Below, piece after piece: positions 1 to 64,000 of a DNA stretch of 64,000 nucleotides. The translations under genes and the position numbers were made by a program. The stretch comes from an uncultured Aliiroseovarius sp. (GTDB lineage: Bacteria; Pseudomonadota; Alphaproteobacteria; Rhodobacterales; Rhodobacteraceae), in assembly GCF_947497285.1 (NCBI RefSeq), contig NZ_CANMFT010000005.1, positions 1-64,000 of the forward strand, written 5' to 3'. The number at the start of each line of letters is the position of its first letter. The first letter of the stretch is position 1. The notes beneath the pieces were generated by a model that saw only the letters and a program-made list of their open reading frames with translations, was not told where the DNA came from and did not search any database.

Positions 1-606
1 GCGGCTGTTGACGAATTCATCCCGACCCCGGCACGTCCGGTTGACGGTGCGTTCCTGCTGCCGATCGAAGACGTGTTCTCGATCTCGGGCCGCGGCACGG
101 TTGTGACCGGTCGTGTTGAGCGTGGCGTTGTGAATGTTGGCGACGAGATGGAGATCGTCGGCATCAAAGACACCCAGAAAACGACCTGCACGGGCGTTGA
201 AATGTTCCGCAAGCTGCTGGATCGCGGTGAAGCCGGCGACAACGTTGGCGTTCTGCTGCGCGGCATCGACCGTGAAGCGGTTGAGCGTGGCCAGGTTCTG
301 TGTAAGCCGGGCTCGGTGAACCCGCACACGAAGTTCGAAGCCGAGGTCTATATCCTGACCAAGGAAGAGGGTGGCCGTCACACGCCGTTCTTCGCGAACT
401 ACCGTCCGCAGTTCTACTTCCGGACCACCGACGTGACCGGCACGGTTGAACTGCCTGCTGGCACCGAGATGGTGATGCCGGGCGACAACCTGAAGTTCAA
501 CGTTGAACTGATCGCCCCGATCGCGATGGAAGAGAAGCTGCGCTTCGCCATCCGCGAAGGCGGCCGCACCGTTGGTTCGGGCGTTGTCTCGAAGATCATC
601 GAATAA
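1..606 (+). CDS. tuf: Elongation factor Tu, C-terminal part (5' end outside window)
   Basis: Translation elongation factor that delivers aminoacyl-tRNA to the ribosome in a GTP-dependent manner. The frame is open from base 1 to the stop at 604-606, giving the last 201 residues of a protein normally about 391 long, so the G domain is missing and domains 2 and 3 are present. Recognisable stretches are the domain-2 start ([18 protein letters not shown]), VVTGRVERG, and the C-terminal [15 protein letters not shown]. Followed by a strong terminator, so tuf does not read into rpsJ. Truncated only by the window edge. Confidence 0.98.
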
Positions 607-631
607 TCAACTTTGTTGATGTTCGAACGAG

Positions 632-658
632 AAAGGCCGCCGAAAGGCGGCCTTTTTT
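632..658 (+). terminator. Rho-independent terminator of tuf
   Basis: Stem AAAGGCCGCC / GGCGGCC with a GAAA tetraloop followed by six T. It lies 26 bp after the tuf stop. Confidence 0.93.
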
Positions 659-838
659 GCATTTGAATGTCAACAGAGCGGGGAGGAGCGGCCTTTCTTG
701 TGTAGCTTGCAATGTCCGCTTCTCGGCCTTAGCCAAGAAGCGACCGCCCGAGGGCCACCGTCGGCCAAGTAATATCTTAAACCCCTTGGACCAATTTGCC
801 GCGTGTTGGACATTCTCCGCTACAAAGCCATCTTCACG

Positions 839-1639
839 TCACGGGAACAGATCACGCACATCCAATCGACGCGCAATCGCGCGCCCCCAGACCGCACTCG
901 TTTCTGTTTCGCCAATGAAACGATCAGAGTGTGTCAAAACCGGATTTTCATTCCATTGATCATTGTGCCAATGATGCTCCAAGAATTTCAGGAAATATGC
1001 CCGCGCACTATTTCTTTCATCAAGGGTTTTTCTGACTTGCTCTAACCGGGTACGCAATTCCGGGGGCATCGTATCAATCATTCTGTCGATATGTCTGTCG
1101 AAAACCCACTCGAAGCGGCAGTCTCGTGGCCGTCTGAACACCGCCAGATGCGGGACTGCCCGATCAGACCACGCGAAAACATCCCCAATTTTCTGGCCGT
1201 AGCCACTGTCCGCAAAAGCCTCAAAAAGTGGGCCGAATTGTTCGGGTACAACGAAGCCGCAGCGATCCCGCGCAGAAAGAAACGCATGGCCCCCTTCAAG
1301 ATTGAGTTCGTGGAGGTAAAGAAAAAACCCTTCGATGACCCAAGTCAGATCCACCCCAAATTGACCAGGGTCATGCAATTTCTCTCGGATTTCCTGCTCT
1401 GTGAACAGGCAGACATCGTTTTCGGTCAGCCCGCATAGTTCGTAGATATCCTCTGCAAGACCATAGCGACTATCGTAGACAACGCCGAAATCTTGCCTCA
1501 TCCCCTTCAAGTCATCTGTGTGACAGTACCAAAAACAAATACCTTTCAGACTGGTCCCGCCGCTGACGCGCATACCCTGAACGATCAACTCGGCAAAGAG
1601 CCTCTTTTCAGGCTCTGTGAAGCAGACAGCATGTTGCAT
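839..1639 (-). CDS. Hypothetical protein, 266 aa
   Basis: I do not recognise the family. It is a soluble-looking 266-residue protein without signal peptide or membrane segment, rich in aromatic and acidic residues, with a Cys/Trp patch near residues 35-40 (GICFWYCHTDD) and a His/Trp-rich C-terminal part (FLEHHWHNDQW near residue 220). Start choice: ATG at 1639 has an AGAGGA-type ribosome binding site about 11 nt upstream. It lies opposite to and between tuf and rpsJ, which are usually adjacent, so it interrupts the str/S10 junction. No terminator was seen downstream on its own strand. The plus-strand ORFs in this stretch are shorter and look like shadows. Confidence 0.7.
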   Translation of the reverse strand: MQHAVCFTEPEKRLFAELIVQGMRVSGGTSLKGICFWYCHTDDLKGMRQDFGVVYDSRYGLAEDIYELCGLTENDVCLFTEQEIREKLHDPGQFGVDLTWVIEGFFLYLHELNLEGGHAFLSARDRCGFVVPEQFGPLFEAFADSGYGQKIGDVFAWSDRAVPHLAVFRRPRDCRFEWVFDRHIDRMIDTMPPELRTRLEQVRKTLDERNSARAYFLKFLEHHWHNDQWNENPVLTHSDRFIGETETSAVWGRAIARRLDVRDLFP

Positions 1640-1773
1640 GAAATTCAGTGTCCTCTCAACAATCCACCAATGGTACCCTCAGCTGGACTTTCAAGATATC
1701 TCAGGTTTGAGATGCTTGCGCCATTCACTAATTGCCAAAATTCGTTAGGTCGCAGCATGGTCGTTAGAAAGGG

Positions 1774-1926
1774 CTCAATCCACACATTGAGTATTATCCC
1801 AGCATTCCCCCTTGCCACCCCCCCACAAATCCCTGTAAGACGCGCGAGTTCGCTGGGCGAATTGAAGAGCGGGATTCGGTCCCGCTTTTTGAATTTGTCC
1901 GGGGTTCGACGAGGGCAGGGGGAATG
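1774..1926 (+). promoter_or_regulatory. S10 operon leader: candidate promoter and nested inverted repeats
   Basis: The 333-bp gap before rpsJ has no gene. It holds CTCAAT-N6-ATTGAG (1774-1791) abutting TATTAT (1792-1797), a possible -10 with no good -35. A strong hairpin centres on AGCGGGA-TTCGG-TCCCGCT (1868-1886), and its stem extends outward with G-U pairs. A long-range pairing joins CATTCCCCC (1803-1811) and GGGGGAATG (1918-1926). The last two are nested and could form a leader RNA fold ending about 46 nt before the rpsJ start. A role in feedback by a ribosomal protein is inference only. Confidence 0.4.
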
Positions 1927-1972
1927 AGCCACCTGTCGTCCTATCAACTCTCTGCCTGAAAGGGCGAATGCT

Positions 1973-2281
1973 ATGACAAGTCAAAACATTCGTATCCGTC
2001 TTAAGGCGTTTGACTATCGCGTGCTGGATGCTTCCACACAAGAGATCGTCAACACTGCCAAACGGACCGGTGCAAACGTTCGCGGCCCCATCCCGCTGCC
2101 GAACAAGATCGAGAAGTTCACGGTTCTCCGTGGTCCTCACGTTGACAAGAAATCCCGCGATCAGTTCGAGATCCGCACGCACAAGCGGCTGCTCGACATT
2201 GTTGACCCGACACCACAGACCGTGGACGCGCTGATGAAGCTCGACCTGGCTGCTGGCGTTGACGTCCAGATCTCGGTCTAA
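1973..2281 (+). CDS. rpsJ: 30S ribosomal protein S10
   Basis: 102-residue S10, a 30S head protein also used as NusE in transcription antitermination. Full family length, with typical N-terminal [14 protein letters not shown], central [20 protein letters not shown] and [12 protein letters not shown]. First gene of the S10 block; a GGAGGGTAT-type Shine-Dalgarno for rplC follows its stop after 14 bp. In many bacteria tuf and rpsJ adjoin; here 1.37 kb with a terminator and an antisense gene separate them. Confidence 0.98.
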
Positions 2282-2295
2282 GGAGGGTATCACAG

Positions 2296-3033
2296 ATGCG
2301 CTCTGGTATTATCGCAAAGAAAGTCGGCATGACCCGGCTTTTCATGGAAGACGGCAAACAGATCCCTGTAACCGTTCTTCATATGGACAACCTGCAGGTC
2401 GTGGCCAACCGCACCGCTGACAAAGACGGCTATACCGCCGTTCAGTTGGGCGCTGGTGAAGCCAAGGCCAAACGCACGTCGAAGCCCATGCGCGGCTATT
2501 TTGCCGCTGCCAAAGTGGCGCCGAAGCGTAAGCTTGTGGAATTCCGCGTGTCGGAAGACGCCCTGATCGCCGTTGGCGAAGAGCTGTCGGCCGAGCACTT
2601 CCTGGAAGGCCAAAAAGTTGACGTTGCTGGCACCTCGATCGGTAAAGGTTTTGCCGGTGCAATGAAGCGCCACAACTTCGGCGGTCTGCGCGCCACGCAC
2701 GGTGTGTCGATCAGCCACCGTTCGCACGGTTCAACTGGCCAGTGTCAGGATCCGGGCAAGGTTTTCAAAGGCAAGAAAATGGCCGGCCATATGGGTTCGG
2801 TTCGTGTGACCACACAAAACCTTGAAGTCGTGAAAACCGACGCCGATCGCGGCCTGGTCTTCATCAAGGGCGCTGTCCCTGGATCGAAAGGTGGCTGGGT
2901 CACCGTGAAAGACGCCGTGAAGAAGAAGCTGCCCGAGGACGTTCCGTTCCCGGCAGGTCTGAAGTCGGCTGCAACTGAAGCAAAGGCATCTGATGTGGCG
3001 GAAGACGCGCCCGCGGAAGGTGGTGAAGCATGA
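2296..3033 (+). CDS. rplC: 50S ribosomal protein L3
   Basis: 245-residue L3 of the 50S subunit, a primary assembly protein. Start [14 protein letters not shown] with AGGAGGG upstream. Contains the conserved basic loop [20 protein letters not shown] and a GKKMAGHMG motif, with the Gln at about residue 152 that is the PrmB methylation site in the family. The C terminus is extended by an Ala/Glu-rich tail (about 25 residues), a common alphaproteobacterial feature. Overlaps rplD by 4 bp (ATGA), indicating translational coupling. Confidence 0.98.
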
Positions 3034-3647
3034 AACTTGATGTAATCAAACTGGACGGCAAAAAGGCCGGTACGGTCGATTTGGACGAGGCCCTGTTCGG
3101 TCTTGAGCCGCGCGCCGACATCCTGCACCGTGTGGTCCGCTGGCAGCGTAACAACGCGCAAGCTGGCACTCACAAGGTGAAAACACGGTCCGAAGTCAAA
3201 TACTCGACCAAGAAGATCTATCGCCAAAAAGGCACCGGTGGCGCACGCCACGGTGCACGCTCGGCCCCGATCTTCCGTGGTGGTGGTGTCTATAAGGGCC
3301 CGGTTGTTCGCAGCCACGGCCACGACCTGACCAAGAAATTCCGCAAACTGGGTCTGAAGCACGCCCTGTCCGCCAAAGCGCAAGCTGGCGAACTGGTCGT
3401 GATCGACACCGCAGACGCTGACGGCAAAACTGCTGCTCTGGCCAAAGCGGTCAAGGATCTGGGCTGGAAACGCGCTCTGGTTATCGACGGTGCAGAAGTG
3501 AACGAAATGTTCGCCAAGGCCGCTCGTAACATCGAAGGTCTGGATATCCTGCCGTCGATGGGCGCCAACGTCTATGACATCCTGAAGCGTGACACACTTG
3601 TGCTCACCAAAGCAGGTGTCGAAGCTCTGGAGGCTCGCCTGAAATGA
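3030..3647 (+). CDS. rplD: 50S ribosomal protein L4
   Basis: 205-residue L4. The exit-tunnel loop is visible ([23 protein letters not shown]). Overlaps both rplC and rplW by ATGA. In E. coli L4 represses its own operon through the S10 leader RNA; whether it acts on the structured leader upstream of rpsJ here is not known. Confidence 0.98.
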
Positions 3648-3940
3648 CCGATAAAGCTGCACTCTACGACGTGATCCGCAAGCCGCTTATCACTGAAAAA
3701 GCAACCATGGCGTCTGAAAATGGCGCAGTTGTTTTCGAAGTGGCGATCGGTGCCAACAAGCCGCAGATCAAAGAAGCTGTCGAAACCCTGTTTGGCGTGA
3801 AGGTGAAAGCCGTCAACACGTCCATCACCAAGGGTAAAGTCAAACGCTTCCGCGGCCAGTTGGGCAAGCGCAAAGACGTCAAGAAAGCCTATGTGACCTT
3901 GGAAGAGGGCAACACGATCGACGTGACCACCGGTCTCTGA
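3644..3940 (+). CDS. rplW: 50S ribosomal protein L23
   Basis: 98-residue L23, the tunnel-exit protein that docks trigger factor and SRP. N-terminal [15 protein letters not shown] and C-terminal [15 protein letters not shown] are diagnostic. It ends this fragment of the S10 operon: a terminator follows 23 bp downstream, and rplB, normally the next gene, lies 10.4 kb away. Confidence 0.98.
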
Positions 3941-3963
3941 TCGTCAGGCTTAACTGAGAAATG

Positions 3964-3995
3964 AAAAGCCCCTGCCGAAAGGCGGGGGCTTTTTT
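3964..3995 (+). terminator. Rho-independent terminator after rplW
   Basis: AAAAGCCCCTGCC-GAAA-GGCGGGGGCTTTTT. GC-rich stem with tetraloop and T run, closing the rpsJ-rplW transcription unit and confirming that the S10 operon is split here. Confidence 0.93.
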
Positions 3996-4139
3996 CTATG
4001 AGCAGAGTCCGCATTCGGGAAGCAGGTGAAAGAACCCTCGAAATGACAGCCCTTAGCGGACTTTTGATGTGTTGATAAACTGCGGTGATGCGGTTCTCTG
4101 TTTTGCTGTTTGTTCACAATACCGGGCCGCTGGACTTAG

Positions 4140-4694
4140 TGCCTGCTGGGCAACGCCGTCTGGTCACCACCGATTTGCTCAAGCCTCGCGGAGACGCTCA
4201 ACGGCATCGAAACGTGCCCGGCTTAGACCGCAAAGCATCGAACAGTTTTGCCTGACTTGATGACTGGATTAACATTGAACCCGGTCCCAATGCCCACGAC
4301 CAAAGACTGTTCCCTGCCTGCCAGTGGCGTGTCACCAAAATGAATTTTCCGTACTTGATCTGGCCTTTAGTCGGAGACTGCATAACCCAAGGCCGTTAGA
4401 TCATTGAGAATGACCGTTGACTGGCAATTTGCCGACCGTTGCAATTCCGACGTGCTAATCATCCAGTTTTCGTTTGGGCAGCAAGGCATGGTCGTCTCGC
4501 ACTGGCCCCGTCACTGCGATGATCAAATCCGTCCTGCGTGGCCGCGATTGGCTCTCTAGATACGCGCCCAGCGTATCGCGGAAATGGACCCCGCCGTGGT
4601 TTGCAAAACACCTGACGGTTTGCGGAAAGATTTCTCCGTTCCCACAAAGCGCCAAACGGGCCTTCGTGCCGCCGATATCCGCTGACCAGCGCAT
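4140..4694 (-). pseudogene. glk: Glucokinase (glk) pseudogene, frameshifted and with nonsense codons
   Basis: Starts MRWSADIGGTKARLAL, the Glk-type ATP-binding DIGGT motif, and continues to LIIAVTGPVRDDHALL. A single-base insertion in an A-rich run (about 4471-4477) then breaks the frame. In the next frame homology resumes with NENWMISTSEL, LNDLTALGYAV and VVGIGTGFNVNPV, and after a second stop AGHVSMPL. In-frame TAA codons lie at 4367-4369 and 4223-4225. The recognisable part covers roughly the first 190 of about 320 family residues; the C-terminal region has faded. The ATG is 4 bp from the gtsD stop, so it was the last gene of the glucose transporter operon. Several independent lesions argue against a simple sequencing error. 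Confidence 0.82.
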
Positions 4695-4698
4695 TAGA

Positions 4699-5796
4699 TT
4701 AGTTCAGCCGCAGACCCGTTTCGGGTTCAAAATACGACACCTTGCCAAGATCAAAGGTGAGGCGCTGAGCCGCACCCGCAGTCGCGGTGGTCTCTGCGTG
4801 CAGACGCGCAGTCACATGCTTGCCGCCCAGCTCTAGCACCGCGAACGTATCCGCACCCGCAGGCTCTACGATATCTATCACACAATCAGCTTCCTGCGTC
4901 TCTCCGGCGCGTCCAAGGGCAGCATCTGCAATGTCTTCTGGGCGAACGCCAAGGATGACGTCCTCCGGCAGGTCCTTATTGCGTGCATCGGTCAAAATGA
5001 TCGGGTCGCCGTCTTTGCGTGCGATCTCGACCTGCATACCTTTGCCATTCATCCGTGTTTTTGCAGGGATCAGGTTCATCGCGGGGCTGCCCATGAAGTC
5101 AGCCACAAACAGGTTCGCAGGGCGGTTGTAGATTTCTGAGGGGCTTCCAATCTGCTGGATGACACCACTTTTCATCACGACAATTTTGGTAGCCAGCGTC
5201 ATCGCTTCAATTTGGTCGTGGGTCACATATACCATCGATGCGCCAAGGCGCTGGTGGAGGGCCTTGATCTCTGTGCGCATCTCGACCCGCAGTTTGGCGT
5301 CAAGGTTGGATAGCGGTTCGTCGAACAAGAAAAGCTTGGGATCACGCACCAAGGCACGGCCCATAGCGACCCGTTGACGTTGTCCGCCTGACAATTGGCC
5401 CGGTTTGCGATGCAAAAGTGGGCCGATTTGAAGTTGCGCGGCCACTTGCGCCAGTTTTGCATCCTGCGTCGCCTGATCAATGCCGCGCACTTTCATCCCA
5501 AAGGTGATGTTCTTTGCGACGGTCATGGTTGGGTATAAAGCGTAAGACTGAAACACCATGGCGATGTCACGGTCTTTTGGGCTGACGTTGGTCATGTTCT
5601 GACCGCCGATGAACAAGTCACCGCCTGTGATCGGCTCCAGGCCTGCGATGCAATTCAACAGCGTGGATTTACCGCAACCGGATGGCCCGACAAGAACAAG
5701 GAAATCACCTTCTTCTATCGACACGTTGATGTCTTTCAGAACTTCGGTGCTGCCGTAGTTTTTGTACAGGTTCTTCACGTCAAGAATGGGGGCCAT
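4699..5796 (-). CDS. gtsD: Sugar ABC transporter ATP-binding protein (MsmK/UgpC/GtsD type)
   Basis: 365-residue cytoplasmic ATPase that powers a CUT1 sugar importer. Walker A GPSGCGKSTLL (about residue 39), signature LSGGQRQRVAMGRALV, Walker B FLFDEPLSNLDAKLR, and a switch His in VYVTHDQIEAM are all intact. A C-terminal MalK-type OB domain follows (VRPEDI at about 280). Its start lies 5 bp downstream of the gtsC stop. The ATPase family is shared by many sugars; the glucose assignment rests on the binding protein in the same operon and on the adjoining glk remnant. Confidence 0.93.
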   Translation of the reverse strand: MAPILDVKNLYKNYGSTEVLKDINVSIEEGDFLVLVGPSGCGKSTLLNCIAGLEPITGGDLFIGGQNMTNVSPKDRDIAMVFQSYALYPTMTVAKNITFGMKVRGIDQATQDAKLAQVAAQLQIGPLLHRKPGQLSGGQRQRVAMGRALVRDPKLFLFDEPLSNLDAKLRVEMRTEIKALHQRLGASMVYVTHDQIEAMTLATKIVVMKSGVIQQIGSPSEIYNRPANLFVADFMGSPAMNLIPAKTRMNGKGMQVEIARKDGDPIILTDARNKDLPEDVILGVRPEDIADAALGRAGETQEADCVIDIVEPAGADTFAVLELGGKHVTARLHAETTATAGAAQRLTFDLGKVSYFEPETGLRLN

Positions 5797-5801
5797 GGGA
5801 T

Positions 5802-6695
5802 TTATCCTTTCACAGAACCTGCGGTCAGACCGCGAATGAAATATTTGCCAGCGACGACATAGACCAACAACGTTGGCAGGGCGGCGATGATCGCAGCGGC
5901 CATATCAACGTTGTATTCTTTGACGCCTGTGGTTGAGTTTACGATGTTGTTCAGGGCAACGGTCACAGGCTGCGTGCCCGCCTGGCTAAAGCTCACGCCG
6001 AACAGGAAGTCGTTCCAGATTTGGGTGAATTGCCAGATGACCGTGACCACGATGATGGGAAGCGATAGCGGCAAGAAGATCGACCAGAAGATGCGAAAGA
6101 ACCCTGCTCCGTCGACTTTTGCGGCCTTTGTCAGCTCGGACGGGATGCTGACGTAGTAGTTGCGGAAAAACAGCGTGGTGAAGCCAAGGCCATAGATCAC
6201 GTGGACAAAAATCAAACCCGGAATGGTGCCCGCGACGCCCATGATCCCCAGCATCCGCGCCATGGGCAGCAGGACAACTTGGAACGGGATGAAGCATCCG
6301 AACAACATCAAGGCAAAGAAGATGTTTGCCCCTTTGAACCGCCACTGTGCGACAGCATAGCCGTTCAGCGCTCCGACGATGGTCGAAATTGCCACCGCAG
6401 GTATTGCGATCAGAAGCGAGTTCAGGAAGTAGGGGCGCACCCCTTCACACTGGACGCCCGTGCAAGCGCTGGCCCATGCAGTACGCCACGCATCAAAGGT
6501 GACTTCGCGCGGCAATGACACCAGATCGCCCGTGCGGATTTCATCCAGCGACTTCAACGACGTGGTGAGCATCACAAACAGCGGCATCAGATAGAACAGC
6601 GCGAACAGGCCGAGCAGGACATAAAGCACAAAGCGCAACACCAGTTTGGTGACAGGGCTTTGGCCACGCGTTGGGGCGTAGGGCATATCAGTCAT
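5802..6695 (-). CDS. gtsC: Sugar ABC transporter permease (GtsC-like)
   Basis: 297-residue inner-membrane permease with about six transmembrane helices, the first near residues 20-45. The EAA loop, which couples to the ATPase, is visible around ELTKAAKVDGAGFFRIFWSIFLPLSLP (residues about 205-230). The large periplasmic loop near residues 75-90 contains two Cys (ACTGVQCEGV), as in glucose-type permeases of this group. Overlaps the end of gtsB by 8 bp. Confidence 0.92.
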   Translation of the reverse strand: MTDMPYAPTRGQSPVTKLVLRFVLYVLLGLFALFYLMPLFVMLTTSLKSLDEIRTGDLVSLPREVTFDAWRTAWASACTGVQCEGVRPYFLNSLLIAIPAVAISTIVGALNGYAVAQWRFKGANIFFALMLFGCFIPFQVVLLPMARMLGIMGVAGTIPGLIFVHVIYGLGFTTLFFRNYYVSIPSELTKAAKVDGAGFFRIFWSIFLPLSLPIIVVTVIWQFTQIWNDFLFGVSFSQAGTQPVTVALNNIVNSTTGVKEYNVDMAAAIIAALPTLLVYVVAGKYFIRGLTAGSVKG

Positions 6696-7560
6696 CTTTA
6701 GTCCTCAATTCGGAATAGAGGTAAGGGACGACAATCGCGAAGACGACAAGCATCATCACCATGGCCGAGCTTGCTGCCTGCCCGATGTCGCCGCGTGAAA
6801 ACGCCATGGCATACATGTAGGTGGCCGGAAGATCGGTGGCATAGCCGGGGCCTCCTCCTGTCAAAGCAATGACAAGGTCGAAGGATTTGATCGCGAGGTG
6901 GGCCAGCACGATAAACGCGCTAAGGAAAATCGGGGCCATCGACGGAATGATGATGGCAGAATAAACGCGCCATGTGGGGATACCATCGACCTGCGCGGCC
7001 TTGATGATTTCTTCGTCCACAGAGCGAAGGCCGGCGAGGAATAGCGCCATGACGAAACCAGAGCTTTGCCAGATCGCGGCGAGCACAACGGTGTAGATCG
7101 CTTTGTCCGGATCAACGAGCCAGCCGAATTCGAACCCGGCAAACCCCCAGCCTTGCACAGTCGCCTCGATTCCAAGTTCTGGGTTCAGGATCCACTTCCA
7201 TGCCGTGCCGGTCACGATCATCGACAGAGCCATTGGATACAAGTAAATCGTGCGGATCGCGCCTTCGGTGCGAATTTTCTGATCCAACAGGATTGCCAGA
7301 AGCAGTCCAAGCACCATGGCGATCACGATAAAAAGTGTCCCGAAAATCGCGAGGTTCACCATCGCGGTTTCAAAACGGGGAGAGGCGGCAAGACGTTCAT
7401 ACTGGATAAAGCTGTCCAGTTCATAGCGCGGCATCAGTCGGGACCGCGTCAGCGACACCCAAGCGGTCCAGGCGATAAAGCCATACACAAACACCATGAC
7501 TGCAATGAATGATGGCGCCAGAACGATCTTTGGCATGTTGTCTTGCAGCCAGCGTGTCAT
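6688..7560 (-). CDS. gtsB: Sugar ABC transporter permease (GtsB-like)
   Basis: 290-residue permease, partner of GtsC. I start it at MTRWLQDNMPKIVLAPSF (7560) because GGGGGA precedes it at suitable spacing; a longer in-frame ORF to 7620 adds 20 residues with no membrane or ribosome binding site logic. About six hydrophobic helices; the EAA-type loop is DEEIIKAAQVDGIPTWRVY (about residue 190). Located between the binding-protein gene and gtsC in a compact minus-strand operon. Confidence 0.92.
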   Translation of the reverse strand: MTRWLQDNMPKIVLAPSFIAVMVFVYGFIAWTAWVSLTRSRLMPRYELDSFIQYERLAASPRFETAMVNLAIFGTLFIVIAMVLGLLLAILLDQKIRTEGAIRTIYLYPMALSMIVTGTAWKWILNPELGIEATVQGWGFAGFEFGWLVDPDKAIYTVVLAAIWQSSGFVMALFLAGLRSVDEEIIKAAQVDGIPTWRVYSAIIIPSMAPIFLSAFIVLAHLAIKSFDLVIALTGGGPGYATDLPATYMYAMAFSRGDIGQAASSAMVMMLVVFAIVVPYLYSELRTKDD

Positions 7561-7630
7561 GTGATGTCCCCCTTGGGTTGTTGGTCCTACCCCGCAAAGG
7601 GATAGGACCGGTTTCAACAATCGTTAGCGA

Positions 7631-8881
7631 TTACATGGAGTTCGCGACAGCGTCCGCCAGCATCTGAACAGCATCTGCTGATGACATGTCCGAATTGAAG
7701 TGTGCTGTGACAACGTCGGTGATCGCGCCGGACTGTGCACCAAACAAGGCCATGCCGTGGGCGTAAGACGGCATCAAAGTGCCACTCTCGTTCGTGGAGG
7801 CCATGTCAGCGGCAGAGATCTTTGCACACTCATCAAAGCCGGACAGATCAACGTCTGTGCGTGCTGGGATGGACCCTTTGTTCATGTTGAACACTTCTTG
7901 GAAGTTCGGTCCCATGATGAGCTTCGCCAGAAGCTCCTGACCCGCGGCTTTGCCTTCACCCTCAACAGAGAACATGGCAAAGCTGTCCACGTTGTAGAGG
8001 TAGCCGTCGCCCGGTGTGGAGGCACATGTGAAATCTACACCCGGCACTTTGCCAGCGGCAAGAAATTCACCCTTTGCCCAGTCACCCATGATCTGGAACG
8101 CGGCTTCGCCGTTCATGACCATAGCTGTCGCAAGGTTCCAGTCACGGCCAGAAAAGTTGTCGTCAACATAGCCGCGCATCGTGCGCATCTGGTCGAAGAC
8201 AGCAACCATTGTGTCAGACGTCAAAGCTTCTGGGTCGAGGTCAACGAGTGCTTTCTGATAGAACTCAGCACCACCGAGGCCAAGAACAACAGTTTCGAAA
8301 ACTGTCGCGTCCTGCCAAGCCTGACCACCGTGGGCCAGTGGAATGATGCCAGCGGCTTGCAGCGCTTCTGCTGCAGCGTTGAACTCGTCCCAAGTTGTTG
8401 GCATCTCGATGCCATTGGCGGCCAGGATTTCGGTGTTCGCCCAAATCCAGTCAACGCGGTGAACGTTCACGGGGGCGGCACACCAAGTGCCGTCACATTG
8501 CATGTGTGCTGCAATGGATGCGGGCAGCAGGTTTGCCCAGTCATTTGCCTCTGCAACAGATGAGATGTCAGCCAGAACGCCTTCTTGGAACCATTCCTGA
8601 ATGGCTGGGCCTTTGATTTGTGCGGCTGTCGGCGCGTTGCCTGACAGAACGCGTGCCCGTAGTGCCGTTCCAGCAGCGTCACCGCCGCCACCTGCAACGG
8701 GCATATCTGTCCAGGTGCCGCCGTTTGCAGCAAACTCTTCTTGCAAGACCGCCACCGAACGAGCTTCGCCGCCAGATGTCCAATAATGCAGGACTTCTGC
8801 TTCTGCATGACCATCGGCAGAAGCTACGCCAGCAGCACATACAGCGATCGCGGATGCGGTGCTCAATACAAATGATTTCAT
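7631..8881 (-). CDS. gtsA: Glucose-type ABC transporter periplasmic binding protein (GtsA-like)
   Basis: 416-residue solute-binding protein. A Sec signal peptide with cleavage after about residue 22 (GVASA) opens it; start at 8881 is preceded by GGGAGGAACT. The mature N terminus EVLHYWTSGGEARSV, the glycine block PVAGGGGDAAG and NAPTAAQIKGPAIQEW are characteristic of the Pseudomonas/Thermus glucose-binding subgroup of CUT1 proteins. First gene of the minus-strand operon gtsABCD-(glk remnant), transcribed divergently from a two-component system, as in the GltR/GtrS-controlled glucose loci of pseudomonads. Glucose or glucose/mannose is inferred from this resemblance. Confidence 0.92.
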   Translation of the reverse strand: MKSFVLSTASAIAVCAAGVASADGHAEAEVLHYWTSGGEARSVAVLQEEFAANGGTWTDMPVAGGGGDAAGTALRARVLSGNAPTAAQIKGPAIQEWFQEGVLADISSVAEANDWANLLPASIAAHMQCDGTWCAAPVNVHRVDWIWANTEILAANGIEMPTTWDEFNAAAEALQAAGIIPLAHGGQAWQDATVFETVVLGLGGAEFYQKALVDLDPEALTSDTMVAVFDQMRTMRGYVDDNFSGRDWNLATAMVMNGEAAFQIMGDWAKGEFLAAGKVPGVDFTCASTPGDGYLYNVDSFAMFSVEGEGKAAGQELLAKLIMGPNFQEVFNMNKGSIPARTDVDLSGFDECAKISAADMASTNESGTLMPSYAHGMALFGAQSGAITDVVTAHFNSDMSSADAVQMLADAVANSM

Positions 8882-8948
8882 CTTAGTTCCTCCCAAAGAA
8901 TTGCCCGCTATGGGCAAGATACAACCACCTTGGTGCCGCCACGTCAGC

Positions 8949-9050
8949 CATGCAACGGTTGAATAGCGGGCTTTCACTGCGATCATGCAATTAGACGCGG
9001 AGTCCGTTACACAACGTTACGAAAGCATGGATTCTGTTGCATGAAGTTAC
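8949..9050. promoter_or_regulatory. Divergent control region between gtsA and the response regulator
   Basis: The 198-bp intergenic region contains three GTTAC boxes at 9006, 9016 and 9046, that is, in 10 and 30 bp register, as OmpR-family regulators often require. It also has CATGCAAC (8949-8956) and CATGCAA (8984-8990) with the inverted GTTGCATG (9036-9043). These are candidate binding sites for the adjacent regulator. No confident -35/-10 pair was identified. Confidence 0.4.
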
Positions 9051-9079
9051 ATAGCCAGAAGGTGAAAGGGGGCAAAGCA

Positions 9080-9817
9080 ATGGCGATTCCAAGAATACTG
9101 GTGGTCGATGATGACATGGACATGCGCCAGATGATGATTCAGTTTCTGCGCCAGAATGGATCAATCGCACTGCCTGCCGCCAATGGTGCCGAGGTCCGCG
9201 CCCATATCGACGGCGGGCGCGTGGACCTTGTGTTGCTGGACGTCATGCTCGGGGATGAAAACGGTCTGAAAATTTGCCAAGAGTTGCGACGCGAACAAGA
9301 TGTTCCCATCATCATGGTGTCCGCCTTATCTGCCGACAATCAACGCATGGAAGGGTATGCGGTTGGCGCTGACGACTATATTGCCAAGCCGTTCAACCCG
9401 GAACTGTTACTTGCCCGCGTGAAGGCCGTGTTATCGCGCACCCGTCGAACGTCATCCTTGGTTCATCGACGCAACACGAAGACGTTTCGGTTCAACGGTT
9501 GGACCTATGACGCCAAATCAAGCCAGGTTCTTTCGCCTGACAAAATTCAAGTTGCCCTGTCGCGCCGTGAAACCGCACTTTTGCAGGTGTTACTCGCCAA
9601 CCCCCACATCCCACTGACTCGCGAAGAAATCGCCACGTCTCTGGATGTCACAGGAGAAACCCAGCCCGCAAACGAAGCCTCGGGGCGGGCAATCGATGTT
9701 CTGGTCGGCCGTTTGCGCAACAAGATCGAAGCAAACCCCAAGGACCCGCAAATTCTGAAAACAGAACGCGGTGTAGGATATGTCTTCGCCATTGATGTCG
9801 CGGTGTCAGACACGTGA
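9080..9817 (+). CDS. OmpR-family response regulator, probable glucose-transport regulator
   Basis: 245-residue two-component regulator. Receiver domain (residues 1-115) with acidic pocket VVDDDMDM, phospho-acceptor Asp in DLVLLDVMLG and the switch Lys in YIAKPF. A winged-helix DNA-binding domain (about 140-240) ends with TERGVGYVF. The start at 9080 (MAIPRILVV) follows AAAGGGGGCAAAGCA; a longer frame from 9041 would add 13 residues and run into the regulatory repeats. Overlaps the kinase by 4 bp (GTGA). Divergent from gtsABCD, so control of glucose uptake is likely but inferred. Confidence 0.9.
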   Translation: MAIPRILVVDDDMDMRQMMIQFLRQNGSIALPAANGAEVRAHIDGGRVDLVLLDVMLGDENGLKICQELRREQDVPIIMVSALSADNQRMEGYAVGADDYIAKPFNPELLLARVKAVLSRTRRTSSLVHRRNTKTFRFNGWTYDAKSSQVLSPDKIQVALSRRETALLQVLLANPHIPLTREEIATSLDVTGETQPANEASGRAIDVLVGRLRNKIEANPKDPQILKTERGVGYVFAIDVAVSDT

Positions 9818-11265
9818 TCCCAATTCCCAACAGCCTGCGATGGATAGTGCCCTGTCTGGTCATCGCCTCACTTTTGACTGGCGCAGGGACGATGTTGATG
9901 TGGGCAAAGTCCACGTCAAACTGGTCCGCACATGGCGCTGACGCTTATAACGCGGGAGTGACGCTGTATTACGCCCTGCAAAACGGAACTGCTCCGCCGG
10001 ATGGGGTGTCAGTCATGCCCCTGCCGGCCTTGGATCAAGCCCACGCCAATGCTGGATCTTTTCGTCAAATCGCTGGCACGCCTGCGGCCCCGCGCATCAC
10101 TATCGTTCCGATCTTGCCGGATGCTGCCAATCAAACAACAGGCGCGTCTCTGACGATCGCGATCCTTTCACCGAATTTCACCTATAGCTTGGCGGACCTG
10201 CCGCATCGCGACGGGCAGACTGCGGCGGAAACCATGGGAGAGCTGACCCGCAAGCTGGCCGTGTTTTGTAGCGATCCATTTGTGGTGGCCCGTATGGGCG
10301 AGGCAGACTGGGCGAAACTGGATGGAGCCTCGGTCTGGAACTGTGATGTCGCGCCCGCAGATCGTCGCATATTGGCGGCGCTGCTGGGAATCGTCGGGAT
10401 AAGTATCTTGATGACGGTTGCGCTCAACCTGCCGACCACATTCTCGGCCTTTGCGGGACAACTGCGCAACCGCCGCCGCGTCGGTGGGCCCGCGCGATAT
10501 GACGCACAGGGTCCACAGGAACTGCAAGAGATCGTGGCCGCTGTGAATGGATATCTGGAAATTGAACGCGATCAACTGGCCAGCCGCGCGGCAGTCCTTT
10601 CAGGTGTAAGCCACGACCTGGGAACGCCCGCGACGCGTTTACGCCTGCGCGCCGCATTGATCGACGACCCGGACTTGCGGCAGAAATTTGACGCGGACAT
10701 CGACAGCATGACGGGCATTATTGAAAGCGTGTTAACCTACACTCACGCCGAAATGGACGCCGAACAACCCAGGAACCTTTCGCTGACGTCATTGATCGAC
10801 GCCATTGTCGCCAATTACCAAGACGTCGGACGGCCTGTGACTTATCGCAAAGCCAAAGACGTTATCGTGCAGGGTGGCCAATCCATTTTCATGTCTCGCC
10901 AAGGCTATGGCGTGGTGTCCACTGACCGCGATACGGTGATCTATGGCCGCCCAATTTCACTAGAACGCGCCATTACCAACCTGATCGAAAACGCACTGAA
11001 ATATGGCCGCCGCGCGACCGTTTCGCTTGAAGCGGACGCACAGACGGCGACGGTTGTGATCGAAGACGAAGGTTCCGAAAGCTCCGCTGCCGAGATTGAA
11101 AAGCTCCTCGCCCCATTTCAGCGCGGTGAGCACACCGCAACGATTGACGGCCATGGGTTAGGCCTAACGATCGTCGCGACAATCGCGAAACTGCATGGCG
11201 GGAAGCTCAGCTTTGAGGACACGTCGGTCGGTGTGTCCGCACGTTTGGAGATTCAGCGCTTCTGA
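9814..11265 (+). CDS. Sensor histidine kinase paired with the OmpR-type regulator
   Basis: 483 residues with a GTG start inside the regulator stop. Transmembrane helices near residues 8-30 and 188-206 flank a periplasmic sensor of about 155 residues; a linker leads to the H-box GVSHDLGTPATRLRLRAAL (about residue 265), the N-box LIENALKYG, the G1 motif VIEDEGSES and G2 GHGLGLTIVATIAKLHGG. The G1 box has EDEGSE instead of the common DNGPG, but the lid and G2 look intact. Likely senses a periplasmic sugar or its binding protein; the ligand is not deducible. Confidence 0.9.
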   Translation: MIPIPNSLRWIVPCLVIASLLTGAGTMLMWAKSTSNWSAHGADAYNAGVTLYYALQNGTAPPDGVSVMPLPALDQAHANAGSFRQIAGTPAAPRITIVPILPDAANQTTGASLTIAILSPNFTYSLADLPHRDGQTAAETMGELTRKLAVFCSDPFVVARMGEADWAKLDGASVWNCDVAPADRRILAALLGIVGISILMTVALNLPTTFSAFAGQLRNRRRVGGPARYDAQGPQELQEIVAAVNGYLEIERDQLASRAAVLSGVSHDLGTPATRLRLRAALIDDPDLRQKFDADIDSMTGIIESVLTYTHAEMDAEQPRNLSLTSLIDAIVANYQDVGRPVTYRKAKDVIVQGGQSIFMSRQGYGVVSTDRDTVIYGRPISLERAITNLIENALKYGRRATVSLEADAQTATVVIEDEGSESSAAEIEKLLAPFQRGEHTATIDGHGLGLTIVATIAKLHGGKLSFEDTSVGVSARLEIQRF

Positions 11266-11517
11266 CAGGAGTTAAAAAGATGCCCTGTCGGCAATGGCAA
11301 TCCTGCACTTCCCTCTCGTTCTTGACCAACGCAAGCAGCGAATGTCCGCTTGCGCCCCGCAAACCTGCAGTTTCTCCATACTCCTCTAATGGGGATATCC
11401 AGTCACGCTTTCGCACTCGATTGGGCTGCACACAGCATTTTGACTCGCGATTTGCGCTAACATGAATAGATTAGGGCAGTTCGATTATCGACTCATCGTG
11501 AAATGAGGGTTTCGCCT

Positions 11518-12177
11518 ATGTTGACCAGACGCCACTTCGTAATCACATCCGCCGCGATGTTTTCGGCCGCCATTGCGCCCGCTTTTGCCGGGCCTGTGTC
11601 GAACCGTTCGAAATGGGCTGCCTATGACGCACAGGTGACGCCTGTGAATTACGATCCTGCTACGACGAACCCGTGGGGCTTGCATCCGCGTTTTCTGCCG
11701 CAATTGGTCGAGGCGAATGCTGGCCTGAAACCCGGCGACATCCATGTCGATGCCGTGGCGCGCTATCTTTACCACATCCGCGACAACGGCACAGCGATGC
11801 GGTATGGGGTAGCGATCGCGCGTGGCAATCTGTACGAGCCGGGTGTCTACACGATCCGTCGCAAAGCCAAATGGCCCACATGGATTCCGACCAAGGACAT
11901 GATCGAGCGTGATCCCGATGTTTATGGACCGCTTGCAGAGGGCATGGATGGTGGGCCGAAGAACCCGCTGGGCTCGCGCGCCTTCTACCTGTTCAAAGGG
12001 AACCGCGATACCTATCTGCGCATCCATGGCTCTCCGGCACCGCGTTCTATCGGCGGGCGGGCCAGTTCCGGCTGTGTGCGCATGGTTATGGCGCATATCA
12101 TCGGGCTGTATGATCAGGTGAACACCGGCGTGACCGCGCACCTTTACCCGACAGAGATCGTCACCGCACGCAACTGA
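11518..12177 (+). CDS. L,D-transpeptidase (YkuD domain), Tat-type signal
   Basis: 219 residues. The signal peptide MLTRRHFVITSAAMFSAA has a twin-arginine pair followed by a hydrophobic stretch and AFA cleavage; GAGGG upstream favours the start at 11518 over ATG 11503. The YkuD catalytic core is complete: RIHGSPAP (His) and SSGCVRM (Cys-Arg) near residues 165-190. Expected to act in the periplasm, making 3-3 peptidoglycan cross-links or attaching proteins. A single gene between the sensor kinase and a convergent lipoprotein. Confidence 0.93.
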   Translation: MLTRRHFVITSAAMFSAAIAPAFAGPVSNRSKWAAYDAQVTPVNYDPATTNPWGLHPRFLPQLVEANAGLKPGDIHVDAVARYLYHIRDNGTAMRYGVAIARGNLYEPGVYTIRRKAKWPTWIPTKDMIERDPDVYGPLAEGMDGGPKNPLGSRAFYLFKGNRDTYLRIHGSPAPRSIGGRASSGCVRMVMAHIIGLYDQVNTGVTAHLYPTEIVTARN

Positions 12178-12183
12178 TTGCAA

Positions 12184-12474
12184 TCAGGCCTCTGCAGGGG
12201 TGTCACGCTTGGCGCAGATCGGCTGCCCTTTGCGGTTGCGCAGCGGCAGGTAAGTTGTCTCGACAGGGCCGTTGTAGCGATACACGAAGCACCCGTCCGC
12301 GTTGTTGATCCGCACATCGCTCAGATCCTGACCGGGCCCGGCAATCGCGCGCACGTTTTCCGGCACTTCGGCAAACGACCGTGTGTTCGTATTGCCGCTT
12401 ACCCCTTCAGGGCTGACACAGGCCGAAAGCAGCAATACCGCGCTGCCCGACAAAAAAACCATCTTCTTCATCAC
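12184..12474 (-). CDS. Small lipoprotein, unknown function
   Basis: 96 residues. Lipoprotein signal peptide with lipobox LLSAC (Cys at about 19), so the mature protein is a membrane-anchored domain of about 78 residues with two further Cys (GCFVYRY and PICAKR) that could form a disulfide. Start at 12474 or 12471 (two Met codons in tandem). Converges on the L,D-transpeptidase with a 6-bp gap. Family not recognised. Confidence 0.75.
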   Translation of the reverse strand: MMKKMVFLSGSAVLLLSACVSPEGVSGNTNTRSFAEVPENVRAIAGPGQDLSDVRINNADGCFVYRYNGPVETTYLPLRNRKGQPICAKRDTPAEA

Positions 12475-12602
12475 AAATATCCCACAGACTTCTTCATGGG
12501 CAGGATGGTCGATTTAGGATCAAAGGGGAAGTGGGATTTGAAAGGGAAGATCTGGCGCGCGCGCGGGCCAGTATTGCAAGGGAACACGCGGCACTATTGA
12601 CT

Positions 12603-14057
12603 TCAACACCCCCGCAAGAGCGCCTTCCGGTCGCCGACGAATGTTTCGTATGCCTGCATCAAGGGGGCTTGCAGGTTGCGATCCGCCTGAAACGCGTGAG
12701 CTATACGCGGCGCAATACAGGCTTGTGTAACTGACGCGCTGCCGCTTGCAATCATCCCCAGGCGTGCCGCACCAAGAGCTGCGCCAAGATCACCTTGGGT
12801 GGGTAGCCAGACGGGAATATCAAGGACACTTGCAAGAAGCTTAAGCCAATATTGCGAACGCGCGCCGCCACCGGTCGCGATCAACTGATCTATTTGTGTG
12901 CCAGCCGCGGATAAGGCGTCGCGGTTCTCCCGGAAGGTAAAAGCGACGCCCTCCAAGACGGCTTGGGTCAGTTCGGCTCTTGAAGTTGCAGTCGTTAACC
13001 CGGAAAAACTGGCGGTCATACCAGGGTCGTTATGGGGCGTCCGCTCGCCCGCGAGGTAGGGAAGGAAGGTGACGGAACCGGGCGGGTTCAGGTCGGTTCC
13101 CAGATCGGCGATCAGCGCGGCCGGGGCGACACCGCAGATGTTCGACCACCAGCCAAGCGCCGATGCGGCAGACAACACAACACCCATTTGGTGCCATGTG
13201 TCGGGCAATGTATGGCAGAAACTGTGAACGGCGGTTTCCGGGGCAGGGCGGAAAGCCTCTGTCGCAGCGAACAAGACGCCCGATGTCCCAAGTGACAAAA
13301 AGCCTGAGCCTTCTGTGACTGTGCCCAAACCAATAGCAGAAGCCGCGTTGTCGCCCGCACCGCCTGCGACTGCTACATCTCTCTGCATTCCCCAGCGGTC
13401 TGCGTGCTGTTGCTTCAGTCGTCCTGAGGCCTCTGTGCCTTCGATCAGCTTTGGCACCTGATTTATGGTCAGATCACATGCGCCAAGCAGTTGTTCCGAC
13501 CACTGCCGCGCGCCAGTATCCAGCCACGCGGTGCCAGAGGCATCTGACATTTCGGACGCGTATTCGCCGGTCAGGTAGAGCCGCAAATAATCTTTTGGCA
13601 GAAGAACCTGCGCGATTTGGCCAAAAACTTCTGGCTCGTGCTTCTGAAGCCAAACCAGCTTGGGGGCGGTGAAGCCCGGAAAGACGATATTGCCAGTGAT
13701 CCGACGGAACTGCGGATCAGCGTCCAGCGCTGCGGCTTCGACATGGCTGCGCGTGTCATTCCAAAGAATGCATGGCCGTAGAACCTTGCCTGTCTTGTCC
13801 AGCAAGGTTGCGCCATGCATTTGCCCCGACAGACCGATACCTTTGATATCGCTCATTGCCGAACCGATTTCCAACTTCAGCGCATCAAGCCCGGTCTCTA
13901 GTGCGTCAATCCAGTCCGAAGGGGTCTGTTCAGACCAGCCGGAGTGAGCATGTGTCACTGTCAGAGGAACCGTATGGGTTGCGATGGTTTTCTGCTCCGG
14001 ATCAATCGCCAGCAACTTGATCGCGGAAGTGCCCAGATCGATTCCCAGAAATATCAT
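12603..14057 (-). CDS. xylB: Xylulokinase
   Basis: 484-residue FGGY-family sugar kinase phosphorylating D-xylulose to xylulose 5-phosphate. N-terminal phosphate-1 motif MIFLGIDLGTSAIKLLAID; GLSGQMHGATLLD (the xylulokinase QMHG substrate loop); adenosine motif TGGGARSQYW. Start at 14057; the upstream 11-residue extension in frame has no support. No xylA or xylose transporter is adjacent, so it is an isolated kinase between ribosomal blocks. It may share an upstream region with the glucose transport island, but its product is not needed for glucose. Confidence 0.93.
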   Translation of the reverse strand: MIFLGIDLGTSAIKLLAIDPEQKTIATHTVPLTVTHAHSGWSEQTPSDWIDALETGLDALKLEIGSAMSDIKGIGLSGQMHGATLLDKTGKVLRPCILWNDTRSHVEAAALDADPQFRRITGNIVFPGFTAPKLVWLQKHEPEVFGQIAQVLLPKDYLRLYLTGEYASEMSDASGTAWLDTGARQWSEQLLGACDLTINQVPKLIEGTEASGRLKQQHADRWGMQRDVAVAGGAGDNAASAIGLGTVTEGSGFLSLGTSGVLFAATEAFRPAPETAVHSFCHTLPDTWHQMGVVLSAASALGWWSNICGVAPAALIADLGTDLNPPGSVTFLPYLAGERTPHNDPGMTASFSGLTTATSRAELTQAVLEGVAFTFRENRDALSAAGTQIDQLIATGGGARSQYWLKLLASVLDIPVWLPTQGDLGAALGAARLGMIASGSASVTQACIAPRIAHAFQADRNLQAPLMQAYETFVGDRKALLRGC

Positions 14058-14277
14058 CGCGTTCACACCCCGCCCGCTCCACTTGACCACTGTTTTAGGT
14101 CAACCTTCGCCTTGCGTATAGAGAAGACGGCAGGCACAAAGTCAGGGTGTGCTGCTTGACCCGTAAAACAGCCGGCTGAAAACGCCACGCACTATAGACA
14201 CCCCCAACCTTCCCTGATACATCCCCCCAATCGTGTGGCCTCGGATTCGTTCCGGGGCCCATGATATTTGGAATTTG

Positions 14278-14316
14278 GGGACCTTCGGGGCCCTGTAAAC
14301 GAGGCAGGAAACTGCC
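14278..14316 (+). promoter_or_regulatory. rplB leader: two tetraloop hairpins
   Basis: Within the 284-bp gap before rplB lie GGG-A-CC-TTCG-GG-G-CCC (14278-14293, UUCG loop closed by C-G) and, 10 bp on, the perfect GGCAG-GAAA-CTGCC (14303-14316). The second ends 25 nt before the rplB ATG. There is no T run, so these look like a folded 5' UTR and not a terminator. A promoter must lie in the gap because rplB has lost its upstream operon partners; TTGACC (around 14157) is present but has no well-placed -10. Confidence 0.4.
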
Positions 14317-14341
14317 GCAAAGCAAACGGAAGACAGAAAGC

Positions 14342-15184
14342 ATGGCACTCAAGTCGTACAAACCGACGACGCCAGGCCAGCGTGGGCTGGTTCTGATCGA
14401 CCGTTCGGAGCTTTGGAAAGGTCGCCCAGTCAAGTCCCTTACAGAGGGTCTGACGAAATCGGGTGGTCGGAACAATACCGGACGGATTACGTCGCGCCGC
14501 CGTGGTGGTGGTGCGAAGCGTCTCTATCGCATCGTTGACTTCAAACGGAACAAGTTTGACGTCGCCGCTACAGTTGAGCGGATCGAATATGACCCCAACC
14601 GGACCGCGTTCATCGCCCTCGTAAAATACGAAGACGGCGAACAGGCCTACATCCTTGCCCCGCAGCGTTTGGCTGTTGGTGACACGGTGATCGCATCGGC
14701 AAAAGCCGACGTGAAGCCTGGCAACGCGATGCCCTTCTCGGGCATGCCGATTGGTACCATCGTTCACAACATCGAGATGAAGCCAGGCAAGGGCGGCCAG
14801 ATCGCTCGTGCAGCCGGCACGTATGCTCAGTTCGTTGGTCGTGATGGTGGCTACGCTCAGATCCGCTTGAGCTCGGGTGAACTGCGCCTTGTGCGTCAGG
14901 AATGCATGGCCACCGTTGGTGCCGTGTCGAACCCCGACAACTCGAACCAAAACTACGGTAAAGCCGGTCGTATGCGCCACAAAGGCATCCGCCCCAGCGT
15001 CCGTGGTGTGGTTATGAACCCTGTAGATCACCCGCACGGTGGTGGTGAGGGTCGGACCTCGGGTGGTCGTCACCCGGTTACCCCTTGGGGTAAGCCGACC
15101 AAGGGTGCACGTACCCGCAATAAGAACAAGGCGTCGTCGAAGCTGATCATCCGCTCGCGTCACGCCAAGAAGAAGGGCCGCTAA
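14342..15184 (+). CDS. rplB: 50S ribosomal protein L2
   Basis: 280-residue L2, a peptidyl-transferase-centre protein. Start [15 protein letters not shown]; a longer in-frame extension from 14261 covers the leader hairpins and is not family-like. The conserved C-terminal block [23 protein letters not shown] includes the functionally essential His. First gene of the displaced second half of the S10 operon; rpsS follows after 3 bp. Confidence 0.98.
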
Positions 15185-15187
15185 CAC

Positions 15188-15466
15188 ATGGCACGTTCTG
15201 TCTGGAAAGGCCCTTTTGTTGACGCTTACGTCCTCAAAAAAGCCGAGAAAACCCGCGAGTCGGGTAAAAACGAGGTCATCAAGATCTGGTCGCGTCGTTC
15301 GACCATTCTGCCCCAGTTCGTGGGTCTGACCTTTGGCGTCTATAACGGCCACAAGCACATCCCTGTGAATGTGACCGAAGACATGATTGGCCAGAAGTTC
15401 GGTGAGTATTCGCCGACGCGGACCTACTACGGTCACGCGGCTGATAAAAAAGCGAAGAGGAAGTAA
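15188..15466 (+). CDS. rpsS: 30S ribosomal protein S19
   Basis: 92 residues, full length. [21 protein letters not shown] and [22 protein letters not shown] are typical. Part of the rplB-rplP block with 3-bp spacing on both sides. Confidence 0.98.
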
Positions 15467-15469
15467 GCC

Positions 15470-15850
15470 ATGGGTAAGGATAAAAATCCCCGCCGCGTGG
15501 CCGATAACGAAGCAATGGCGAAAACCCGCATGCTTCGTACGTCCCCGCAGAAGCTGAACTTGGTTGCTGGCATGATCCGCGGCAAGAAGGTGGACAAGGC
15601 CCTGACGGACCTCACCTTCTCGAACAAGCGGATCGCGCAGGACGTGAAGAAATGCCTTCAGTCCGCCATCGCCAATGCCGAGAACAACCACAACCTGGAC
15701 GTCGATGAACTGATCGTCGCCGAGGCTTATGTCGGCAAAAACCTGACCATGAAACGCGGACGTCCGCGCGCCCGTGGTCGTTTCGGCAAAATCATCAAAC
15801 CGTTCTCGGAACTCACCATCAAGGTGCGTCAAGTTGAGGAGCAAGCCTAA
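15470..15850 (+). CDS. rplV: 50S ribosomal protein L22
   Basis: 126 residues. Extended tunnel-loop region [26 protein letters not shown] is visible; the N terminus begins MGKDKNPRR. Its stop TAA overlaps the ATG of rpsC by one base. Confidence 0.98.
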
Positions 15851-16557
15851 TGGGTCAAAAGGTAAATCCGATTGGCATGCGCCTTCAGGTCAACCGCACC
15901 TGGGACAGCCGCTGGTATGCAGACACGAAAGATTACGGCGATCTTCTGATGGAAGATCTGAAAATTCGTGACTTCATCAAAACCGAATGCAAGCAAGCAG
16001 GCATCAGCCGTGTGATCATCGAACGTCCGCACAAAAAGTGCCGCGTCACGATCCACACTGCCCGCCCCGGCGTCATCATCGGCAAGAAAGGCGCAGACAT
16101 CGAAACCCTGCGCAAGAAAATCGCCAAGATGACGGACTCGGAACTGCATCTCAACATCGTTGAGGTTCGCAAGCCCGAGCTGGACGCCGCATTGGTCGCA
16201 GAATCGATCGCTCAGCAGCTTGAGCGCCGTGTGTCCTTCCGTCGTGCCATGAAGCGCGGCGTGCAGAACGCAATGCGTATGGGCGCTCTGGGCATCCGTG
16301 TAAACGTCGCGGGCCGCCTTGGTGGTGCCGAGATCGCGCGGACCGAATGGTATCGCGAAGGCCGTGTGCCGCTGCACACTCTGCGCGCTGACATCGATTA
16401 TGCACATGCTGAAGCAATGACGCCTTACGGCATCATCGGCATCAAAACCTGGATCTTCAAAGGTGAGATTATGGAGCACGACCCTGCTGCTCGTGATCGT
16501 CGCCAGGCAGAGCTTCAGGAAGGTCCCGCGCCTCGTGGCGCTGGCGGCCGTCGCTAA
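15850..16557 (+). CDS. rpsC: 30S ribosomal protein S3
   Basis: 235 residues. N-terminal [23 protein letters not shown] domain with GVIIGKKG (residues about 75-83), the RNA-binding GXXG loop; C-terminal domain with [27 protein letters not shown]3 shares the mRNA-entry helicase function with S4 and S5. rplP follows after 12 bp with AAGGAG upstream. Confidence 0.98.
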
Positions 16558-16569
16558 GGAGCCTGAGAT

Positions 16570-16983
16570 ATGCTGCAACCAAAGCGTACTAAATTCCGCA
16601 AGATGCACAAAGGTCGGATCAAAGGTCTGGCCAAAGGTGGATCGGATCTGAACTTCGGCACTTACGGCCTGAAGGCTCTCCAGCCTGAACGCGTAACCGC
16701 CCGTCAGATCGAAGCCGCTCGTCGTGCCATGACGCGTCACATGAAGCGTCAGGGCCGTGTCTGGATCCGCATCTTCCCGGACACTCCGGTGACCTCGAAA
16801 CCGACCGAAGTCCGTATGGGTAAAGGTAAAGGTTCCGTGGACTACTGGGCGTGCCGTGTGAAACCGGGTCGCGTGATGTTCGAGATTGATGGCGTAACGG
16901 ACGACGTGGCGCGTGAAGCCCTGCGTTTGGCCGCGATGAAGCTGCCAATCAAATCGCGCATTGTGGTTCGTGAGGACTGGTAA
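16570..16983 (+). CDS. rplP: 50S ribosomal protein L16
   Basis: 137 residues. [19 protein letters not shown] and [20 protein letters not shown] are diagnostic; the conserved Arg of the family hydroxylation/positioning loop is in that segment. Normally followed directly by rpmC, but here a terminator and 3.3 kb of unrelated genes intervene. Confidence 0.98.
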
Positions 16984-17050
16984 TTTTCGCTGACGCGAAA
17001 ATTCTGGTGAAATGATTAAAACCCCCGTCGAGAAATCGGCGGGGGTTTTT
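16982..17050 (+). terminator. Double hairpin terminator after rplP
   Basis: A first stem AATTTTCG-CTGA-CGAAAATT-like (16982-17003) sits on the stop codon. It is followed by AAAACCCCCG...CGGGGGTTTTT (17018-17050), a classical GC-rich stem with T tract ending the rplB-rplP unit. Confidence 0.88.
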
Positions 17051-17114
17051 GCTGGATTGCTTGAGGTGACACTTCTATCTCTAGGTGAAATTAATCTATT
17101 TGAAAGTCTCCGCT

Positions 17115-17456
17115 ATGCGATCCCTTGTATTTGTTCCATTCGTTCTTGCCGCAACCCTTCAATCGGCCACAGCCGAGATCGGCGTCGGTCGTGAGGCCAA
17201 ATGCCTTGTCATAGAAGACGGAACGCGATTTGTGGACGGGATCTGCGAATTCACACCTAGCGAAAGAGACGGGTCGTTTCACTTTAAGACTTACAATGGC
17301 CAATTCTGGGGGCATCTGAATGTGGTGTCGAAAGGTGTTGGGGAAGTCTTCTGGAACGGAGAGCCATACGCGAGCCATGCACACAACAGTCAGTTCGATC
17401 TCATTCGCAATGAAGCGTGTTGGGTGAACGAGCGGTCTTCATTCTGTTTTTGGTAG
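17115..17456 (+). CDS. Small secreted protein, unknown function
   Basis: 113 residues from MRSLVFVPFVLAATLQSATAE, a good Sec signal peptide; a GTG start at 17085 would add 10 residues that only lengthen the N region. The mature part (about 95 residues) has four Cys (AKCLVIEDG, DGICEFTP, NEACWVNE, SFCFW) that could form two disulfides, and ends in the aromatic FCFW. The pattern resembles small periplasmic proteins of Rhodobacterales that carry a GxWxA-like or FHFKTYNGxFWGH segment, but I cannot name the family. No clear Shine-Dalgarno. Confidence 0.55.
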   Translation: MRSLVFVPFVLAATLQSATAEIGVGREAKCLVIEDGTRFVDGICEFTPSERDGSFHFKTYNGQFWGHLNVVSKGVGEVFWNGEPYASHAHNSQFDLIRNEACWVNERSSFCFW

Positions 17457-17504
17457 GCAATAGGTACTTAAATCAATTTGGCGAACACCGTCCCGTGCCA
17501 GCAC

Positions 17505-17637
17505 GGGCCACGCCCGACCCTCCCCCCCCCCGGGAGGGCGTATTGCGGCATTCCAGACAATTGCACCGTTGTGATTGAAGAGCTGCCGCGCGTAATGCAG
17601 CGTTGGTGAAACGCTCACCCAGGGTCGGGCGTGGCCC
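17505..17637. repeat. Long palindromic intergenic repeat, copy A
   Basis: A 17-bp perfect inverted repeat, GGGCCACGCCCGACCCT (17505-17521) and its exact complement at 17621-17637, encloses about 100 bp with a C10 run. Related to the element at 25032-25092 (shared GCCCGACCCTC and GGGAGGGCG segments). Lies between a secreted-protein gene and the convergent hemerythrin gene. Confidence 0.7.
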
Positions 17638-17676
17638 TTTGTTGGGTCGTATTAGGCAGGGGCGCGCGGCGTGGTC

Positions 17677-18258
17677 CTACACCCCAACCCCCAAGACCCC
17701 AATCGCCTCTTCCAGTTGGGTCTCTTCATAGCCGAAATGCGAGTGCACAACGCTTTCCAGCTGTCGGAACACCGCACGGGCCTCGTTGAACTTTTCTGCG
17801 TCCACCTCGAACATCAGCGCCATCGCGGCGCGTTCAAGCCGGATCAGCAACTCGTGCACGACCTTATGTTCTTCGACCAACCGCGCGACCACGGCACGCA
17901 GGGCGTCGTTACCTTTGCCTGCAAGCTCGGGAAACAGGCTATATTCCTCGGCGTCGTGGTGGAAGGTCAGCACCTTGCATTCCCGCCCGCAGAGTGATCC
18001 GAACTGCCGGACATTCTGTGCGAAACTAGCCGAGAGGAGTGCAGCCGAAAGGTCTTCACCCGACGCCTCATCTGCCTCGATCCTGTCCAACACAATCCCG
18101 ATCCGACCCACATCATTCAGATGCATCCGATGGATCGCGGCCAACCGCCGGCCCATACGGCGGTCCTGTTCAGTTGCCTCGGGCAGGGCAGACATTTCCG
18201 GGCGCGTGCCAAACTCAACCGTCAGGTCCGCCAGTGGTGTGTCGTGAAGCGTGTTCAT
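17677..18258 (-). CDS. Hemerythrin-like domain protein
   Basis: 193 residues. Helical protein with candidate di-iron ligands in order: HRMHLNDVGRI, FHHDAEEYSLFPEL (HHxxEE), EEHKVVHELL and HSHFGYEETQLEE. This spacing fits the hemerythrin HHE cation-binding fold that binds O2 or NO or senses iron/redox. I start it at 18258 (MNTLHDTPLADL); the longer frame to 18294 adds 12 residues. Its neighbours include a 2OG-Fe(II) oxygenase-like protein and a bacterioferritin, an iron-flavoured group. Confidence 0.85.
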   Translation of the reverse strand: MNTLHDTPLADLTVEFGTRPEMSALPEATEQDRRMGRRLAAIHRMHLNDVGRIGIVLDRIEADEASGEDLSAALLSASFAQNVRQFGSLCGRECKVLTFHHDAEEYSLFPELAGKGNDALRAVVARLVEEHKVVHELLIRLERAAMALMFEVDAEKFNEARAVFRQLESVVHSHFGYEETQLEEAIGVLGVGV

Positions 18259-18300
18259 GGTGTCCTCTACCGCACCGCGGGCCACAACGACCACGGAGCA

Positions 18301-18672
18301 CTAGCGCAATAATTCATCCATCAGGCCGATCACTTCAAGAATTCTAAATGTTGTCGGATCGGCGCGATAAATCATCTCTCCCACACGATAGTAGCGATAG
18401 CTTGGGTCAAGCCGATAACGGTCGTAATCGGTGAAGTGATAATACTCATAATCGTCCAGATCATCGCCAATCCGCGGTTTCGCGAGTCCCGGTGGAATGC
18501 AGGGCGGGTTCTTTTTGGCCAGTCCGGGTGGGCACCACTTTGTGGCGACGCCCTTGTTGGTCGCGTTGCCTTTTACCTTACCGTGGCCCTTGCCGTTTTC
18601 GGCAAGACTTGCCGTCGCCATCAATGGGACCAGAACAAGGACCAAAGCAGCCTTCGCAATGGTATTCATCAT
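18301..18672 (-). CDS. RcnB-like small periplasmic protein
   Basis: 123 residues with a Sec signal peptide (MMNTIAKAALVLVLVPLMATASLA). The mature part has a Gly/Lys/His-rich segment ENGKGHGKVKGN, then the repeated PPGLAK motif (CPPGLAKKNPPCIPPGLAK, about residues 47-65), then a Tyr-rich region with YRLDPSYRYYRVGEMIYRAD that matches the RcnB/YpeB-like C-terminal fold. RcnB influences Ni/Co homeostasis in E. coli; the role of this roseobacter variant is unknown. Separated by 42 bp from the hemerythrin gene on the same strand. Confidence 0.7.
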   Translation of the reverse strand: MMNTIAKAALVLVLVPLMATASLAENGKGHGKVKGNATNKGVATKWCPPGLAKKNPPCIPPGLAKPRIGDDLDDYEYYHFTDYDRYRLDPSYRYYRVGEMIYRADPTTFRILEVIGLMDELLR

Positions 18673-18838
18673 TCTCTCCGTTCGTTAGTTGAGGCGGTCC
18701 TAGATAGATTACGGACCGCCATCTTTCAGCTTACAACTGGAGTGAAATTGCGCAGGGCTGGGTTGATATACAATATCACGTGCTAGGCATCTAACACGGG
18801 TTGCGGTTTTCCGCCGTAGAAGGCTCTGATGAACGCGC

Positions 18839-19462
18839 CTACTCACCCCATCTATAATTAAAACTCACCGACAGCCGCTCTTCGTCACCCGTGTTCTGCA
18901 TCACCTCGTGGCGCAGCCAGCTTTCCCACAACAGCACATCGCCCTCGGCGGGGCGTTTGGTGATGAAGCTTTGCAGATCCTCGCGGGCGTCCTTGCGACG
19001 CGGAGGGGCGGCCATCATCATGGCATGGCGGGGGTCTTCATAGCGCAGCGCGCCCGCACCTTCGGGCAAGGCTAGATAGGTGGTGCCCGAGATCACGGAA
19101 TGCGGGTGGATGTGGGCCGAGTGGTATCCTCCGGGGGGTAGAATGTTGATCCAGATGTCTTCCAGCACCAGCTCGCGGTCGTCCAGATTGAACTCCAGAT
19201 CCTCGGTAAAGGCCGCGACATGCCTGTCCAAGCTGTCCACCAGATCCTTGAAGATCGGGAACCGCCAAGGCAGGTCGGTCAGCGAGGCATAGGAGGTGTA
19301 GCCGGGATACCCCTCGGCCTCGCACCATTCCTGTCCTGCCTCGTCATCCTCGGCGATAGAATAGCAGCTGTCATAAAGCTCGTCCTGGCTGACCTTTGGG
19401 TCAAACTCGGACAGGTGAGCGTGGTAAAGGCGGGTCACGAAGAGGGAGGATATTTTGGGCAT
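18839..19462 (-). CDS. Putative 2OG-Fe(II) oxygenase (TIGR02466-like)
   Basis: 207 residues. The double-stranded beta-helix iron site is visible: WINILPPGGYHSAHIHPHSVISGTTYL (His/Asp-type facial ligands in HxHPHS) and GDVLLWESWLRHEVMQNTG with the distal His, then RLSVSFNYRW carrying the 2-oxoglutarate-binding Arg/Ser. The family is found widely in marine bacteria and phages; its substrate is not established. Single gene on the minus strand, divergent from bfr. Confidence 0.85.
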   Translation of the reverse strand: MPKISSLFVTRLYHAHLSEFDPKVSQDELYDSCYSIAEDDEAGQEWCEAEGYPGYTSYASLTDLPWRFPIFKDLVDSLDRHVAAFTEDLEFNLDDRELVLEDIWINILPPGGYHSAHIHPHSVISGTTYLALPEGAGALRYEDPRHAMMMAAPPRRKDAREDLQSFITKRPAEGDVLLWESWLRHEVMQNTGDEERLSVSFNYRWGE

Positions 19463-19583
19463 GGGGGCGTTGTAGAACAGTTGCCAAAAATGGGCGAGCC
19501 TTAATGCGACATATTTGCACGCTGGTTGAAGGCATTTTGCAGATGCTTACGTTGAGGGGGAACACGGAAAAAGGAGTTGGGAC

Positions 19584-20069
19584 ATGTCTAACGAAACGAT
19601 TTGCAAACACTTGAATGCAGCTCTTCAAATGGAGATGACCGCAGCACACCAGTATCAATTACACGCCCATGTGCTGGATGATTGGGGGCTGGACAAGCTG
19701 GCTCAGACGATGCGCGGCGAGTTTGAAGAAGAGCTGGTCCATTCCAGCCGCTTCATGACACGCATTCTGGAACTGGGTGGTGAGCCGGAAATTGCCTTTG
19801 CCGCCACGCCGAAAACAGCCAAGACGTTGAAGGAAATGTTCGAAGCCGACTTGAAGGACGAGAAAGAGGCCATCGCGTTCTATACGCAATCCTCCAAGGC
19901 TGCCTATGATGCAGACGACCTGGCGACAAAAGCCCTGTTCGAAGAGATCGCAATTGACGAAGTCGGACATCGCGGATGGCTTGAGCTTCAGCTGAGCCTG
20001 ATCGAGCGGATCGGCGAGCAACGCTATGCGTCCAAATTCGTCAGTGGCACCACCGAAGAAGAAACTTAA
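19584..20069 (+). CDS. bfr: Bacterioferritin, non-heme-ligand variant
   Basis: 161-residue ferritin-like four-helix protein that stores iron as a 24-mer. The ferroxidase residues are present in sequence: Glu in LQMEMTAAHQY, Glu and His in FEEELVHSSRF, Glu in DLKDEKEAI, Glu and His in IAIDEVGHRGW. The Met that ligates the inter-subunit heme in E. coli Bfr (in DEMKH) is Leu here (EELVH), so it may not bind heme and may act as the heme-free partner in a mixed shell. No bfd next to it. AAAGGAG precedes the start. Confidence 0.92.
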   Translation: MSNETICKHLNAALQMEMTAAHQYQLHAHVLDDWGLDKLAQTMRGEFEEELVHSSRFMTRILELGGEPEIAFAATPKTAKTLKEMFEADLKDEKEAIAFYTQSSKAAYDADDLATKALFEEIAIDEVGHRGWLELQLSLIERIGEQRYASKFVSGTTEEET

Positions 20070-20101
20070 TCGCTATCTGAACAGAAACAGGCGCTTTGCT
20101 G

Positions 20102-20130
20102 TTGCTATAAGCGCTGTTGTTTCATATAGA
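20102..20130 (+). promoter_or_regulatory. Candidate sigma70 promoter of the spc block
   Basis: TTGCTA (20102-20107), 17-bp spacer, TATAGA (20125-20130), 119 bp before the rpmC start. Needed because rpmC is separated from rplP by a terminator. Confidence 0.45.
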
Positions 20131-20181
20131 CCCACATCTCACGGATTCCGGCAACGGGATTCGTGTGTTTTTACATTCACC

Positions 20182-20230
20182 CACCAGACATGGGGTGACC
20201 TGCCAACAACAAGGGCAGAGCTCTCTGGTG
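20182..20230 (+). promoter_or_regulatory. Structured leader upstream of rpmC
   Basis: Nested complementary segments CACCAGA (20182-20188) / TCTGGTG (20224-20230) and CTGCC (20200-20204) / GGCAG (20214-20218). Both lie downstream of the candidate promoter and end 19 nt before the rpmC ATG, over or next to the AAGGAAAGG ribosome-binding region. Confidence 0.4.
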
Positions 20231-20249
20231 CAAGGAAAGGAAAAGGCGA

Positions 20250-20450
20250 ATGAACGCCAAGGAACTGCGTGATCAGACGCCGGATCAGCTGCGTGAGCAA
20301 CTGGCCGATCTGAAAAAAGAGGCTTTCAACCTGCGTTTCCAGCAGGCCACTGGTGCCCTCGAAAACACTGCCCGTATGCGTAAGGTCCGTCGCGACGCTG
20401 CTCGCGTCAAAACCGTTCTGAATGAACAAGCCAAAGCTGCGGCTGAGTAA
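20250..20450 (+). CDS. rpmC: 50S ribosomal protein L29
   Basis: 66 residues, full length. [31 protein letters not shown]-type N terminus with the signature [20 protein letters not shown]. First gene of the spc block here. Confidence 0.97.
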
Positions 20451-20464
20451 GAGGAGCCCTGAGA

Positions 20465-20695
20465 ATGCCCAAACGTATCCTGTCAGGCACTGTAACAAGC
20501 GCCGCCAACGAACAAACAGTCACCGTGTCGGTTGAACGCCGCTTCACCCACCCGGTTCTGAAGAAAACCATCCGTAAGTCCAAGAAGTATCGGGCTCACG
20601 ATGAGAAGAATGCCTATAAGGCTGGCGACACCGTTCGCATCATTGAATGCGCGCCGAAGTCGAAAACCAAGCGTTGGGAAGTTCTGGAAGGCTAA
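20465..20695 (+). CDS. rpsQ: 30S ribosomal protein S17
   Basis: 76 residues. [19 protein letters not shown] and [21 protein letters not shown] identify this OB-fold primary binder of 16S rRNA. The following 84-bp gap before rplN contains a CGACTT-AAC-AAGTCG stem (20712-20726) and a GGGG...CCCC pair, without a T tract. Confidence 0.97.
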
Positions 20696-20779
20696 AACAA
20701 GCCTTCCCGGACGACTTAACAAGTCGAAACCCTGGGGGTTCCGCCAAGCATCGGCGCCCCAAAGGTCGGGAGAAACCAC

Positions 20780-21148
20780 ATGATCCAGATGCAAACAAAT
20801 CTGGATGTAGCTGACAACAGCGGCGCTCGCCGTGTTCAGTGCATCAAGGTTCTGGGTGGTTCCAAGCGTAAATACGCATCCGTTGGCGACATCATTGTCG
20901 TCTCGGTTAAGGAAGCCATTCCGCGCGGTCGCGTTAAGAAAGGTGATGTCCGTAAGGCCGTCGTCGTTCGCACCGCCAAAGAAGTCCGTCGTGATGACGG
21001 CACTGCCATCCGGTTTGACCGCAACGCCGCGGTTATTCTGAACAACAACAACGAGCCTATGGGAACCCGTATCTTCGGCCCGGTTGTTCGCGAACTTCGC
21101 GCGAAGAACTTCATGAAGATCATCTCGCTGGCTCCGGAGGTGCTGTAA
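20780..21148 (+). CDS. rplN: 50S ribosomal protein L14
   Basis: 122 residues. [37 protein letters not shown] and the C-terminal [23 protein letters not shown] are canonical. rplX starts 1 bp after its stop. Confidence 0.98.
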
Positions 21149-21149
21149 G

Positions 21150-21455
21150 ATGGCTGCTAAGTTGAAAAAAGGCGACAAGGTTGTCGTTCTGGCTGGCAAA
21201 GACAAGGGCAAGCAAGGTGAGATCACCTCGGTTAACCCGAAAGCCGGCAAAGCCATCGTTGATGGTGTGAACATCGCAATCCGCCACACCCGCCAGAGCC
21301 AGAACGCACAAGGTGGCCGCATCCCGCAAGCGATGCCGATCCAATTGTCGAACCTGGCCCTTCTGGACAAAAACGGCAAAGCAACGCGCGTTGGCTTCCG
21401 CGAGGAAGACGGCAAGAAAGTGCGTTTCGCCAAATCGACCGGGGAGACTGTCTGA
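21150..21455 (+). CDS. rplX: 50S ribosomal protein L24
   Basis: 101 residues. KOW motif in [20 protein letters not shown] and [11 protein letters not shown]; an assembly initiator of the 50S subunit. Its stop TGA overlaps the rplE ATG by one base. Confidence 0.98.
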
Positions 21456-22018
21456 TGCTGGATACCGCAAACTACACCCCCCGCTTGAAGGCAGCCTACA
21501 AGGACAGCATCCGTGCTGCCCTGAAGGAAGAGTTCGGCTACAAGAACGAAATGATGATCCCTCGTTTGGACAAGATCGTTCTGAACATCGGCTGTGGTGC
21601 CGAAGCTGTTCGTGACTCGAAGAAAGCCAAGTCCGCTGTGGCTGACCTGACCGCGATTGCTGGTCAGCAGGCCGTGTCGACGAAAGCCAAGAAATCCATC
21701 GCTGGTTTCCGCGTTCGCGAGGAAATGCCGCTGGGTGCGAAAGTGACCCTTCGCGGCGACCGGATGTATGAATTTCTGGACCGTCTGATCACCATTGCGA
21801 TGCCCCGTATCCGCGACTTCCGTGGCGTTTCGGGTAACTCGTTCGACGGCCGTGGCAACTATGCCATGGGCCTGAAAGAGCACATCGTGTTCCCGGAAAT
21901 CGACTTTGATAAGGTCGATGAAAACTGGGGCATGGATATCGTAATTGCCACCACCGCGAAAACCGACGCGGAAGCAAAGAGCATGCTGAAGCATTTCAAC
22001 ATGCCCTTTAACAGCTGA
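21455..22018 (+). CDS. rplE: 50S ribosomal protein L5
   Basis: 187 residues. [20 protein letters not shown] and the C-terminal [23 protein letters not shown] are diagnostic of this 5S rRNA-binding protein. rpsN follows after 19 bp with GGAAGGAAT upstream. Confidence 0.98.
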
Positions 22019-22037
22019 TCCGCGGGAAGGAATAGAC

Positions 22038-22343
22038 ATGGCTAAAAAAGCAATGATCGAACGCGAGAAGAAGCGTCAGAAGCTGGTGGAAAAATACGCC
22101 GCCAAGCGTGCTGCGCTGAAAGAGATCGCAAACGATGAGAGCAAGACGATGGAAGAGCGGTTCACCGCCCGCCTGAAGCTTGCAAAACTGCCGCGCAATA
22201 GCTCGGCGACCCGGCTGCACAACCGTTGCCAGCTGACCGGTCGTCCGCACGCTTACTATCGTAAGCTCAAAGTGTCGCGGATCGCGCTGCGGGAACTTGG
22301 CTCGAATGGCCAAATCCCCGGCCTGGTGAAATCAAGCTGGTAA
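22038..22343 (+). CDS. rpsN: 30S ribosomal protein S14 (zinc-independent form)
   Basis: 101 residues, the long C-minus form: there is no CxxC zinc ribbon; the single Cys is in [18 protein letters not shown]. Typical of alphaproteobacteria. Confidence 0.98.
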
Positions 22344-22356
22344 GGGAGAGATAGAT

Positions 22357-22749
22357 ATGAACGATCCTATCGGCGATATGCTCACCCGTATCCGCAACTC
22401 GCAAATGCGCGGCAAATCGGTTGTTTCGACACCGGCTTCCAAGCTGCGCGCTTGGGTTTTGGATGTTCTGGCTGACGAAGGCTACATCCGCGGCTACGAA
22501 AAAGGCACAGACGAGCGTGGGCACCCCACCCTCGAAATCAGCCTGAAATACTTTGACGGTGTTCCGGTTATCCGTGAACTTCAGCGGGTTTCGACCCCTG
22601 GCCGTCGCGTCTATATGGGCGTGAAAGACATCCCGCAGGTCCGTCAGGGCCTTGGCGTTTCGATTGTCTCGACCCCCAAAGGCGTCATGTCCGATGCAAA
22701 CGCTCGCAACCAGAATGTTGGTGGCGAAGTGCTTTGCACCGTCTTCTAA
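22357..22749 (+). CDS. rpsH: 30S ribosomal protein S8
   Basis: 130 residues. [19 protein letters not shown] and the C-terminal [28 protein letters not shown] are canonical. In E. coli S8 represses the spc operon by binding near the rplE start; no similar site was tested here. Confidence 0.98.
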
Positions 22750-22759
22750 GGAGGTCTGT

Positions 22760-23293
22760 ATGTCTCGTATTGGTAAAAAACCGGTCGAGCTGCCTGCTGG
22801 CGTAACCGTCACGCAGTCTGGTCAGACCGTCGAAGTGAAGGGCCCGAAAGGCGTCCTGAGCTTCACCGCAACCGATGATGTCACCATCACCGTAGAGGAC
22901 AACCAGCTGAACGTCGCGCCGCGTGGCAAGTCCAAGCGCGCCCGTCAGCAGTGGGGCATGAGCCGCACAGTGGTTGCCAACATGGTCACCGGTGTCACCG
23001 ACGGTTTCAAGAAAGAGCTGGAAATCAACGGTGTTGGTTACCGTGCCCAAATGCAGGGCAATGTTCTGAAGCTGAACCTTGGCCTGTCGCATGACGTTGA
23101 TTTCGTTCCACCGGAGGGCGTCACCGTGACCGCTCCGAAGCAGACCGAAATCGTCGTTGAAGGCATTGATCCACAACTCGTCGGCCAAGTCGCGGCCAAC
23201 ATCCGCGCCTGGCGGAAACCCGAGCCCTACAAAGGCAAAGGTATCAAATACAAAGACGAGTATATCTTCCGCAAGGAAGGTAAGAAGAAGTAA
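22760..23293 (+). CDS. rplF: 50S ribosomal protein L6
   Basis: 177 residues. Start [14 protein letters not shown] at 22760 with AAGGAGGTCTGT upstream; a longer in-frame ORF overlapping rpsH is spurious. C-terminal signature [24 protein letters not shown]. Confidence 0.98.
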
Positions 23294-23304
23294 GGACCAG
23301 ACAG

Positions 23305-23664
23305 ATGGCAAACAGCAAACGGACCCTGTTCCTCAAGCGCCGCCTGCGCGTCCGGAACAGACTGCGCAAGCACAACGTGGGCAAAATGCGCCTGTCGGTG
23401 CATCGCTCGAACAAGAACATCAGCGTTCAGCTGATCGACGACGTGAATGGCGTCACCCTGGCTTCGGCTTCTTCTCTCGAGAAGGATCTGGGCGTGGTTG
23501 GCAAAAACAACGTCGATGCGGCCACGAAAGTGGGCGCTGCGATCGCAGAGCGGGCCAAGAAAGCCGGTGTCGAAGACTGCTATTTCGACCGCGGTGGCTT
23601 CCTGTTTCATGGCAAAGTGAAGGCATTGGCCGACGCTGCGCGTGAAGGCGGCTTGAAGTTCTAA
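23305..23664 (+). CDS. rplR: 50S ribosomal protein L18
   Basis: 119 residues. [29 protein letters not shown] and [27 protein letters not shown] identify this 5S rRNA-binding protein. Confidence 0.98.
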
Positions 23665-23673
23665 GAAACCTGT

Positions 23674-23730
23674 GGGGGGCGGTGACGCCCTCCCGATGAT
23701 CCGGGGGCCACTCGATCCGTCGCGTGGCCC
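23674..23730 (+). promoter_or_regulatory. Two hairpins in the rplR-rpsE spacer
   Basis: GGGCG-GTGA-CGCCC (23677-23690, extended by GGG/CCC pairs) and the perfect GGGCCAC / GTGGCCC pair (23705-23711 and 23724-23730). These occupy an unusually long 119-bp spacer inside the spc block. No T tract, so processing or regulation is more likely than termination. Confidence 0.4.
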
Positions 23731-23783
23731 ACCAGGATTGACAATAAAGGCGCCAAACCGCGCCACCATGAAAGGAATGCCTG

Positions 23784-24353
23784 ATGGCAGAACGTGATAA
23801 CCGCCGGGGCCGTCGCGACCGCGATGAAACTCCGGAATTCGCCGATCGTCTGGTTGCGATCAACCGCGTATCGAAAACCGTTAAGGGTGGTAAGCGCTTT
23901 GGCTTCGCCGCGCTTGTCGTTGTTGGCGACCAAAAAGGCCGTGTCGGCTTTGGTAAAGGTAAAGCGAAAGAGGTCCCCGAGGCCATCCGCAAAGCCACCG
24001 AGCAAGCCAAGCGCCAAATGATCCGCGTGCCGCTTCGTGAAGGCCGCACCCTGCACCACGATATCGAAGGCCGTCATGGCGCTGGTAAAGTGGTTATGCG
24101 GACCGCCCCGGAAGGTACTGGTATCATCGCCGGTGGTCCGATGCGTGCCGTGTTCGAAATGCTGGGCATCAAAGACGTGGTTTCCAAGTCGTTGGGGTCT
24201 GCGAACCCTTACAACATGATCCGCGCCACCATCGACGGGCTGCAAAAAGAATCCAGCCCCCGCATGATCGCTCAACGTCGCGGCAAGAAGGTCGCCGACA
24301 TCCTGGGTGCAAAATCTGAAGCTCCGGCAGCTGCCGAAGCCGAAGACGCGTAA
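23784..24353 (+). CDS. rpsE: 30S ribosomal protein S5
   Basis: 189 residues. Decoding/fidelity loop region [20 protein letters not shown] and [29 protein letters not shown]. Ala/Glu-rich C-terminal tail. AAAGGAATGCCTG precedes the start. Confidence 0.98.
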
Positions 24354-24365
24354 GGAGACTGATCC

Positions 24366-24554
24366 ATGGCCAAAACCATCGTCGTCAAGCAGATCGGCTC
24401 TCCGATCCGCCGCCCCGCCAAGCAGCATCAAACGCTGATCGGCCTGGGCCTGAATAAGATGCACAAGACCCGCGAGCTGGAAGACACCCCAGCCGTGCGC
24501 GGCATGATCGCCAAGATCCCGCATATGGTTGAAATCATCGAGGAGAAGGGCTGA
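24366..24554 (+). CDS. rpmD: 50S ribosomal protein L30
   Basis: 62 residues. [25 protein letters not shown] is the L30 signature. Last gene of this block; a terminator follows. Confidence 0.97.
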
Positions 24555-24588
24555 GCTAAGGCTTAGACCATCTCTTGAAGATTTAAAG

Positions 24589-24622
24589 CACCCCGGTCAG
24601 AGATGGCCGGGGTGTTTCTTTT
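24589..24622 (+). terminator. Rho-independent terminator after rpmD
   Basis: CACCCCGG (24590-24597) / CCGGGGTG (24607-24614) followed by TTTCTTTT. It separates rpmD from rplO. Confidence 0.9.
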
Positions 24623-24658
24623 ACGCCACTGGCAATTGATTGGGTTGGTCTATGTGGA

Positions 24659-24964
24659 ATGCTCTTTTTTTTTGACGCTGAGGCTTTTGTCGCATTCTTG
24701 GTGATGCCAATTAATCCACTCATCACGTTGCTTGCGCCATTTGTTTTGAAGCGGTTTTGGCCTTGGCTTTTTCTGAATGGATATACGTTTTAGATCATCG
24801 GTCTGGAGCAGCTTCTCTTGAAACAACTGTATGAGCGAGAACTGCCAGTAGGCTCCGATCTCACTGCGTTTATGGGGTTCTTTCTGCAACTGGTCTGGTC
24901 GGCTGCTTCATTGATTATCTTTCTGGTCTTTGCCACCGTGCAAAAGTGGCATCGAACGAAATGA
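24659..24964 (+). pseudogene. Possible small membrane-protein gene with an in-frame amber stop
   Basis: One plus-strand frame from ATG 24659 reads 102 codons to TGA 24962-24964, broken once by TAG at 24791-24793. Both parts are strongly hydrophobic with basic flanks (AFVAFLVMPINPLITLLAPFVL; FFLQLVWSAASLIIFLVFATV), as in a two-helix inner-membrane protein. The stretch is more AT-rich than its neighbours. It could instead be chance, since a 79-codon Lys-rich frame exists on the other strand (24650-24889) and neither has a clear ribosome binding site. Confidence 0.3.
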
Positions 24965-25254
24965 CAGACCTCTGCTGGAACACCGAATTTTCACAGACGC
25001 CTCGAAGCTGTTAATTTCACCCGGCATCGCCGGGCAGCGCCCGACCCTCGCCCTGGGAGGGCGCTTCGCCCCCCCAGGGTCAGGCACTGCCCTTAACGGC
25101 TCCCCGCACCCCGGCCGCTCCCAATCGCGGGTGTTGATCAGGCCGGCCCGCTCCATTGTGTTCGCCAGCACGCCACTTGTTTTTCTGGGCGACCAACATG
25201 AACGCCCTCCTAATCCTTCCGCTCCATTGGCAGGCGATCTTGCCGATGCAAGGC
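24965..25254. other. Gene-poor stretch before rplO
   Basis: About 290 bp in which I see no credible gene. It carries the palindromic repeat at 25032-25092; the rest looks like unannotated intergenic DNA leading to the rplO promoter. Confidence 0.5.
25032..25092. repeat. Palindromic intergenic repeat, copy B
   Basis: Outer arms GGGCAGCGCCCGACCCT (25032-25048) and a complement at 25076-25092 with two differences, both compatible with G-U pairing. Inside is CCCTGGG / CCCAGGG around GGGCG-CTT-CGCCC. The arrangement is a cruciform/hairpin element related to the longer copy at 17505-17637. Confidence 0.7.
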
Positions 25255-25283
25255 TTGCGTGGCGGTCTACTTGGGTCTATACG
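25255..25283 (+). promoter_or_regulatory. Candidate sigma70 promoter of rplO-secY-adk
   Basis: TTGCGT (25255-25260), 17-bp spacer, TATACG (25278-25283), 95 bp before the rplO start and after the rpmD terminator. Confidence 0.4.
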
Positions 25284-25378
25284 CCCCCGGTGGCGTGTTG
25301 CGTCACAGAATCAAAACCAAGAAAAGCCGTGTTTGGCCCCCTACGCTTCATGGGTCAGTTCCGGCAAGGAGAAGCGAC

Positions 25379-25849
25379 ATGAAACTGAACGAACTGCGCG
25401 ACAATCCCGGCGCAACCAAACCCCGCAAACGCGTTGGCCGTGGTCCGGGCTCCGGCACCGGTAAAATGGGTGGCCGCGGTATCAAAGGTCAGAAATCCCG
25501 TTCGGGTGTGGCCATCAAAGGCTACGAAGGCGGCCAAATGCCGCTCTATCAACGTCTGCCCAAGCGTGGATTTAACAAGCCGAACCGCAAGAAGTTCGCT
25601 GTGATCAACCTGGGTCTGATCCAGAAATTCATCGACGAGAAAAAGCTGGACGCCAAAGACATCACCGAAGACACATTGGTTGCTTCGGGTCTGGTGCGCC
25701 GCAAGCTGGACGGTGTTCGCGTGCTGGCGAAGGGCGACTTGACCGCCAAAGCCACCATCACCGTAACCGGCGCGTCGAAATCGGCTGTTGAAGCTGTCGA
25801 AAAAGCTGGCGGTAAATTGACCGTCGCTGCTCCGGCTGCAGCTGAATAA
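25379..25849 (+). CDS. rplO: 50S ribosomal protein L15
   Basis: 156 residues. Start [22 protein letters not shown] at 25379 with AAGGAGAAGCGAC upstream; the 40-residue upstream extension of the frame is not family-like. Gly-rich [22 protein letters not shown] and [15 protein letters not shown] are diagnostic. Separated from rpmD, its usual neighbour, by about 0.8 kb and a terminator. Confidence 0.98.
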
Positions 25850-25900
25850 GACCTTGTGAGGGGCGTCGCTGCCCCTTACATATCTTGCTATGTTTTCAAG

Positions 25901-25935
25901 CGCCGCCGGAGCCGGGAACGGTCCGGCGGCGTTTT
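25901..25935 (+). terminator. Terminator-like hairpin between rplO and secY
   Basis: CGCCGCCGGA (25901-25910) / TCCGGCGGCG (25922-25931) followed by TTTT, 20 bp before the secY start. A 10-bp perfect GC-rich stem with a short T run suggests partial termination, reducing secY relative to rplO. Confidence 0.65.
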
Positions 25936-25955
25936 ACTTGGATCTAGGGGGCCTT

Positions 25956-27311
25956 ATGGCATCTGCAGCAGAACAAATGGCCGCAAACATGAGCTGGGGC
26001 GCCTTTGGTAAGGCGACCGAGCTTCGACAGCGGATTTTCTTCACGATCGGGCTTCTGATCATCTATCGTATCGGCACGTATATCCCCATTCCGGGGATCG
26101 ACGGAGCAGCCCTGCGGGAATTCATGGAGCAAGCCCAGTCCGGCATCGCTGGCGTGCTTGGTATGTTCACCGGTGGCGCGCTGAGCCGTATGGGTGTGTT
26201 TGCCCTTGGCATCATGCCCTACATCTCGGCCTCGATCATCGTGCAGCTTCTCAGTTCCATGTGGGAACCGCTGAAGCAGCTGAAGAAAGAAGGCGAGCAG
26301 GGCCGCAAGAAGATCAACCAATACACCCGCTATGGCACTGTGCTGTTGGCGACCGGGCAGGCATTTGCTTTGGCAAATAGCCTTCAGGCTGGTGATCTGG
26401 TCACCGACCCCGGCATGTTCTTCATCGCAGCTTGCGTGATCACCCTTGTGGGCGGCACCATGTTCCTGATGTGGCTCGGCGAGCAGATCACGGCGCGCGG
26501 TATCGGCAACGGTATTTCCCTGATCATCTTCGTCGGCATCGTCGCCGAGATCCCGGCCGCTTTGGGCCAATTCCTGGCTTCGGGCCGCTCAGGCGCCATC
26601 AGCCCCGCGGTGATCATTGGCGTCATGGTAATGATCGTTGCGGTGATTGCATTCGTGGTGTTCATGGAACGCGCGCTGCGCAAGATCCACATTCAATATC
26701 CGCGCCGTCAGGTCGGCATGAAGGTCTATGACGGTGGCTCCAGCCACTTGCCGATCAAGGTGAACCCGGCAGGGGTTATCCCTGCGATCTTCGCCTCGGC
26801 GTTGTTGCTGCTGCCGACCACGATCTCGACCTTTTCGTCCGGTCAGGCAGGCCCGGTCATGTCGACCGTCCTTGCCTATTTCGGTCCCGGCCAACCGCTG
26901 TATCTGCTGTTCTTCACGGCGATGATCGTGTTTTTCACGTTCTTCTACACCAAGGAAGTCGCATTCAAGACGGACGAGGTCGCCGACAATCTGAAGAACC
27001 AAAACGGTTTCGTGCCCGGTATTCGCCCCGGCAAAAAGACTGCCGAGTATCTGGACTATGTCGTGACACGACTGCTGGTTCTGGGGTCGGGCTATCTGGC
27101 CGCTGTTTGTCTTCTGCCGGAAATTCTGCGCAGCCAATTGGCAATCCCGTTCTACTTCGGCGGCACCTCGGTGCTGATCGTGGTGTCGGTGACGATGGAC
27201 ACGATCCAACAGGTTCAGTCGCATCTGCTGGCGCACCAGTATGAGGGCCTGATCGAGAAGTCGCAGCTTCGCGGCAAGAAACGCTCGAAGAAGGCTCCGT
27301 CGCGTCGATGA
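25956..27311 (+). CDS. secY: Preprotein translocase subunit SecY
   Basis: 451 residues, ten transmembrane helices, the pore of the Sec translocon with SecE and SecG. Start chosen at [20 protein letters not shown] (25956); the frame extends 22 codons further upstream but over the hairpin. Plug/TM1 region [39 protein letters not shown] (TM4-5 loop); cytoplasmic C5 loop YPRRQVG; C terminus [12 protein letters not shown]. adk overlaps its end by 4 bp. Confidence 0.97.
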
Positions 27312-27952
27312 ACATCATTCTGCTTGGACCGCCCGGTGCCGGCAAAGGCACGCAAGCCCGTATCCTGGTTGATGAGCGTGGCATGATCCAACTGTCGACC
27401 GGCGACATGTTGCGTGAGGCGAAAGACTCGGGCACCGAGATGGGCAAGAAGGTTGCCGCGATCATGGATGCGGGCGAGCTTGTCACAGACGAGATCGTCA
27501 TCGGCCTGATCGACGAGAAGCTGGAAGGTGACCAAGCGGGCGGTTTCATCTTTGACGGCTTCCCGCGCACATTGGCCCAAGCGGATGCGTTGGGCGCATT
27601 GCTGAAAAAGCATGGAGCCAAGCTAGATGCGGTGGTCGAAATGCGCGTCGATGATGACGCGTTGGTATCGCGGATCACGGCCCGGTCGACCTGCGGCACT
27701 TGCGGTGAGGGATATAACGATATCTCAAAGCCAATCCCGGCAGATGGCAAATGCGCGAACTGCGGTGGAACTGATTTCAAGCGCCGCGCAGACGACAACG
27801 AAGAAAGCCTGCGCACGCGCCTGATGGAATACTACAAGAAGACCTCGCCGTTGATTGGGTATTACCATGCCAAGGGCGACTTGCAGTCGGTGAATGGGCT
27901 GGGCGAGATTGACGAGGTGAAGGCCGAAATCGCGGGCGTTCTGGACGCCTGA
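27308..27952 (+). CDS. adk: Adenylate kinase, long form with Cys4-type lid
   Basis: 214 residues. P-loop [11 protein letters not shown] (7-17), NMP-binding [21 protein letters not shown]. The lid contains [10 protein letters not shown] and CANCGG, a CxxC...CxxC set, so this is the zinc-binding type of the long form. Overlaps secY by ATGA, the common secY-adk coupling. Confidence 0.97.
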
Positions 27953-27975
27953 TCTTTTCCGACCAAGAACAACCC

Positions 27976-28013
27976 AAGCGCCGCAAGTTTCAAGCGGCGC
28001 TTGTTCTTTTTTT
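27976..28013 (+). terminator. Rho-independent terminator after adk
   Basis: AAGCGCCGC / GCGGCGCTT (27976-27984, 27994-28002), with flanking complementary AAGAACA / TGTTCTT and a run of seven T. Confidence 0.92.
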
Positions 28014-28054
28014 GGGATGGATGCCGGAATCCCCGGCCCGAAGGACATGACGGG

Positions 28055-28217
28055 TTGACGCCCAAGGCATTCCCATCTAAGTCACCCCATCCCTAATGGG
28101 AATCGGCGTGTGTTCGGGGGTCGCTCCCCTAGGCCGCCAGACCAGAAATTCAGCGCGGCCCGCAGGAAAAATCCGGCGGGCTTCCGTTGTGAAAAAAGGT
28201 TCCGGAGCTACGGAACC
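28055..28217 (+). promoter_or_regulatory. rpsM leader: -35-like element and two hairpins
   Basis: TTGACG (28055-28060) is a good -35, but the 17-bp-spaced hexamer is poor. Downstream are GCCCGC / GCGGGC (28158-28163 and 28176-28181) and the perfect GGTTCCG-GAGCTA-CGGAACC (28198-28217), ending 22 nt before the rpsM ATG. In enterobacteria this leader position is the S4 repressor site; homology here is not shown. Confidence 0.4.
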
Positions 28218-28239
28218 GCAACGAAAAGGAAAGTGACAC

Positions 28240-28608
28240 GTGGCACGTATCGCCGGCGTAAACATCCCGACCCACAAACGGGTCCCGATCGCCCTGACAT
28301 ATATCACCGGAATTGGTCATACTTCGGCCAAAGCCATTTGCGAAGCAGTCAAGATCGACGAAACCCGTCGTGTCAACGAACTGTCGGACGCGGAAGTCCT
28401 TGCCATTCGCGAGCACATTGACGCGACCTATTCCGTCGAAGGCGACCTGCGTCGTGAAACGCAGATGAACATCAAGCGTTTGATGGATCTTGGTTGCTAT
28501 CGCGGCCTGCGTCATCGCCGCAACCTCCCTGTGCGCGGTCAGCGTACTCACACCAACGCTCGTACCCGCAAAGGCCCCGCAAAGGCTATTGCCGGTAAGA
28601 AGAAATAA
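28240..28608 (+). CDS. rpsM: 30S ribosomal protein S13
   Basis: 122 residues. [22 protein letters not shown] and the C-terminal [27 protein letters not shown] are typical. Head of the alpha block; rpmJ is absent from this position, as usual in alphaproteobacteria. Confidence 0.98.
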
Positions 28609-28623
28609 GGGAGGGTTTGACCA

Positions 28624-29013
28624 ATGGCTCGCGAAAAGACTCGTACCAAGCGTAAAGAGCGTAAGAACATTGCCTCTGGCGTTGCTCATGTGAACTCTTC
28701 GTTCAACAACACAAAGATCCTGATCTCGGACGTGCAAGGCAACGCAATTGCCTGGTCATCGGCTGGCACCATGGGCTTCAAGGGTTCGCGCAAATCGACC
28801 CCTTATGCGGCTCAGATGGCGGCAGAAGATGCTGGCAAGAAGGCCCAGGAACACGGCGTCAAGACGCTGGAAGTCGAAGTGCAAGGCCCCGGTTCGGGCC
28901 GTGAATCGGCTCTGCGTGCTTTGGCTGCTGTCGGCTTCAACATCACTTCGATCCGTGATGTGACCCCGATTGCCCACAACGGCTGCCGCCCGCCGAAGCG
29001 CCGCCGCGTATAA
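28624..29013 (+). CDS. rpsK: 30S ribosomal protein S11
   Basis: 129 residues. [24 protein letters not shown] and [42 protein letters not shown] are diagnostic of this platform protein. Confidence 0.98.
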
Positions 29014-29023
29014 TCAAGTTTTC

Positions 29024-29102
29024 ACCGGGCTGCGATAGTCGCCGCCCGGTTTTCCGTCATTTTAACCTCGGGCGTCCTGCCCTTTGGACATGGGGACAGG
29101 AC
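29024..29102 (+). promoter_or_regulatory. Two hairpins between rpsK and rpoA
   Basis: ACCGGGC / GCCCGGT (29024-29030, 29044-29050) followed by TTTCC is terminator-like. GTCCTGCCC / GGG-A-CAGGAC (29074-29102) ends 6 nt before the GGAGGG ribosome binding site of rpoA. Could tune rpoA output relative to rpsM-rpsK. Confidence 0.4.
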
Positions 29103-29118
29103 TGGTATGGAGGGACGC

Positions 29119-30135
29119 ATGATCCATAAAAATTGGGCTGAATTGATCAAGCCGACACAGCTGGACATTAAGCCGGGCAATGATCCCGCACGGCAGGCAA
29201 CTGTTGTAGCCGAGCCGCTGGAGCGTGGCTTTGGTCTGACCTTGGGTAACGCCCTGCGCCGCGTGCTGATGAGCAGCCTGCAAGGTGCGGCCGTAACGTC
29301 GGTGCAGATCGACAACGTGCTGCACGAGTTTAGCTCGGTTGCCGGCGTGCGTGAAGACGTGACCGACATCGTTCTGAACCTCAAAGGTGTCGCGATCAAC
29401 ATGGAAGTCGAAGGGCCCAAGCGCCTGTCGATTTCAGCCAAAGGTCCGATGGTTGTTACCGCTGGTGACATCTCGGAAACCGCTGGCATTGAGATTCTGA
29501 ATAAAGATCACGTGATCTGTCACCTCGACGATGGCGCCGACCTGTTCATGGAACTGACCGTTAACACCGGTAAGGGCTATGTTGCGTCGGACAAGAACAA
29601 GCCGGAAGATGCGCCGATTGGCCTGATCCCGGTCGATGCGATCTATTCGCCGGTCAAGAAGGTCAGCTATGACGTTCAACCGACCCGTGAAGGTCAGGTT
29701 CTGGACTATGACAAGCTGACGCTGAAGCTGGAGACAGATGGGTCGGTCACCCCGGAAGACGCCGTGGCTTTTGCCGCGCGCATCGTTCAGGACCAACTGT
29801 CGATCTTCGTGAACTTCGACGAGCCGGAAGCGGCTGGTCGTCAGGACGAAGACGATGGGCTCGAGTTCAACCCGCTTCTGCTGAAGAAAGTGGACGAGCT
29901 GGAACTGTCTGTGCGTTCGGCAAACTGCCTGAAGAACGACAACATCGTGTATATTGGCGATTTGATCCAGAAAACCGAAGCCGAGATGCTTCGCACCCCG
30001 AACTTCGGCCGCAAGTCGCTGAACGAGATCAAGGAAGTGCTTTCGGGCATGGGTCTGCACCTCGGCATGGATGTCGAAGAATGGCCGCCTGAGAACATCG
30101 AAGAGCTTGCTAAGAAATTCGAAGATCAGTTCTGA
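29119..30135 (+). CDS. rpoA: DNA-directed RNA polymerase subunit alpha
   Basis: 338 residues. I start at [14 protein letters not shown] (29119) because GGAGGG lies 6-11 nt upstream; an ATG 12 bp earlier overlaps that ribosome binding site. N-terminal dimerisation domain with [19 protein letters not shown]-terminal domain with [19 protein letters not shown] and [16 protein letters not shown] (UP-element and activator contacts). A GGGGGCC / GGCCCCC hairpin (30144-30165) follows before rplQ. Confidence 0.98.
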
Positions 30136-30285
30136 TCATCGACGGGGGCCGGGTTTCTGGCCCCCCACATGCCCGCACTTGGCGGGGAACATCTGGGCGA
30201 TCCTGCCCCAAGGAGAGGGACCGACACGCATCGGTTCTCAGACAAAGCACCGCTCGTTCAAGAGCACCAAAGAAGGATTAAGAAA

Positions 30286-30708
30286 ATGCGTCACGCTCGT
30301 GGTTACCGCCGCCTGAATCGCACACATGAACACCGCAAAGCGATGTTCGCAAATATGGCTGGTTCGCTGATCGAACACGAACAGATCAAAACGACCCTGC
30401 CGAAAGCAAAAGAACTGCGCCCGATCATTGAAAAAATGATCACGCTGGCCAAACGCGGTGACGTTCACGCCCGTCGTCAGGCTGCGTCGCGTCTGAAGCA
30501 AGACCAGCACGTCGCCAAATTGTTCGACGTTCTGGGCCCGCGCTTCGCTGAGCGCCAAGGTGGTTATGTTCGCGTTCTGAAAGCTGGCTTCCGTTATGGC
30601 GACATGGCGCCGATGGCGATCATCGAATTCGTTGACCGCGATGCCGACGCCAAAGGCGCTGCTGATCGTGCCCGCCTTGAGGCAGAGGAAGAAGCGGAAA
30701 ACGCTTAA
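30286..30708 (+). CDS. rplQ: 50S ribosomal protein L17
   Basis: 140 residues from [21 protein letters not shown] (30286), preceded by AAGAAGGATTAAGAAA; the longer frame to 30169 covers intergenic hairpin sequence. The C-terminal Glu/Ala-rich tail is normal for the group. Last gene of the alpha block. Confidence 0.97.
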
Positions 30709-30737
30709 GCACTTCGCCGATTTGTTCGGTTTTCTTG

Positions 30738-30768
30738 AACCCCGCGCTCTTGTTGGCGCGGGGTTTTT
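30738..30768 (+). terminator. Rho-independent terminator after rplQ
   Basis: AACCCCGCGC / GCGCGGGGTT with an 8-nt loop and T tract. Confidence 0.93.
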
Positions 30769-30919
30769 CGTTGCAAAGGGGCGGCATCGCGCGCGCGTTG
30801 AATTCGACGCCTTTTCGAGCGATGAGGCCAAAAAGGCGTTAAAATACAATTAATGGTTGTTTGACTTTGCCCCCACTGTCTAAAAGGATAGGTGCAGGGG
30901 TTTGGGGATCGAACCATCA

Positions 30920-31531
30920 ATGGAAGAACATTTTGGACTGGATCAGGGGTTGGCCAAGTTGTCCGACTTGGCGCCAAAGGGCTATGCTCTGGGGCTGCAT
31001 ATTCGCTATGCCTCGGCGCATATCATGATCCAAACCTACGACCCGCGTTGGAGCCAGATTTACACCGAAAAGGGCTATATGCTTGCGGATCCAATGGTTT
31101 TCTGGGGGTTTGGCAATGCCGGCACCATCCGGTGGAGCGAACTTGACCTGCCCGACCCTCATGGGATTTTGGCGCAAGCGGCCAACTTTGGCTTGAAATA
31201 CGGTATAGCGGTGGCACACGGCCCCACCTCGTCGCGCACCATTTGTGGTTTTGCGCGCGAAGATCGGGAATTTTCCGACGCAGAGATCGCTACGATCCAC
31301 CAAATCGTTTGTGACCTACATGATAGATCCACGCCGCCCGAGCAACTGACAGCGGCACAGCGCATGGCGTTGCGGCTGATCGCCAAGGGCAGCCGCCACG
31401 CTGAAGCGGCCGCGTTGCTTGGCATATCGGAAAGCGCATTCAAAGCGCGGTTGCGCAGCGCGCGCGAGCGGCTGTTTGTGCGCACGACCGCCGAAGCCAT
31501 TCAGCGCGCGCAGGAATACAATCTGCTCTAA
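30920..31531 (+). CDS. LuxR-family regulator with autoinducer-binding domain (LuxR solo)
   Basis: 203 residues from ATG 30920 (TTG 30902 possible). The N-terminal domain shows quorum-sensing ligand-pocket residues in the expected order: WSQIYTEKGYMLADPM (Trp, Tyr, Asp-Pro), the later Trp in IRWSEL and Gly in GLKYGIAVAHGP. C-terminal LuxR HTH: LTAAQRMALRLIAKGSRHAEAAALLGISESAFKARL (about 145-180). No luxI-type synthase is visible within the window, so it is a solo here. It sits between the rplQ terminator and rarA, 60 bp upstream of the latter. Confidence 0.88.
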   Translation: MEEHFGLDQGLAKLSDLAPKGYALGLHIRYASAHIMIQTYDPRWSQIYTEKGYMLADPMVFWGFGNAGTIRWSELDLPDPHGILAQAANFGLKYGIAVAHGPTSSRTICGFAREDREFSDAEIATIHQIVCDLHDRSTPPEQLTAAQRMALRLIAKGSRHAEAAALLGISESAFKARLRSARERLFVRTTAEAIQRAQEYNLL

Positions 31532-31591
31532 CGCAGCCAAACCGCATCATTACATCTTTCAACCGGTGGCGCGGCCCCTTAGATTTGCTCT

Positions 31592-32914
31592 ATGGCAGAT
31601 CTGTTCGATACCACGGAAAATGACACGCAACGTGAGGGCGGCAAACCCGCCCCGCGGCCGCTTGCGGATCGATTGCGCCCTCAGTCGTTGGGTGACGTGA
31701 TCGGGCAGGAGCAAGTTTTGGGGCCGGATGCGCCGTTGGGCACCATGTTGGCGTCAGGCAGCCTTGGGTCATTGATTCTTTGGGGTCCGCCGGGGGTTGG
31801 CAAAACGACGATAGCGCGCCTGCTCGCGCGCGAAACCGATCTGCATTTCATCCAGATCAGCGCGATTTTCACCGGTGTGCCCGAGCTGCGCAAGGTTTTC
31901 GAAGCAGCCCGTCACCGCCGGTCCAACGGGCAGGGCACGCTGTTGTTCGTTGACGAAATCCATCGTTTTAACAAGGCGCAGCAAGATGGGTTTCTGCCGC
32001 ATATGGAGGATGGCACCATCCTTCTGGTCGGCGCCACGACTGAAAACCCATCGTTCGAGCTGAACGCGGCTGTCTTGTCGCGCGCGCAGGTCTTGGTGTT
32101 GAAGCGTTTGACGCTCGCGGATCTTGAACGTCTGGTTCAGCGGGCAGAGCAGGAATTGGGGCAGGCGCTACCGCTGACAGGCGAGGCGCGCGAAGCCTTG
32201 CTTGAAATGGCGGACGGAGACGGTCGGGCCCTTTTGAACCTGGTCGAACAAGTGGCAGCCTGGAATGTTGACGAAAAGCTGGATGTCGCAGGGCTGTCGT
32301 CCCGGCTGATGCGCCGCGCGGCCATCTATGACAAGTCCGGGGATGAGCATTTCAACCTGATATCGGCCCTGCACAAATCTGTGCGCGGCTCGGACCCGGA
32401 TGCGGCGCTTTACTGGTTGGCGCGGATGCTGACCGGGGGCGAAGACCCCCGCTATTTGGCGCGGCGCATCACGCGGATGGCGGTCGAAGATATCGGGCTG
32501 GCAGACCTTCAAGCCCATCGCGTGTGTCTTGATGCATGGGAAACCTACGAACGTCTTGGCAGCCCTGAAGGAGAGTTGGCACTGGCACAGGCCGTCGCCT
32601 ATCTGGCATTGGCACCGAAATCGAACGCTGCCTATGCCGCTTACAAATCGGCAATGTCAGCGGCGAAAAAAACCGGATCAGAGCCGCCGCCCAGTCACAT
32701 CCTGAACGCGCCAACCCAGTTGATGAAGGATCAGGGCTTTGGCGAAGGCTATGCCTATGATCACGATGCGCCGGACGGATTTTCCGGCCAGAACTACTTT
32801 CCCGACGGGATGAAGCGCGGTGTCTATTACCTACCGGTTGAGCGCGGGTTCGAGCGGGAATTGAAGAAGCGCGTCGATTATTTTGCGCGCCTGAGGGCGA
32901 AGCGCAGCGAATAA
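31592..32914 (+). CDS. rarA: Replication-associated recombination protein A
   Basis: 440-residue AAA+ ATPase related to clamp loaders, acting at stalled forks. Walker A GPPGVGKTTIARLLA (about 66-80), Walker B LLFVDEIHRFNKAQQD, sensor 1 LVGATTENPSFELN, sensor 2 region; C-terminal MgsA tetramerisation domain with RAAIYDKSGDEHFNLISALHKSVRGSDPD and YLPVERGFERE. Complete. Heads a plus-strand run of six genes. Confidence 0.96.
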   Translation: MADLFDTTENDTQREGGKPAPRPLADRLRPQSLGDVIGQEQVLGPDAPLGTMLASGSLGSLILWGPPGVGKTTIARLLARETDLHFIQISAIFTGVPELRKVFEAARHRRSNGQGTLLFVDEIHRFNKAQQDGFLPHMEDGTILLVGATTENPSFELNAAVLSRAQVLVLKRLTLADLERLVQRAEQELGQALPLTGEAREALLEMADGDGRALLNLVEQVAAWNVDEKLDVAGLSSRLMRRAAIYDKSGDEHFNLISALHKSVRGSDPDAALYWLARMLTGGEDPRYLARRITRMAVEDIGLADLQAHRVCLDAWETYERLGSPEGELALAQAVAYLALAPKSNAAYAAYKSAMSAAKKTGSEPPPSHILNAPTQLMKDQGFGEGYAYDHDAPDGFSGQNYFPDGMKRGVYYLPVERGFERELKKRVDYFARLRAKRSE

Positions 32915-32958
32915 GTGCGGGCGCAAGGCGGCAAGCCAAATGGAAAGAAAGAGCCACG

Positions 32959-33552
32959 ATGGAACATAGCGCACCTAAAAAACGGATATGGGACCCGGTC
33001 ACACGCCTGTTTCACTGGTCGCTGGTCATTGCTGTCGTGACGGGTTGGTCCCTGGGTCGGTTTGGCCCGACGGTTCTGTCCTTGCATTATTACATGGGCT
33101 ACACCGTCGCTGGCTTGTTGGCTCTGCGGCTCTATTGGGGCTTTCGGGGGCCTAAGCCGATCCGCTTTCGGTCGTTCATCTACGGGCCACGCGCCACATG
33201 GGCCTATGTCAAACGCATGACAAAACGCGTGCCAAGCCATTGGCCGGGACATAACCCGGTTGGCGCCTTATCGGTCTTTGCGATGCTGGCGGTTTTGGCG
33301 CTGCAAGTGGGGACGGGGCTGTTTGCTGATCCCGATGATTTCGTGAATGCCGGACCGCTTGCCGGTTGGGTGGATTTTGACACCGCGCGCTGGGCGGCAA
33401 ACACGCACCGGCTTTCTTCCAAGCTCCTGTTGGCCCTTGTGGTCCTGCATCTTGGCGCAATTCTGTATTACCGCTTTTGGAAAGGCGAGGATCTGGTCCG
33501 CCCTATGATCACCGGCTGGAAAGAAGTGCGCGAGGACCACCCTGAGGCCTAG
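32959..33552 (+). CDS. Cytochrome b561-like membrane protein
   Basis: 197 residues with about four transmembrane helices. Candidate heme b ligands: His in RLFHWSLVIAV (helix 1), LHYYMGYTVAG (helix 2), ANTHRLSSK and VVLHLGAILYYRF (helix 4), the arrangement of the Ni/Fe-hydrogenase/cytochrome b561 di-heme family. Likely shuttles electrons between quinol and a periplasmic partner that is not encoded next to it. AAAGAAAGAGCC precedes the start. Confidence 0.9.
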   Translation: MEHSAPKKRIWDPVTRLFHWSLVIAVVTGWSLGRFGPTVLSLHYYMGYTVAGLLALRLYWGFRGPKPIRFRSFIYGPRATWAYVKRMTKRVPSHWPGHNPVGALSVFAMLAVLALQVGTGLFADPDDFVNAGPLAGWVDFDTARWAANTHRLSSKLLLALVVLHLGAILYYRFWKGEDLVRPMITGWKEVREDHPEA

Positions 33553-33606
33553 CCAAAAACAGACGCAATGCTTGACAACCGGCCCCGTGCATCCGAGTTA
33601 AGCCCC

Positions 33607-33984
33607 ATGATGACACCCCTTCTTCAAGTCGCTCTTGGTGGCGCGATTGGCGCTTCGGCCCGGTATTTGACCGGAAACGCGGTGACGCGGGCGCTGGGGC
33701 ATGGCTTTCCTGCGGGAACGATGGTTGTGAATGTGCTTGGCTCGATCCTGATGGGTGTTCTGGTTGTGGTCTTGGCGCGTAAGGGGGGACAAGCTGCGGC
33801 GCCATTCCTGATGACCGGGGTGCTTGGCGGCTTCACCACCTTTTCTGCTTTTTCGCTGGACGCGGTCACGTTGTTTGAACGTGGCCAGATCGGAACGGCA
33901 AGCGGTTATGTGGTCGGCTCGGTGGTGCTGTCTCTTCTTGGGTTTTTGGGCGGGCTATTCGTGGCCCGAATGGTACTGGCATGA
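33607..33984 (+). CDS. crcB: Fluoride efflux channel CrcB/FluC
   Basis: 125 residues, four transmembrane helices. Signature GGAIGASARYLTG, NVLGSILMGVL (pore Asn) and GVLGGFTTFSAFSLDAV (Phe box, Na+ site). Start at one of two tandem ATGs (33607/33610). Overlaps rluC by ATGA. No fluoride riboswitch was seen upstream. Confidence 0.93.
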   Translation: MMTPLLQVALGGAIGASARYLTGNAVTRALGHGFPAGTMVVNVLGSILMGVLVVVLARKGGQAAAPFLMTGVLGGFTTFSAFSLDAVTLFERGQIGTASGYVVGSVVLSLLGFLGGLFVARMVLA

Positions 33985-35030
33985 GCGGTGTTCAAACGAT
34001 CACGGTCGCCGAAGATGAAGCCGAACAGCGGCTTGACCGCTGGGTGCGGCGCAACTTCCCACATGTCGGGCAGGGGCGAATTGAGAAGGCATGTCGCAAG
34101 GGCGAAATCCGGGTTGATGGTGCCAAGGTCAAACCGTCGTCGCGGGTTGGACCGGGGACTGAGGTGCGCTTGCCGCCCCTGCCGGATGCCGGAGAAGATC
34201 GAGACCGGCCCAAGCCGCAACCCCGTGTGTCGGACGCCGATGCGAAACTTATCCAAAGCTGCGTTCTGTATCGTGACGAGCATATCATCGCGCTGAACAA
34301 ACCGCCCGGCCTGCCCAGTCAGGGTGGCAGCAAGCAGACCCGCCACGTAGACGGGCTGGCCGAGGCGCTGAAATTTGGCCGCGAGGACAAGCCACGTCTT
34401 GTGCACCGGCTCGACAAAGACACGTCGGGCGTACTGCTTCTGGCCCGCACACAGAAAATGGCCGGAGAGCTGACGCAAGCCTTTCGTGCACGCGACACCC
34501 GCAAGATCTATTGGGCGCTTGTTGCCGGTGTGCCGCAACCGCGTTGGGGAACGCTGCGCTGGGGGCTGGTCAAGGCGCCGGGTCATGGCGGCAAGGGCGA
34601 GGCTGAAAAGATGATCTGCGTGCATCCGCGCCATGTCGATGAAACCCCCGGTGCAAAGCGCGCAACCACGGATTACGCCGTGTTGACGACGCTCGCCAGC
34701 CGCGCTGCATGGGTGGCGCTGGTGCCTGTCACTGGGCGAACCCACCAATTGCGCGCCCATATGGCTGAACTGGGTCACCCGATCGCGGGTGACGGAAAAT
34801 ATGGTGGGTCCAGTCAGGAAAACCTTGGTGATGGGTGGGGTGCCCAACTGGGTGGCGAGCTGTCGAAGAAGCTGCACCTTCATGCACGCTCGATCAGCTT
34901 TACCCATCCGGCCACAGGCAAGCCCGTGACCATCACCGCGCCGCTGCCCGATCACATGCAGCGCACGTGGGACTACATGGGCTGGCAAGACGGTGATGTG
35001 CCTGCCGATCCATTTGAGGATCTGGAATGA
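33981..35030 (+). CDS. rluC: 23S rRNA pseudouridine synthase RluC-type
   Basis: 349 residues. S4 RNA-binding domain at the N terminus (QRLDRWVRRNFPHVGQGRIEKACRKGEIRVDG), then the RluA catalytic core with Asp in HRLDKDTSGVLLLAR (motif II), GRTHQLRAHMAELGHPIAGDGKYG (motif III), and KLHLHARSISFTHP. Presumably modifies U955/2504/2580 by analogy with E. coli RluC; site specificity cannot be told from the sequence alone. Overlaps the HAD gene by ATGA. Confidence 0.93.
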   Translation: MSGVQTITVAEDEAEQRLDRWVRRNFPHVGQGRIEKACRKGEIRVDGAKVKPSSRVGPGTEVRLPPLPDAGEDRDRPKPQPRVSDADAKLIQSCVLYRDEHIIALNKPPGLPSQGGSKQTRHVDGLAEALKFGREDKPRLVHRLDKDTSGVLLLARTQKMAGELTQAFRARDTRKIYWALVAGVPQPRWGTLRWGLVKAPGHGGKGEAEKMICVHPRHVDETPGAKRATTDYAVLTTLASRAAWVALVPVTGRTHQLRAHMAELGHPIAGDGKYGGSSQENLGDGWGAQLGGELSKKLHLHARSISFTHPATGKPVTITAPLPDHMQRTWDYMGWQDGDVPADPFEDLE

Positions 35031-35716
35031 CGGAAACGCCCTTGCGTCTTGTGGTGTTCGACGTAGACGGCACCCTGATCGACAGTCAGGACTTCATCGT
35101 CGAGGCAATGAACCGTGCCTTTGGCGAAATGGGAGTGCCCCTGCCTACGCGGGCCGAGGTGCTGGCAATCGTGGGTTTGTCGCTTGATCAAGCCATCGGG
35201 CGACTTGTACCTGCGATGTCGAAGGCCGACGTGGCAATCGCCGCTCAGCGATACAAGGACATGTTCATCAAATTGCGCGCCGAAAAAGGGGGCGAGGCTG
35301 CCGCCCCACTATACCCCGGTGCGCGTGCTGCACTGGAACAGCTTCACGCGCAGGATGAGGTGCTGCTTGGCGTCGCAACTGGCAAGGCGCGGCGCGGGCT
35401 TGACCACGCCTATGACGCGCACGATTTGCGCCACTTCTTCATGACCAGCCAAACAGCCGACGACCATCCTTCGAAACCTCATCCGTCCATGCTTCATGCT
35501 GCGCTGAAGGAAACGGGCGCCGAGGCGGTTCAGGCCGTGATGATCGGCGACACGAGCTTCGATATCGAGATGGGACACGCCGCAGGTTTTCGCACGATTG
35601 GTGTGACATGGGGCTATCACCCGCGTGAAGGGCTTTTGGCCGCTGGCGCCGATCTGTTGATCGAGGCGTTTGACGAACTGCCGGCTGCGCTGGCACAGCT
35701 TTGGGGGCAGGGATGA
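35027..35716 (+). CDS. HAD-family hydrolase, phosphoglycolate-phosphatase-like
   Basis: 229 residues. HAD motif I VVFDVDGTLIDSQ (nucleophile and acid Asp), motif II GVATGKARRG, motif III Lys in HPSKPHPSM, motif IV IGDTSFDIEMGHAAG. Subfamily IA (GPH-like); the actual substrate could be 2-phosphoglycolate or another small phosphate ester. Coupled on both sides by ATGA overlaps. Confidence 0.92.
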   Translation: MTETPLRLVVFDVDGTLIDSQDFIVEAMNRAFGEMGVPLPTRAEVLAIVGLSLDQAIGRLVPAMSKADVAIAAQRYKDMFIKLRAEKGGEAAAPLYPGARAALEQLHAQDEVLLGVATGKARRGLDHAYDAHDLRHFFMTSQTADDHPSKPHPSMLHAALKETGAEAVQAVMIGDTSFDIEMGHAAGFRTIGVTWGYHPREGLLAAGADLLIEAFDELPAALAQLWGQG

Positions 35717-36429
35717 GCGTTTGGACAGCGAAACGGTTTTGGAACCACGCAGACACCATCAAGGTCGATGGGGGTTATTCCGTCGAACTTGACGGTCGTT
35801 CTGTCAAAACGCCGGCCAAAGCCCCGCTTGTCGTGCCAACCCATACCTTAGCCCAAGCGATTGCAAACGAATGGGACGCGCAGGTCGAAATCATCGACCC
35901 GGCGATGATGCCCGTGACTCGCACGGCAAATTCGGCGATCGACAAGGTGGCGGTTCAATTCAAGGACGTGGCCGAAATGCTGGCCGCCTATGGCGACAGT
36001 GATTTGCTGTGCTATCGCGCGACTTCGCCGGCAGAGCTTGTGCAGCGTCAGGCAGATCAATGGGATCCGGTTCTTGACTGGGCAAAACAGGCATTGAGTG
36101 CGCATCTGGTGCCCGTTGCGGGCGTGATGCACCAGCCCCAATCTGCGAGTGCATTGGTGCCTTTGAAAGATCGTGTCCACAGACTGACGAATTTTGAACT
36201 CGCGGCTTTCCACGATCTCGTGGCGATTTCTGGTTCGCTGGTGCTGGCACTGGCCGTTGTGGACGAATATCTGCCCGTAGAACACGCATGGAAGATCGCT
36301 CGGCTGGATGAGGCTTGGCAAGAAGAACAGTGGGGAAGCGACGAAGAGGCATCTGCGCTTTCTGAAAAGAAACGTGCCGACTTTGTGAACGCCGCTTGGT
36401 TTTTTCGGGCCTGTAGCCGCGAAACATAA
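35713..36429 (+). CDS. ATP12-family chaperone for F1-ATPase assembly
   Basis: 238 residues from ATG 35713, which overlaps the HAD stop. N-terminal KRFWNHADTIKVDGGYSVELDGRSVKTP and the central ISGSLVLALAVVDEYLPVEHAW motif with EEQWGSDEEA identify the ATP12 family, which assists alpha/beta subunit assembly in mitochondria and alphaproteobacteria. Ends this operon; the following 210 bp is the bztA promoter region. Confidence 0.93.
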   Translation: MSVWTAKRFWNHADTIKVDGGYSVELDGRSVKTPAKAPLVVPTHTLAQAIANEWDAQVEIIDPAMMPVTRTANSAIDKVAVQFKDVAEMLAAYGDSDLLCYRATSPAELVQRQADQWDPVLDWAKQALSAHLVPVAGVMHQPQSASALVPLKDRVHRLTNFELAAFHDLVAISGSLVLALAVVDEYLPVEHAWKIARLDEAWQEEQWGSDEEASALSEKKRADFVNAAWFFRACSRET

Positions 36430-36440
36430 CGCAACCAATA

Positions 36441-36533
36441 CCTTAGGTTAGGCTAACATTGTATCTTTCCCTTAGGTTAATCATCTCAATTGATGATGTT
36501 ACCCTTGACGAAAACAAATCAAATCTTTCAAAC
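36441..36533 (+). promoter_or_regulatory. bztA upstream control region
   Basis: Contains the direct repeat CCTTAGGTTA (36441-36450 and 36470-36479), GTTAG-G-CTAAC (36447-36457), the dyad ATCATC-N6-GATGAT (36480-36497) and TTGACG (36505-36510) as a candidate -35 with a weak -10 around 36528. It looks like a regulated promoter; which regulator binds is unknown. Confidence 0.4.
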
Positions 36534-36639
36534 TCTTTCCCATGTTGAGAGGGGTCTTTCCTTTCGCAAACATGACCGCAGTCACAACGGCTGCTTAATG
36601 ACCCGAAACTGCGGGTAAAATATTCAGGAAGAGGTAAAC

Positions 36640-37659
36640 ATGAAAAGAACCGTTTTTCTTGGCGCACTGACTGTCGCTGGCTTGGCAGCTGGCGCATCGG
36701 CTGCGGCGACCCTTGATGATGTCAAGGCGCGTGGCAAGCTGAACTGCGGTGTGACCACCGGTCTTGTCGGCTTCGCCGCGCCGGACGCAAACGGCAAATG
36801 GGAAGGTTTCGACGTTGACTTTTGCCGCGCAGTCGCAGCTGCAGTGCTTGGCGACGCCAACGCAGTCGAGTTTGTGCCGACCACCGGCAAAACGCGCTTC
36901 ACCGCCCTTGCTTCGGGCGAGGTTGACATGCTGGCTCGTAACACCACTTGGACGCTGTCGCGCGATGTCGACCTGAAGTTCGACTTCATTGGCGTGAACT
37001 ACTATGACGGCCAGGGCTTCCTTGTCTCGAAAGAGATGGGCGTAAGCTCGGCCAAGGATCTGGACGGCGCAACCGTCTGCATCCAGACCGGCACCACCAC
37101 CGAGCTGAACCTGGCGGACTTCTTCCGCGCAAACAACATCAGCTACGAACCCGTGCCGATCGAAACCAACGCTGAAGGTCAGCAGCAGTATCTTGCTGGT
37201 GCATGCGACGCCTACACCACCGACGCTTCGGGTCTGGCCGCAACGCGCGCCACCTTCGAAAACCCGTCGGACCACGTCGTTCTGCCTGAAATCATCTCGA
37301 AAGAGCCGCTGGGCCCGCTGGTCCGTCACGGCGACAACGAGTGGGGCGACATCGTTCGCTGGACGCTGAACGCGCTGATCTCGGCTGAAGAGATGGGCAT
37401 CACCTCGGCCAATATCGGCGAACTGTCGGCGGCTGCAGGCGACAACCCGGAAATCAACCGGATCCTCGGCACCGAAGGCAACTTGGGCGAAATGCTCGGC
37501 CTTGACGCTGACTGGGCGAAGCGCGCCATCATGGCGGGCGGTAACTACGGTGAAGTCTTCGCCAAGAACATCGGCGAAAGCACACCGATCGCTCTGGCCC
37601 GTGGCCTGAACGCTCAGTGGACAGATGGCGGTCTGATCTACTCGCCGCCGTTCCGGTAA
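36640..37659 (+). CDS. bztA: Glutamate/glutamine/aspartate/asparagine-binding periplasmic protein
   Basis: 339 residues. Signal peptide MKRTVFLGALTVAGLAAGASAAA. Family 3 binding-protein features: LNCGVTTGLVGFAAPDANGKWEGFDVDFCRA, FTALASGEVDMLARNTTWTLSRD, CIQTGTTTELNLADFF. GGAAGAGG precedes the ATG. Highly expressed first gene: a terminator-like hairpin separates it from bztB, the usual way to keep the binding protein in excess. Confidence 0.95.
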   Translation: MKRTVFLGALTVAGLAAGASAAATLDDVKARGKLNCGVTTGLVGFAAPDANGKWEGFDVDFCRAVAAAVLGDANAVEFVPTTGKTRFTALASGEVDMLARNTTWTLSRDVDLKFDFIGVNYYDGQGFLVSKEMGVSSAKDLDGATVCIQTGTTTELNLADFFRANNISYEPVPIETNAEGQQQYLAGACDAYTTDASGLAATRATFENPSDHVVLPEIISKEPLGPLVRHGDNEWGDIVRWTLNALISAEEMGITSANIGELSAAAGDNPEINRILGTEGNLGEMLGLDADWAKRAIMAGGNYGEVFAKNIGESTPIALARGLNAQWTDGGLIYSPPFR

Positions 37660-37670
37660 AACCAATTGGG

Positions 37671-37698
37671 AAGGGCGTGGTTCATCCACGCCCTTTTC
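37671..37698 (+). terminator. Hairpin between bztA and bztB
   Basis: AAGGGCGTGG-TTCAT-CCACGCCCTT followed by TTCC. Probably a partial terminator or mRNA stabiliser after bztA. Confidence 0.75.
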
Positions 37699-37779
37699 CT
37701 TTCTAACTGAACGCACCTTGGCACCGCGGCAAAAGCCGCCGTCTTATAAAAATAGCCAAGGGCAACGGGGACGTCTTCT

Positions 37780-39042
37780 ATGACAACTACAACCGACCCT
37801 CATCAGGGCCAGTTCCGGCTATCCATGCTTTTGTATGACAGCCGGTACCGCTCGATGACCATTCAGATTGTCGCGTTGATTGGCTTTCTGATGCTGATCG
37901 GCTGGCTGCTGTCCAACACAGCACAAAACCTTGCAGATCTTGGGAAAGAGCCCGGCTTCAGCTTTATGCTTGAACCCTCGGGCTATGACATCAATCAGCG
38001 CTTGCTCGACTACAATTCGCAGGATTCGCACTTGCGCGCGTCCCTTATGGGGCTTCTGAACACGCTTCTTGTGGCAGCCATGGGCTGCATTGCTGCAACA
38101 GTCATCGGCGTGATCATTGGCGTTTTGCGCTTGTCGCCAAACTGGATCGTCGCGCGCCTGTCCGCTGTGTATGTGGAAGGCTTCCGCAATGTCCCGGTTC
38201 TGTTGTGGATCGTGTTCATAATGGCGGTGCTGATCGAAACACTGCCGCAACCAAGCGCGTTCCGCAAAGGCGAGGCCAGCATGTCCCTGTGGGACACTGT
38301 GGCCATTACGAACCGGGGTGTTTATATCCCCGAGCCGCTTTTCTCGCGCAGCTTGGGTGATATCCACGTTCTGGGCTCCTCTGCCCTGCGATTTGATGTC
38401 AGCCTTGACTTGCTGGCGCTTCTGGCGGTTTTGATCGCGGGCATTCTGACCTCAGTGCTGATCAAACGTCGCGCCGATGTTATTCAAGAGGCAACGGGTG
38501 AGCGCCCGCGCACATGGCACTTGCGCCTTGGCGCCATTGTTGTTCCGTTCATTTTGGTTCTGGCCGTTTTGGGGTTCTACCTCGGCTATCCCGAGCTGAA
38601 GGGCTTCAACTTCAAAGGCGGCACGCACCTGCGCAACTCGCTTATTGCGCTTTGGCTGGCGCTGTCGCTTTACACCGGGGCCTTCATCGCCGAAATCGTG
38701 CGGTCTGGTATTCTGGCCGTGTCAAAAGGACAGACCGAAGCCGCCAGTGCCTTGGGCATGCGTCCGAACCGCACTATGAGCCTTGTGGTTCTGCCCCAAG
38801 CGCTGCGGGTGATCATCCCGCCGCTCATTTCGAATTACCTGAACCTCACCAAGAACAGCTCGCTGGCGATTGCCGTGGGTTACATGGACATCACGGGCAC
38901 TTTGGGTGGCATCACGATGAACCAGACAGGCCGCGAGCTTGAAACGGTTTTGTTGCTGATGCTGGTCTACCTGACCATCTCGCTGACGATTTCGGCGGTG
39001 ATGAACTGGTACAATGAATCCGTGAAGCTGAAGGAGCGCTGA
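37780..39042 (+). CDS. bztB: Glutamate/glutamine/aspartate/asparagine ABC permease BztB
   Basis: 420 residues, larger than usual amino-acid permeases because of extra N-terminal and central segments, as in Rhodobacter BztB. About eight hydrophobic segments; the C-terminal half carries the EAA loop EAASALGMRPNRTMSLVVLPQALRVIIPP. Forms a heterodimer with BztC. Two bp separate them. Confidence 0.95.
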   Translation: MTTTTDPHQGQFRLSMLLYDSRYRSMTIQIVALIGFLMLIGWLLSNTAQNLADLGKEPGFSFMLEPSGYDINQRLLDYNSQDSHLRASLMGLLNTLLVAAMGCIAATVIGVIIGVLRLSPNWIVARLSAVYVEGFRNVPVLLWIVFIMAVLIETLPQPSAFRKGEASMSLWDTVAITNRGVYIPEPLFSRSLGDIHVLGSSALRFDVSLDLLALLAVLIAGILTSVLIKRRADVIQEATGERPRTWHLRLGAIVVPFILVLAVLGFYLGYPELKGFNFKGGTHLRNSLIALWLALSLYTGAFIAEIVRSGILAVSKGQTEAASALGMRPNRTMSLVVLPQALRVIIPPLISNYLNLTKNSSLAIAVGYMDITGTLGGITMNQTGRELETVLLLMLVYLTISLTISAVMNWYNESVKLKER

Positions 39043-39043
39043 T

Positions 39044-40522
39044 ATGTCTGATATGTCCTACGTTCGCTCTGAAATGTTGCCTGAACGCGCTCCACCTGCA
39101 TCGCAGATTGGGTTTGTCGGCTGGATCCGCGCCAATCTGTTCAATGGAGTTGGCAACTCGATCCTGACCATCCTGTCGCTCATTTTCCTGTGGTACATTC
39201 TGTCCGCACTTCTGCCTTGGATTTTCGCGCCGACCTGGAACAGCGGTTCGCTGAATGAATGTCGCGAGATTTTTGGCGCTGATGGCGGTCATGGTGCTGC
39301 CTGCTGGGGCGTAATCCGTGAACGCTGGGTGCAGCTATTGTTCGGCTTCTATCCAGAAGCAGAGCGTTGGCGCCCGATCGTCGGCTTTGGGCTTTTGTTC
39401 GTGGCGCTGATCCCGGTGCTGTTCAACATGATATCGCGTCGGATGAACTGGGTGTTGCTGCTGGTAGTGCTTGGTCTGGCGGGGCTCTATCTTGGTGGTG
39501 CATTGGGTATCATCGCGGGTCTGGTGCTTCTTGGCGCGGCTGGCTTTGTTGGCTTCAAGGCCTTCACCACGTCGAAAGAGGATCGTGCCGCCGAAATCGC
39601 ATCAGGGGCCAAGCGTCTGCCCAACCCCTTCATCTTCTCGGCGATCTACCCCTTCATCGCGCCTTGGTTGCTGTGGGGTGGGTCGATCTGGTTGCCCGTC
39701 GGTGCCGCGCTGGGTTTTGTGGTTGGTTACTTCGCCTACCGCTTCCTTGCGCCTATCGTTGGCAGTCTTGCAGGGTTGATCATCGCAGTGTTGGCAGCGC
39801 TGGTCTGGTGGCTGTTTCTGACAGGTGGCTTTGCCAGCATTATGCAAAGCATCATCCCCATCGGGCTTGAGGCTGTCGAAAGCCGAAATTTCGGGGGCTT
39901 CATGCTGTCGATCACCATCGGCGTCGTGGCCATTGCCTGTTCGTTGCCCATTGGCGTCGTTCTGGCCTTGGGGCGTCAATCCGATCTGTTGATCGTCAAG
40001 GCGCTATGCGTGGGCTTTATCGAGTTCATTCGCGGTGTGCCGCTGATCACGCTTCTGTTCGTGGCGTCCACGCTTTTGAACATCTTCCTGCCACCCGGCA
40101 CCAATTTTGACATCATCCTACGGGTGCTGATCATGGTGACCCTGTTCGCCGCAGCCTATATGGCCGAGGTCGTCCGGGGCGGGCTTGCGGCCCTTCCCAA
40201 AGGCCAATACGAGGCCGCGGATGCGCTTGGGCTGGACTACTGGAAAGCCCAGCGTCTGATCATCATGCCGCAAGCCCTGAAGATCTCGATCCCCGGGATC
40301 GTGTCGACGTTTATCGGCGTGTTCAAAGACACGGTGCTGGTGTCGATCATCGGCCTGCTTGATCCGTTGGGACTGTCAAATGCTATCCGTGCAGACCAGG
40401 ACTGGAACGGGGTGGTGTGGGAGCTTTACGGCTTCATCGCCTTCATGTTCTTCGTCTTCTGTTTCTCGATGTCGCGTTATTCGATGTATCTCGAACGTCG
40501 ACTTCGCACGGACCATAGTTAA
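39044..40522 (+). CDS. bztC: Glutamate/glutamine/aspartate/asparagine ABC permease BztC
   Basis: 492 residues. N-terminal helix (about 40-65), a soluble loop with two Cys ([19 protein letters not shown]), a cluster of hydrophobic helices, and the C-terminal permease domain with [29 protein letters not shown] (EAA loop). The unusual length matches the Rhodobacter BztC organisation. Confidence 0.95.
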
Positions 40523-40533
40523 AGGAGCGACCT

Positions 40534-41319
40534 ATGTCGTCTATTACTCTCGAAACCCACGCCGACCGTTCCAAGATGGAAGTCTCGGACGAAGTTGCCA
40601 TCGAAATCCGTGGCATGAACAAGTGGTATGGTGCCTTTCACGTGCTGCGTGACATCGACCTGAAAGTCTATCAAGGCGAACGGATCGTCATCGCGGGGCC
40701 ATCAGGGTCTGGTAAATCGACGCTGATCCGCTGCATCAACCGGTTGGAGGAGCACCAGGAAGGGCAGATCATCGTCGATGGAACCGAGCTGACCTCGGAC
40801 TTGAAGAACGTGGATAAGGTGCGTTCGGAAGTGGGGATGGTGTTTCAGCACTTCAACCTTTTCCCGCACCTGACCATTCTGGAAAACTGCACGCTGGCGC
40901 CGATCTGGGTGCGCAAGACGCCCCGCAAAGAGGCGGAAGAAATTGCGATGCATTTTCTTGAGAAGGTGAAGATCCCGGAACAGGCGCTGAAATATCCCGG
41001 CATGTTGTCGGGGGGGCAGCAGCAGCGTGTGGCCATCGCCCGCTCGCTGTGCATGATGCCGCGTATCATGCTGTTTGACGAACCCACCTCAGCACTTGAC
41101 CCCGAGATGATCAAGGAAGTGCTTGAAACCATGGTCGAGCTTGCCGAAGAAGGCATGACCATGCTGTGCGTCACCCACGAAATGGGCTTCGCCAAGGAAG
41201 TCGCCAACCGCGTGATCTTCATGGATGCGGGTCAGATCGTGGAACAGAACGAACCGGAAGAGTTCTTCAACAACCCACAGAACGAACGCACCAAACTGTT
41301 CCTGAGCCAGATCCTCTGA
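40534..41319 (+). CDS. bztD: Glutamate/glutamine/aspartate/asparagine ABC ATP-binding protein
   Basis: 261 residues. Walker [22 protein letters not shown] (about 53-), signature [15 protein letters not shown], Walker [20 protein letters not shown], His switch [20 protein letters not shown]. Polar amino-acid uptake subfamily. AAAGGAGCGACCT upstream. Closes the bzt operon ahead of a terminator. Confidence 0.96.
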
Positions 41320-41341
41320 GCCTTGATAAGTCAGAAAAACG

Positions 41342-41372
41342 AAAGCCCTGCCATCATCCGGCAGGGCTTTTT
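41342..41372 (+). terminator. Rho-independent terminator after bztD
   Basis: AAAGCCCTGCC / GGCAGGGCTTT with a 7-nt loop and T-rich tail. It lies between convergent bztD and sixA and may serve both. Confidence 0.92.
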
Positions 41373-41410
41373 CTTTGCCCGCTGTTGGGCCGTGCCTGTG
41401 TGGGTCGTCG

Positions 41411-41914
41411 CTAAATCAATTCACGCGGCACAACGAAGTCGACCACCCGGCCTGTGCCCCAATCCACGTCTTCCCATTTGTCCACGTCAAACTCGATTAC
41501 GGCTGTCGCGGCGGTCGGATAGTGAAAGAATTTCGGGTGGGCAAAAGGCTCGGAGGCGAGCCGACGCGCCATATATGCCGAGCCCGGATTATGGGCAATC
41601 ATCATCGCCGTTTCGCTTTGTGCTTTCTTGAGTGCCGCCAGCATCGTGTCCGGGTCAGCCAAATAAAGCTCGCGAAGATACGTAGCCTTCGGCGCACCAA
41701 CGAACTTGTCAGCGATCAACGCCCATGTTTCGCGCGTGCGTTCGGCGTCGGAACACAGAACGGTGTCCGGGAAAAGCGCCTTGCTGACCAGCCAACGCCC
41801 GATCGCCTTGGCCGATGCGCGTCCCCGCTTGTTCAGCGGGCGGGCGTGATCTTCCAGATCAGCATCGCCCCAGCTGGATTTCGCATGTCGGGTCAGGATC
41901 AGTGTCAGTGTCAT
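41411..41914 (-). CDS. sixA: Phosphohistidine phosphatase SixA-like
   Basis: 167 residues. Histidine-phosphatase RHG-type motif LILTRHAKSSW (catalytic His at about 9), second Arg in CSDAERTRETW, second catalytic His in MMIAHNPGSAY. SixA dephosphorylates HPt domains or the nitrogen PTS protein NPr in E. coli. Overlaps the upstream ferredoxin-like gene by 4 bp (ATGA). Confidence 0.88.
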   Translation of the reverse strand: MTLTLILTRHAKSSWGDADLEDHARPLNKRGRASAKAIGRWLVSKALFPDTVLCSDAERTRETWALIADKFVGAPKATYLRELYLADPDTMLAALKKAQSETAMMIAHNPGSAYMARRLASEPFAHPKFFHYPTAATAVIEFDVDKWEDVDWGTGRVVDFVVPRELI

Positions 41915-42537
41915 GTCGGGTTAAATGCTTTCATATGGAAGGCAGACTGAGCGGCCAACCTGCCATAAGACCGACTGACAGGGCAAGAGCGGCGAACCGC
42001 GCATCCTTCCCCCATGCAATCAACGCTGTCGGGCCCGTTCAGATGGGTGATGCAGGCCGAAACTTCGTAGTCTGCCGCCCCTAGCGCATCCACCGGGCAA
42101 GCAGTGCGGCACGGGGCAGCGCACCCGTCGCAGGGGCGTGCCACCGCGTCTGGCAAGGTCAGATGGCCCGGCACCCTTACCGCGCCGCGATAGCTGACCC
42201 ACAGCCCCGCCGTATCATGAACCAATAGCGCCACGGGGGATTGCCACGCCCGACCAGATCGCAACGCCCAGTCGAAAAACGGTGGATAGGGCGGACCATC
42301 GGATGGAAAGACCGCAGTCCCGCGCCAGCGGTTTGCCAAGTCCCCGATCGTGCGTTTGGACCAACGATCCATCGGGTCTGCGACTTGATCGGCGTATTCA
42401 GGGCTTGCGGTGAAGGTCGTCCAGAAACCGGGCTCATACGGGCCCAACAGAACCACCGTATCCGGCCCATCATGCAACACGCCGAACACGTCCAACTGCA
42501 CGGCACGCGCATTCCGCGCCAGCCGCTCCAGCGTCAT
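41911..42537 (-). CDS. Ferredoxin-like 4Fe-4S protein
   Basis: 208 residues from ATG 42537, which overlaps the sterol desaturase stop by ATGA; the frame is open to 42597, but that would overlap the neighbour by 60 bp. The C-terminal third has PCDGCAAPCRTACPVDAL and a second Cys group CMGEGCAVRRSCPVS, the pattern of the ferredoxin-like family also seen in epoxyqueuosine-reductase-like C termini. The N-terminal 130 residues contain no recognised domain (LGPYEPGFWTTF...). Function unknown; operon with sixA and a membrane di-iron hydroxylase suggests a redox role, which is inference. Confidence 0.8.
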   Translation of the reverse strand: MTLERLARNARAVQLDVFGVLHDGPDTVVLLGPYEPGFWTTFTASPEYADQVADPMDRWSKRTIGDLANRWRGTAVFPSDGPPYPPFFDWALRSGRAWQSPVALLVHDTAGLWVSYRGAVRVPGHLTLPDAVARPCDGCAAPCRTACPVDALGAADYEVSACITHLNGPDSVDCMGEGCAVRRSCPVSRSYGRLAAQSAFHMKAFNPT

Positions 42538-43328
42538 TTCCGGCGAAACGGCAGCATCAGGCTCCAGCCCAGTTTTGATGGATTGTCGTCTTGCCATTGC
42601 AGCCCGATCACCATGTCGTCATGCCCGTCGCGGGGCTGATCCGTGTATGTCTTGAATATACGATCCCAGATCGACAGACAGAAGCCATAGTTGCTGTCCG
42701 TTTCGTCCCGGTGAACGGAATGGTGCACGCGGTGCATGTCGGGGGTGACGAGGATCAGCCTTAGCCAGCGGTCCAGACCCAGCGGCAGACGCATATTGGC
42801 GTGGTTGAACATGGCCGAGCCGTTCAACACGACCTCAAACAAGATCACGCCAAGCGCGGGTGCGCCGATCAGATAGACAACCCCGATCTTGATGATCATC
42901 GAGGCCGCAATCTCGACCGGGTGAAACCTAAGCGCGGTGGTCACGTCGAAATCGCGGTCGGCGTGATGCACGCGGTGCAGGCGCCACAAGACAGGCACTT
43001 TGTGAAAGACGAGGTGCTGCGCCCAGATGGCAAGATCAAGGATCACCATGGCGGCGATGACCTCGACCCAGACGGACAGCGTGATCATGTTGAACAGCCC
43101 CCAGCCTTGGGCGGCAGCATCCAAAGCTGCACCGACGGCCAACAAGGGCAGAAGAACATTCATCAAGCGCAGGGTCAGGGTGTCGACAACAATGATCGAC
43201 AAATTGGTGAACCAACGCGTCTGCCTTGGTTGGGTGCGCGGCCGTCGCGGCACTTTGGCCTCGACAGTTGCGAAAAGCGCGAATAGGCCAAGAAACGTGC
43301 CAAGGCGAAGGATGAGTTCATATTCCAT
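42534..43328 (-). CDS. Sterol desaturase / fatty acid hydroxylase family protein
   Basis: 264-residue membrane di-iron protein. His clusters: HLVFHKVPVLWRLHRVHHADRDF (HxxxH and HxxHH, about 112-135), FNHANMRLP, and DMHRVHHSVHRDE (HxxHH, about 200-). Four or so hydrophobic helices. Hydroxylates or desaturates a lipid; the substrate is not deducible. First gene of a three-gene overlapping minus-strand run with the ferredoxin-like gene and sixA. Confidence 0.92.
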   Translation of the reverse strand: MEYELILRLGTFLGLFALFATVEAKVPRRPRTQPRQTRWFTNLSIIVVDTLTLRLMNVLLPLLAVGAALDAAAQGWGLFNMITLSVWVEVIAAMVILDLAIWAQHLVFHKVPVLWRLHRVHHADRDFDVTTALRFHPVEIAASMIIKIGVVYLIGAPALGVILFEVVLNGSAMFNHANMRLPLGLDRWLRLILVTPDMHRVHHSVHRDETDSNYGFCLSIWDRIFKTYTDQPRDGHDDMVIGLQWQDDNPSKLGWSLMLPFRRK

Positions 43329-43395
43329 ACAGCGTATTTATGGACTACCCACCCAAGCGCAAGACACATTCCCGCGACGAATTGTGCCGCGACGT

Positions 43396-44256
43396 CTAGG
43401 CGCGGATCAACGACCCTGCACCGTGATCGGTGTAAAGTTCCAGCAGGCAGGCATTGGGCGCGCGTCCATCAAGGATGACCACCGCCCGCACGCCGCCGTC
43501 AATCGCAGCAAGCGCGGTTTCGGTTTTGGGGATCATCCCCCCAGCAATCACGCCCGCGGCCGTCATCTCTCGAATTTGCGTGGGCGTCAGTTCGGTCAGA
43601 ACCTCTCCGTCCGCGTTCTTGACGCCCTCGACATCAGTCAAAAGCAACAAGCGGTCCGCCTTCAGGCCAGCCGCGATTGCCCCGGCCATCGTGTCACCGT
43701 TGATGTTGAACGTCTCACCGTTGCGGCCCGCCCCCAATGGGGCGATGACAGGTATGGTTTCAGTGGTGGCCAGATCGTGCAGAACGGACACGTCCACATC
43801 GACCGGCGTGCCTACAAAGCCCAGATCGGGGTTGGTCTGGTCGCATATCACAAGGTTCGCGTCCTTGCCCGAAAGCCCGACGGCTTTGCCGCCTTCTGCG
43901 TTGATCGCCTGCACGATCCGCTTGTTGACGCTGCCCGACAGCACCATTTCGACCACTTCCACGGTGGCGGCGTCTGTCACGCGCTTGCCGTTCACAAACT
44001 CGCTTTTGATCTGCAACCGATCCAGCATGGAGTTGATCATCGGCCCGCCGCCATGCACGACCACAGGCATCACGCCCACCTGACGCATCAGGACAATGTC
44101 GCGCGCAAAGCTCGCCATCGCCTCGTCATCGCCCATGGCATTGCCGCCAAACTTGATGACAACAGTGGCCCCGGCATAGCGCTGCAAATAGGGCAGGGCT
44201 TGGGAAAGAGTGCGGGCGGTGGCGATCCAGTCGCGGTTCATTTCTTGCGTCTTCAT
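43396..44256 (-). CDS. argB: Acetylglutamate kinase
   Basis: 286 residues. Second step of arginine synthesis, phosphorylating N-acetyl-L-glutamate. Motifs: [10 protein letters not shown] (ATP Lys), [14 protein letters not shown] (substrate), [29 protein letters not shown] and [17 protein letters not shown]. The N-terminal helix (about 25 residues) is of the type that allows arginine-sensitive hexamers. The plus strand shows a long open antisense frame here that is not a gene. Confidence 0.96.
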
Positions 44257-44373
44257 CTTTTATTCCTCGTGCCACCCCGTGTTAGAGCGTCGGCAACCCG
44301 CTGCCAAGGGGCATTGCGCCCGGCCCGCGTGCTGCTAGGGTTGCGGCGAACCCAACCGACAGGAATGGTGATC

Positions 44374-45108
44374 ATGGCCGAGCGACAAAAGACCCTTCTT
44401 CTGACTGGTGCAAGCCGCGGTATCGGCCATGCAACCGTGCGCCGGTTCAATCTTGAAGGCTGGCGGGTCATCACCTGTTCGCGCCACGCGATCCCTGAAG
44501 AATGTCCCTGGGGCGGAGCTGGTGAAGATCACGTGCAAGTGGACCTGTCCGACCCCACAGATACGATTAATGCTGTTGGGGTCATTCAAGATAAACTGGA
44601 TGGACGCCTCGATGCGCTGGTCAACAACGCCGGTATTTCTCCGAAGGGGCCGAATGGAGAGCGGCTGAGCACGCTGAACACTGACCTGATGGATTGGGGC
44701 AAGGTGTTCCATGTAAACTTCTTTGCATCCGTGGTTCTGGCGCGGGGGTTGAAAGACGAACTGGCGGCGGCCAAAGGGGCTGTGGTGAATGTGACGTCAA
44801 TCGCAGGCGTGCGCGTCCACCCATTTGCTGGCGCGGCCTATGCGACCTCAAAAGCGGCGCTTGCCGCGCTGACCCGTGAAATGGCGCATGATTTCGGGCC
44901 GCTGGGTGTTCGGGTCAATGCGATTGCGCCCGGAGAGGTCGAAACCTCGATCTTGTCGCCGGGAACCGAAAAAATTGTCGAGAAACTGCCAATGCGCCGC
45001 CTCGGTCAGCCCGAGGAAGTCGCCGCCGCGATCTATTTCCTGTGTTCGGATGACAGCTCGTATATCTCGGGAACCGAGATCGAGGTGAATGGCGCCCAGC
45101 ACGTGTAG
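44374..45108 (+). CDS. SDR-family NAD(P)-dependent oxidoreductase
   Basis: 244 residues. Cofactor motif TGASRGIGHATVRRF (about 9-23), NNAGIS, catalytic Ser in NVTSIAGV, Tyr/Lys in AAYATSKAAL, and the C-terminal YISGTEIEVNGAQ. Classical SDR, substrate unknown. Start at 44374 with AGGA 9 nt upstream; ATG 44365 is also possible. It is embedded at the end of a 693-codon open frame antisense to argB whose upstream part is a shadow. The only plus-strand gene between argB and engB. Confidence 0.92.
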   Translation: MAERQKTLLLTGASRGIGHATVRRFNLEGWRVITCSRHAIPEECPWGGAGEDHVQVDLSDPTDTINAVGVIQDKLDGRLDALVNNAGISPKGPNGERLSTLNTDLMDWGKVFHVNFFASVVLARGLKDELAAAKGAVVNVTSIAGVRVHPFAGAAYATSKAALAALTREMAHDFGPLGVRVNAIAPGEVETSILSPGTEKIVEKLPMRRLGQPEEVAAAIYFLCSDDSSYISGTEIEVNGAQHV

Positions 45109-45120
45109 GCCCGCGTTTGG

Positions 45121-45774
45121 TTAGTCCAGCGACGCGATGATGGCGCGCAATGTCTCGATGCCCAGGCCTTTTTCCGAGGATGTCAGCACCATTTCCGGAA
45201 AGGCCGCCGGGTGTTTGGACAGTGCGCTTCGCACTTGCGTCAGCATCTTCTCGCGGTCTTTTTCCTTGACCTTATCAGCCTTTGTCAGAACCGCCTGAAA
45301 TGTCACAGCGGATTTGTCCAAAAGCGACATGATCTCGTCGTCCACAGGTTTCACGCCGTGGCGGGCGTCGATCAAAACGAAGGCGCGGCGCAGGTTTTGA
45401 CGCCCCGAGAGGTAAGATTTAAGCAGCCGCTGCCATTTCTCGACCACCTTTACCGGTGCGTTGGCATAACCATAGCCGGGAAGGTCCACCAGATAGGGGC
45501 CGTTGGTCGTCGTGAAGAAGTTAATCTCTTGCGTCCGGCCCGGCGTGTTTGACGCGCGTGCGAGTCCCTTACGGCCCGTCAGGGCGTTGATCAGGCTAGA
45601 CTTCCCAACATTCGATCGCCCGGCGAAGCATACCTCGATCCGGTCTGGGTCGGGTAGTCCGTCCATCGCCACAACACCTTTCAGAAAGTCAGTGTTAGCG
45701 GCAAATAGCAGGCGGCCCGCTTCACGTTCCGGTGCGTCCGGGTCTTCTGCCAAGGGGAAGGGCAACTGGCTCAT
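45121..45774 (-). CDS. engB: Ribosome biogenesis GTPase YsxC/EngB
   Basis: 217 residues. G1 FAGRSNVGKSSLINALTG (about 49-), G3 DLPGYGYA, G4 TKADKV, G5 TSSEKGLG. Assists 50S assembly. Overlaps the MOSC gene by ATGA in the conserved yidC-MOSC-engB order. Confidence 0.95.
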   Translation of the reverse strand: MSQLPFPLAEDPDAPEREAGRLLFAANTDFLKGVVAMDGLPDPDRIEVCFAGRSNVGKSSLINALTGRKGLARASNTPGRTQEINFFTTTNGPYLVDLPGYGYANAPVKVVEKWQRLLKSYLSGRQNLRRAFVLIDARHGVKPVDDEIMSLLDKSAVTFQAVLTKADKVKEKDREKMLTQVRSALSKHPAAFPEMVLTSSEKGLGIETLRAIIASLD

Positions 45775-46523
45775 GCGATCACCTGCACCGGACTGTCGAC
45801 ATGGACGATACCGGGTCTTACGACGTAGCCGTAGACGCCGAACTCCTGATGACCCCAGCCTTGCTTCAGCGCCCCCAATGTATCTGCGTCACGCTCGCCC
45901 GAGCGCGTATTGGCTGTGGTGGCAAGGCAACGTGTAATCTCTTCGCGGACCTCCAGCTCCGCTTCGCCCACCTGAATATGTTTGCCCCCCCAGCTTTTTT
46001 CATCCCAGGCCGCAAGTCCGGCCAGCAACAGGTTTCCGCGCCAGCGTTGCGGTGAAAGTTCTTGGTTCAGATGCGCCTCGACCGCTTTATGCGAGGTCAG
46101 ATTGATCAACGAGATCGAGGGGAAATCTGTGTCCGTCATCCCGCGATCAGCCGCTACAAGCTGCACAGGCGCTGCGCGTTCTGGCGGGCAAAGGGGGGTG
46201 ACCCACTCGATGAACCGCGCGTTGTCGTCAGGGCGGTCGGGATTGAAGGTAAGGCCGGGCTGGAGCGGATGCGTCAGCGTGATCGTGTTGCTGGTCGCGT
46301 CAAAACTTGCAGACAACGCCATCAGCAATGGGGCCTTCGCCCCGCGTGAGAAATTCGAACATGGCGCCCATTCGCCAGTTTCAACCAGCTTCGCAGCTTC
46401 ATGCGCCACCGCCCATTGGCGATCATGGGGCAGGCATTCACCCACTTTCAGCATGACCTGCAAAAGCGCTTCACGCCCATGCGACTTGATCGGATGTCGC
46501 CATATTTCGGCGACGTGCGCCAT
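45771..46523 (-). CDS. MOSC domain protein
   Basis: 250 residues. N-terminal MOSC beta-barrel region VAEIWRHPIKSHGREAL, typical of molybdenum-cofactor sulfurase C-terminal-like proteins; the catalytic-type Cys region is ITRCLATTANTRSGERDADTL (about 200-220). Likely binds a pterin-molybdenum or carries sulfur. Start overlaps the yidC stop (TAATG). Confidence 0.88.
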   Translation of the reverse strand: MAHVAEIWRHPIKSHGREALLQVMLKVGECLPHDRQWAVAHEAAKLVETGEWAPCSNFSRGAKAPLLMALSASFDATSNTITLTHPLQPGLTFNPDRPDDNARFIEWVTPLCPPERAAPVQLVAADRGMTDTDFPSISLINLTSHKAVEAHLNQELSPQRWRGNLLLAGLAAWDEKSWGGKHIQVGEAELEVREEITRCLATTANTRSGERDADTLGALKQGWGHQEFGVYGYVVRPGIVHVDSPVQVIA

Positions 46524-48328
46524 TAACTCGCGTCCTTCGACTTGCGCTTGAAGGTCTTCAACACATTGCCCAACACGTCAGGCTTGTGCCCATGGCTGCG
46601 CATGATTGTGTATTGCTGAATGAACGTGATCGTGTTGTTCGCAATCCAGTAAACTACAAGGCCCGAGGCAAATTGACCCAACATGAACATGAACACCCAC
46701 GGCATCCACGCGAAGATCATCGCTTGTGTCGCATCGGTGGGTGCCGGGTTCAGCTTCTGCTGTAGCCACATCGAGATACCAAGAATAATCGGCAAGACGC
46801 CGAGCGACAGGATCGCAAGCAGGCTTTCCGGACCCGGAGGGGCGTAGGGCAGCAGGCCGAACAAGTTCAGGATCGAGCTGGGGTCGGGCGCCGAAAGGTC
46901 GTTGATCCAGCCGATCCAATGCGCGTGACGCAGTTCCAGCGTCACGAAGATCACCTTGTAGAGCGAAAAGAAGATCGGGATTTGCAGCAGGATCGGAAGA
47001 CAACCAGAGGCGGGGTTAACTTTCTCGCTCTTGTAAAGCTCCATCATTTCCTGCTGAACTTTCGCGCGATCGTCGCCTGCGCGTTCCTTGATCTTTTCCA
47101 TCTCGGGCTGAAGCTCTTTCATCTTCGCCATAGAGACATAGGATTTGTAGGCGAGCGGGAATAGAACCGCCTTGATCACCAAGGTGAGGCCGATGATGGC
47201 CCAGCCCATATTGCCGATGACACCATTCAGCCAGTGCAGCACGGCGAAAATCGGCTTCGTCAGGAAGAAGAACCAGCCCCAGTCGATCGAGTCGATGAAG
47301 CGATAGATTCCTTCATCGTTTTGGTAAGCGCGGATGGTTTCCCATTCTTTGGCGCCGGCAAACAATCGTGTTTCAACGCTGGCCGACGCACCCGGCGCAA
47401 CGTCTTGCGTGGGCATCCGGATTTGGGTCTGGTAGATGTCAGCATTGTCAGCATAGCGAACGACCGAGGTGAACGCTTGGCCCGGTTCAGGGATCAGGGT
47501 CGTCATCCAATAGTGATCTGTGAAACCGATCCAGCCGTTTTCCTCGACCTGGCTCACGCTTGCGCGCGCGCCTTCGCGTTCGTCATAAGACAGATCGGTG
47601 AGGTCAGAATAATCAGTTTCCTCCAATTCGGCATCGACCTGGCGCACCACGCCTTCGTGCAGAATGAAGAACCCTTTCAGAGTCGTGGGTTCACCGTGAC
47701 GGGCCAGAACACCATAGGGTGCCATGCGATGCGTTTTGTCGCTGGCGTTTTCAACCGACTGATTGATGGTAAACATGAAATTCTCATCAACCGAGATGGA
47801 GCGCCGGAAGATAAGCCCACTGTTGTTGTCCCAGCGCAGTGTGACGGGCGTTTCGGGCGTCAGTTTTACGCCCTTTTCTACGGTCCATATGGTCGAGGGC
47901 CCGGGCACATCTTCAAGCGCCGTCTGGCCGCCGGGAGTCCAACCGTAAAGGGCGTAATATGCCTCGGGTTCGCCGGTTGGGCGCAACAGTGTCACGATGT
48001 CGCTCTCCTTCGAGAGCTCGACATGATAGTCTTTGAGTTTCAGATCATCCAGACGGCCACCAAGCAGTGAAATCGACCCAGAAAGCTCGGGTGTGTCAAT
48101 TTTGATCCGGCCGACATTTGCTTGTTGTTGCGTCACGTCGGTGGTGGTTGCGGCGCTTGGCGGCACTGGTGCCGCTGGCGCCAGTTGACCTTGGCCCGCG
48201 GCCTGTTCCGTCACCGCTGCACCCGTTTCGCCAACGGGTTCCGCAGGTGGGAACAAGATCATCCAGCCAGTGATGACAAGGAAGCTCAACACTGTTGCGA
48301 GGATCAGGTTCTTGTTCTGGTCGTCCAT
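46523..48328 (-). CDS. yidC: Membrane protein insertase YidC
   Basis: 601 residues from MDDQNKNLILATVLSFLVITGWM (48328); the 4-residue upstream extension is unlikely. Large periplasmic P1 domain (about 60-355), then five conserved helices with the hydrophilic-groove Arg in LVIKAVLFPLAYKSYVSMAKMKELQPEM, GCLPILLQIPIFFSLYKVI, and the C-terminal YTIMRSHG. Inserts membrane proteins alone or with Sec. Its usual neighbours rpmH-rnpA-yidD lie 2 kb further on, beyond an inserted EAL gene and ttcA. Confidence 0.97.
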   Translation of the reverse strand: MDDQNKNLILATVLSFLVITGWMILFPPAEPVGETGAAVTEQAAGQGQLAPAAPVPPSAATTTDVTQQQANVGRIKIDTPELSGSISLLGGRLDDLKLKDYHVELSKESDIVTLLRPTGEPEAYYALYGWTPGGQTALEDVPGPSTIWTVEKGVKLTPETPVTLRWDNNSGLIFRRSISVDENFMFTINQSVENASDKTHRMAPYGVLARHGEPTTLKGFFILHEGVVRQVDAELEETDYSDLTDLSYDEREGARASVSQVEENGWIGFTDHYWMTTLIPEPGQAFTSVVRYADNADIYQTQIRMPTQDVAPGASASVETRLFAGAKEWETIRAYQNDEGIYRFIDSIDWGWFFFLTKPIFAVLHWLNGVIGNMGWAIIGLTLVIKAVLFPLAYKSYVSMAKMKELQPEMEKIKERAGDDRAKVQQEMMELYKSEKVNPASGCLPILLQIPIFFSLYKVIFVTLELRHAHWIGWINDLSAPDPSSILNLFGLLPYAPPGPESLLAILSLGVLPIILGISMWLQQKLNPAPTDATQAMIFAWMPWVFMFMLGQFASGLVVYWIANNTITFIQQYTIMRSHGHKPDVLGNVLKTFKRKSKDAS

Positions 48329-48435
48329 TGGGCCCACCACTGTAGATTTCGGTCAGGCTGGTTCAACAGGGCAGGGGGCGAAAGGTCAAGCAGTTTTAAG
48401 CGTCGCGGCTATGAAACATTGGGCTGAACGAAGTG

Positions 48436-49968
48436 CTATGCCCGCCGAGGAAGGGACGAAATAGCAGGAGTTTGAGTCTGGTGGCTTTCAATCCAACTGG
48501 CAAGGCTTTCGGCTGGCATTGGCTTGGCAATGGAAAATCCCTGAACATGATCGCAACCAAGCTGCGCCAGAATTGCATGTTCGCCATGGCTTTCGACGCC
48601 TTCGGCGACCGTGCCAACACCAAGTTGCTCTGCCATGGTCAGCACCGCTGCGACCATGCTTTGTTGGTCCCTGTCAGTATCTACATGGGTGACAAACGAG
48701 CGGTCTATCTTGATCCGGTTGATGTCGAAACGGCGAATGTTCGCAATCGATGCATGACCGGTTCCGAAGTCATCCAGGTCGATGTTGCAGCCCAAGCGTC
48801 TGAGCGACGCAATATTGTGGGTCACGACTTCGTCGTCACCGTCAGCGATGACGTTTTCAAGTATTTCGCAAGTCAGACGGTTTGCGGGCATTTCGAACCG
48901 ATCCAGTTCCCAACGAATTTTTTCAAATAGTTTCGGATTGTTCAACTCGTCCGTAGACAGGTTCAAGGCAACCGACGGGACCCCTAGTTCACGCTTGTCC
49001 CAATCCTGTAGCGCTTTGAGAGCGCCAAAAAGCATGACTTCGCCAAGCCGCTCCAGCAAGCCAGCCTTGGCGAGGGCGGGCAGGAATGCGCCCGGGGCAA
49101 TTAGGCCGAGGCTGGGGTGCTGCCAGCGTGCCAACGCCTCAACCCCGGTAAGTTGACCGGTATCGGTGCTGATCTGGGGTTGAAACCATGGGCGGATCTG
49201 ACCCGAATCCAGCGCCTGGACAAGGTCGGCATTTGTGTGGTCAGACCGCGCAGATCGGCCTGGCATTCCGTTGGAAAAGGCGCGAATGCTACCCGGGCCG
49301 GCAGCCTGAGCTGCAATCAGGGCACCCTGAGCGGCGGCAAAGAGCGCCTCGCCCGTCGCCTCAGGCGCTCGCGAGGGAAGCACAAACCCAATGCATGCCG
49401 AAAGATGGACGCGCGCGTTATCAACCATAATCGGGTCGCTGACAGCAGTTTGCAGCCGTCCGGCAAGCTGAAGGGTGGCTTCCAGATCAGCGCGCTGGTG
49501 TTTATCGATGGCAATACCGAAGGTGCCATCGCCAAGAAAGCAAACAAGGTCGTCGCGCCGCAATGCAGACCGTATGCGGTCAGCCAAAGTTTCCAGAACC
49601 AGATCGCGCGCGGCGTGCCCCATTTGCTGCGCCAGGTCGGAAAGGTCGTCGACCTCAAGCAGAAGGCAGGATTTTTCGAACTCGGCATCCGACGTGAAAC
49701 CGCGATCAAGATATTCAAGAAGCTTGCCCTTCATGGGCAGCCCGGTAATGGCATCACTTGCCCGCGCGTCAACTGGCGGTGTGCGCGTCAGCGAGCCTGC
49801 AAGCGCCAGCAACCCGGGAAACAGGATGGCGATTAGAAGCATCAGGTTTTCGCCACCATACCAATAGGCACCAAACATCACGGCCGGTAAGAACGCGGCC
49901 AGATGCGGGGCCGTTAAAAGTGCCCGCAGGTGTCTTTTCGCAGAGGACTGATCCCATTTGGCAGCCAT
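48436..49968 (-). CDS. Degenerate GGDEF plus EAL domain protein
   Basis: 510 residues from ATG 49968 with AAGGGA upstream. Two hydrophobic segments near residues 25-60, then a GGDEF-type domain whose signature is LGDGTF instead of GGDEF, so diguanylate cyclase activity is unlikely. The EAL domain keeps EALARW, DDFGTGHASI, KIDRSF and AEGVES, so c-di-GMP phosphodiesterase activity is plausible. Alternatively the protein is a c-di-GMP effector. Confidence 0.9.
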   Translation of the reverse strand: MAAKWDQSSAKRHLRALLTAPHLAAFLPAVMFGAYWYGGENLMLLIAILFPGLLALAGSLTRTPPVDARASDAITGLPMKGKLLEYLDRGFTSDAEFEKSCLLLEVDDLSDLAQQMGHAARDLVLETLADRIRSALRRDDLVCFLGDGTFGIAIDKHQRADLEATLQLAGRLQTAVSDPIMVDNARVHLSACIGFVLPSRAPEATGEALFAAAQGALIAAQAAGPGSIRAFSNGMPGRSARSDHTNADLVQALDSGQIRPWFQPQISTDTGQLTGVEALARWQHPSLGLIAPGAFLPALAKAGLLERLGEVMLFGALKALQDWDKRELGVPSVALNLSTDELNNPKLFEKIRWELDRFEMPANRLTCEILENVIADGDDEVVTHNIASLRRLGCNIDLDDFGTGHASIANIRRFDINRIKIDRSFVTHVDTDRDQQSMVAAVLTMAEQLGVGTVAEGVESHGEHAILAQLGCDHVQGFSIAKPMPAESLASWIESHQTQTPAISSLPRRA

Positions 49969-50078
49969 ATTATGTTCCCTTGCTGTGTTGGCCACCGCTA
50001 AGGCGCCCGCTTTTCCCGTCAGGGACAAACTAGGAACGTTTGGTCAATCAGCCGTTAACGGGATCGAGAAAACTGCTG

Positions 50079-50924
50079 CTAATTTTCTGTATTTGCAGCG
50101 TTTGGTCGGGCGAGCCCCGCGAAATCGAACAGCTGTGCGTCCAGCAAATGACTGGGCCGGGTGTTCATCAGGGATCTGAACATGATCTGGCGGCGGCCGG
50201 GAAAGTTTGCCTCCCACCCGTCGAGGATTTTCTTGACCTGTTGACGTTGCAACCCGTCTTGCGAACCGCACAAGTCACAGGGAATAATCGGATAATTCAT
50301 CTGTGTGGCAAACTTTTCGCAGTCGACCTCTGCCACATGGGCAAGGGGGCGGTAGACGAACAGATCCCCTTCTTCGTTCACCAGTTTGGGCGGCATGGTC
50401 GCAAGGCGCCCGCCGTGAAACAGGTTCATGAAGAATGTCTCGAGGATATCGTCGCGATGATGGCCCAGAACCACGGCTGAACATCCCTCTTCGCGGGCGA
50501 TGCGATACAGATTGCCGCGCCGCAGCCGCGAACACAGCGAACAAAACGTCCGACCTTGCGGGATCTTATCCATGACGATCGAATAGGTGTCTTCGTATTC
50601 GATCCGGTTGGGCACTTTCATCTTTTTCAGAAATTCCGGCAAGACAGTGGCTGGAAAGCCTGGTTGTCCCTGATCAAGATTGCAGGCCAACAGTTCGACG
50701 GGCAAAATGCCGCGCCACTTCAGCTCGTAAAGCGCGGCGAGCATCGTGTAGCTGTCCTTGCCGCCGGATAGGCAGACCAGCCATTTCGCCCCGCGTTCAA
50801 CCATACCGTATTGGTCCACTGCCTCGCGGACATTGCGAATGATCCGCTTGCGCAGCTTCTTGAACTCGGTGGTCGAGGGCGCGCCGTGAAACAGCGGGTG
50901 AATATCGTCGAGATCGTCCAACAT
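50079..50924 (-). CDS. ttcA: tRNA 2-thiocytidine(32) synthetase TtcA
   Basis: 281 residues. PP-loop [22 protein letters not shown] (about 46-), Cys pairs [11 protein letters not shown] and [15 protein letters not shown] for a 4Fe-4S cluster. Start [16 protein letters not shown] (50924) follows from family alignment; the 23-residue upstream extension looks unrelated. Thiolates C32 of some tRNAs. Confidence 0.94.
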
Positions 50925-51065
50925 AGGCGCGGCATAGGGGAAAACGGGTGGCCGGGCAAGGGTCAGGCGTCGGGCGTTGGGTCGATGCGCCACGGGGGGA
51001 AACGCCTGTCGGGACCTGCGTTGAAATCGGTGACATTCCGCGTGATCTGATTCGAACCCATGGCG

Positions 51066-51296
51066 TCACAGAAAATGCTGTCGCTGGGACGGCAAAGACT
51101 GGGGCGCATCCAGCAGGTTCAGATCTCGGCGCATATGCGGTGTCAGATCCTCGTAGCGCAGCTTTTGCGACGGGCGCGCAAACAGGGCTGCCCGGATCAC
51201 ACGCCAGCGGCCGTGGCGTTCGATCAAACCAATCAGGGTGGATTGCAGCCTTTTGCGGTGCCGACTGCGCGGGGGAAGTGTCAAAACATATGTCAT
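51066..51296 (-). CDS. Small Arg-rich DUF1127-like protein 1
   Basis: 76 residues, basic. CAGGAGACCCTGT gives a strong ribosome binding site, and a MerR/SoxR-type dyad (51331-51350) lies just upstream. The C-terminal half, YEDLTPHMRRDLNLLDAP, resembles the LDDRLLRDIGL motif of DUF1127 (YjiS-like) proteins. Shares WRV and the motif HMRRDLNL/HLRRDVGL with the ORF at 51402-51626, suggesting a tandem duplication. In other alphaproteobacteria DUF1127 proteins affect RNA, phosphate and stress physiology. Confidence 0.55.
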   Translation of the reverse strand: MTYVLTLPPRSRHRKRLQSTLIGLIERHGRWRVIRAALFARPSQKLRYEDLTPHMRRDLNLLDAPQSLPSQRQHFL

Positions 51297-51330
51297 ACAG
51301 GGTCTCCTGGCGATTTTTTGCGATCCTCGG

Positions 51331-51353
51331 ACCTCAAGTAAACTTTAGGTCAA
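51331..51353 (-). promoter_or_regulatory. MerR/SoxR-type operator-promoter
   Basis: On the minus strand TTGACC (51353-51348) is followed by a dyad (plus strand ACCTCAAG-TAAA-CTTTAGGT, 51331-51350), giving an overlong (19 bp) spacer before a weak -10 (51328-51323). SoxR boxes have CCTCAAG...CTTGAGG; here one arm is perfect and the other has one change. Sits 35 bp upstream of the 76-residue ORF. Confidence 0.45.
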
Positions 51354-51401
51354 GGCGTAATTTGGGCCGTCCGCTGTAGGCGCTTTGGACGGCCCGAAGG
51401 A

Positions 51402-51626
51402 TCACAGCCGCGGGTCGCGCAGCCCTGGCGGAGGGCGGCCGGGCGCAAGCCCTACGTCGCGACGCAGGTGGTCGGACATGTGGTCCACGCGCGGTCGCCG
51501 ATGGCGCCGAGTGGCAAGGTGCGCGACCAGCACACGCAAGACGCGCCAAGCGCCGTGATGTGTGACAAGCTCGCCGACGAGATCGTTGAGCCGAAGCGGC
51601 TCAGAATGGAAATTCGAGTCCATCAT
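51402..51626 (-). CDS. Small Arg-rich DUF1127-like protein 2
   Basis: 74 residues, very basic. WRVLRVLVAHLATRRHRRPRVDHMSDHLRRDVGLAPG parallels the 76-residue neighbour (LIGLIERHGRWRV...HMRRDLNL), including GEL/GLI-HHG-WRV and the terminal H(M/L)RRD(L/V)(N/G)L motif. Weaker ribosome binding site than its neighbour. Transcribed on the same strand, 105 bp upstream of it. Confidence 0.5.
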   Translation of the reverse strand: MMDSNFHSEPLRLNDLVGELVTHHGAWRVLRVLVAHLATRRHRRPRVDHMSDHLRRDVGLAPGRPPPGLRDPRL

Positions 51627-51801
51627 GGGTTGGATACCGATGCGAACACCGGCCCTCTTTTTTGAAGTTGTGGTTTTTGAAACCCCTGAAAGCGGCGAAG
51701 TCGCAGACGCAATAGGAGCGTCACGAAGAACCGAGATTTGGGGTGCGAGATTGCCTGATTACAGGCGATGGAGAGGGGTGGTCAGCGTCGCGACACGAAG
51801 G

Positions 51802-51870
51802 TCACGAAGCGTGGCTGCCCCAAAGCACCGCAAAGGCACAGGCAAGGTGATAAGCGCTGGTATCTGTCAT
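51802..51870 (-). CDS. Possible 22-residue peptide with strong translation signals
   Basis: ATG at 51870 is preceded, 6 nt away, by a perfect AAGGAGG (complement of 51877-51883). Further upstream is TTGATT-N16-TATAAG (complement of 51937-51910), a good promoter about 20 nt from the ribosome binding site. The ORF codes MTDTSAYHLACAFAVLWGSHAS, then TGA. The 175 bp after it, up to the 74-residue ORF, hold no clear gene. It may be a small protein, a leader peptide, or the surviving start of a decayed DUF1127-like gene. Confidence 0.35.
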   Translation of the reverse strand: MTDTSAYHLACAFAVLWGSHAS

Positions 51871-51986
51871 AAAACGCCTCCTTCTTGCTCAAGCGTTGCG
51901 GGTGAGGGGCTTATAGCGCAATCAGCTTGGAAATCAACGTCGGTGGCCGTTGCGCCACGAGTTGTGGCCTGACAGTCACAGCCCGA

Positions 51987-52241
51987 TCAGTGCCGGTGGT
52001 CGTGACTGCAATCCGTTCGATTGTCAGGCACCGGGTCAAAGCCGCATGACCCCCAAGGGTTGCAGCGCGCTATGCGCTTGGCCGCCAGCCAGCCACCTTT
52101 GATCGCCCCATGTTTCTGCAATGCCTCAAGCGCATAGGCGCTACAGGTTGGTTGATAGCGACAGTTAAAGCCAACCCAAGGGCTGAAGATCATCCGATAC
52201 GCCCGGATGGGAAGAGACAGAATGAAGGCAGCAGGGGTCAT
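51987..52241 (-). CDS. yidD: Membrane protein insertion efficiency factor YidD
   Basis: 84 residues. [50 protein letters not shown] is the YidD core with its three conserved Cys; a His-rich tail follows. Overlaps rnpA by 4 bp. Confidence 0.95.
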
Positions 52242-52678
52242 GGCTTTTTGCGCTTGGCGTGGATCTGTTGCAGGGCGCGGACAAGATCCGCTTTCATATC
52301 AACATAGCTGCGGCTTGCGGTTTTTTCCGCGCGACCGATCAGCACATAGTCCCAGCCCGGTTTGCCAAAGGTGGGCAGCACGTCGCGCGCGATGGCGCGC
52401 AGCCGCCGCTTGGCATGGTTGCGGGCCACAGCGTTCCCGACCTTCTTGGAGCAGGTGTAGCCGATTCGGGTTTGGTCGGCGGGTGCTTTTTCGCCTTCGC
52501 GGCGGCGGCGGGCCTGCAACAGAAAAGCAGGCGCAGGGGCGCGGCGCGCGCGCGCGGCGGCCAGAAAATCGCGCCGCTCGGTCAGCGTTGCGATCATTGG
52601 TTTCCCCGCGCAAACGGAAACCGCCGCAGACCCTTCGGTCCCGGCGGTTTTCGATGTGTCAGCTTTGGGCGCAGACAT
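52238..52678 (-). CDS. rnpA: Ribonuclease P protein component
   Basis: 146 residues. The RNR-type core [28 protein letters not shown] (about 85-113) binds the RNase P RNA. The N terminus is long: start 52678 gives a Ser/Ala-rich extension of 27 residues, common in Rhodobacterales. An internal ATG at 52597 ([19 protein letters not shown]) is preceded by GGGGAA and could be the true start. Follows rpmH by 17 bp. Confidence 0.93.
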
Positions 52679-52695
52679 GACTGCGACCCGACGGC

Positions 52696-52830
52696 TTATG
52701 CGCTCAGCGACTTCCGACCGCGTGCACGGCGCGCGTTCAGAATCTTGCGGCCAGCAACAGTAGCCATGCGCGCACGGAAGCCGTGGCGGCGTTTGCGAAC
52801 CAGGTTCGAAGGTTGGTAGGTGCGTTTCAT
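52696..52830 (-). CDS. rpmH: 50S ribosomal protein L34
   Basis: 44 residues, [28 protein letters not shown]..., full length. The 31-codon upstream extension is not part of the gene. First of rpmH-rnpA-yidD. dnaA, common upstream in other phyla, is not here. Confidence 0.97.
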
Positions 52831-53090
52831 CGCCCGTCTCCGTATTTGCGTCCCAATCCCGGTGGATTCGGAGCGTGTGTTATTCGAAGCCCGGTCTATA
52901 GGCGGCATTCGAGGGCAAGTCAAATGCCCGATGCATTATTTTTACGCCTTTTGTTACAGGCGGGAACGTTTTCGTCAGCCCCGTTCAAGCACGCGTGATG
53001 TGGGTGGGCAAGGGGCGCATTTGCGCTCATCTTGCAGCGAGACCAACATGCTACCCAGCTTATTATGCCATGACGGCACTGGAAAGATCC

Positions 53091-53834
53091 ATGATGATGA
53101 CCGAGCCCAATTCGGAAACCGCGAAAAAGACCCAAAGCCCAATCCTGCGCCGCCTTCCGCTGATCGCGATTGTTGTCGTTGCCGCGGTTGGCGCATTTAC
53201 GCTGCGTGACTACCTCAGCTTTGAAACGCTGGCCGAAAACCGCGAGGCGCTTTTGGCGTTTCGCGATGCAAACTACCTGATGACGGTGCTGGCGTTCATT
53301 GCGGCCTATGTGGTCATTGTCGGCTTTTCACTGCCCGGCGCGACGATCGCGACACTTACCGGAGGCTTTCTGTTCTCGACCTTCCCCGGCGTGTTGTTCA
53401 ACGTCACGGCTGCCAGCATCGGGGCCACGATCATCTTTCTGGCCGCCCGTTGGGGTTTGGGTGAAAAACTCGCCGCCAAGATGGAAACCAGCGAGGGCAA
53501 GGTGAAAGCGATCAAGGACGGGATCGACGAAAACCAGTGGTCCGTCCTGTTCCTGATCCGCCTTGTGCCGGCTGTGCCGTTCTTTGTGGCCAACCTGATC
53601 CCCGCGCTGGTCGGCGTGCCGCTGCACCGGTTCCTGATCTCGACCTTCTTTGGGATCATTCCGGGCGGTTTGGTTTACACCTCGGTCGGCGCTGGGTTGG
53701 GCGAGGTTTTTGCCCGTGGCGAAACCCCCGATCTTGGCGTCATCTTTGAGCCTCACATCCTTCTGCCCATCTTGGGACTGGCCGCGCTTGCCGCCCTTCC
53801 CATGGTGCTGAAGCGTTTCAAAAAGGGAGCCTGA
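53091..53834 (+). CDS. TVP38/TMEM64 (DedA-like) family membrane protein
   Basis: 247 residues. GGAAAGATCC precedes the tandem ATGs at 53091-53099; longer frames start at 53070 or 52995 without ribosome binding sites. About six hydrophobic segments; family motifs GFSLPGATIATLTGGFLFSTFPGVLFNVTAASIGATIIFLAAR and FLIRLVPAVPFFVANLIPALVGVPLHRFLISTFFGIIPGGLVYTSVGAGLG. One bp separates it from the flavoprotein, a pairing seen in many proteobacteria. Transported or translocated substrate unknown. Confidence 0.9.
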   Translation: MMMTEPNSETAKKTQSPILRRLPLIAIVVVAAVGAFTLRDYLSFETLAENREALLAFRDANYLMTVLAFIAAYVVIVGFSLPGATIATLTGGFLFSTFPGVLFNVTAASIGATIIFLAARWGLGEKLAAKMETSEGKVKAIKDGIDENQWSVLFLIRLVPAVPFFVANLIPALVGVPLHRFLISTFFGIIPGGLVYTSVGAGLGEVFARGETPDLGVIFEPHILLPILGLAALAALPMVLKRFKKGA

Positions 53835-53835
53835 A

Positions 53836-55206
53836 ATGGCCGAACGTATCAAGGTTGATGTTTGCGTCATCGGGGGCGGATCGGGTGGCTTGTCCGTGGC
53901 GTCGGGCGCGGTTCAGATGGGGGCGTCCGTCGTGCTGCTGGAAGGTCACAAAATGGGCGGCGACTGCCTGAACTATGGCTGCGTGCCGTCAAAGGCGCTG
54001 CTGCACGCGGCACAATCGGGAATGGGCTGGGACGACGCCCACGCCCATGTGCGCCAGACCATCGCGACTATTGAACCGCACGACTCGGTTGAGCGGTTCG
54101 AAGGGCTGGGCGTGCGGGTCATTCAGGACTATGGCCGTTTTACTTCGCCAACCGAGGTCGAAGCGGGCGACCATATAATCGAGGCGCGCCGCTTCGTGAT
54201 TGCCACCGGATCGTCGCCCTTGGTGCCGCCCATTCCGGGGTTGGACAAGGTGCCGCATCTAACGAACGAGACCCTTTTTGATTTGAAAGAACAGCCCAAG
54301 CACCTGCTGATCATCGGTGGCGGTCCGATTGGCATGGAAATGGCGCAGGCGCATCGGCGGCTGGGCTGTGAGGTGACGGTGATCGAAGGTGCGAAGGCGC
54401 TGGGCAATGACGACCCGGAAATGGCCGCGCAGGTGCTGGATGCTCTGCGAGACGAAGGTATCGCCATTGAAGAAGAGGCGCTGGCCGCTGAGGTTAGTGG
54501 CAAGGTCGGTGCGATTGAGGTCGAGGTCAAAGACGGTCGCGTCTTCAAAGGCTCGCACCTGCTGGTTGCTGTCGGGCGCAAAGCCAACACCGACAAGCTA
54601 AATCTGGAGGCCGCAGGGGTAGAGCCGACGCGTGCTGGCATCAAAGTGGATGCGGGATTGCGCACCACCAACCGCAGGGTCTATGCCATTGGCGACGTGG
54701 CGGGTGGGCTGCAGTTTACCCATGTGGCGGGCTATCATGCTAGCGTGATCATCCGGTCAATGCTGTTTGGGTTGCCGTCAAAATCCCGGACGGATCATAT
54801 CCCGTGGGCCACCTACACCTCACCTGAAATGGCGCAAATTGGTCTGACCGAGGCACAGGCGCATGAGGAACATGGCGACAAGGTCGAAGTCGCACGCTTT
54901 GATTTCGCTGGCAATGACCGCGCGATCGCGACGCAGCAAACCAATGGGCTAATCAAAGTGATGGTGGTCAAAGGGCGGCCCGTGGGGGTGTCGATCGTTG
55001 GGTCGGGGGCGGGCGAAATGATCAATCTTTGGGCGCTGGCCTTGGCCAATAACCTGAAGATGAGCCAGATTGCCGCCATGGTCGCGCCATACCCCACGAT
55101 GGCGGAAGTCAGCAAACGCGCAGCAGGGGCCTATTTCTCGCCGCGACTGTTTGATAACCCTTGGGTTAAGCGGATTGTCGGACTGGTGCAAAAGGTTCTA
55201 CCGTAA
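53836..55206 (+). CDS. MerA/Lpd-like FAD-NAD(P) disulfide oxidoreductase
   Basis: 456 residues. FAD motif VIGGGSGGLSVASGAVQMG, redox-active disulfide GGDCLNYGCVPSKALLHAA (about 40-58), NAD motif IIGGGPIGMEMAQAHRRLG, FAD motif VYAIGDVAGG. The C-terminal interface reads VAPYPTMAEVSKRAA where lipoamide dehydrogenases have HxHPTLSE, so the catalytic base His is absent, as in mercuric-reductase-like enzymes; the MerA terminal Cys pair and N-terminal metal-binding domain are also absent. Substrate unknown; associated with the TVP38 gene. Confidence 0.9.
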   Translation: MAERIKVDVCVIGGGSGGLSVASGAVQMGASVVLLEGHKMGGDCLNYGCVPSKALLHAAQSGMGWDDAHAHVRQTIATIEPHDSVERFEGLGVRVIQDYGRFTSPTEVEAGDHIIEARRFVIATGSSPLVPPIPGLDKVPHLTNETLFDLKEQPKHLLIIGGGPIGMEMAQAHRRLGCEVTVIEGAKALGNDDPEMAAQVLDALRDEGIAIEEEALAAEVSGKVGAIEVEVKDGRVFKGSHLLVAVGRKANTDKLNLEAAGVEPTRAGIKVDAGLRTTNRRVYAIGDVAGGLQFTHVAGYHASVIIRSMLFGLPSKSRTDHIPWATYTSPEMAQIGLTEAQAHEEHGDKVEVARFDFAGNDRAIATQQTNGLIKVMVVKGRPVGVSIVGSGAGEMINLWALALANNLKMSQIAAMVAPYPTMAEVSKRAAGAYFSPRLFDNPWVKRIVGLVQKVLP

Positions 55207-55230
55207 GGACATAAAGGCGGAGCGCGCGAC

Positions 55231-56619
55231 GTGTTGAACACTCTTTCAGGCCGTTTCCTGATCTTGACGACACTGTTCGTCATGCTGGCCGAAGTGTTGA
55301 TCTTCGTGCCCTCGGTCGCGCGCTTTCGCGAGGATTACCTGAGAACCCGGCTGGAACGCGCGCAAATCGCATCTCTTGTGCTGCTGGCCGACGACATGAT
55401 CGCCCCGGAACTGGAAGCCGAACTGCTGGAAAACGCCGAGGTCTATAACGTGGTGCTGCGCCGCGACGAGGTGCGCGAGTTGATGTTGTCTTCGCCCATG
55501 CCAGCGGCAGTCGATAAAAGCTTTGATTTGCGCTCGGCCACGCCGATCAGCCTAGTGCGTGACGCCATGGCCCGACTGTTCAGCCCCGAACCCGAGGTGA
55601 TCCGCGTGATTGGCGACCCGGTGCGTGCAGGTGGGCTGGTGATCGAGATCACGATGATGACAGGCAAGTTGCGTTCGGCAATGATCGACTATGGCCTGAA
55701 CATTCTGTATTTGTCGGCGGTGATTTCGGTGATCACGGCGGGGCTTTTGTTTCTGGCGGTGCAAAGGCTGATGGTGCGTCCGATCAAGGCGGTTGTCAGC
55801 AACATGAAAGACTATGCCGCCGACCCCGAAGATGCGCGTCGGATCATCCAACCCGAGACCCGCGTGACCGAATTGCGCGAAGCCGAACTTGCGCTACGCA
55901 GCCTGCAAACCGACCTGACCGGCGCTTTGAAACAGAAAGAGCGTCTGGCGCAACTTGGCGGGGCCGTGGCGCGGATCAGTCACGACTTGCGCAATATCCT
56001 GACCACCGCGCAGCTTTTTGCGGATCGGATGGAGACCAGCGAAGATCCGACCGTCAAACGCATTGGCCCAAAGCTGGTGAATTCGATCCACCGCGCCGTC
56101 AGTCTGTGTGAAAACACGCTGGCCTTCGGTAAGGCCGAAGAAGCAGCACCGACGATGAGCAGGGTCGCACTGGCCGAACTGGCTGCCGATATCCTTGACA
56201 GCGAACGCCTTTCGGCAGGGGATCACGACATTTCGTTTGCAGAAGACATTCCCACCGGCCTGACCTTGCGCGCCGACGCCGAACAGCTTTACCGCGTCTT
56301 GTCGAACCTTGTGCGCAACGCTCGTCAAGCCATCGAAACAAGCGGCAAACCAGGCGAGATCGCCGTGCAGGCAGCCGAAACCGCAGACGACTGGTTGATC
56401 CGTGTCGTGGATACCGGGCCGGGCCTGCCAGTCACGACGCAAGAACACCTGTTTCAACCTTTCTCAGGCACCAGCCGCAAGGGTGGGTCAGGCCTTGGGC
56501 TGGCCATTGCGGCCGAGCTCGCGCGCGGCCATGGTGGCACGCTGGTGCTGGAACACACCGGCCCCAAGGGCACCACCTTCCTTCTGACCCTGCCGAAAGA
56601 GGTCGCCCACGCCGAATAA
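55231..56619 (+). CDS. Orphan sensor histidine kinase
   Basis: 462 residues with a GTG start (GGAG upstream). Transmembrane helices near residues 8-28 and 152-175 enclose a 125-residue periplasmic sensor; HAMP-like stretch with VRPIKAVVSNMKDYAADPEDA; H-box VARISHDLRNILTTAQLFADRM (about 250); N-box LVRNARQAIETSG; G1 VVDTGPGLP; G2 GGSGLGLAIAAELARGHGG. Catalytically complete. No response regulator gene is next to it, so the partner is elsewhere. Confidence 0.9.
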   Translation: MLNTLSGRFLILTTLFVMLAEVLIFVPSVARFREDYLRTRLERAQIASLVLLADDMIAPELEAELLENAEVYNVVLRRDEVRELMLSSPMPAAVDKSFDLRSATPISLVRDAMARLFSPEPEVIRVIGDPVRAGGLVIEITMMTGKLRSAMIDYGLNILYLSAVISVITAGLLFLAVQRLMVRPIKAVVSNMKDYAADPEDARRIIQPETRVTELREAELALRSLQTDLTGALKQKERLAQLGGAVARISHDLRNILTTAQLFADRMETSEDPTVKRIGPKLVNSIHRAVSLCENTLAFGKAEEAAPTMSRVALAELAADILDSERLSAGDHDISFAEDIPTGLTLRADAEQLYRVLSNLVRNARQAIETSGKPGEIAVQAAETADDWLIRVVDTGPGLPVTTQEHLFQPFSGTSRKGGSGLGLAIAAELARGHGGTLVLEHTGPKGTTFLLTLPKEVAHAE

Positions 56620-56642
56620 GTAAGGTCTGGGTTAAGGATGCG

Positions 56643-57116
56643 TCAGGCAGTGGGCAATGGCACGTCAAATACCTTGCAGACCGCCCCGTCCGGCGTTCTG
56701 TAAGTTCGAAACCCCATCGCTTCATAATAGGCCAGACCTTCGGCGTTCGTGGCACCGATGGTCGCGTCAATATGCCTGATGCCCGCATCCTGTGCCGCCG
56801 TGGTGCTTGCAGCGAACAGGGCTTTGCCAACGCCCCGCCGGGCAGCACTTGGTTTGACATGGGTTCCGATGATGCCCCAACCGGGTGTGACATCGTAGGA
56901 ATTACCCTCCGCCGCACGTGACAGCGCTTGCAATCCAAGGATCGTGCCATCGTCTTCCACCACCACGCTGCACTGGATGCCATCGGGATTGCTTATGTAA
57001 TGCTCACGAACGAATGCTTCATCCCATGGCCTTTGACGTTTCCCTAGGTCCGCCAGTTCTTTCAAAAACGAACTGATTTCTGCCGCGTCGTCCGTCTTTG
57101 CCCGTCTGGTCTTCAT
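56643..57116 (-). CDS. GNAT-family N-acetyltransferase
   Basis: 157 residues. Acetyl-CoA loop GIIGTHVKPSAARRGVGKALFAASTTAAQDAG (about 83-115) with R-R-G-V-G-K; ATIGATNAEGLAYYEAMGFRTYRTPDGAV near the end. Substrate unknown. Confidence 0.9.
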   Translation of the reverse strand: MKTRRAKTDDAAEISSFLKELADLGKRQRPWDEAFVREHYISNPDGIQCSVVVEDDGTILGLQALSRAAEGNSYDVTPGWGIIGTHVKPSAARRGVGKALFAASTTAAQDAGIRHIDATIGATNAEGLAYYEAMGFRTYRTPDGAVCKVFDVPLPTA

Positions 57117-57162
57117 CTGCCCATTCCCATCTGACTGTTCCCTGGCTTCGCCGTGGTGCTTG

Positions 57163-60100
57163 CTACAGGTCGATTGCGATCTCGCCGTCCGGATCTGCGG
57201 CCCGACTTTGGCACAGGATCATTTCAGTTTTGCGCTGGGCGTTTGACAGAACGAAGTCACGATGTTCGACCGCGCCCGAAAGCACACCGCATTTGCAGAC
57301 TCCACAAATCCCGTCAGAGCATTTCACATCCACATGGATACCGGCCGCGTTCAGCGCATCAGCGGCGCTTTCATCCTCAGAGACCGCCACTCTGCGCCCA
57401 TCTTTCAAGGTCAACGTAAAAGGATGGTTTTCATAGTCAGGTTGCTCGGGTGGGTTGAAATACTCCAGATGCTGCGCGGCTTCAGGAATGCCCTGCCGAG
57501 AGGCTGCGTCCATAGCTGCGGTCATGTAACGGTCTGCCCCGCAGCAATACACATGGGCGCTATCGGGTGCGCCTGACAGGATGGCATCGAAATCCGCCCG
57601 CGTGCCTTCGTCCGAGAAATGAAGATGCACCCGGTCAGCCCATGGCATAGCCGCAAGATCATCCAGAAACCCCGCATCCGCGCGACGGCTGGCCGAGTAA
57701 TGCAGCGTGAAGTCTGCACCGATGGCGTGGAGGCGGTGGGCAAAGGCGATCATGGGTGTGATGCCGATGCCGCCGCCCAACAGAAAGGTTTTGGTGGCGC
57801 TTTCGTCCAGCTCAAAGTGGTTGATCGGCTTGGCGACGAACACCTTGCGCCCTTCGGTGAAAATTCGGTGCAGCAGGGCGGACCCTCCGCGCCCGTCAGC
57901 TTCACGCAGCACACCGATCTGATAGGTCATGCGGTCCGCGGGATTTCCGGACAGGGAATACTGCCTCAGTAGATCAGGGGCGACCAGCACATCCAGATGC
58001 GCCCCGGCGGTCCATTCCGGCAGGGGCGCGCCATCAAGCGCGGTAAGCTCGTATTTGGTGATGCCTTTGACCATCGGCGCGACCCGATTGACGACAAGCT
58101 GCAACACAGGGGCTTCGTCGGCAATTGTGTAGCGGTGAATGATCGACGGATCACCGGCTGCAAGTCGTGCGCGATAGTCGTCGGCGCTGTGCAGTGCCTG
58201 ATACGCCGCAATGCCCGCCTCACGATCCATCGGAAAGGGATATGGATAGGGCGGTGGGGCCAGAGGCGCGGGATAGACCGCCAATGTTTGGTCTGCGTAT
58301 TTCAAATCCAGATCGCGGTCGAGGTCGCGGCGGTTCACCGGGTCGTCCGTTGGATGATACCCGCCGTCCTCACCTAGCTTCAGATCCCACCACCATTTCT
58401 TGGTATCGTTCAGACCACCGTTCCCAACCGCGTCGTCCAGCTTGGCCAACACTGGCGCGGCCCCCGGCAGGTTTGACGCGGCCCACCGGAACGGTGCTTG
58501 GGCAAACAGCCCCTCAAGGTTCCAAGGACATGTTTTCATGCAGCGCCCACACATCGCGCCGCCGGGTTGTGTGACGCGATAAGTGGTGCATTTCTGGCTG
58601 TCCGATTTCCAGATCTCATAGCCGTTGAACATCAGTTTCGGCCCAGCGGTGATCGCACCTGACGGACATTCCCGCGCGCATTTGTTGCAGGCTTCGCAAA
58701 ATCGCTGAAGGCCGAAGTCGATGGGTTTGTCATGCGCCATCGGCATGTCCGTCGTCACCACGCCCGACTTCAGGCGCGGGCCAAGATATGGGTTCAGGAT
58801 CACTTCGCCGATCCGGCTAACCTCGCCCAGCCCGGCCAAAAGCAGCAAGGGAGGTTGCAGAACGGTCCCGTCCATCACGGTATGCGCTTTCGCGGAATAC
58901 CCAAGGTTGCGGATCTGCTGCGCGATCACCCCACCAAGCAGCGAGAACCGCAGATAGGCGCGCATGGATTGGCTGACGGCGATCCAGTCATCGCCCGACG
59001 CGCCCTCCATCGTTTCAAACCCCTGATCGACAATCATCGAGATGGCTTGGTCGTGCAGGGGCACGATTTCGGCACCTGTGGCGTCGTGGCTATACCATGT
59101 CCAGTCCGGGCAGCGGCTGGTTCCGACCGCGTCAATGCCAAGAAAATAGCTGGCCGCTTTCAGTGCGGCGGCGTTTGCGACCGGGTCCGCAGGGCGTGGC
59201 GTGATGTGGTTGATCGGCCCATCCTGCAGGGGTGTCAGCACACCCAAGGTGCGGCGTTGCGCATAGCTGGGCGCCGCTTTTCGCACATAATGACCGCCTG
59301 CCGCGCTTTGCTGGAGCTTCTTGCCCATGTCGCCGAATTGCGCCCGCGCAAACATGTCAGCACGTTTGGGCACGCGGGCGACGTTAGGTTCGTCAATATA
59401 GGTTGTTGGTGTGTCGACGCGCTTTAAGCGTTCGAACGGGTGCGCGCCCATGGCATAGTCGCGCTTTGCAAATGGGTCGCGGTTCAGCGCGGATTTTGCC
59501 GAACCAACCCCCAGCCACCACGCTGGACCGTGGGTTTTGTGCCATGGCTGCTGGTTCATAGGCGCCAGTGGTCGGTCGTTCGCCAGCGCCAGGTCGGTCG
59601 TCACGGCGGCCAGACCAAACCGCGTGCCAAGCCAGGGCGCAATGATGGTATCATCTTCGGGCGTCGCTAGCCCTGCCGCGATGGCCAGCCGGTTCAGGTC
59701 AACATCGCGTGCGGTGCCGGTATGCGCCTTGGCATCAAAGCCAAGAAGTCGAATGTAGTTGGCGATGACTACCGCCGTTTCGGCGCCAAGCAAACAGGCG
59801 CGTTGGTCCTGTGCGTCCTTGATCCAGGTCGCGCCGGGCTCATCGGGCTTCGGGTCGCGGTGGTGCTCATACAGAAAAACGATGGCGTGGCTGTGCGTGG
59901 TGATGGGGCGGGGCGGGGCATTAAGGCTGTCGCTTAGCTCGGCCATCAGGGTGTCGATCCCTGCCGCAAGGGTGCGCACCTCGCGGGTGGCCAGCGATGC
60001 AACCAAATCCGCGATGTCGTCATTTTCAAGTGGAGTCGCAAGCCTGTCTGCGTCGGTCAGGGGTGCGATGGCGACCATAGAGGCGTCCGAGAAATACCCG

Positions 60101-60369
60101 AAAGCCTTTAGATGGCGGCTCCGTTCGCCAAGGTCATCGGGAATGGTGGCGCGGGCCGAATTGACCTCGCCATCGCGGGTGGCGTCCAGTGCGGCCTGAT
60201 AGGGGGCCATCGCATTCACGATGCTTTCGGGGTGTTCCGCACGTTCAAATGAAACGGGGTCTGCGGGTAAAAGGCGCGACATATCGGGCATCTCGGTCTG
60301 CCTGACAAGGCGTTCCAAGGGATAGGGCCCCAAATGAACGGGGCGTTTCCGGGTCGAGAAAAGCCGCAT
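57163..60369 (-). CDS. Reductive-dehalogenase-like protein fused to a flavin/2Fe-2S reductase
   Basis: 1068 residues, no Tat signal, hence cytoplasmic. Residues about 85-330 and 380-560 are two copies of a RdhA/QueG-type corrinoid-binding fold (see GFDAKAHTG vs GYSAKAHTV, and LGTRFGLAAVTTDLALANDRP vs LGPRLKSGVVTTDMPMAHDKP). Only the second copy continues into two 4Fe-4S clusters, FCEACNKCARECPSGAI (about 553-570) and CGRCMKTCPW (about 606-615). The last 330 residues form a phthalate-dioxygenase-reductase-like unit: RQYSLSGNP (flavin), GGGIGITPMIAFAHRL (pyridine nucleotide) and CSDGICGVCKCG...LCQSR (2Fe-2S). This is the layout of aerobic catabolic reductive dehalogenases such as BhbA and the Nitratireductor RdhA. 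Halogenated aromatics are a family-based guess. Confidence 0.88.
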   Translation of the reverse strand: MRLFSTRKRPVHLGPYPLERLVRQTEMPDMSRLLPADPVSFERAEHPESIVNAMAPYQAALDATRDGEVNSARATIPDDLGERSRHLKAFGYFSDASMVAIAPLTDADRLATPLENDDIADLVASLATREVRTLAAGIDTLMAELSDSLNAPPRPITTHSHAIVFLYEHHRDPKPDEPGATWIKDAQDQRACLLGAETAVVIANYIRLLGFDAKAHTGTARDVDLNRLAIAAGLATPEDDTIIAPWLGTRFGLAAVTTDLALANDRPLAPMNQQPWHKTHGPAWWLGVGSAKSALNRDPFAKRDYAMGAHPFERLKRVDTPTTYIDEPNVARVPKRADMFARAQFGDMGKKLQQSAAGGHYVRKAAPSYAQRRTLGVLTPLQDGPINHITPRPADPVANAAALKAASYFLGIDAVGTSRCPDWTWYSHDATGAEIVPLHDQAISMIVDQGFETMEGASGDDWIAVSQSMRAYLRFSLLGGVIAQQIRNLGYSAKAHTVMDGTVLQPPLLLLAGLGEVSRIGEVILNPYLGPRLKSGVVTTDMPMAHDKPIDFGLQRFCEACNKCARECPSGAITAGPKLMFNGYEIWKSDSQKCTTYRVTQPGGAMCGRCMKTCPWNLEGLFAQAPFRWAASNLPGAAPVLAKLDDAVGNGGLNDTKKWWWDLKLGEDGGYHPTDDPVNRRDLDRDLDLKYADQTLAVYPAPLAPPPYPYPFPMDREAGIAAYQALHSADDYRARLAAGDPSIIHRYTIADEAPVLQLVVNRVAPMVKGITKYELTALDGAPLPEWTAGAHLDVLVAPDLLRQYSLSGNPADRMTYQIGVLREADGRGGSALLHRIFTEGRKVFVAKPINHFELDESATKTFLLGGGIGITPMIAFAHRLHAIGADFTLHYSASRRADAGFLDDLAAMPWADRVHLHFSDEGTRADFDAILSGAPDSAHVYCCGADRYMTAAMDAASRQGIPEAAQHLEYFNPPEQPDYENHPFTLTLKDGRRVAVSEDESAADALNAAGIHVDVKCSDGICGVCKCGVLSGAVEHRDFVLSNAQRKTEMILCQSRAADPDGEIAIDL

Positions 60370-60370
60370 C

Positions 60371-60451
60371 TCAGGCCGGGTCCAAAGCCGGGATTTGCTG
60401 CGGCAACAACAAAGAGGACGCCGACCAAAAGGATGTTTGGTGAGGGATCAT
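60371..60451 (-). other. 26-codon ORF abutting the Rdh-like gene
   Basis: ATG at 60451 reads MIPHQTSFWSASSLLLPQQ and ends TGA one base before the large gene. No good ribosome binding site. Possibly chance, or a short upstream peptide coupled to the big gene. Confidence 0.15.
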
Positions 60452-60532
60452 TATGGTTTGCTCCGCATCTGGTCTAATCACGACCTGATCAGTTGAGCAT
60501 GGACTGCAGGATGGCGCCAGCCCAGATTGGAT

Positions 60533-61159
60533 TCAGTAACCGTATCTGGCGCGAAAGCGGTCTGCCTCGTTCTTGGTTGGCGCTTGCCCGGTGAACAGCT
60601 CGACATAGGCGGGGATACGACCGATCCGGCTGGCGGGATCCTCCTCGATCTCCATCGCGATGTATCCGGCCTGAGTATACAGGATCGCCATGGTGCGTAT
60701 GTCGGCGTCATCCTTGGTATATCCGAACCGCTGGAACATCGCGGCGATCGCGGATTTTCGGCGATGATCTGCATGATCCAGCCGCTGTTTTAGATCGGGA
60801 TCCGTTCGGGCCCAGTTGCGGATTGCGTTGTCCAAAGGCGCATCAAAAAGGCTGCGGTCCACCCAGCAATCTTGCAAGTTGAACATCGCCTCGCAAATCG
60901 TCTCAGCATACGCCTCGCACCGGGCGATCAAGTTTCCGGTATTCTTATCTTCCCACCGCGCGATCATTGCGTCCAGCAAGGCCTCTCGATCGCGAAAATG
61001 GTGATAGAATCCGGTGCGGGTCAGGCCCAGCTTTTTCGCCAACGGCATGACTTTTACGGCGTCCACACCGGCTTCGACCAATAGGTCCAATGCTGCATCC
61101 AGCCACATCTGGTCCGAGGCGCGCGGGCGGGTGGGGGCCATCTTGTTCATGCTGGCCAT
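60533..61159 (-). CDS. TetR-family transcriptional regulator
   Basis: 208 residues. HTH: MWLDAALDLLVEAGVDAVKVMPLAKKLGLTRTGFYHHFRDREALLDAMI (about 18-66) is typical TetR. Ligand-binding C-terminal domain with DQ-less aromatic residues. Start at 61159 or 61150 (MNKM). It lies upstream of the Rdh-like gene on the same strand and divergent from mttB; two operator-like palindromes are in the gap, so it probably represses both arms and itself. A much longer minus-strand ORF continuing past the start to 62026 is a shadow of mttB. Confidence 0.9.
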   Translation of the reverse strand: MASMNKMAPTRPRASDQMWLDAALDLLVEAGVDAVKVMPLAKKLGLTRTGFYHHFRDREALLDAMIARWEDKNTGNLIARCEAYAETICEAMFNLQDCWVDRSLFDAPLDNAIRNWARTDPDLKQRLDHADHRRKSAIAAMFQRFGYTKDDADIRTMAILYTQAGYIAMEIEEDPASRIGRIPAYVELFTGQAPTKNEADRFRARYGY

Positions 61160-61170
61160 ATTAGAAAACT

Positions 61171-61205
61171 TGACACAAGTGTCAAACGTGATGACAGATA
61201 TGTCA
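61171..61205. promoter_or_regulatory. Two TetR-type operators TGACA-N4-TGTCA
   Basis: TGACACAAGTGTCA (61171-61184) and TGACAGATATGTCA (61192-61205): identical 5-bp half-sites, 4-bp spacers, repeat distance 21 bp, i.e. two helical turns. Located between the TetR start (61159) and mttB start (61235). Confidence 0.75.
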
Positions 61206-61234
61206 GAAGAGTGACTCGCAAATGGGAGATTGCG

Positions 61235-62788
61235 ATGAACCAAACGATACAGCGACGGCGTCGCAGCCCCCGTGAACCGCGTGATGGTCAGCCGGGCCAA
61301 AACCCGCATCTGGAACGCCCGTTCATTAAGCGGGGCATCCCCACCTACGACATTCTGGGCGATGATGCGCTTGCGCAGATCGAGGCAACCGCCGACCGGA
61401 TCCTGGCCGAGATCGGAATCGAGTTTCGCGACGACCCGGAAACGGTCGAGATGTTTCGCAAAGCAGGCGGGCAGGTCACCGAATTGGACCCGACACGGTG
61501 GAACATCAAATTCGCCCCCGGCATGATCCGCGAGATATTGAAAACAGCGCCGGCCGAATTCACCCAGCACGCGCGCAACCCAGCCAACAATGTGCAAATC
61601 GGCGGTGACAACGTGGTGTTCGCCCCGTCCTATGGCAGCCCCTTCGTGATGGATCTGGACCGGGGGCGGCGATACGGCACGCTTGAGGACTTCCAGAACT
61701 TCGTGAAGTTGGGCCAAATGAGCCCTTGGCTGCACCATTCTGGCGGCACAGTGTGCGAGCCGACCGACATCCCGGTGAACAAGCGCCATCTGGATATGGT
61801 CTATTCCCACATGCGGTATTCCGACCGGCCCTTCCTTGGGTCGATCACCGCGTCTGAACGTGCCGCTGATAGCGTCGAGATGTGCCGCATCCTGTTTGGG
61901 GCAGATTTCGTGGACCAGAACTGCGTGATCATGGGCAATTTCAACACGACCAGCCCTCTGGTGATCGACGGTGTGACCTCGCAAGGTATTCGCGAATATG
62001 CGAAGGCGGGGCAGGGGTCGATTCACTTGCCTTTCCTGCTTGGTGGCGCGGTGTCACCCCTAACCATGGCGGGATCGGCGGCGCAGTGTTTGGCCGAAAG
62101 CATGGTGTCTTGCGCAATCGCCCAGCTTGAACGCCCCGGCGCGCCAGTGGTCTTGGCAAGTTTCCTAAGCTCCATGTCATTGCGATCCGGCTCGCCCACA
62201 TTTGGCACGTCCGAGGCAGCGGTGGGCAGTCTGGTCTTTGGCCAACTTGCGCGCCGTCTGAACCTGCCCCTACGCTGTGCAGGCAACTTCTCGACCTCGA
62301 AACTGCCGGATGCGCAGGCGATGCAGCAAGCCATGATGTCGATGATGTCGGCCATCCATTGCGGCGCGAATTACCTGCTGCATTCAGCAGGGTTCCTCGA
62401 TGGGCTTCTGTCGATGTCTTACGAGAAATTCATGCTCGACCTCGATCTGTGCGGCGCGCTTCATTCCTATCTGGACGGGGTGGCGGTGAACGAGGATACT
62501 TTGGGCTTCGACGCGCTGGCCGAAAAGGGGCCGGGCGAGCATCTGTTCTCAACCGCCCACACGATGCGCCACTACAAAACCGCCTATTACGACAGTGCCT
62601 TGGACGACCATCAACCATGGGAAACGTGGGATGAGCAGGGCGAGGTTGATATGGCCGCTCGTGCCAATTTGCGCTGGAAGGCCCAACTGGCGGCCTATGA
62701 GGCGCCGCCCATCGACGCCGCCGTTGACGATGCCCTGAAAGAATTCATAGCCCGCAAAAAAGCGTCCATGGACGATGCTTGGTATTGA
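61235..62788 (+). CDS. MttB-superfamily (trimethylamine methyltransferase-like) protein
   Basis: 517 residues. Start MNQTIQRRRRSPREP at 61235 with GGGAG upstream; the 8-residue extension from 61211 is unlikely. TIM-barrel methyltransferase of the MttB family: PFIKRGIPTYDILGDDALAQIEATADRILAEIGIEF and the central PFLLGGAVSPLTMAGSAAQCLAESMV block. There is no internal amber codon, so it is a non-pyrrolysine member, a group that includes MtgB (glycine betaine) and related quaternary-amine enzymes that methylate a corrinoid protein. No MttC-like corrinoid protein is in the window. A quaternary amine or betaine substrate is inferred. Confidence 0.9.
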   Translation: MNQTIQRRRRSPREPRDGQPGQNPHLERPFIKRGIPTYDILGDDALAQIEATADRILAEIGIEFRDDPETVEMFRKAGGQVTELDPTRWNIKFAPGMIREILKTAPAEFTQHARNPANNVQIGGDNVVFAPSYGSPFVMDLDRGRRYGTLEDFQNFVKLGQMSPWLHHSGGTVCEPTDIPVNKRHLDMVYSHMRYSDRPFLGSITASERAADSVEMCRILFGADFVDQNCVIMGNFNTTSPLVIDGVTSQGIREYAKAGQGSIHLPFLLGGAVSPLTMAGSAAQCLAESMVSCAIAQLERPGAPVVLASFLSSMSLRSGSPTFGTSEAAVGSLVFGQLARRLNLPLRCAGNFSTSKLPDAQAMQQAMMSMMSAIHCGANYLLHSAGFLDGLLSMSYEKFMLDLDLCGALHSYLDGVAVNEDTLGFDALAEKGPGEHLFSTAHTMRHYKTAYYDSALDDHQPWETWDEQGEVDMAARANLRWKAQLAAYEAPPIDAAVDDALKEFIARKKASMDDAWY

Positions 62789-62812
62789 TGCTTGGTTTTA
62801 AGGAAGACGACC

Positions 62813-64000
62813 ATGTCCACTGATCCCCTTTTGCAGCCCTATCAACTGGGACACCTGACCCTTCGCAACCGGATCATGACCACCAGCCATGAACCGGCCT
62901 ATCCCGAAGATGGAATGCCCAAGGAGCGCTATGCGGCTTATCACGCAGAACGGGCCAAGGCTGGCGTCGCGATGGCGATGACGGCAGGGTCGGCCGCGGT
63001 GTCGAAGGACAGCCCACCCGTGTTCAACAACATCCTCGCCTATAAGGATGAGGTCGTTCCGTGGATCAGAAATCTTACCGATGCTGTCCATGAACATGGC
63101 GCGGCCTGCATGATCCAGCTGACCCATCTTGGGCGGCGCACGGGTTGGAACAAAGGCGACTGGTTGCCGCCGGTCTGTTCTACGCCACACCGTGAACCGG
63201 CCCACCGCGCTTTTCCAAAATTGGCAGAGGACTGGGATATCACCCGTATCATTTCCGATTTTGCCGACGCGGCTGAGCGGATGAAAGAGGGTGGCATGGA
63301 TGGGGTCGAGATTATGACCCATGGGCATCTGCTGGATCAGTTCATTTCGCCCCTGACCAATCGTCTCGATGGACCCTACGGCGGTGATCTGACAGGGCGG
63401 ATGCGACTGACGATGGACATCATTGATGCCGTGCGTGGACGCGTCGGCAATGAATTTATCCTCGGCGTGCGTTTTGCCCCGGACGAAGCTCAGGACGGTG
63501 GCATTGACCCGGAAATGGGCATGGAGATTGCCAAGATGCTGCGCGATAGCGGGCAGGTGGATTATCTGAACATCAACCGCGGGCGCATTCATACGGACCC
63601 GGCGATGACAGATATGATCCCCATTCAGGGCGCGCCCTCGTCGCCGCACCTGGATTTTGCCGGGCGGGTGCGTGCCGAAATCGGCATGCCCACTTTTCAC
63701 GCCGCCCGTATCCCTGACGTGGCAACGGCGCGTCATGCAATTTCCTCGGGCCAACTCGACATGGTGGGCATGACGCGCGCGCACATGGCTGACCCCCATA
63801 TCGTGCAGAAGATCATCGAAGGGCGCGAGGATGACATTCGCCCCTGTGTCGGCGCGACCTACTGTCTGGACCGTATCTATCAGGCGGGCGATGCGTTGTG
63901 CATCCACAATGCCGCCACCGGGCGCGAATTGACGATGCCGCATGTGGTCGAAGCGGCCCCCGAGAACCGTAGAGTCGTGATCGTCGGCGCTGGGCCTGCC
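62813..64000 (+). CDS. NADH:flavin oxidoreductase, TMADH/StcD-like (3' end outside window)
   Basis: Open from ATG 62813 (AAGGAAGACG upstream) to the window end, 396 codons, so the C-terminal part is missing. Old-yellow-enzyme barrel: PYQLGHLTLRNRIMTTSHEP, MIQLTHLGRR, GVEIMTHGHLLDQFISPLTNRLDGPYGGD (catalytic His region), then a 4Fe-4S-type region CVGATYCLDRIYQAGDALCIHN and the start of an FAD/NAD domain RRVVIVGAGPA. Only three of the four usual cluster Cys are present (Ala where trimethylamine dehydrogenase has its second). Such proteins demethylate secondary or tertiary amines, for example N-methylproline in stachydrine catabolism. Follows mttB by 24 bp in one operon. Confidence 0.92.
   Translation, partial: MSTDPLLQPYQLGHLTLRNRIMTTSHEPAYPEDGMPKERYAAYHAERAKAGVAMAMTAGSAAVSKDSPPVFNNILAYKDEVVPWIRNLTDAVHEHGAACMIQLTHLGRRTGWNKGDWLPPVCSTPHREPAHRAFPKLAEDWDITRIISDFADAAERMKEGGMDGVEIMTHGHLLDQFISPLTNRLDGPYGGDLTGRMRLTMDIIDAVRGRVGNEFILGVRFAPDEAQDGGIDPEMGMEIAKMLRDSGQVDYLNINRGRIHTDPAMTDMIPIQGAPSSPHLDFAGRVRAEIGMPTFHAARIPDVATARHAISSGQLDMVGMTRAHMADPHIVQKIIEGREDDIRPCVGATYCLDRIYQAGDALCIHNAATGRELTMPHVVEAAPENRRVVIVGAGPA

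Follow-up and report, generated by a model that had tools for sequence, protein, structure and literature searches.

A self-sufficient RdhA-reductase fusion and a TetR-MttB-OYE cassette, probably independent neighbours in an Aliiroseovarius genome

The locus described here lies at the end of the window, that is, the whole stretch of 64,000 nucleotides analysed from an uncultured Aliiroseovarius sp. It is composed of a gene for a reductive dehalogenase (RdhA)-reductase fusion (rdh), a TetR-family regulator (tetR), an MttB-superfamily methyltransferase (mttB) and an OYE-type flavoprotein resembling StcD. The gene set and layout given in an earlier note on this DNA are correct, the four frames being open and placed as described there (Table 1).

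Table 1. Genes and predicted sites of the locus, in window coordinates
Feature	Position	Strand	Remarks
rdh, RdhA-reductase fusion	57163-60369	-	open frame; TIGR02486, Fer4-type and Fer2 domains
tetR-rdh gap	60370-60532	.	aligns with the tetR-sulfatase junction of relatives G406, G412 and G407, the alignment resuming immediately ahead of the rdh start
degenerate near-palindrome	60524-60539	-	copy of ATATTGRATCCAATAT with 3 mismatches
tetR, TetR-family regulator of the mttB operon	60533-61159	-	PF00440 (TetR_N); start set by eye
promoter-like site for tetR (possibly tetR-rdh)	61158-61185	-	overlaps operator 1; 10/12 consensus matches
predicted TetR operator 1, TGACACAAGTGTCA	61171-61184	.	one of two TGACANNNNTGTCA copies
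predicted TetR operator 2, TGACAGATATGTCA	61192-61205	.	one of two TGACANNNNTGTCA copies
mttB, MttB-superfamily (non-pyrrolysine) corrinoid methyltransferase	61235 (ATG)-62788	+	open frame; PF06253
OYE/StcD-like flavoprotein	62813-64855	+	past the window end (64000), same contig; Oxidored_FMN, Pyr_redox_2

The reductive dehalogenase profile TIGR02486 matches the fusion with 196.5 bits, above the cut-off, and the closest solved structure is NpRdhA of Nitratireductor pacificus (4ras, 6zxu), with 4ras matching residues 1-739 (E 8.9e-162), followed by phthalate dioxygenase reductase (2pia) over residues 755-1067 (E 9.8e-51). The predicted order is an RdhA part with corrinoid and two [4Fe-4S] clusters, then an FMN/2Fe-2S phthalate-dioxygenase-reductase part. 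The N-terminus aligns with NpRdhA from residue 1 (the TAT signal was judged by eye). The fusion shares 51% identity over its full length with BhbA of Comamonas sp. 7D-2 (WP_015585978), and the two were aligned full-length with 11 others. Among these 13 sequences the active-site residues F340, S468, M469, Y472, K534 and R598, corresponding to F291, S422, M423, Y426, K488 and R552 of NpRdhA, are invariant, which includes the catalytic Tyr-Lys pair (Y472/K534) and the substrate arginine (R598). Equally invariant are the two [4Fe-4S] motifs (C558, C561, C564, C568 and C594, C607, C610, C614) and the plant-type 2Fe-2S cysteines (C1017, C1022, C1025, C1053). The RACo C-terminal domain PF14574 was not found in the fusion at E 0.001. 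Of 394 family genomes, 164 have a match to the fusion at E 1e-60, and in 149 this match is strong. From its sequence the fusion is predicted to be a self-sufficient catabolic RdhA, a relative of the BhbA/JtRdhA type, most likely removing bromine or iodine from phenols. It resembles a debrominase widespread in marine bacteria more than an activator of corrinoids.

Known enzymes share much of this build. JtRdhA of Jhaorihella thermophila is a self-sufficient RdhA that debrominates phenols with NADPH and has, like the fusion, a duplicated cobalamin domain, two [4Fe-4S] clusters, a PDOR domain and the key residues Y426, K488 and R552 in NpRdhA numbering (PMC10463259). JtRdhA is also described there as lacking a TAT signal, as the fusion may too. 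This comparison is by description, and the fusion differs in adjoining a TetR-mttB cassette. BhbA is encoded on a conjugative plasmid beside protocatechuate dioxygenase and porin genes, none of which occur at the window locus. NpRdhA, unlike the fusion, has no fused reductase domain according to the same excerpts (PMC10463259). Ros_A3X954, from a Roseobacter strain, is a marine roseobacter RDase devoid of a TAT signal and acts on a bromophenol; it is shorter than the fusion, with the RDase domain at residues 174-269 and the cluster motifs by 345, and the excerpted passages describe no fused reductase (PMC13101508).

Regarding the genes on the other strand, MttB matches PF06253 with 707 bits against a cut-off of 25, and its nearest solved structures are 4yyc, 2qne and 9yce, the last a glycine betaine methyltransferase. 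Its frame could also begin with the GTG at 61211. The flavoprotein contains PF00724 and PF07992, a combination common to many other flavoproteins, and no NCBIfam model exceeded its cut-off. An OYE barrel with a pyridine-nucleotide-disulphide domain is also the build of StcD. Of 39 other mttB loci, 25 have an OYE gene oriented like mttB and no more than 300 nt from it, and 27 have a divergent TetR of at least 50% identity adjoining mttB. In only two of the 39, both of relatives, a trans-3-hydroxy-L-proline dehydratase scores above its cut-off, a hint at a proline-type substrate. The cassette thus looks like a unit of its own for methylated amine use, its substrate perhaps a methylated, proline-type amine. 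No MttB-StcD pair is described in the open-access PMC literature among the matches listed, including the portion of PMC4113996 retrieved.

The paired TetR operators proposed in the earlier note are borne out by the computed motif, as the 64 kb contain two copies of TGACANNNNTGTCA, against 0.06 expected. The strict motif is present in 24/39 divergent tetR-mttB gaps: all 12 gaps where a genus cassette is linked to rdh, and 12/27 elsewhere. The operators mark the tetR-mttB gap and not a site adjoining rdh.

The earlier note had left a choice between a catabolic dehalogenase lying by chance beside a betaine locus and a recruited fusion, which might reduce the corrinoid cofactor used with MttB, as RamA does in methanogens, or demethylate directly. 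Recruitment, in which the fusion would use NADPH to reduce the corrinoid of MttB's partner protein or would itself demethylate a betaine, is in keeping with the chemistry of the fusion, which joins corrinoid and two [4Fe-4S] clusters to a reductase part of its own, and with the position of rdh next to the cassette in 13 of 21 Aliiroseovarius genomes. A search downstream of 64000 for an MttC-like protein, a methyl acceptor or a transporter, proposed in the note, gave no result: as read by eye, no MttC-like protein, methyl acceptor or obvious transporter lies in the 15 kb after 64855, where the next three genes are on the opposite strand. The mttB operon has no corrinoid protein at the locus; the genome encodes a single B12-binding_2 protein, on contig C2, a different contig from that of mttB. 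An MtgC-like corrinoid protein and a DUF1638 protein are found together at another site, with a homocysteine methyltransferase near, and a RACo-type protein (PF14574) is encoded once, also at another place, so that a RamA-like role of the fusion is not needed. The glycine betaine system MtgB/C/D of Ruegeria pomeroyi, as excerpted from PMC12478193, has an MttB-superfamily enzyme in common with the cassette; the source genome has the MtgC-like, DUF1638, homocysteine methyltransferase and RACo-type proteins just named. The cassette differs from it in pairing MttB with an OYE flavoprotein and TetR, and in two relatives with a dehydratase. In the same excerpts the Ruegeria mtgC and mtgB homologues carry separate locus tags (PMC12478193), which makes the missing operon corrinoid protein compatible with MttB function.

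Linkage in other genomes also speaks against recruitment. The linkage check proposed in the note was positive inside the genus only, where rdh and cassette occur together in the 13 genomes mentioned. Outside Aliiroseovarius the cassette is found at none of 128 rdh loci (some with short flanks), and rdh at none of the 39 mttB loci elsewhere. In the 394 genomes rdh and a close mttB occur together in 23, against 30.4 expected (p 0.065); 141 of the 164 rdh genomes have no close mttB and 50 of 73 mttB genomes have no rdh, the count covering the 73 genomes with mttB of at least 62% identity out of 103 with mttB. With the invariant halophenol active site and the missing RACo domain, these figures make a RamA-like or demethylating role of the fusion very improbable, and we favour the note's first option. 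A shared rdh-mttB pathway was rejected on the linkage outside the genus and on co-occurrence.

Within the genus, the cassette is upstream of rdh in 12 of the 18 loci read; rdh occurs without cassette and cassette without rdh, and the conservation of other flanking genes equals or exceeds that of this pairing. Synonymous divergence from G406 differs between tetR/rdh and mttB/OYE. Taken with the counts above, this suggests that rdh and the betaine genes are neighbours by position. An adjacency peculiar to the source genome, considered when a first sister genome had no cassette, was discarded given the 13 genomes with the pairing, and a tetR scar in cassette-free genomes was dropped, the likeness being limited to the last codons. 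The best-shared neighbour family of rdh is found in 6 of 61 loci; in a larger, Ruegeria-rich set of 140 distinct rdh loci the top neighbour clusters occur in 28 with strong lineage bias, and for this reason no function was drawn from them.

Some observations, like the pairing in 13 of 21 genus genomes and the common strand of tetR and rdh, count against the independence of the two units. Among 60 rdh loci of relatives, an MttB paralogue (54% identity) converges on rdh at about 190 nt in one, L049, while in another, L073, the MttB paralogue is 33% identical and accompanied by a TetR of 40% identity; on a Jannaschia plasmid, choline/betaine genes lie near rdh.

On balance, two independent catabolic units probably lie side by side here, a debrominating fusion and a TetR-MttB-OYE unit for amine demethylation. 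In the fusion, NADPH would deliver hydride to FMN; the 2Fe-2S cluster and both 4Fe-4S clusters would then relay electrons to bound cobalamin, where an ortho-bromo- or iodophenol would lose halide, the Tyr-Lys pair delivering the proton. The other unit would act on a quaternary amine, possibly a betaine of the proline type: MttB would transfer one methyl group to the single MtgC-like corrinoid protein of the cell, the OYE flavoprotein would take off a further N-methyl group, and TetR would bind both operators in the tetR-mttB gap. Homology, active-site residues, gene contexts, the operator motif and co-occurrence were computed; these substrates, the order of steps, TetR binding and the regulation are inferred.

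An arylsulfatase appears as a better and more consistent partner of rdh than the mttB cassette, as gene context and co-occurrence suggest. An SpAS2-like gene lies directly upstream of rdh in half of the genus loci read (9/18), one copy being partial. Across the family a sulfatase is present in 116 of the 164 rdh genomes (73 expected) and in 59 of the 230 without rdh (p 4.7e-19, phylogeny ignored). Outside the genus it lies within 10 kb of rdh in at least 6 of 88, against 0.5 expected (counted by eye). A choline sulfatase control showed no association with rdh in 80 genomes (31/40 against 27/40, p 0.45). The nearest solved structure to the rdh-linked sulfatase of relatives is SpAS2 of Silicibacter pomeroyi (4upl, 787 bits), an efficient arylsulfatase by the excerpted account (PMC12421950). 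Its frequent position just upstream of rdh in the genus suggests that sulfated algal bromophenols would be desulfated first and debrominated second. Such a pairing could account for the way in which aerobic marine bacteria deal with sulfated bromophenols held by red algae. Among the matches listed in the open-access PMC literature, no paper describes the locus or the sulfatase-RdhA pairing.

The window locus has no such gene. G406, G412 and G407 retain the sulfatase at the tetR-rdh position, and the gap in the source genome appears to be the junction left by its loss. A drifting fusion, useless once the sulfatase had gone, would fit this absence and the degenerate near-palindrome upstream, but it is hardly credible, since comparison with G406 gives dN 0.113, dS 1.20 and dN/dS of about 0.09, all catalytic and cluster residues are kept, and contig C2 still encodes a sulfatase homologue with 69% identity.

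The near-palindrome bears on regulation as well. ATATTGRATCCAATAT precedes the sulfatase-rdh unit at 0-3 mismatches in all 18 genus loci, with or without cassette or tetR (the consensus comes from the same loci), and no TetR operator was found within 300 nt upstream of rdh (0/18) or of the sulfatase (0/9). Both results weigh against the idea that in the genus rdh, with or without the sulfatase, is governed by the one TetR through the tetR promoter, the separate substrates sharing an algal source. In its favour are the cassette upstream of rdh in most loci and, on consensus matching only, a single promoter-like site in 60300-61300 (0.3 expected), overlapping operator 1; nothing resembling a terminator lies in the tetR-rdh interval, so that the two may be co-expressed in the genus. 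We regard such co-regulation as rather unlikely. The full cluster, OYE-MttB diverging from TetR-sulfatase-RdhA, is present in 4 of the 18 loci. That it forms one pathway, induced through one TetR and acting on a single class of algal substrates in which an onium methyl group is combined with aryl sulfate and aryl bromines, is highly doubtful; sulfatase, dehalogenase and methyltransferase would each strip one kind of group. Brominated tyrosine betaines would be a candidate substrate class for such a pathway. Another candidate would be a red-algal compound, 4-sulfo-7-dimethylsulfonium lanosol, reported in PMC9322897.

The genome comprises 3.37 Mb in 21 contigs, with the window at positions 1-64000 of C5. 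ORF reading and domain searches agree with the earlier note on the four genes of the locus, namely a gene for an RdhA-reductase fusion (rdh) and a cassette encoding TetR, MttB and an OYE/StcD-like flavoprotein, and its observation of the locus is correct. The three genes 3' of the flavoprotein gene lie on the opposite strand, and no MttC-like, C1 or corrinoid genes were found in the following 15 kb, with genes named by eye.

Positions of the features discussed (window coordinates unless a contig, C, or a fetched locus of a relative, L, is named; G, genomes of the family set)
Feature	Position	Strand	Remark
rdh fusion gene	57163-60369	-	
tetR-rdh gap	60370-60532		163 nt
Near-palindrome	60524-60539	-	3 mismatches
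tetR	60533-61159	-	
Operator copies	61171-61184; 61192-61205		
mttB	61235-62788	+	
OYE flavoprotein gene	62813-64855	+	stop beyond the window end
Split rdh match	G401, C168:61-3304		residues 1-233 and 241-1067
Sulfatase gene upstream of rdh	L077:11324-12991		also G404 (partial), G408, G394, G399, G406, G407, G412, G396
Sulfatase gene adjoining tetR, mttB locus without rdh	L166:11809-13431		same sulfatase type
rdh and sulfatase within 10 kb			G064 (204 nt), G137, G379, G251, G176, G057
Block resembling beta-hydroxyaspartate cycle	L165:10972-17166; C1:260977-267173		sister genome G373; own-genome counterpart

The nearest solved structure for residues 1-739 of the fusion is NpRdhA (4ras, E 8.9e-162); for the C-terminus the nearest are reductases, among them phthalate dioxygenase reductase (2pia, E 9.8e-51). 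End to end, the fusion aligns at 51% identity with WP_015585978 from plasmid pBHB of Comamonas sp. 7D-2, which PMC10463259 names BhbA. In the alignment with NpRdhA, residues F291, S422, M423, Y426, K488 and R552 of NpRdhA correspond to F340, S468, M469, Y472, K534 and R598 of the fusion; these are invariant in an alignment of 13 sequences, in which the cysteines of the two 4Fe-4S clusters and the single 2Fe-2S cluster are likewise invariant. JtRdhA, as described in PMC10463259, has the same build and debrominates and deiodinates phenols using NADPH, aerobically or without air. On sequence grounds, the fusion is a further member of an already known kind of enzyme. Aromatic ring-cleavage genes adjoin its gene in Nitratireductor OM-1 (L104) and Comamonas 7D-2 (L101), as expected of halophenol catabolism.

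Of 394 genomes from the family of the window, 164 have an rdh match with an E of 1e-60 or lower; setting aside 15 weak or partial matches leaves 149. Among the best 80 of at least 524 confirmed named matches, the closest are from Aliiroseovarius, and Ruegeria, Shimia, Thalassovita and Tritonibacter are also represented. The same best 80 include Hyphomicrobiales, for example Oricola and Aquibium, at 69%, which suggests lateral transfer.

The earlier note proposed that a dehalogenase lies beside a betaine locus by chance, or that it was recruited into an MttB pathway, in a RamA-like role or for demethylation. In Aliiroseovarius (21 genomes), rdh is matched in 20 genomes (in pieces in G401, which may be broken or misassembled, and partially in G410) and mttB in 19. 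They lie a few kb apart in 13 genomes, 12 read as DNA and G401 from coordinates only, and on separate contigs in G373, G394, G404 and G408; G399 and G409 are without mttB, G400 is without rdh, and the G410 assembly is too fragmented for a linkage call. This is real conserved synteny within the genus and speaks for the earlier note, but outside the genus the cassette is found at none of 128 distinct rdh loci. These come from two sets with five loci in common. In the first, of 60 loci of about 12-20 kb each, none of the 59 outside the genus has the cassette. The second holds 80 named loci (6 Aliiroseovarius, 74 other), and tetR, mttB and OYE are missing from all 74 at E 1e-15 and half length, several of these loci being short. 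Conversely, none of the 39 mttB loci at other places contains rdh; a fortieth, L203, was omitted because it is the same place as L049, chosen for an mttB paralogue by rdh. That paralogue is 54% identical and convergent with rdh (L049, in G200), and at another rdh locus, L073, an MttB paralogue at 33% identity is accompanied by a TetR at 40%.

Even inside the genus, the cassette (12 of 18 readable loci) is kept no better than ordinary neighbours: two genes flanking rdh on the side away from the cassette, for a histidine kinase and a flavin oxidoreductase as named by eye, are found at 17 of 18 loci, the contig stopping there in the eighteenth, and a small-protein gene past the cassette at 15. 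Compared with G406, the genome whose mttB most resembles that of the window, dS is low for mttB (0.31) and OYE (0.18) and high for tetR (1.17) and rdh (1.20), so the recombination histories of the two halves differ; the dN of 0.113 for rdh is consistent with purifying selection. Across the 394 genomes, rdh and close mttB (62% identity or more, 73 genomes) co-occur in 23, against 30.4 expected (p 0.065). With this co-occurrence and no linkage outside the genus, a shared rdh-MttB pathway is unlikely.

Other neighbours of rdh were also observed. For instance, choline dehydrogenase, homocysteine methyltransferase and betaine transporter genes lie near it on a plasmid of Jannaschia sp. M317 (L103), and genes of the 5-oxoprolinase type (by eye, LamB/YcsF-like and partners) in L048, L049, L050 and related loci, amounting to up to 6 of 61 loci and 10-11 of 140 in a larger set.

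A more useful lead is the association of rdh with an arylsulfatase. Nine of the 18 genus loci carry a sulfatase gene 5' of rdh on the same strand, its match ending 3 to 24 nt from rdh in the eight non-partial cases, and four loci, including G406, have the order OYE-MttB<>TetR-sulfatase-rdh. The tetR-rdh gap of the window aligns with the tetR-sulfatase junction of relatives and then skips to just 5' of the rdh start, as a deletion would leave, which points to loss of the sulfatase gene here. The nearest solved structure of the sulfatase is 4upl, that of SpAS2, with a kcat/KM of 2.1e5 on p-nitrophenyl sulfate as given in PMC12421950. The sulfatase is found in 175 of 394 genomes (E 1e-180 or better), comprising 116 of 164 with rdh, where 72.8 are expected, and 59 of the 230 without it (odds ratio 7, p 4.7e-19, kinship ignored). 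As a control, 80 genomes outside the genus were taken, the first 40 by handle with strong rdh and the first 40 without: choline sulfatase showed no association (31/40 versus 27/40, p 0.45), whereas the SpAS2-like gene occurred in 28/40 versus 6/40 (p 1e-6). In six of 88 outside-genus genomes with both gene places listed, the two lie within 10 kb (distances compared by eye), against about 0.5 expected if evenly placed. No association was seen between mttB and the sulfatase (31 genomes, 32.4 expected). PMC9322897 counts lanosol-4,7-disulfate among the major metabolites that the red alga Vertebrata lanosa yields on extraction. In the pathway we infer for sulfatase and fusion, desulfation would come first and debromination second.

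The paired operators reported for the tetR-mttB gap are real, with two copies of TGACANNNNTGTCA where 0.06 would be expected in the window. Of the 39 divergent tetR-mttB gaps, 24 contain this strict motif, 12/12 in rdh-linked cassettes of the genus and 12/27 elsewhere; it is absent from the 300 nt upstream of rdh (0/18) and from upstream of the sulfatase gene (0/9). A near-palindrome, ATATTGRATCCAATAT, was found with up to three mismatches 5' of sulfatase-rdh, or of rdh where the sulfatase gene is gone, at all 18 genus loci, 12 with and six without the cassette, the consensus being derived from these same loci. Eight of 143 further loci gave a match, six of them the named Aliiroseovarius loci again, against none in one shuffle per locus; a copy in another genus (L083) has two mismatches, about 104 nt 5' of rdh. 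It is a putative operator of some regulator, and it argues for separate control of the sulfatase-rdh unit, though the window copy is degenerate. The sole promoter-like site found in 60300-61300 reads leftward into tetR, overlapping operator 1; between tetR and rdh no terminator-like site was found, making read-through from tetR possible.

Of the 39 other mttB loci, 25 have a co-directional OYE gene no more than 300 nt from mttB, and 27 a divergent TetR; several have a second OYE. Trans-3-hydroxy-L-proline dehydratase exceeds the curated cut-off in two of 39 (L165, from G373, and L167), and a pyrroline-carboxylate reductase-like gene occurs in L167, below the model cut-off, and at seven other mttB loci, a thin hint that proline-type betaines may be the substrates. 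The dehydratase gene of the window genome is on a different contig. The gene for the sole B12-binding_2 corrinoid protein of this genome has genes for a homocysteine methyltransferase and a DUF1638 protein nearby, and there is one RACo-type protein, an arrangement resembling the MtgC system of Ruegeria pomeroyi as described in PMC12478193; besides the fusion, the genome thus encodes both a corrinoid protein and a possible activator. The cassette is matched in the window genome at the rdh locus only, with no copy by the block on contig C1. In the sister genome G373 it adjoins the counterpart of that block, which we take to be beta-hydroxyaspartate cycle-like genes.
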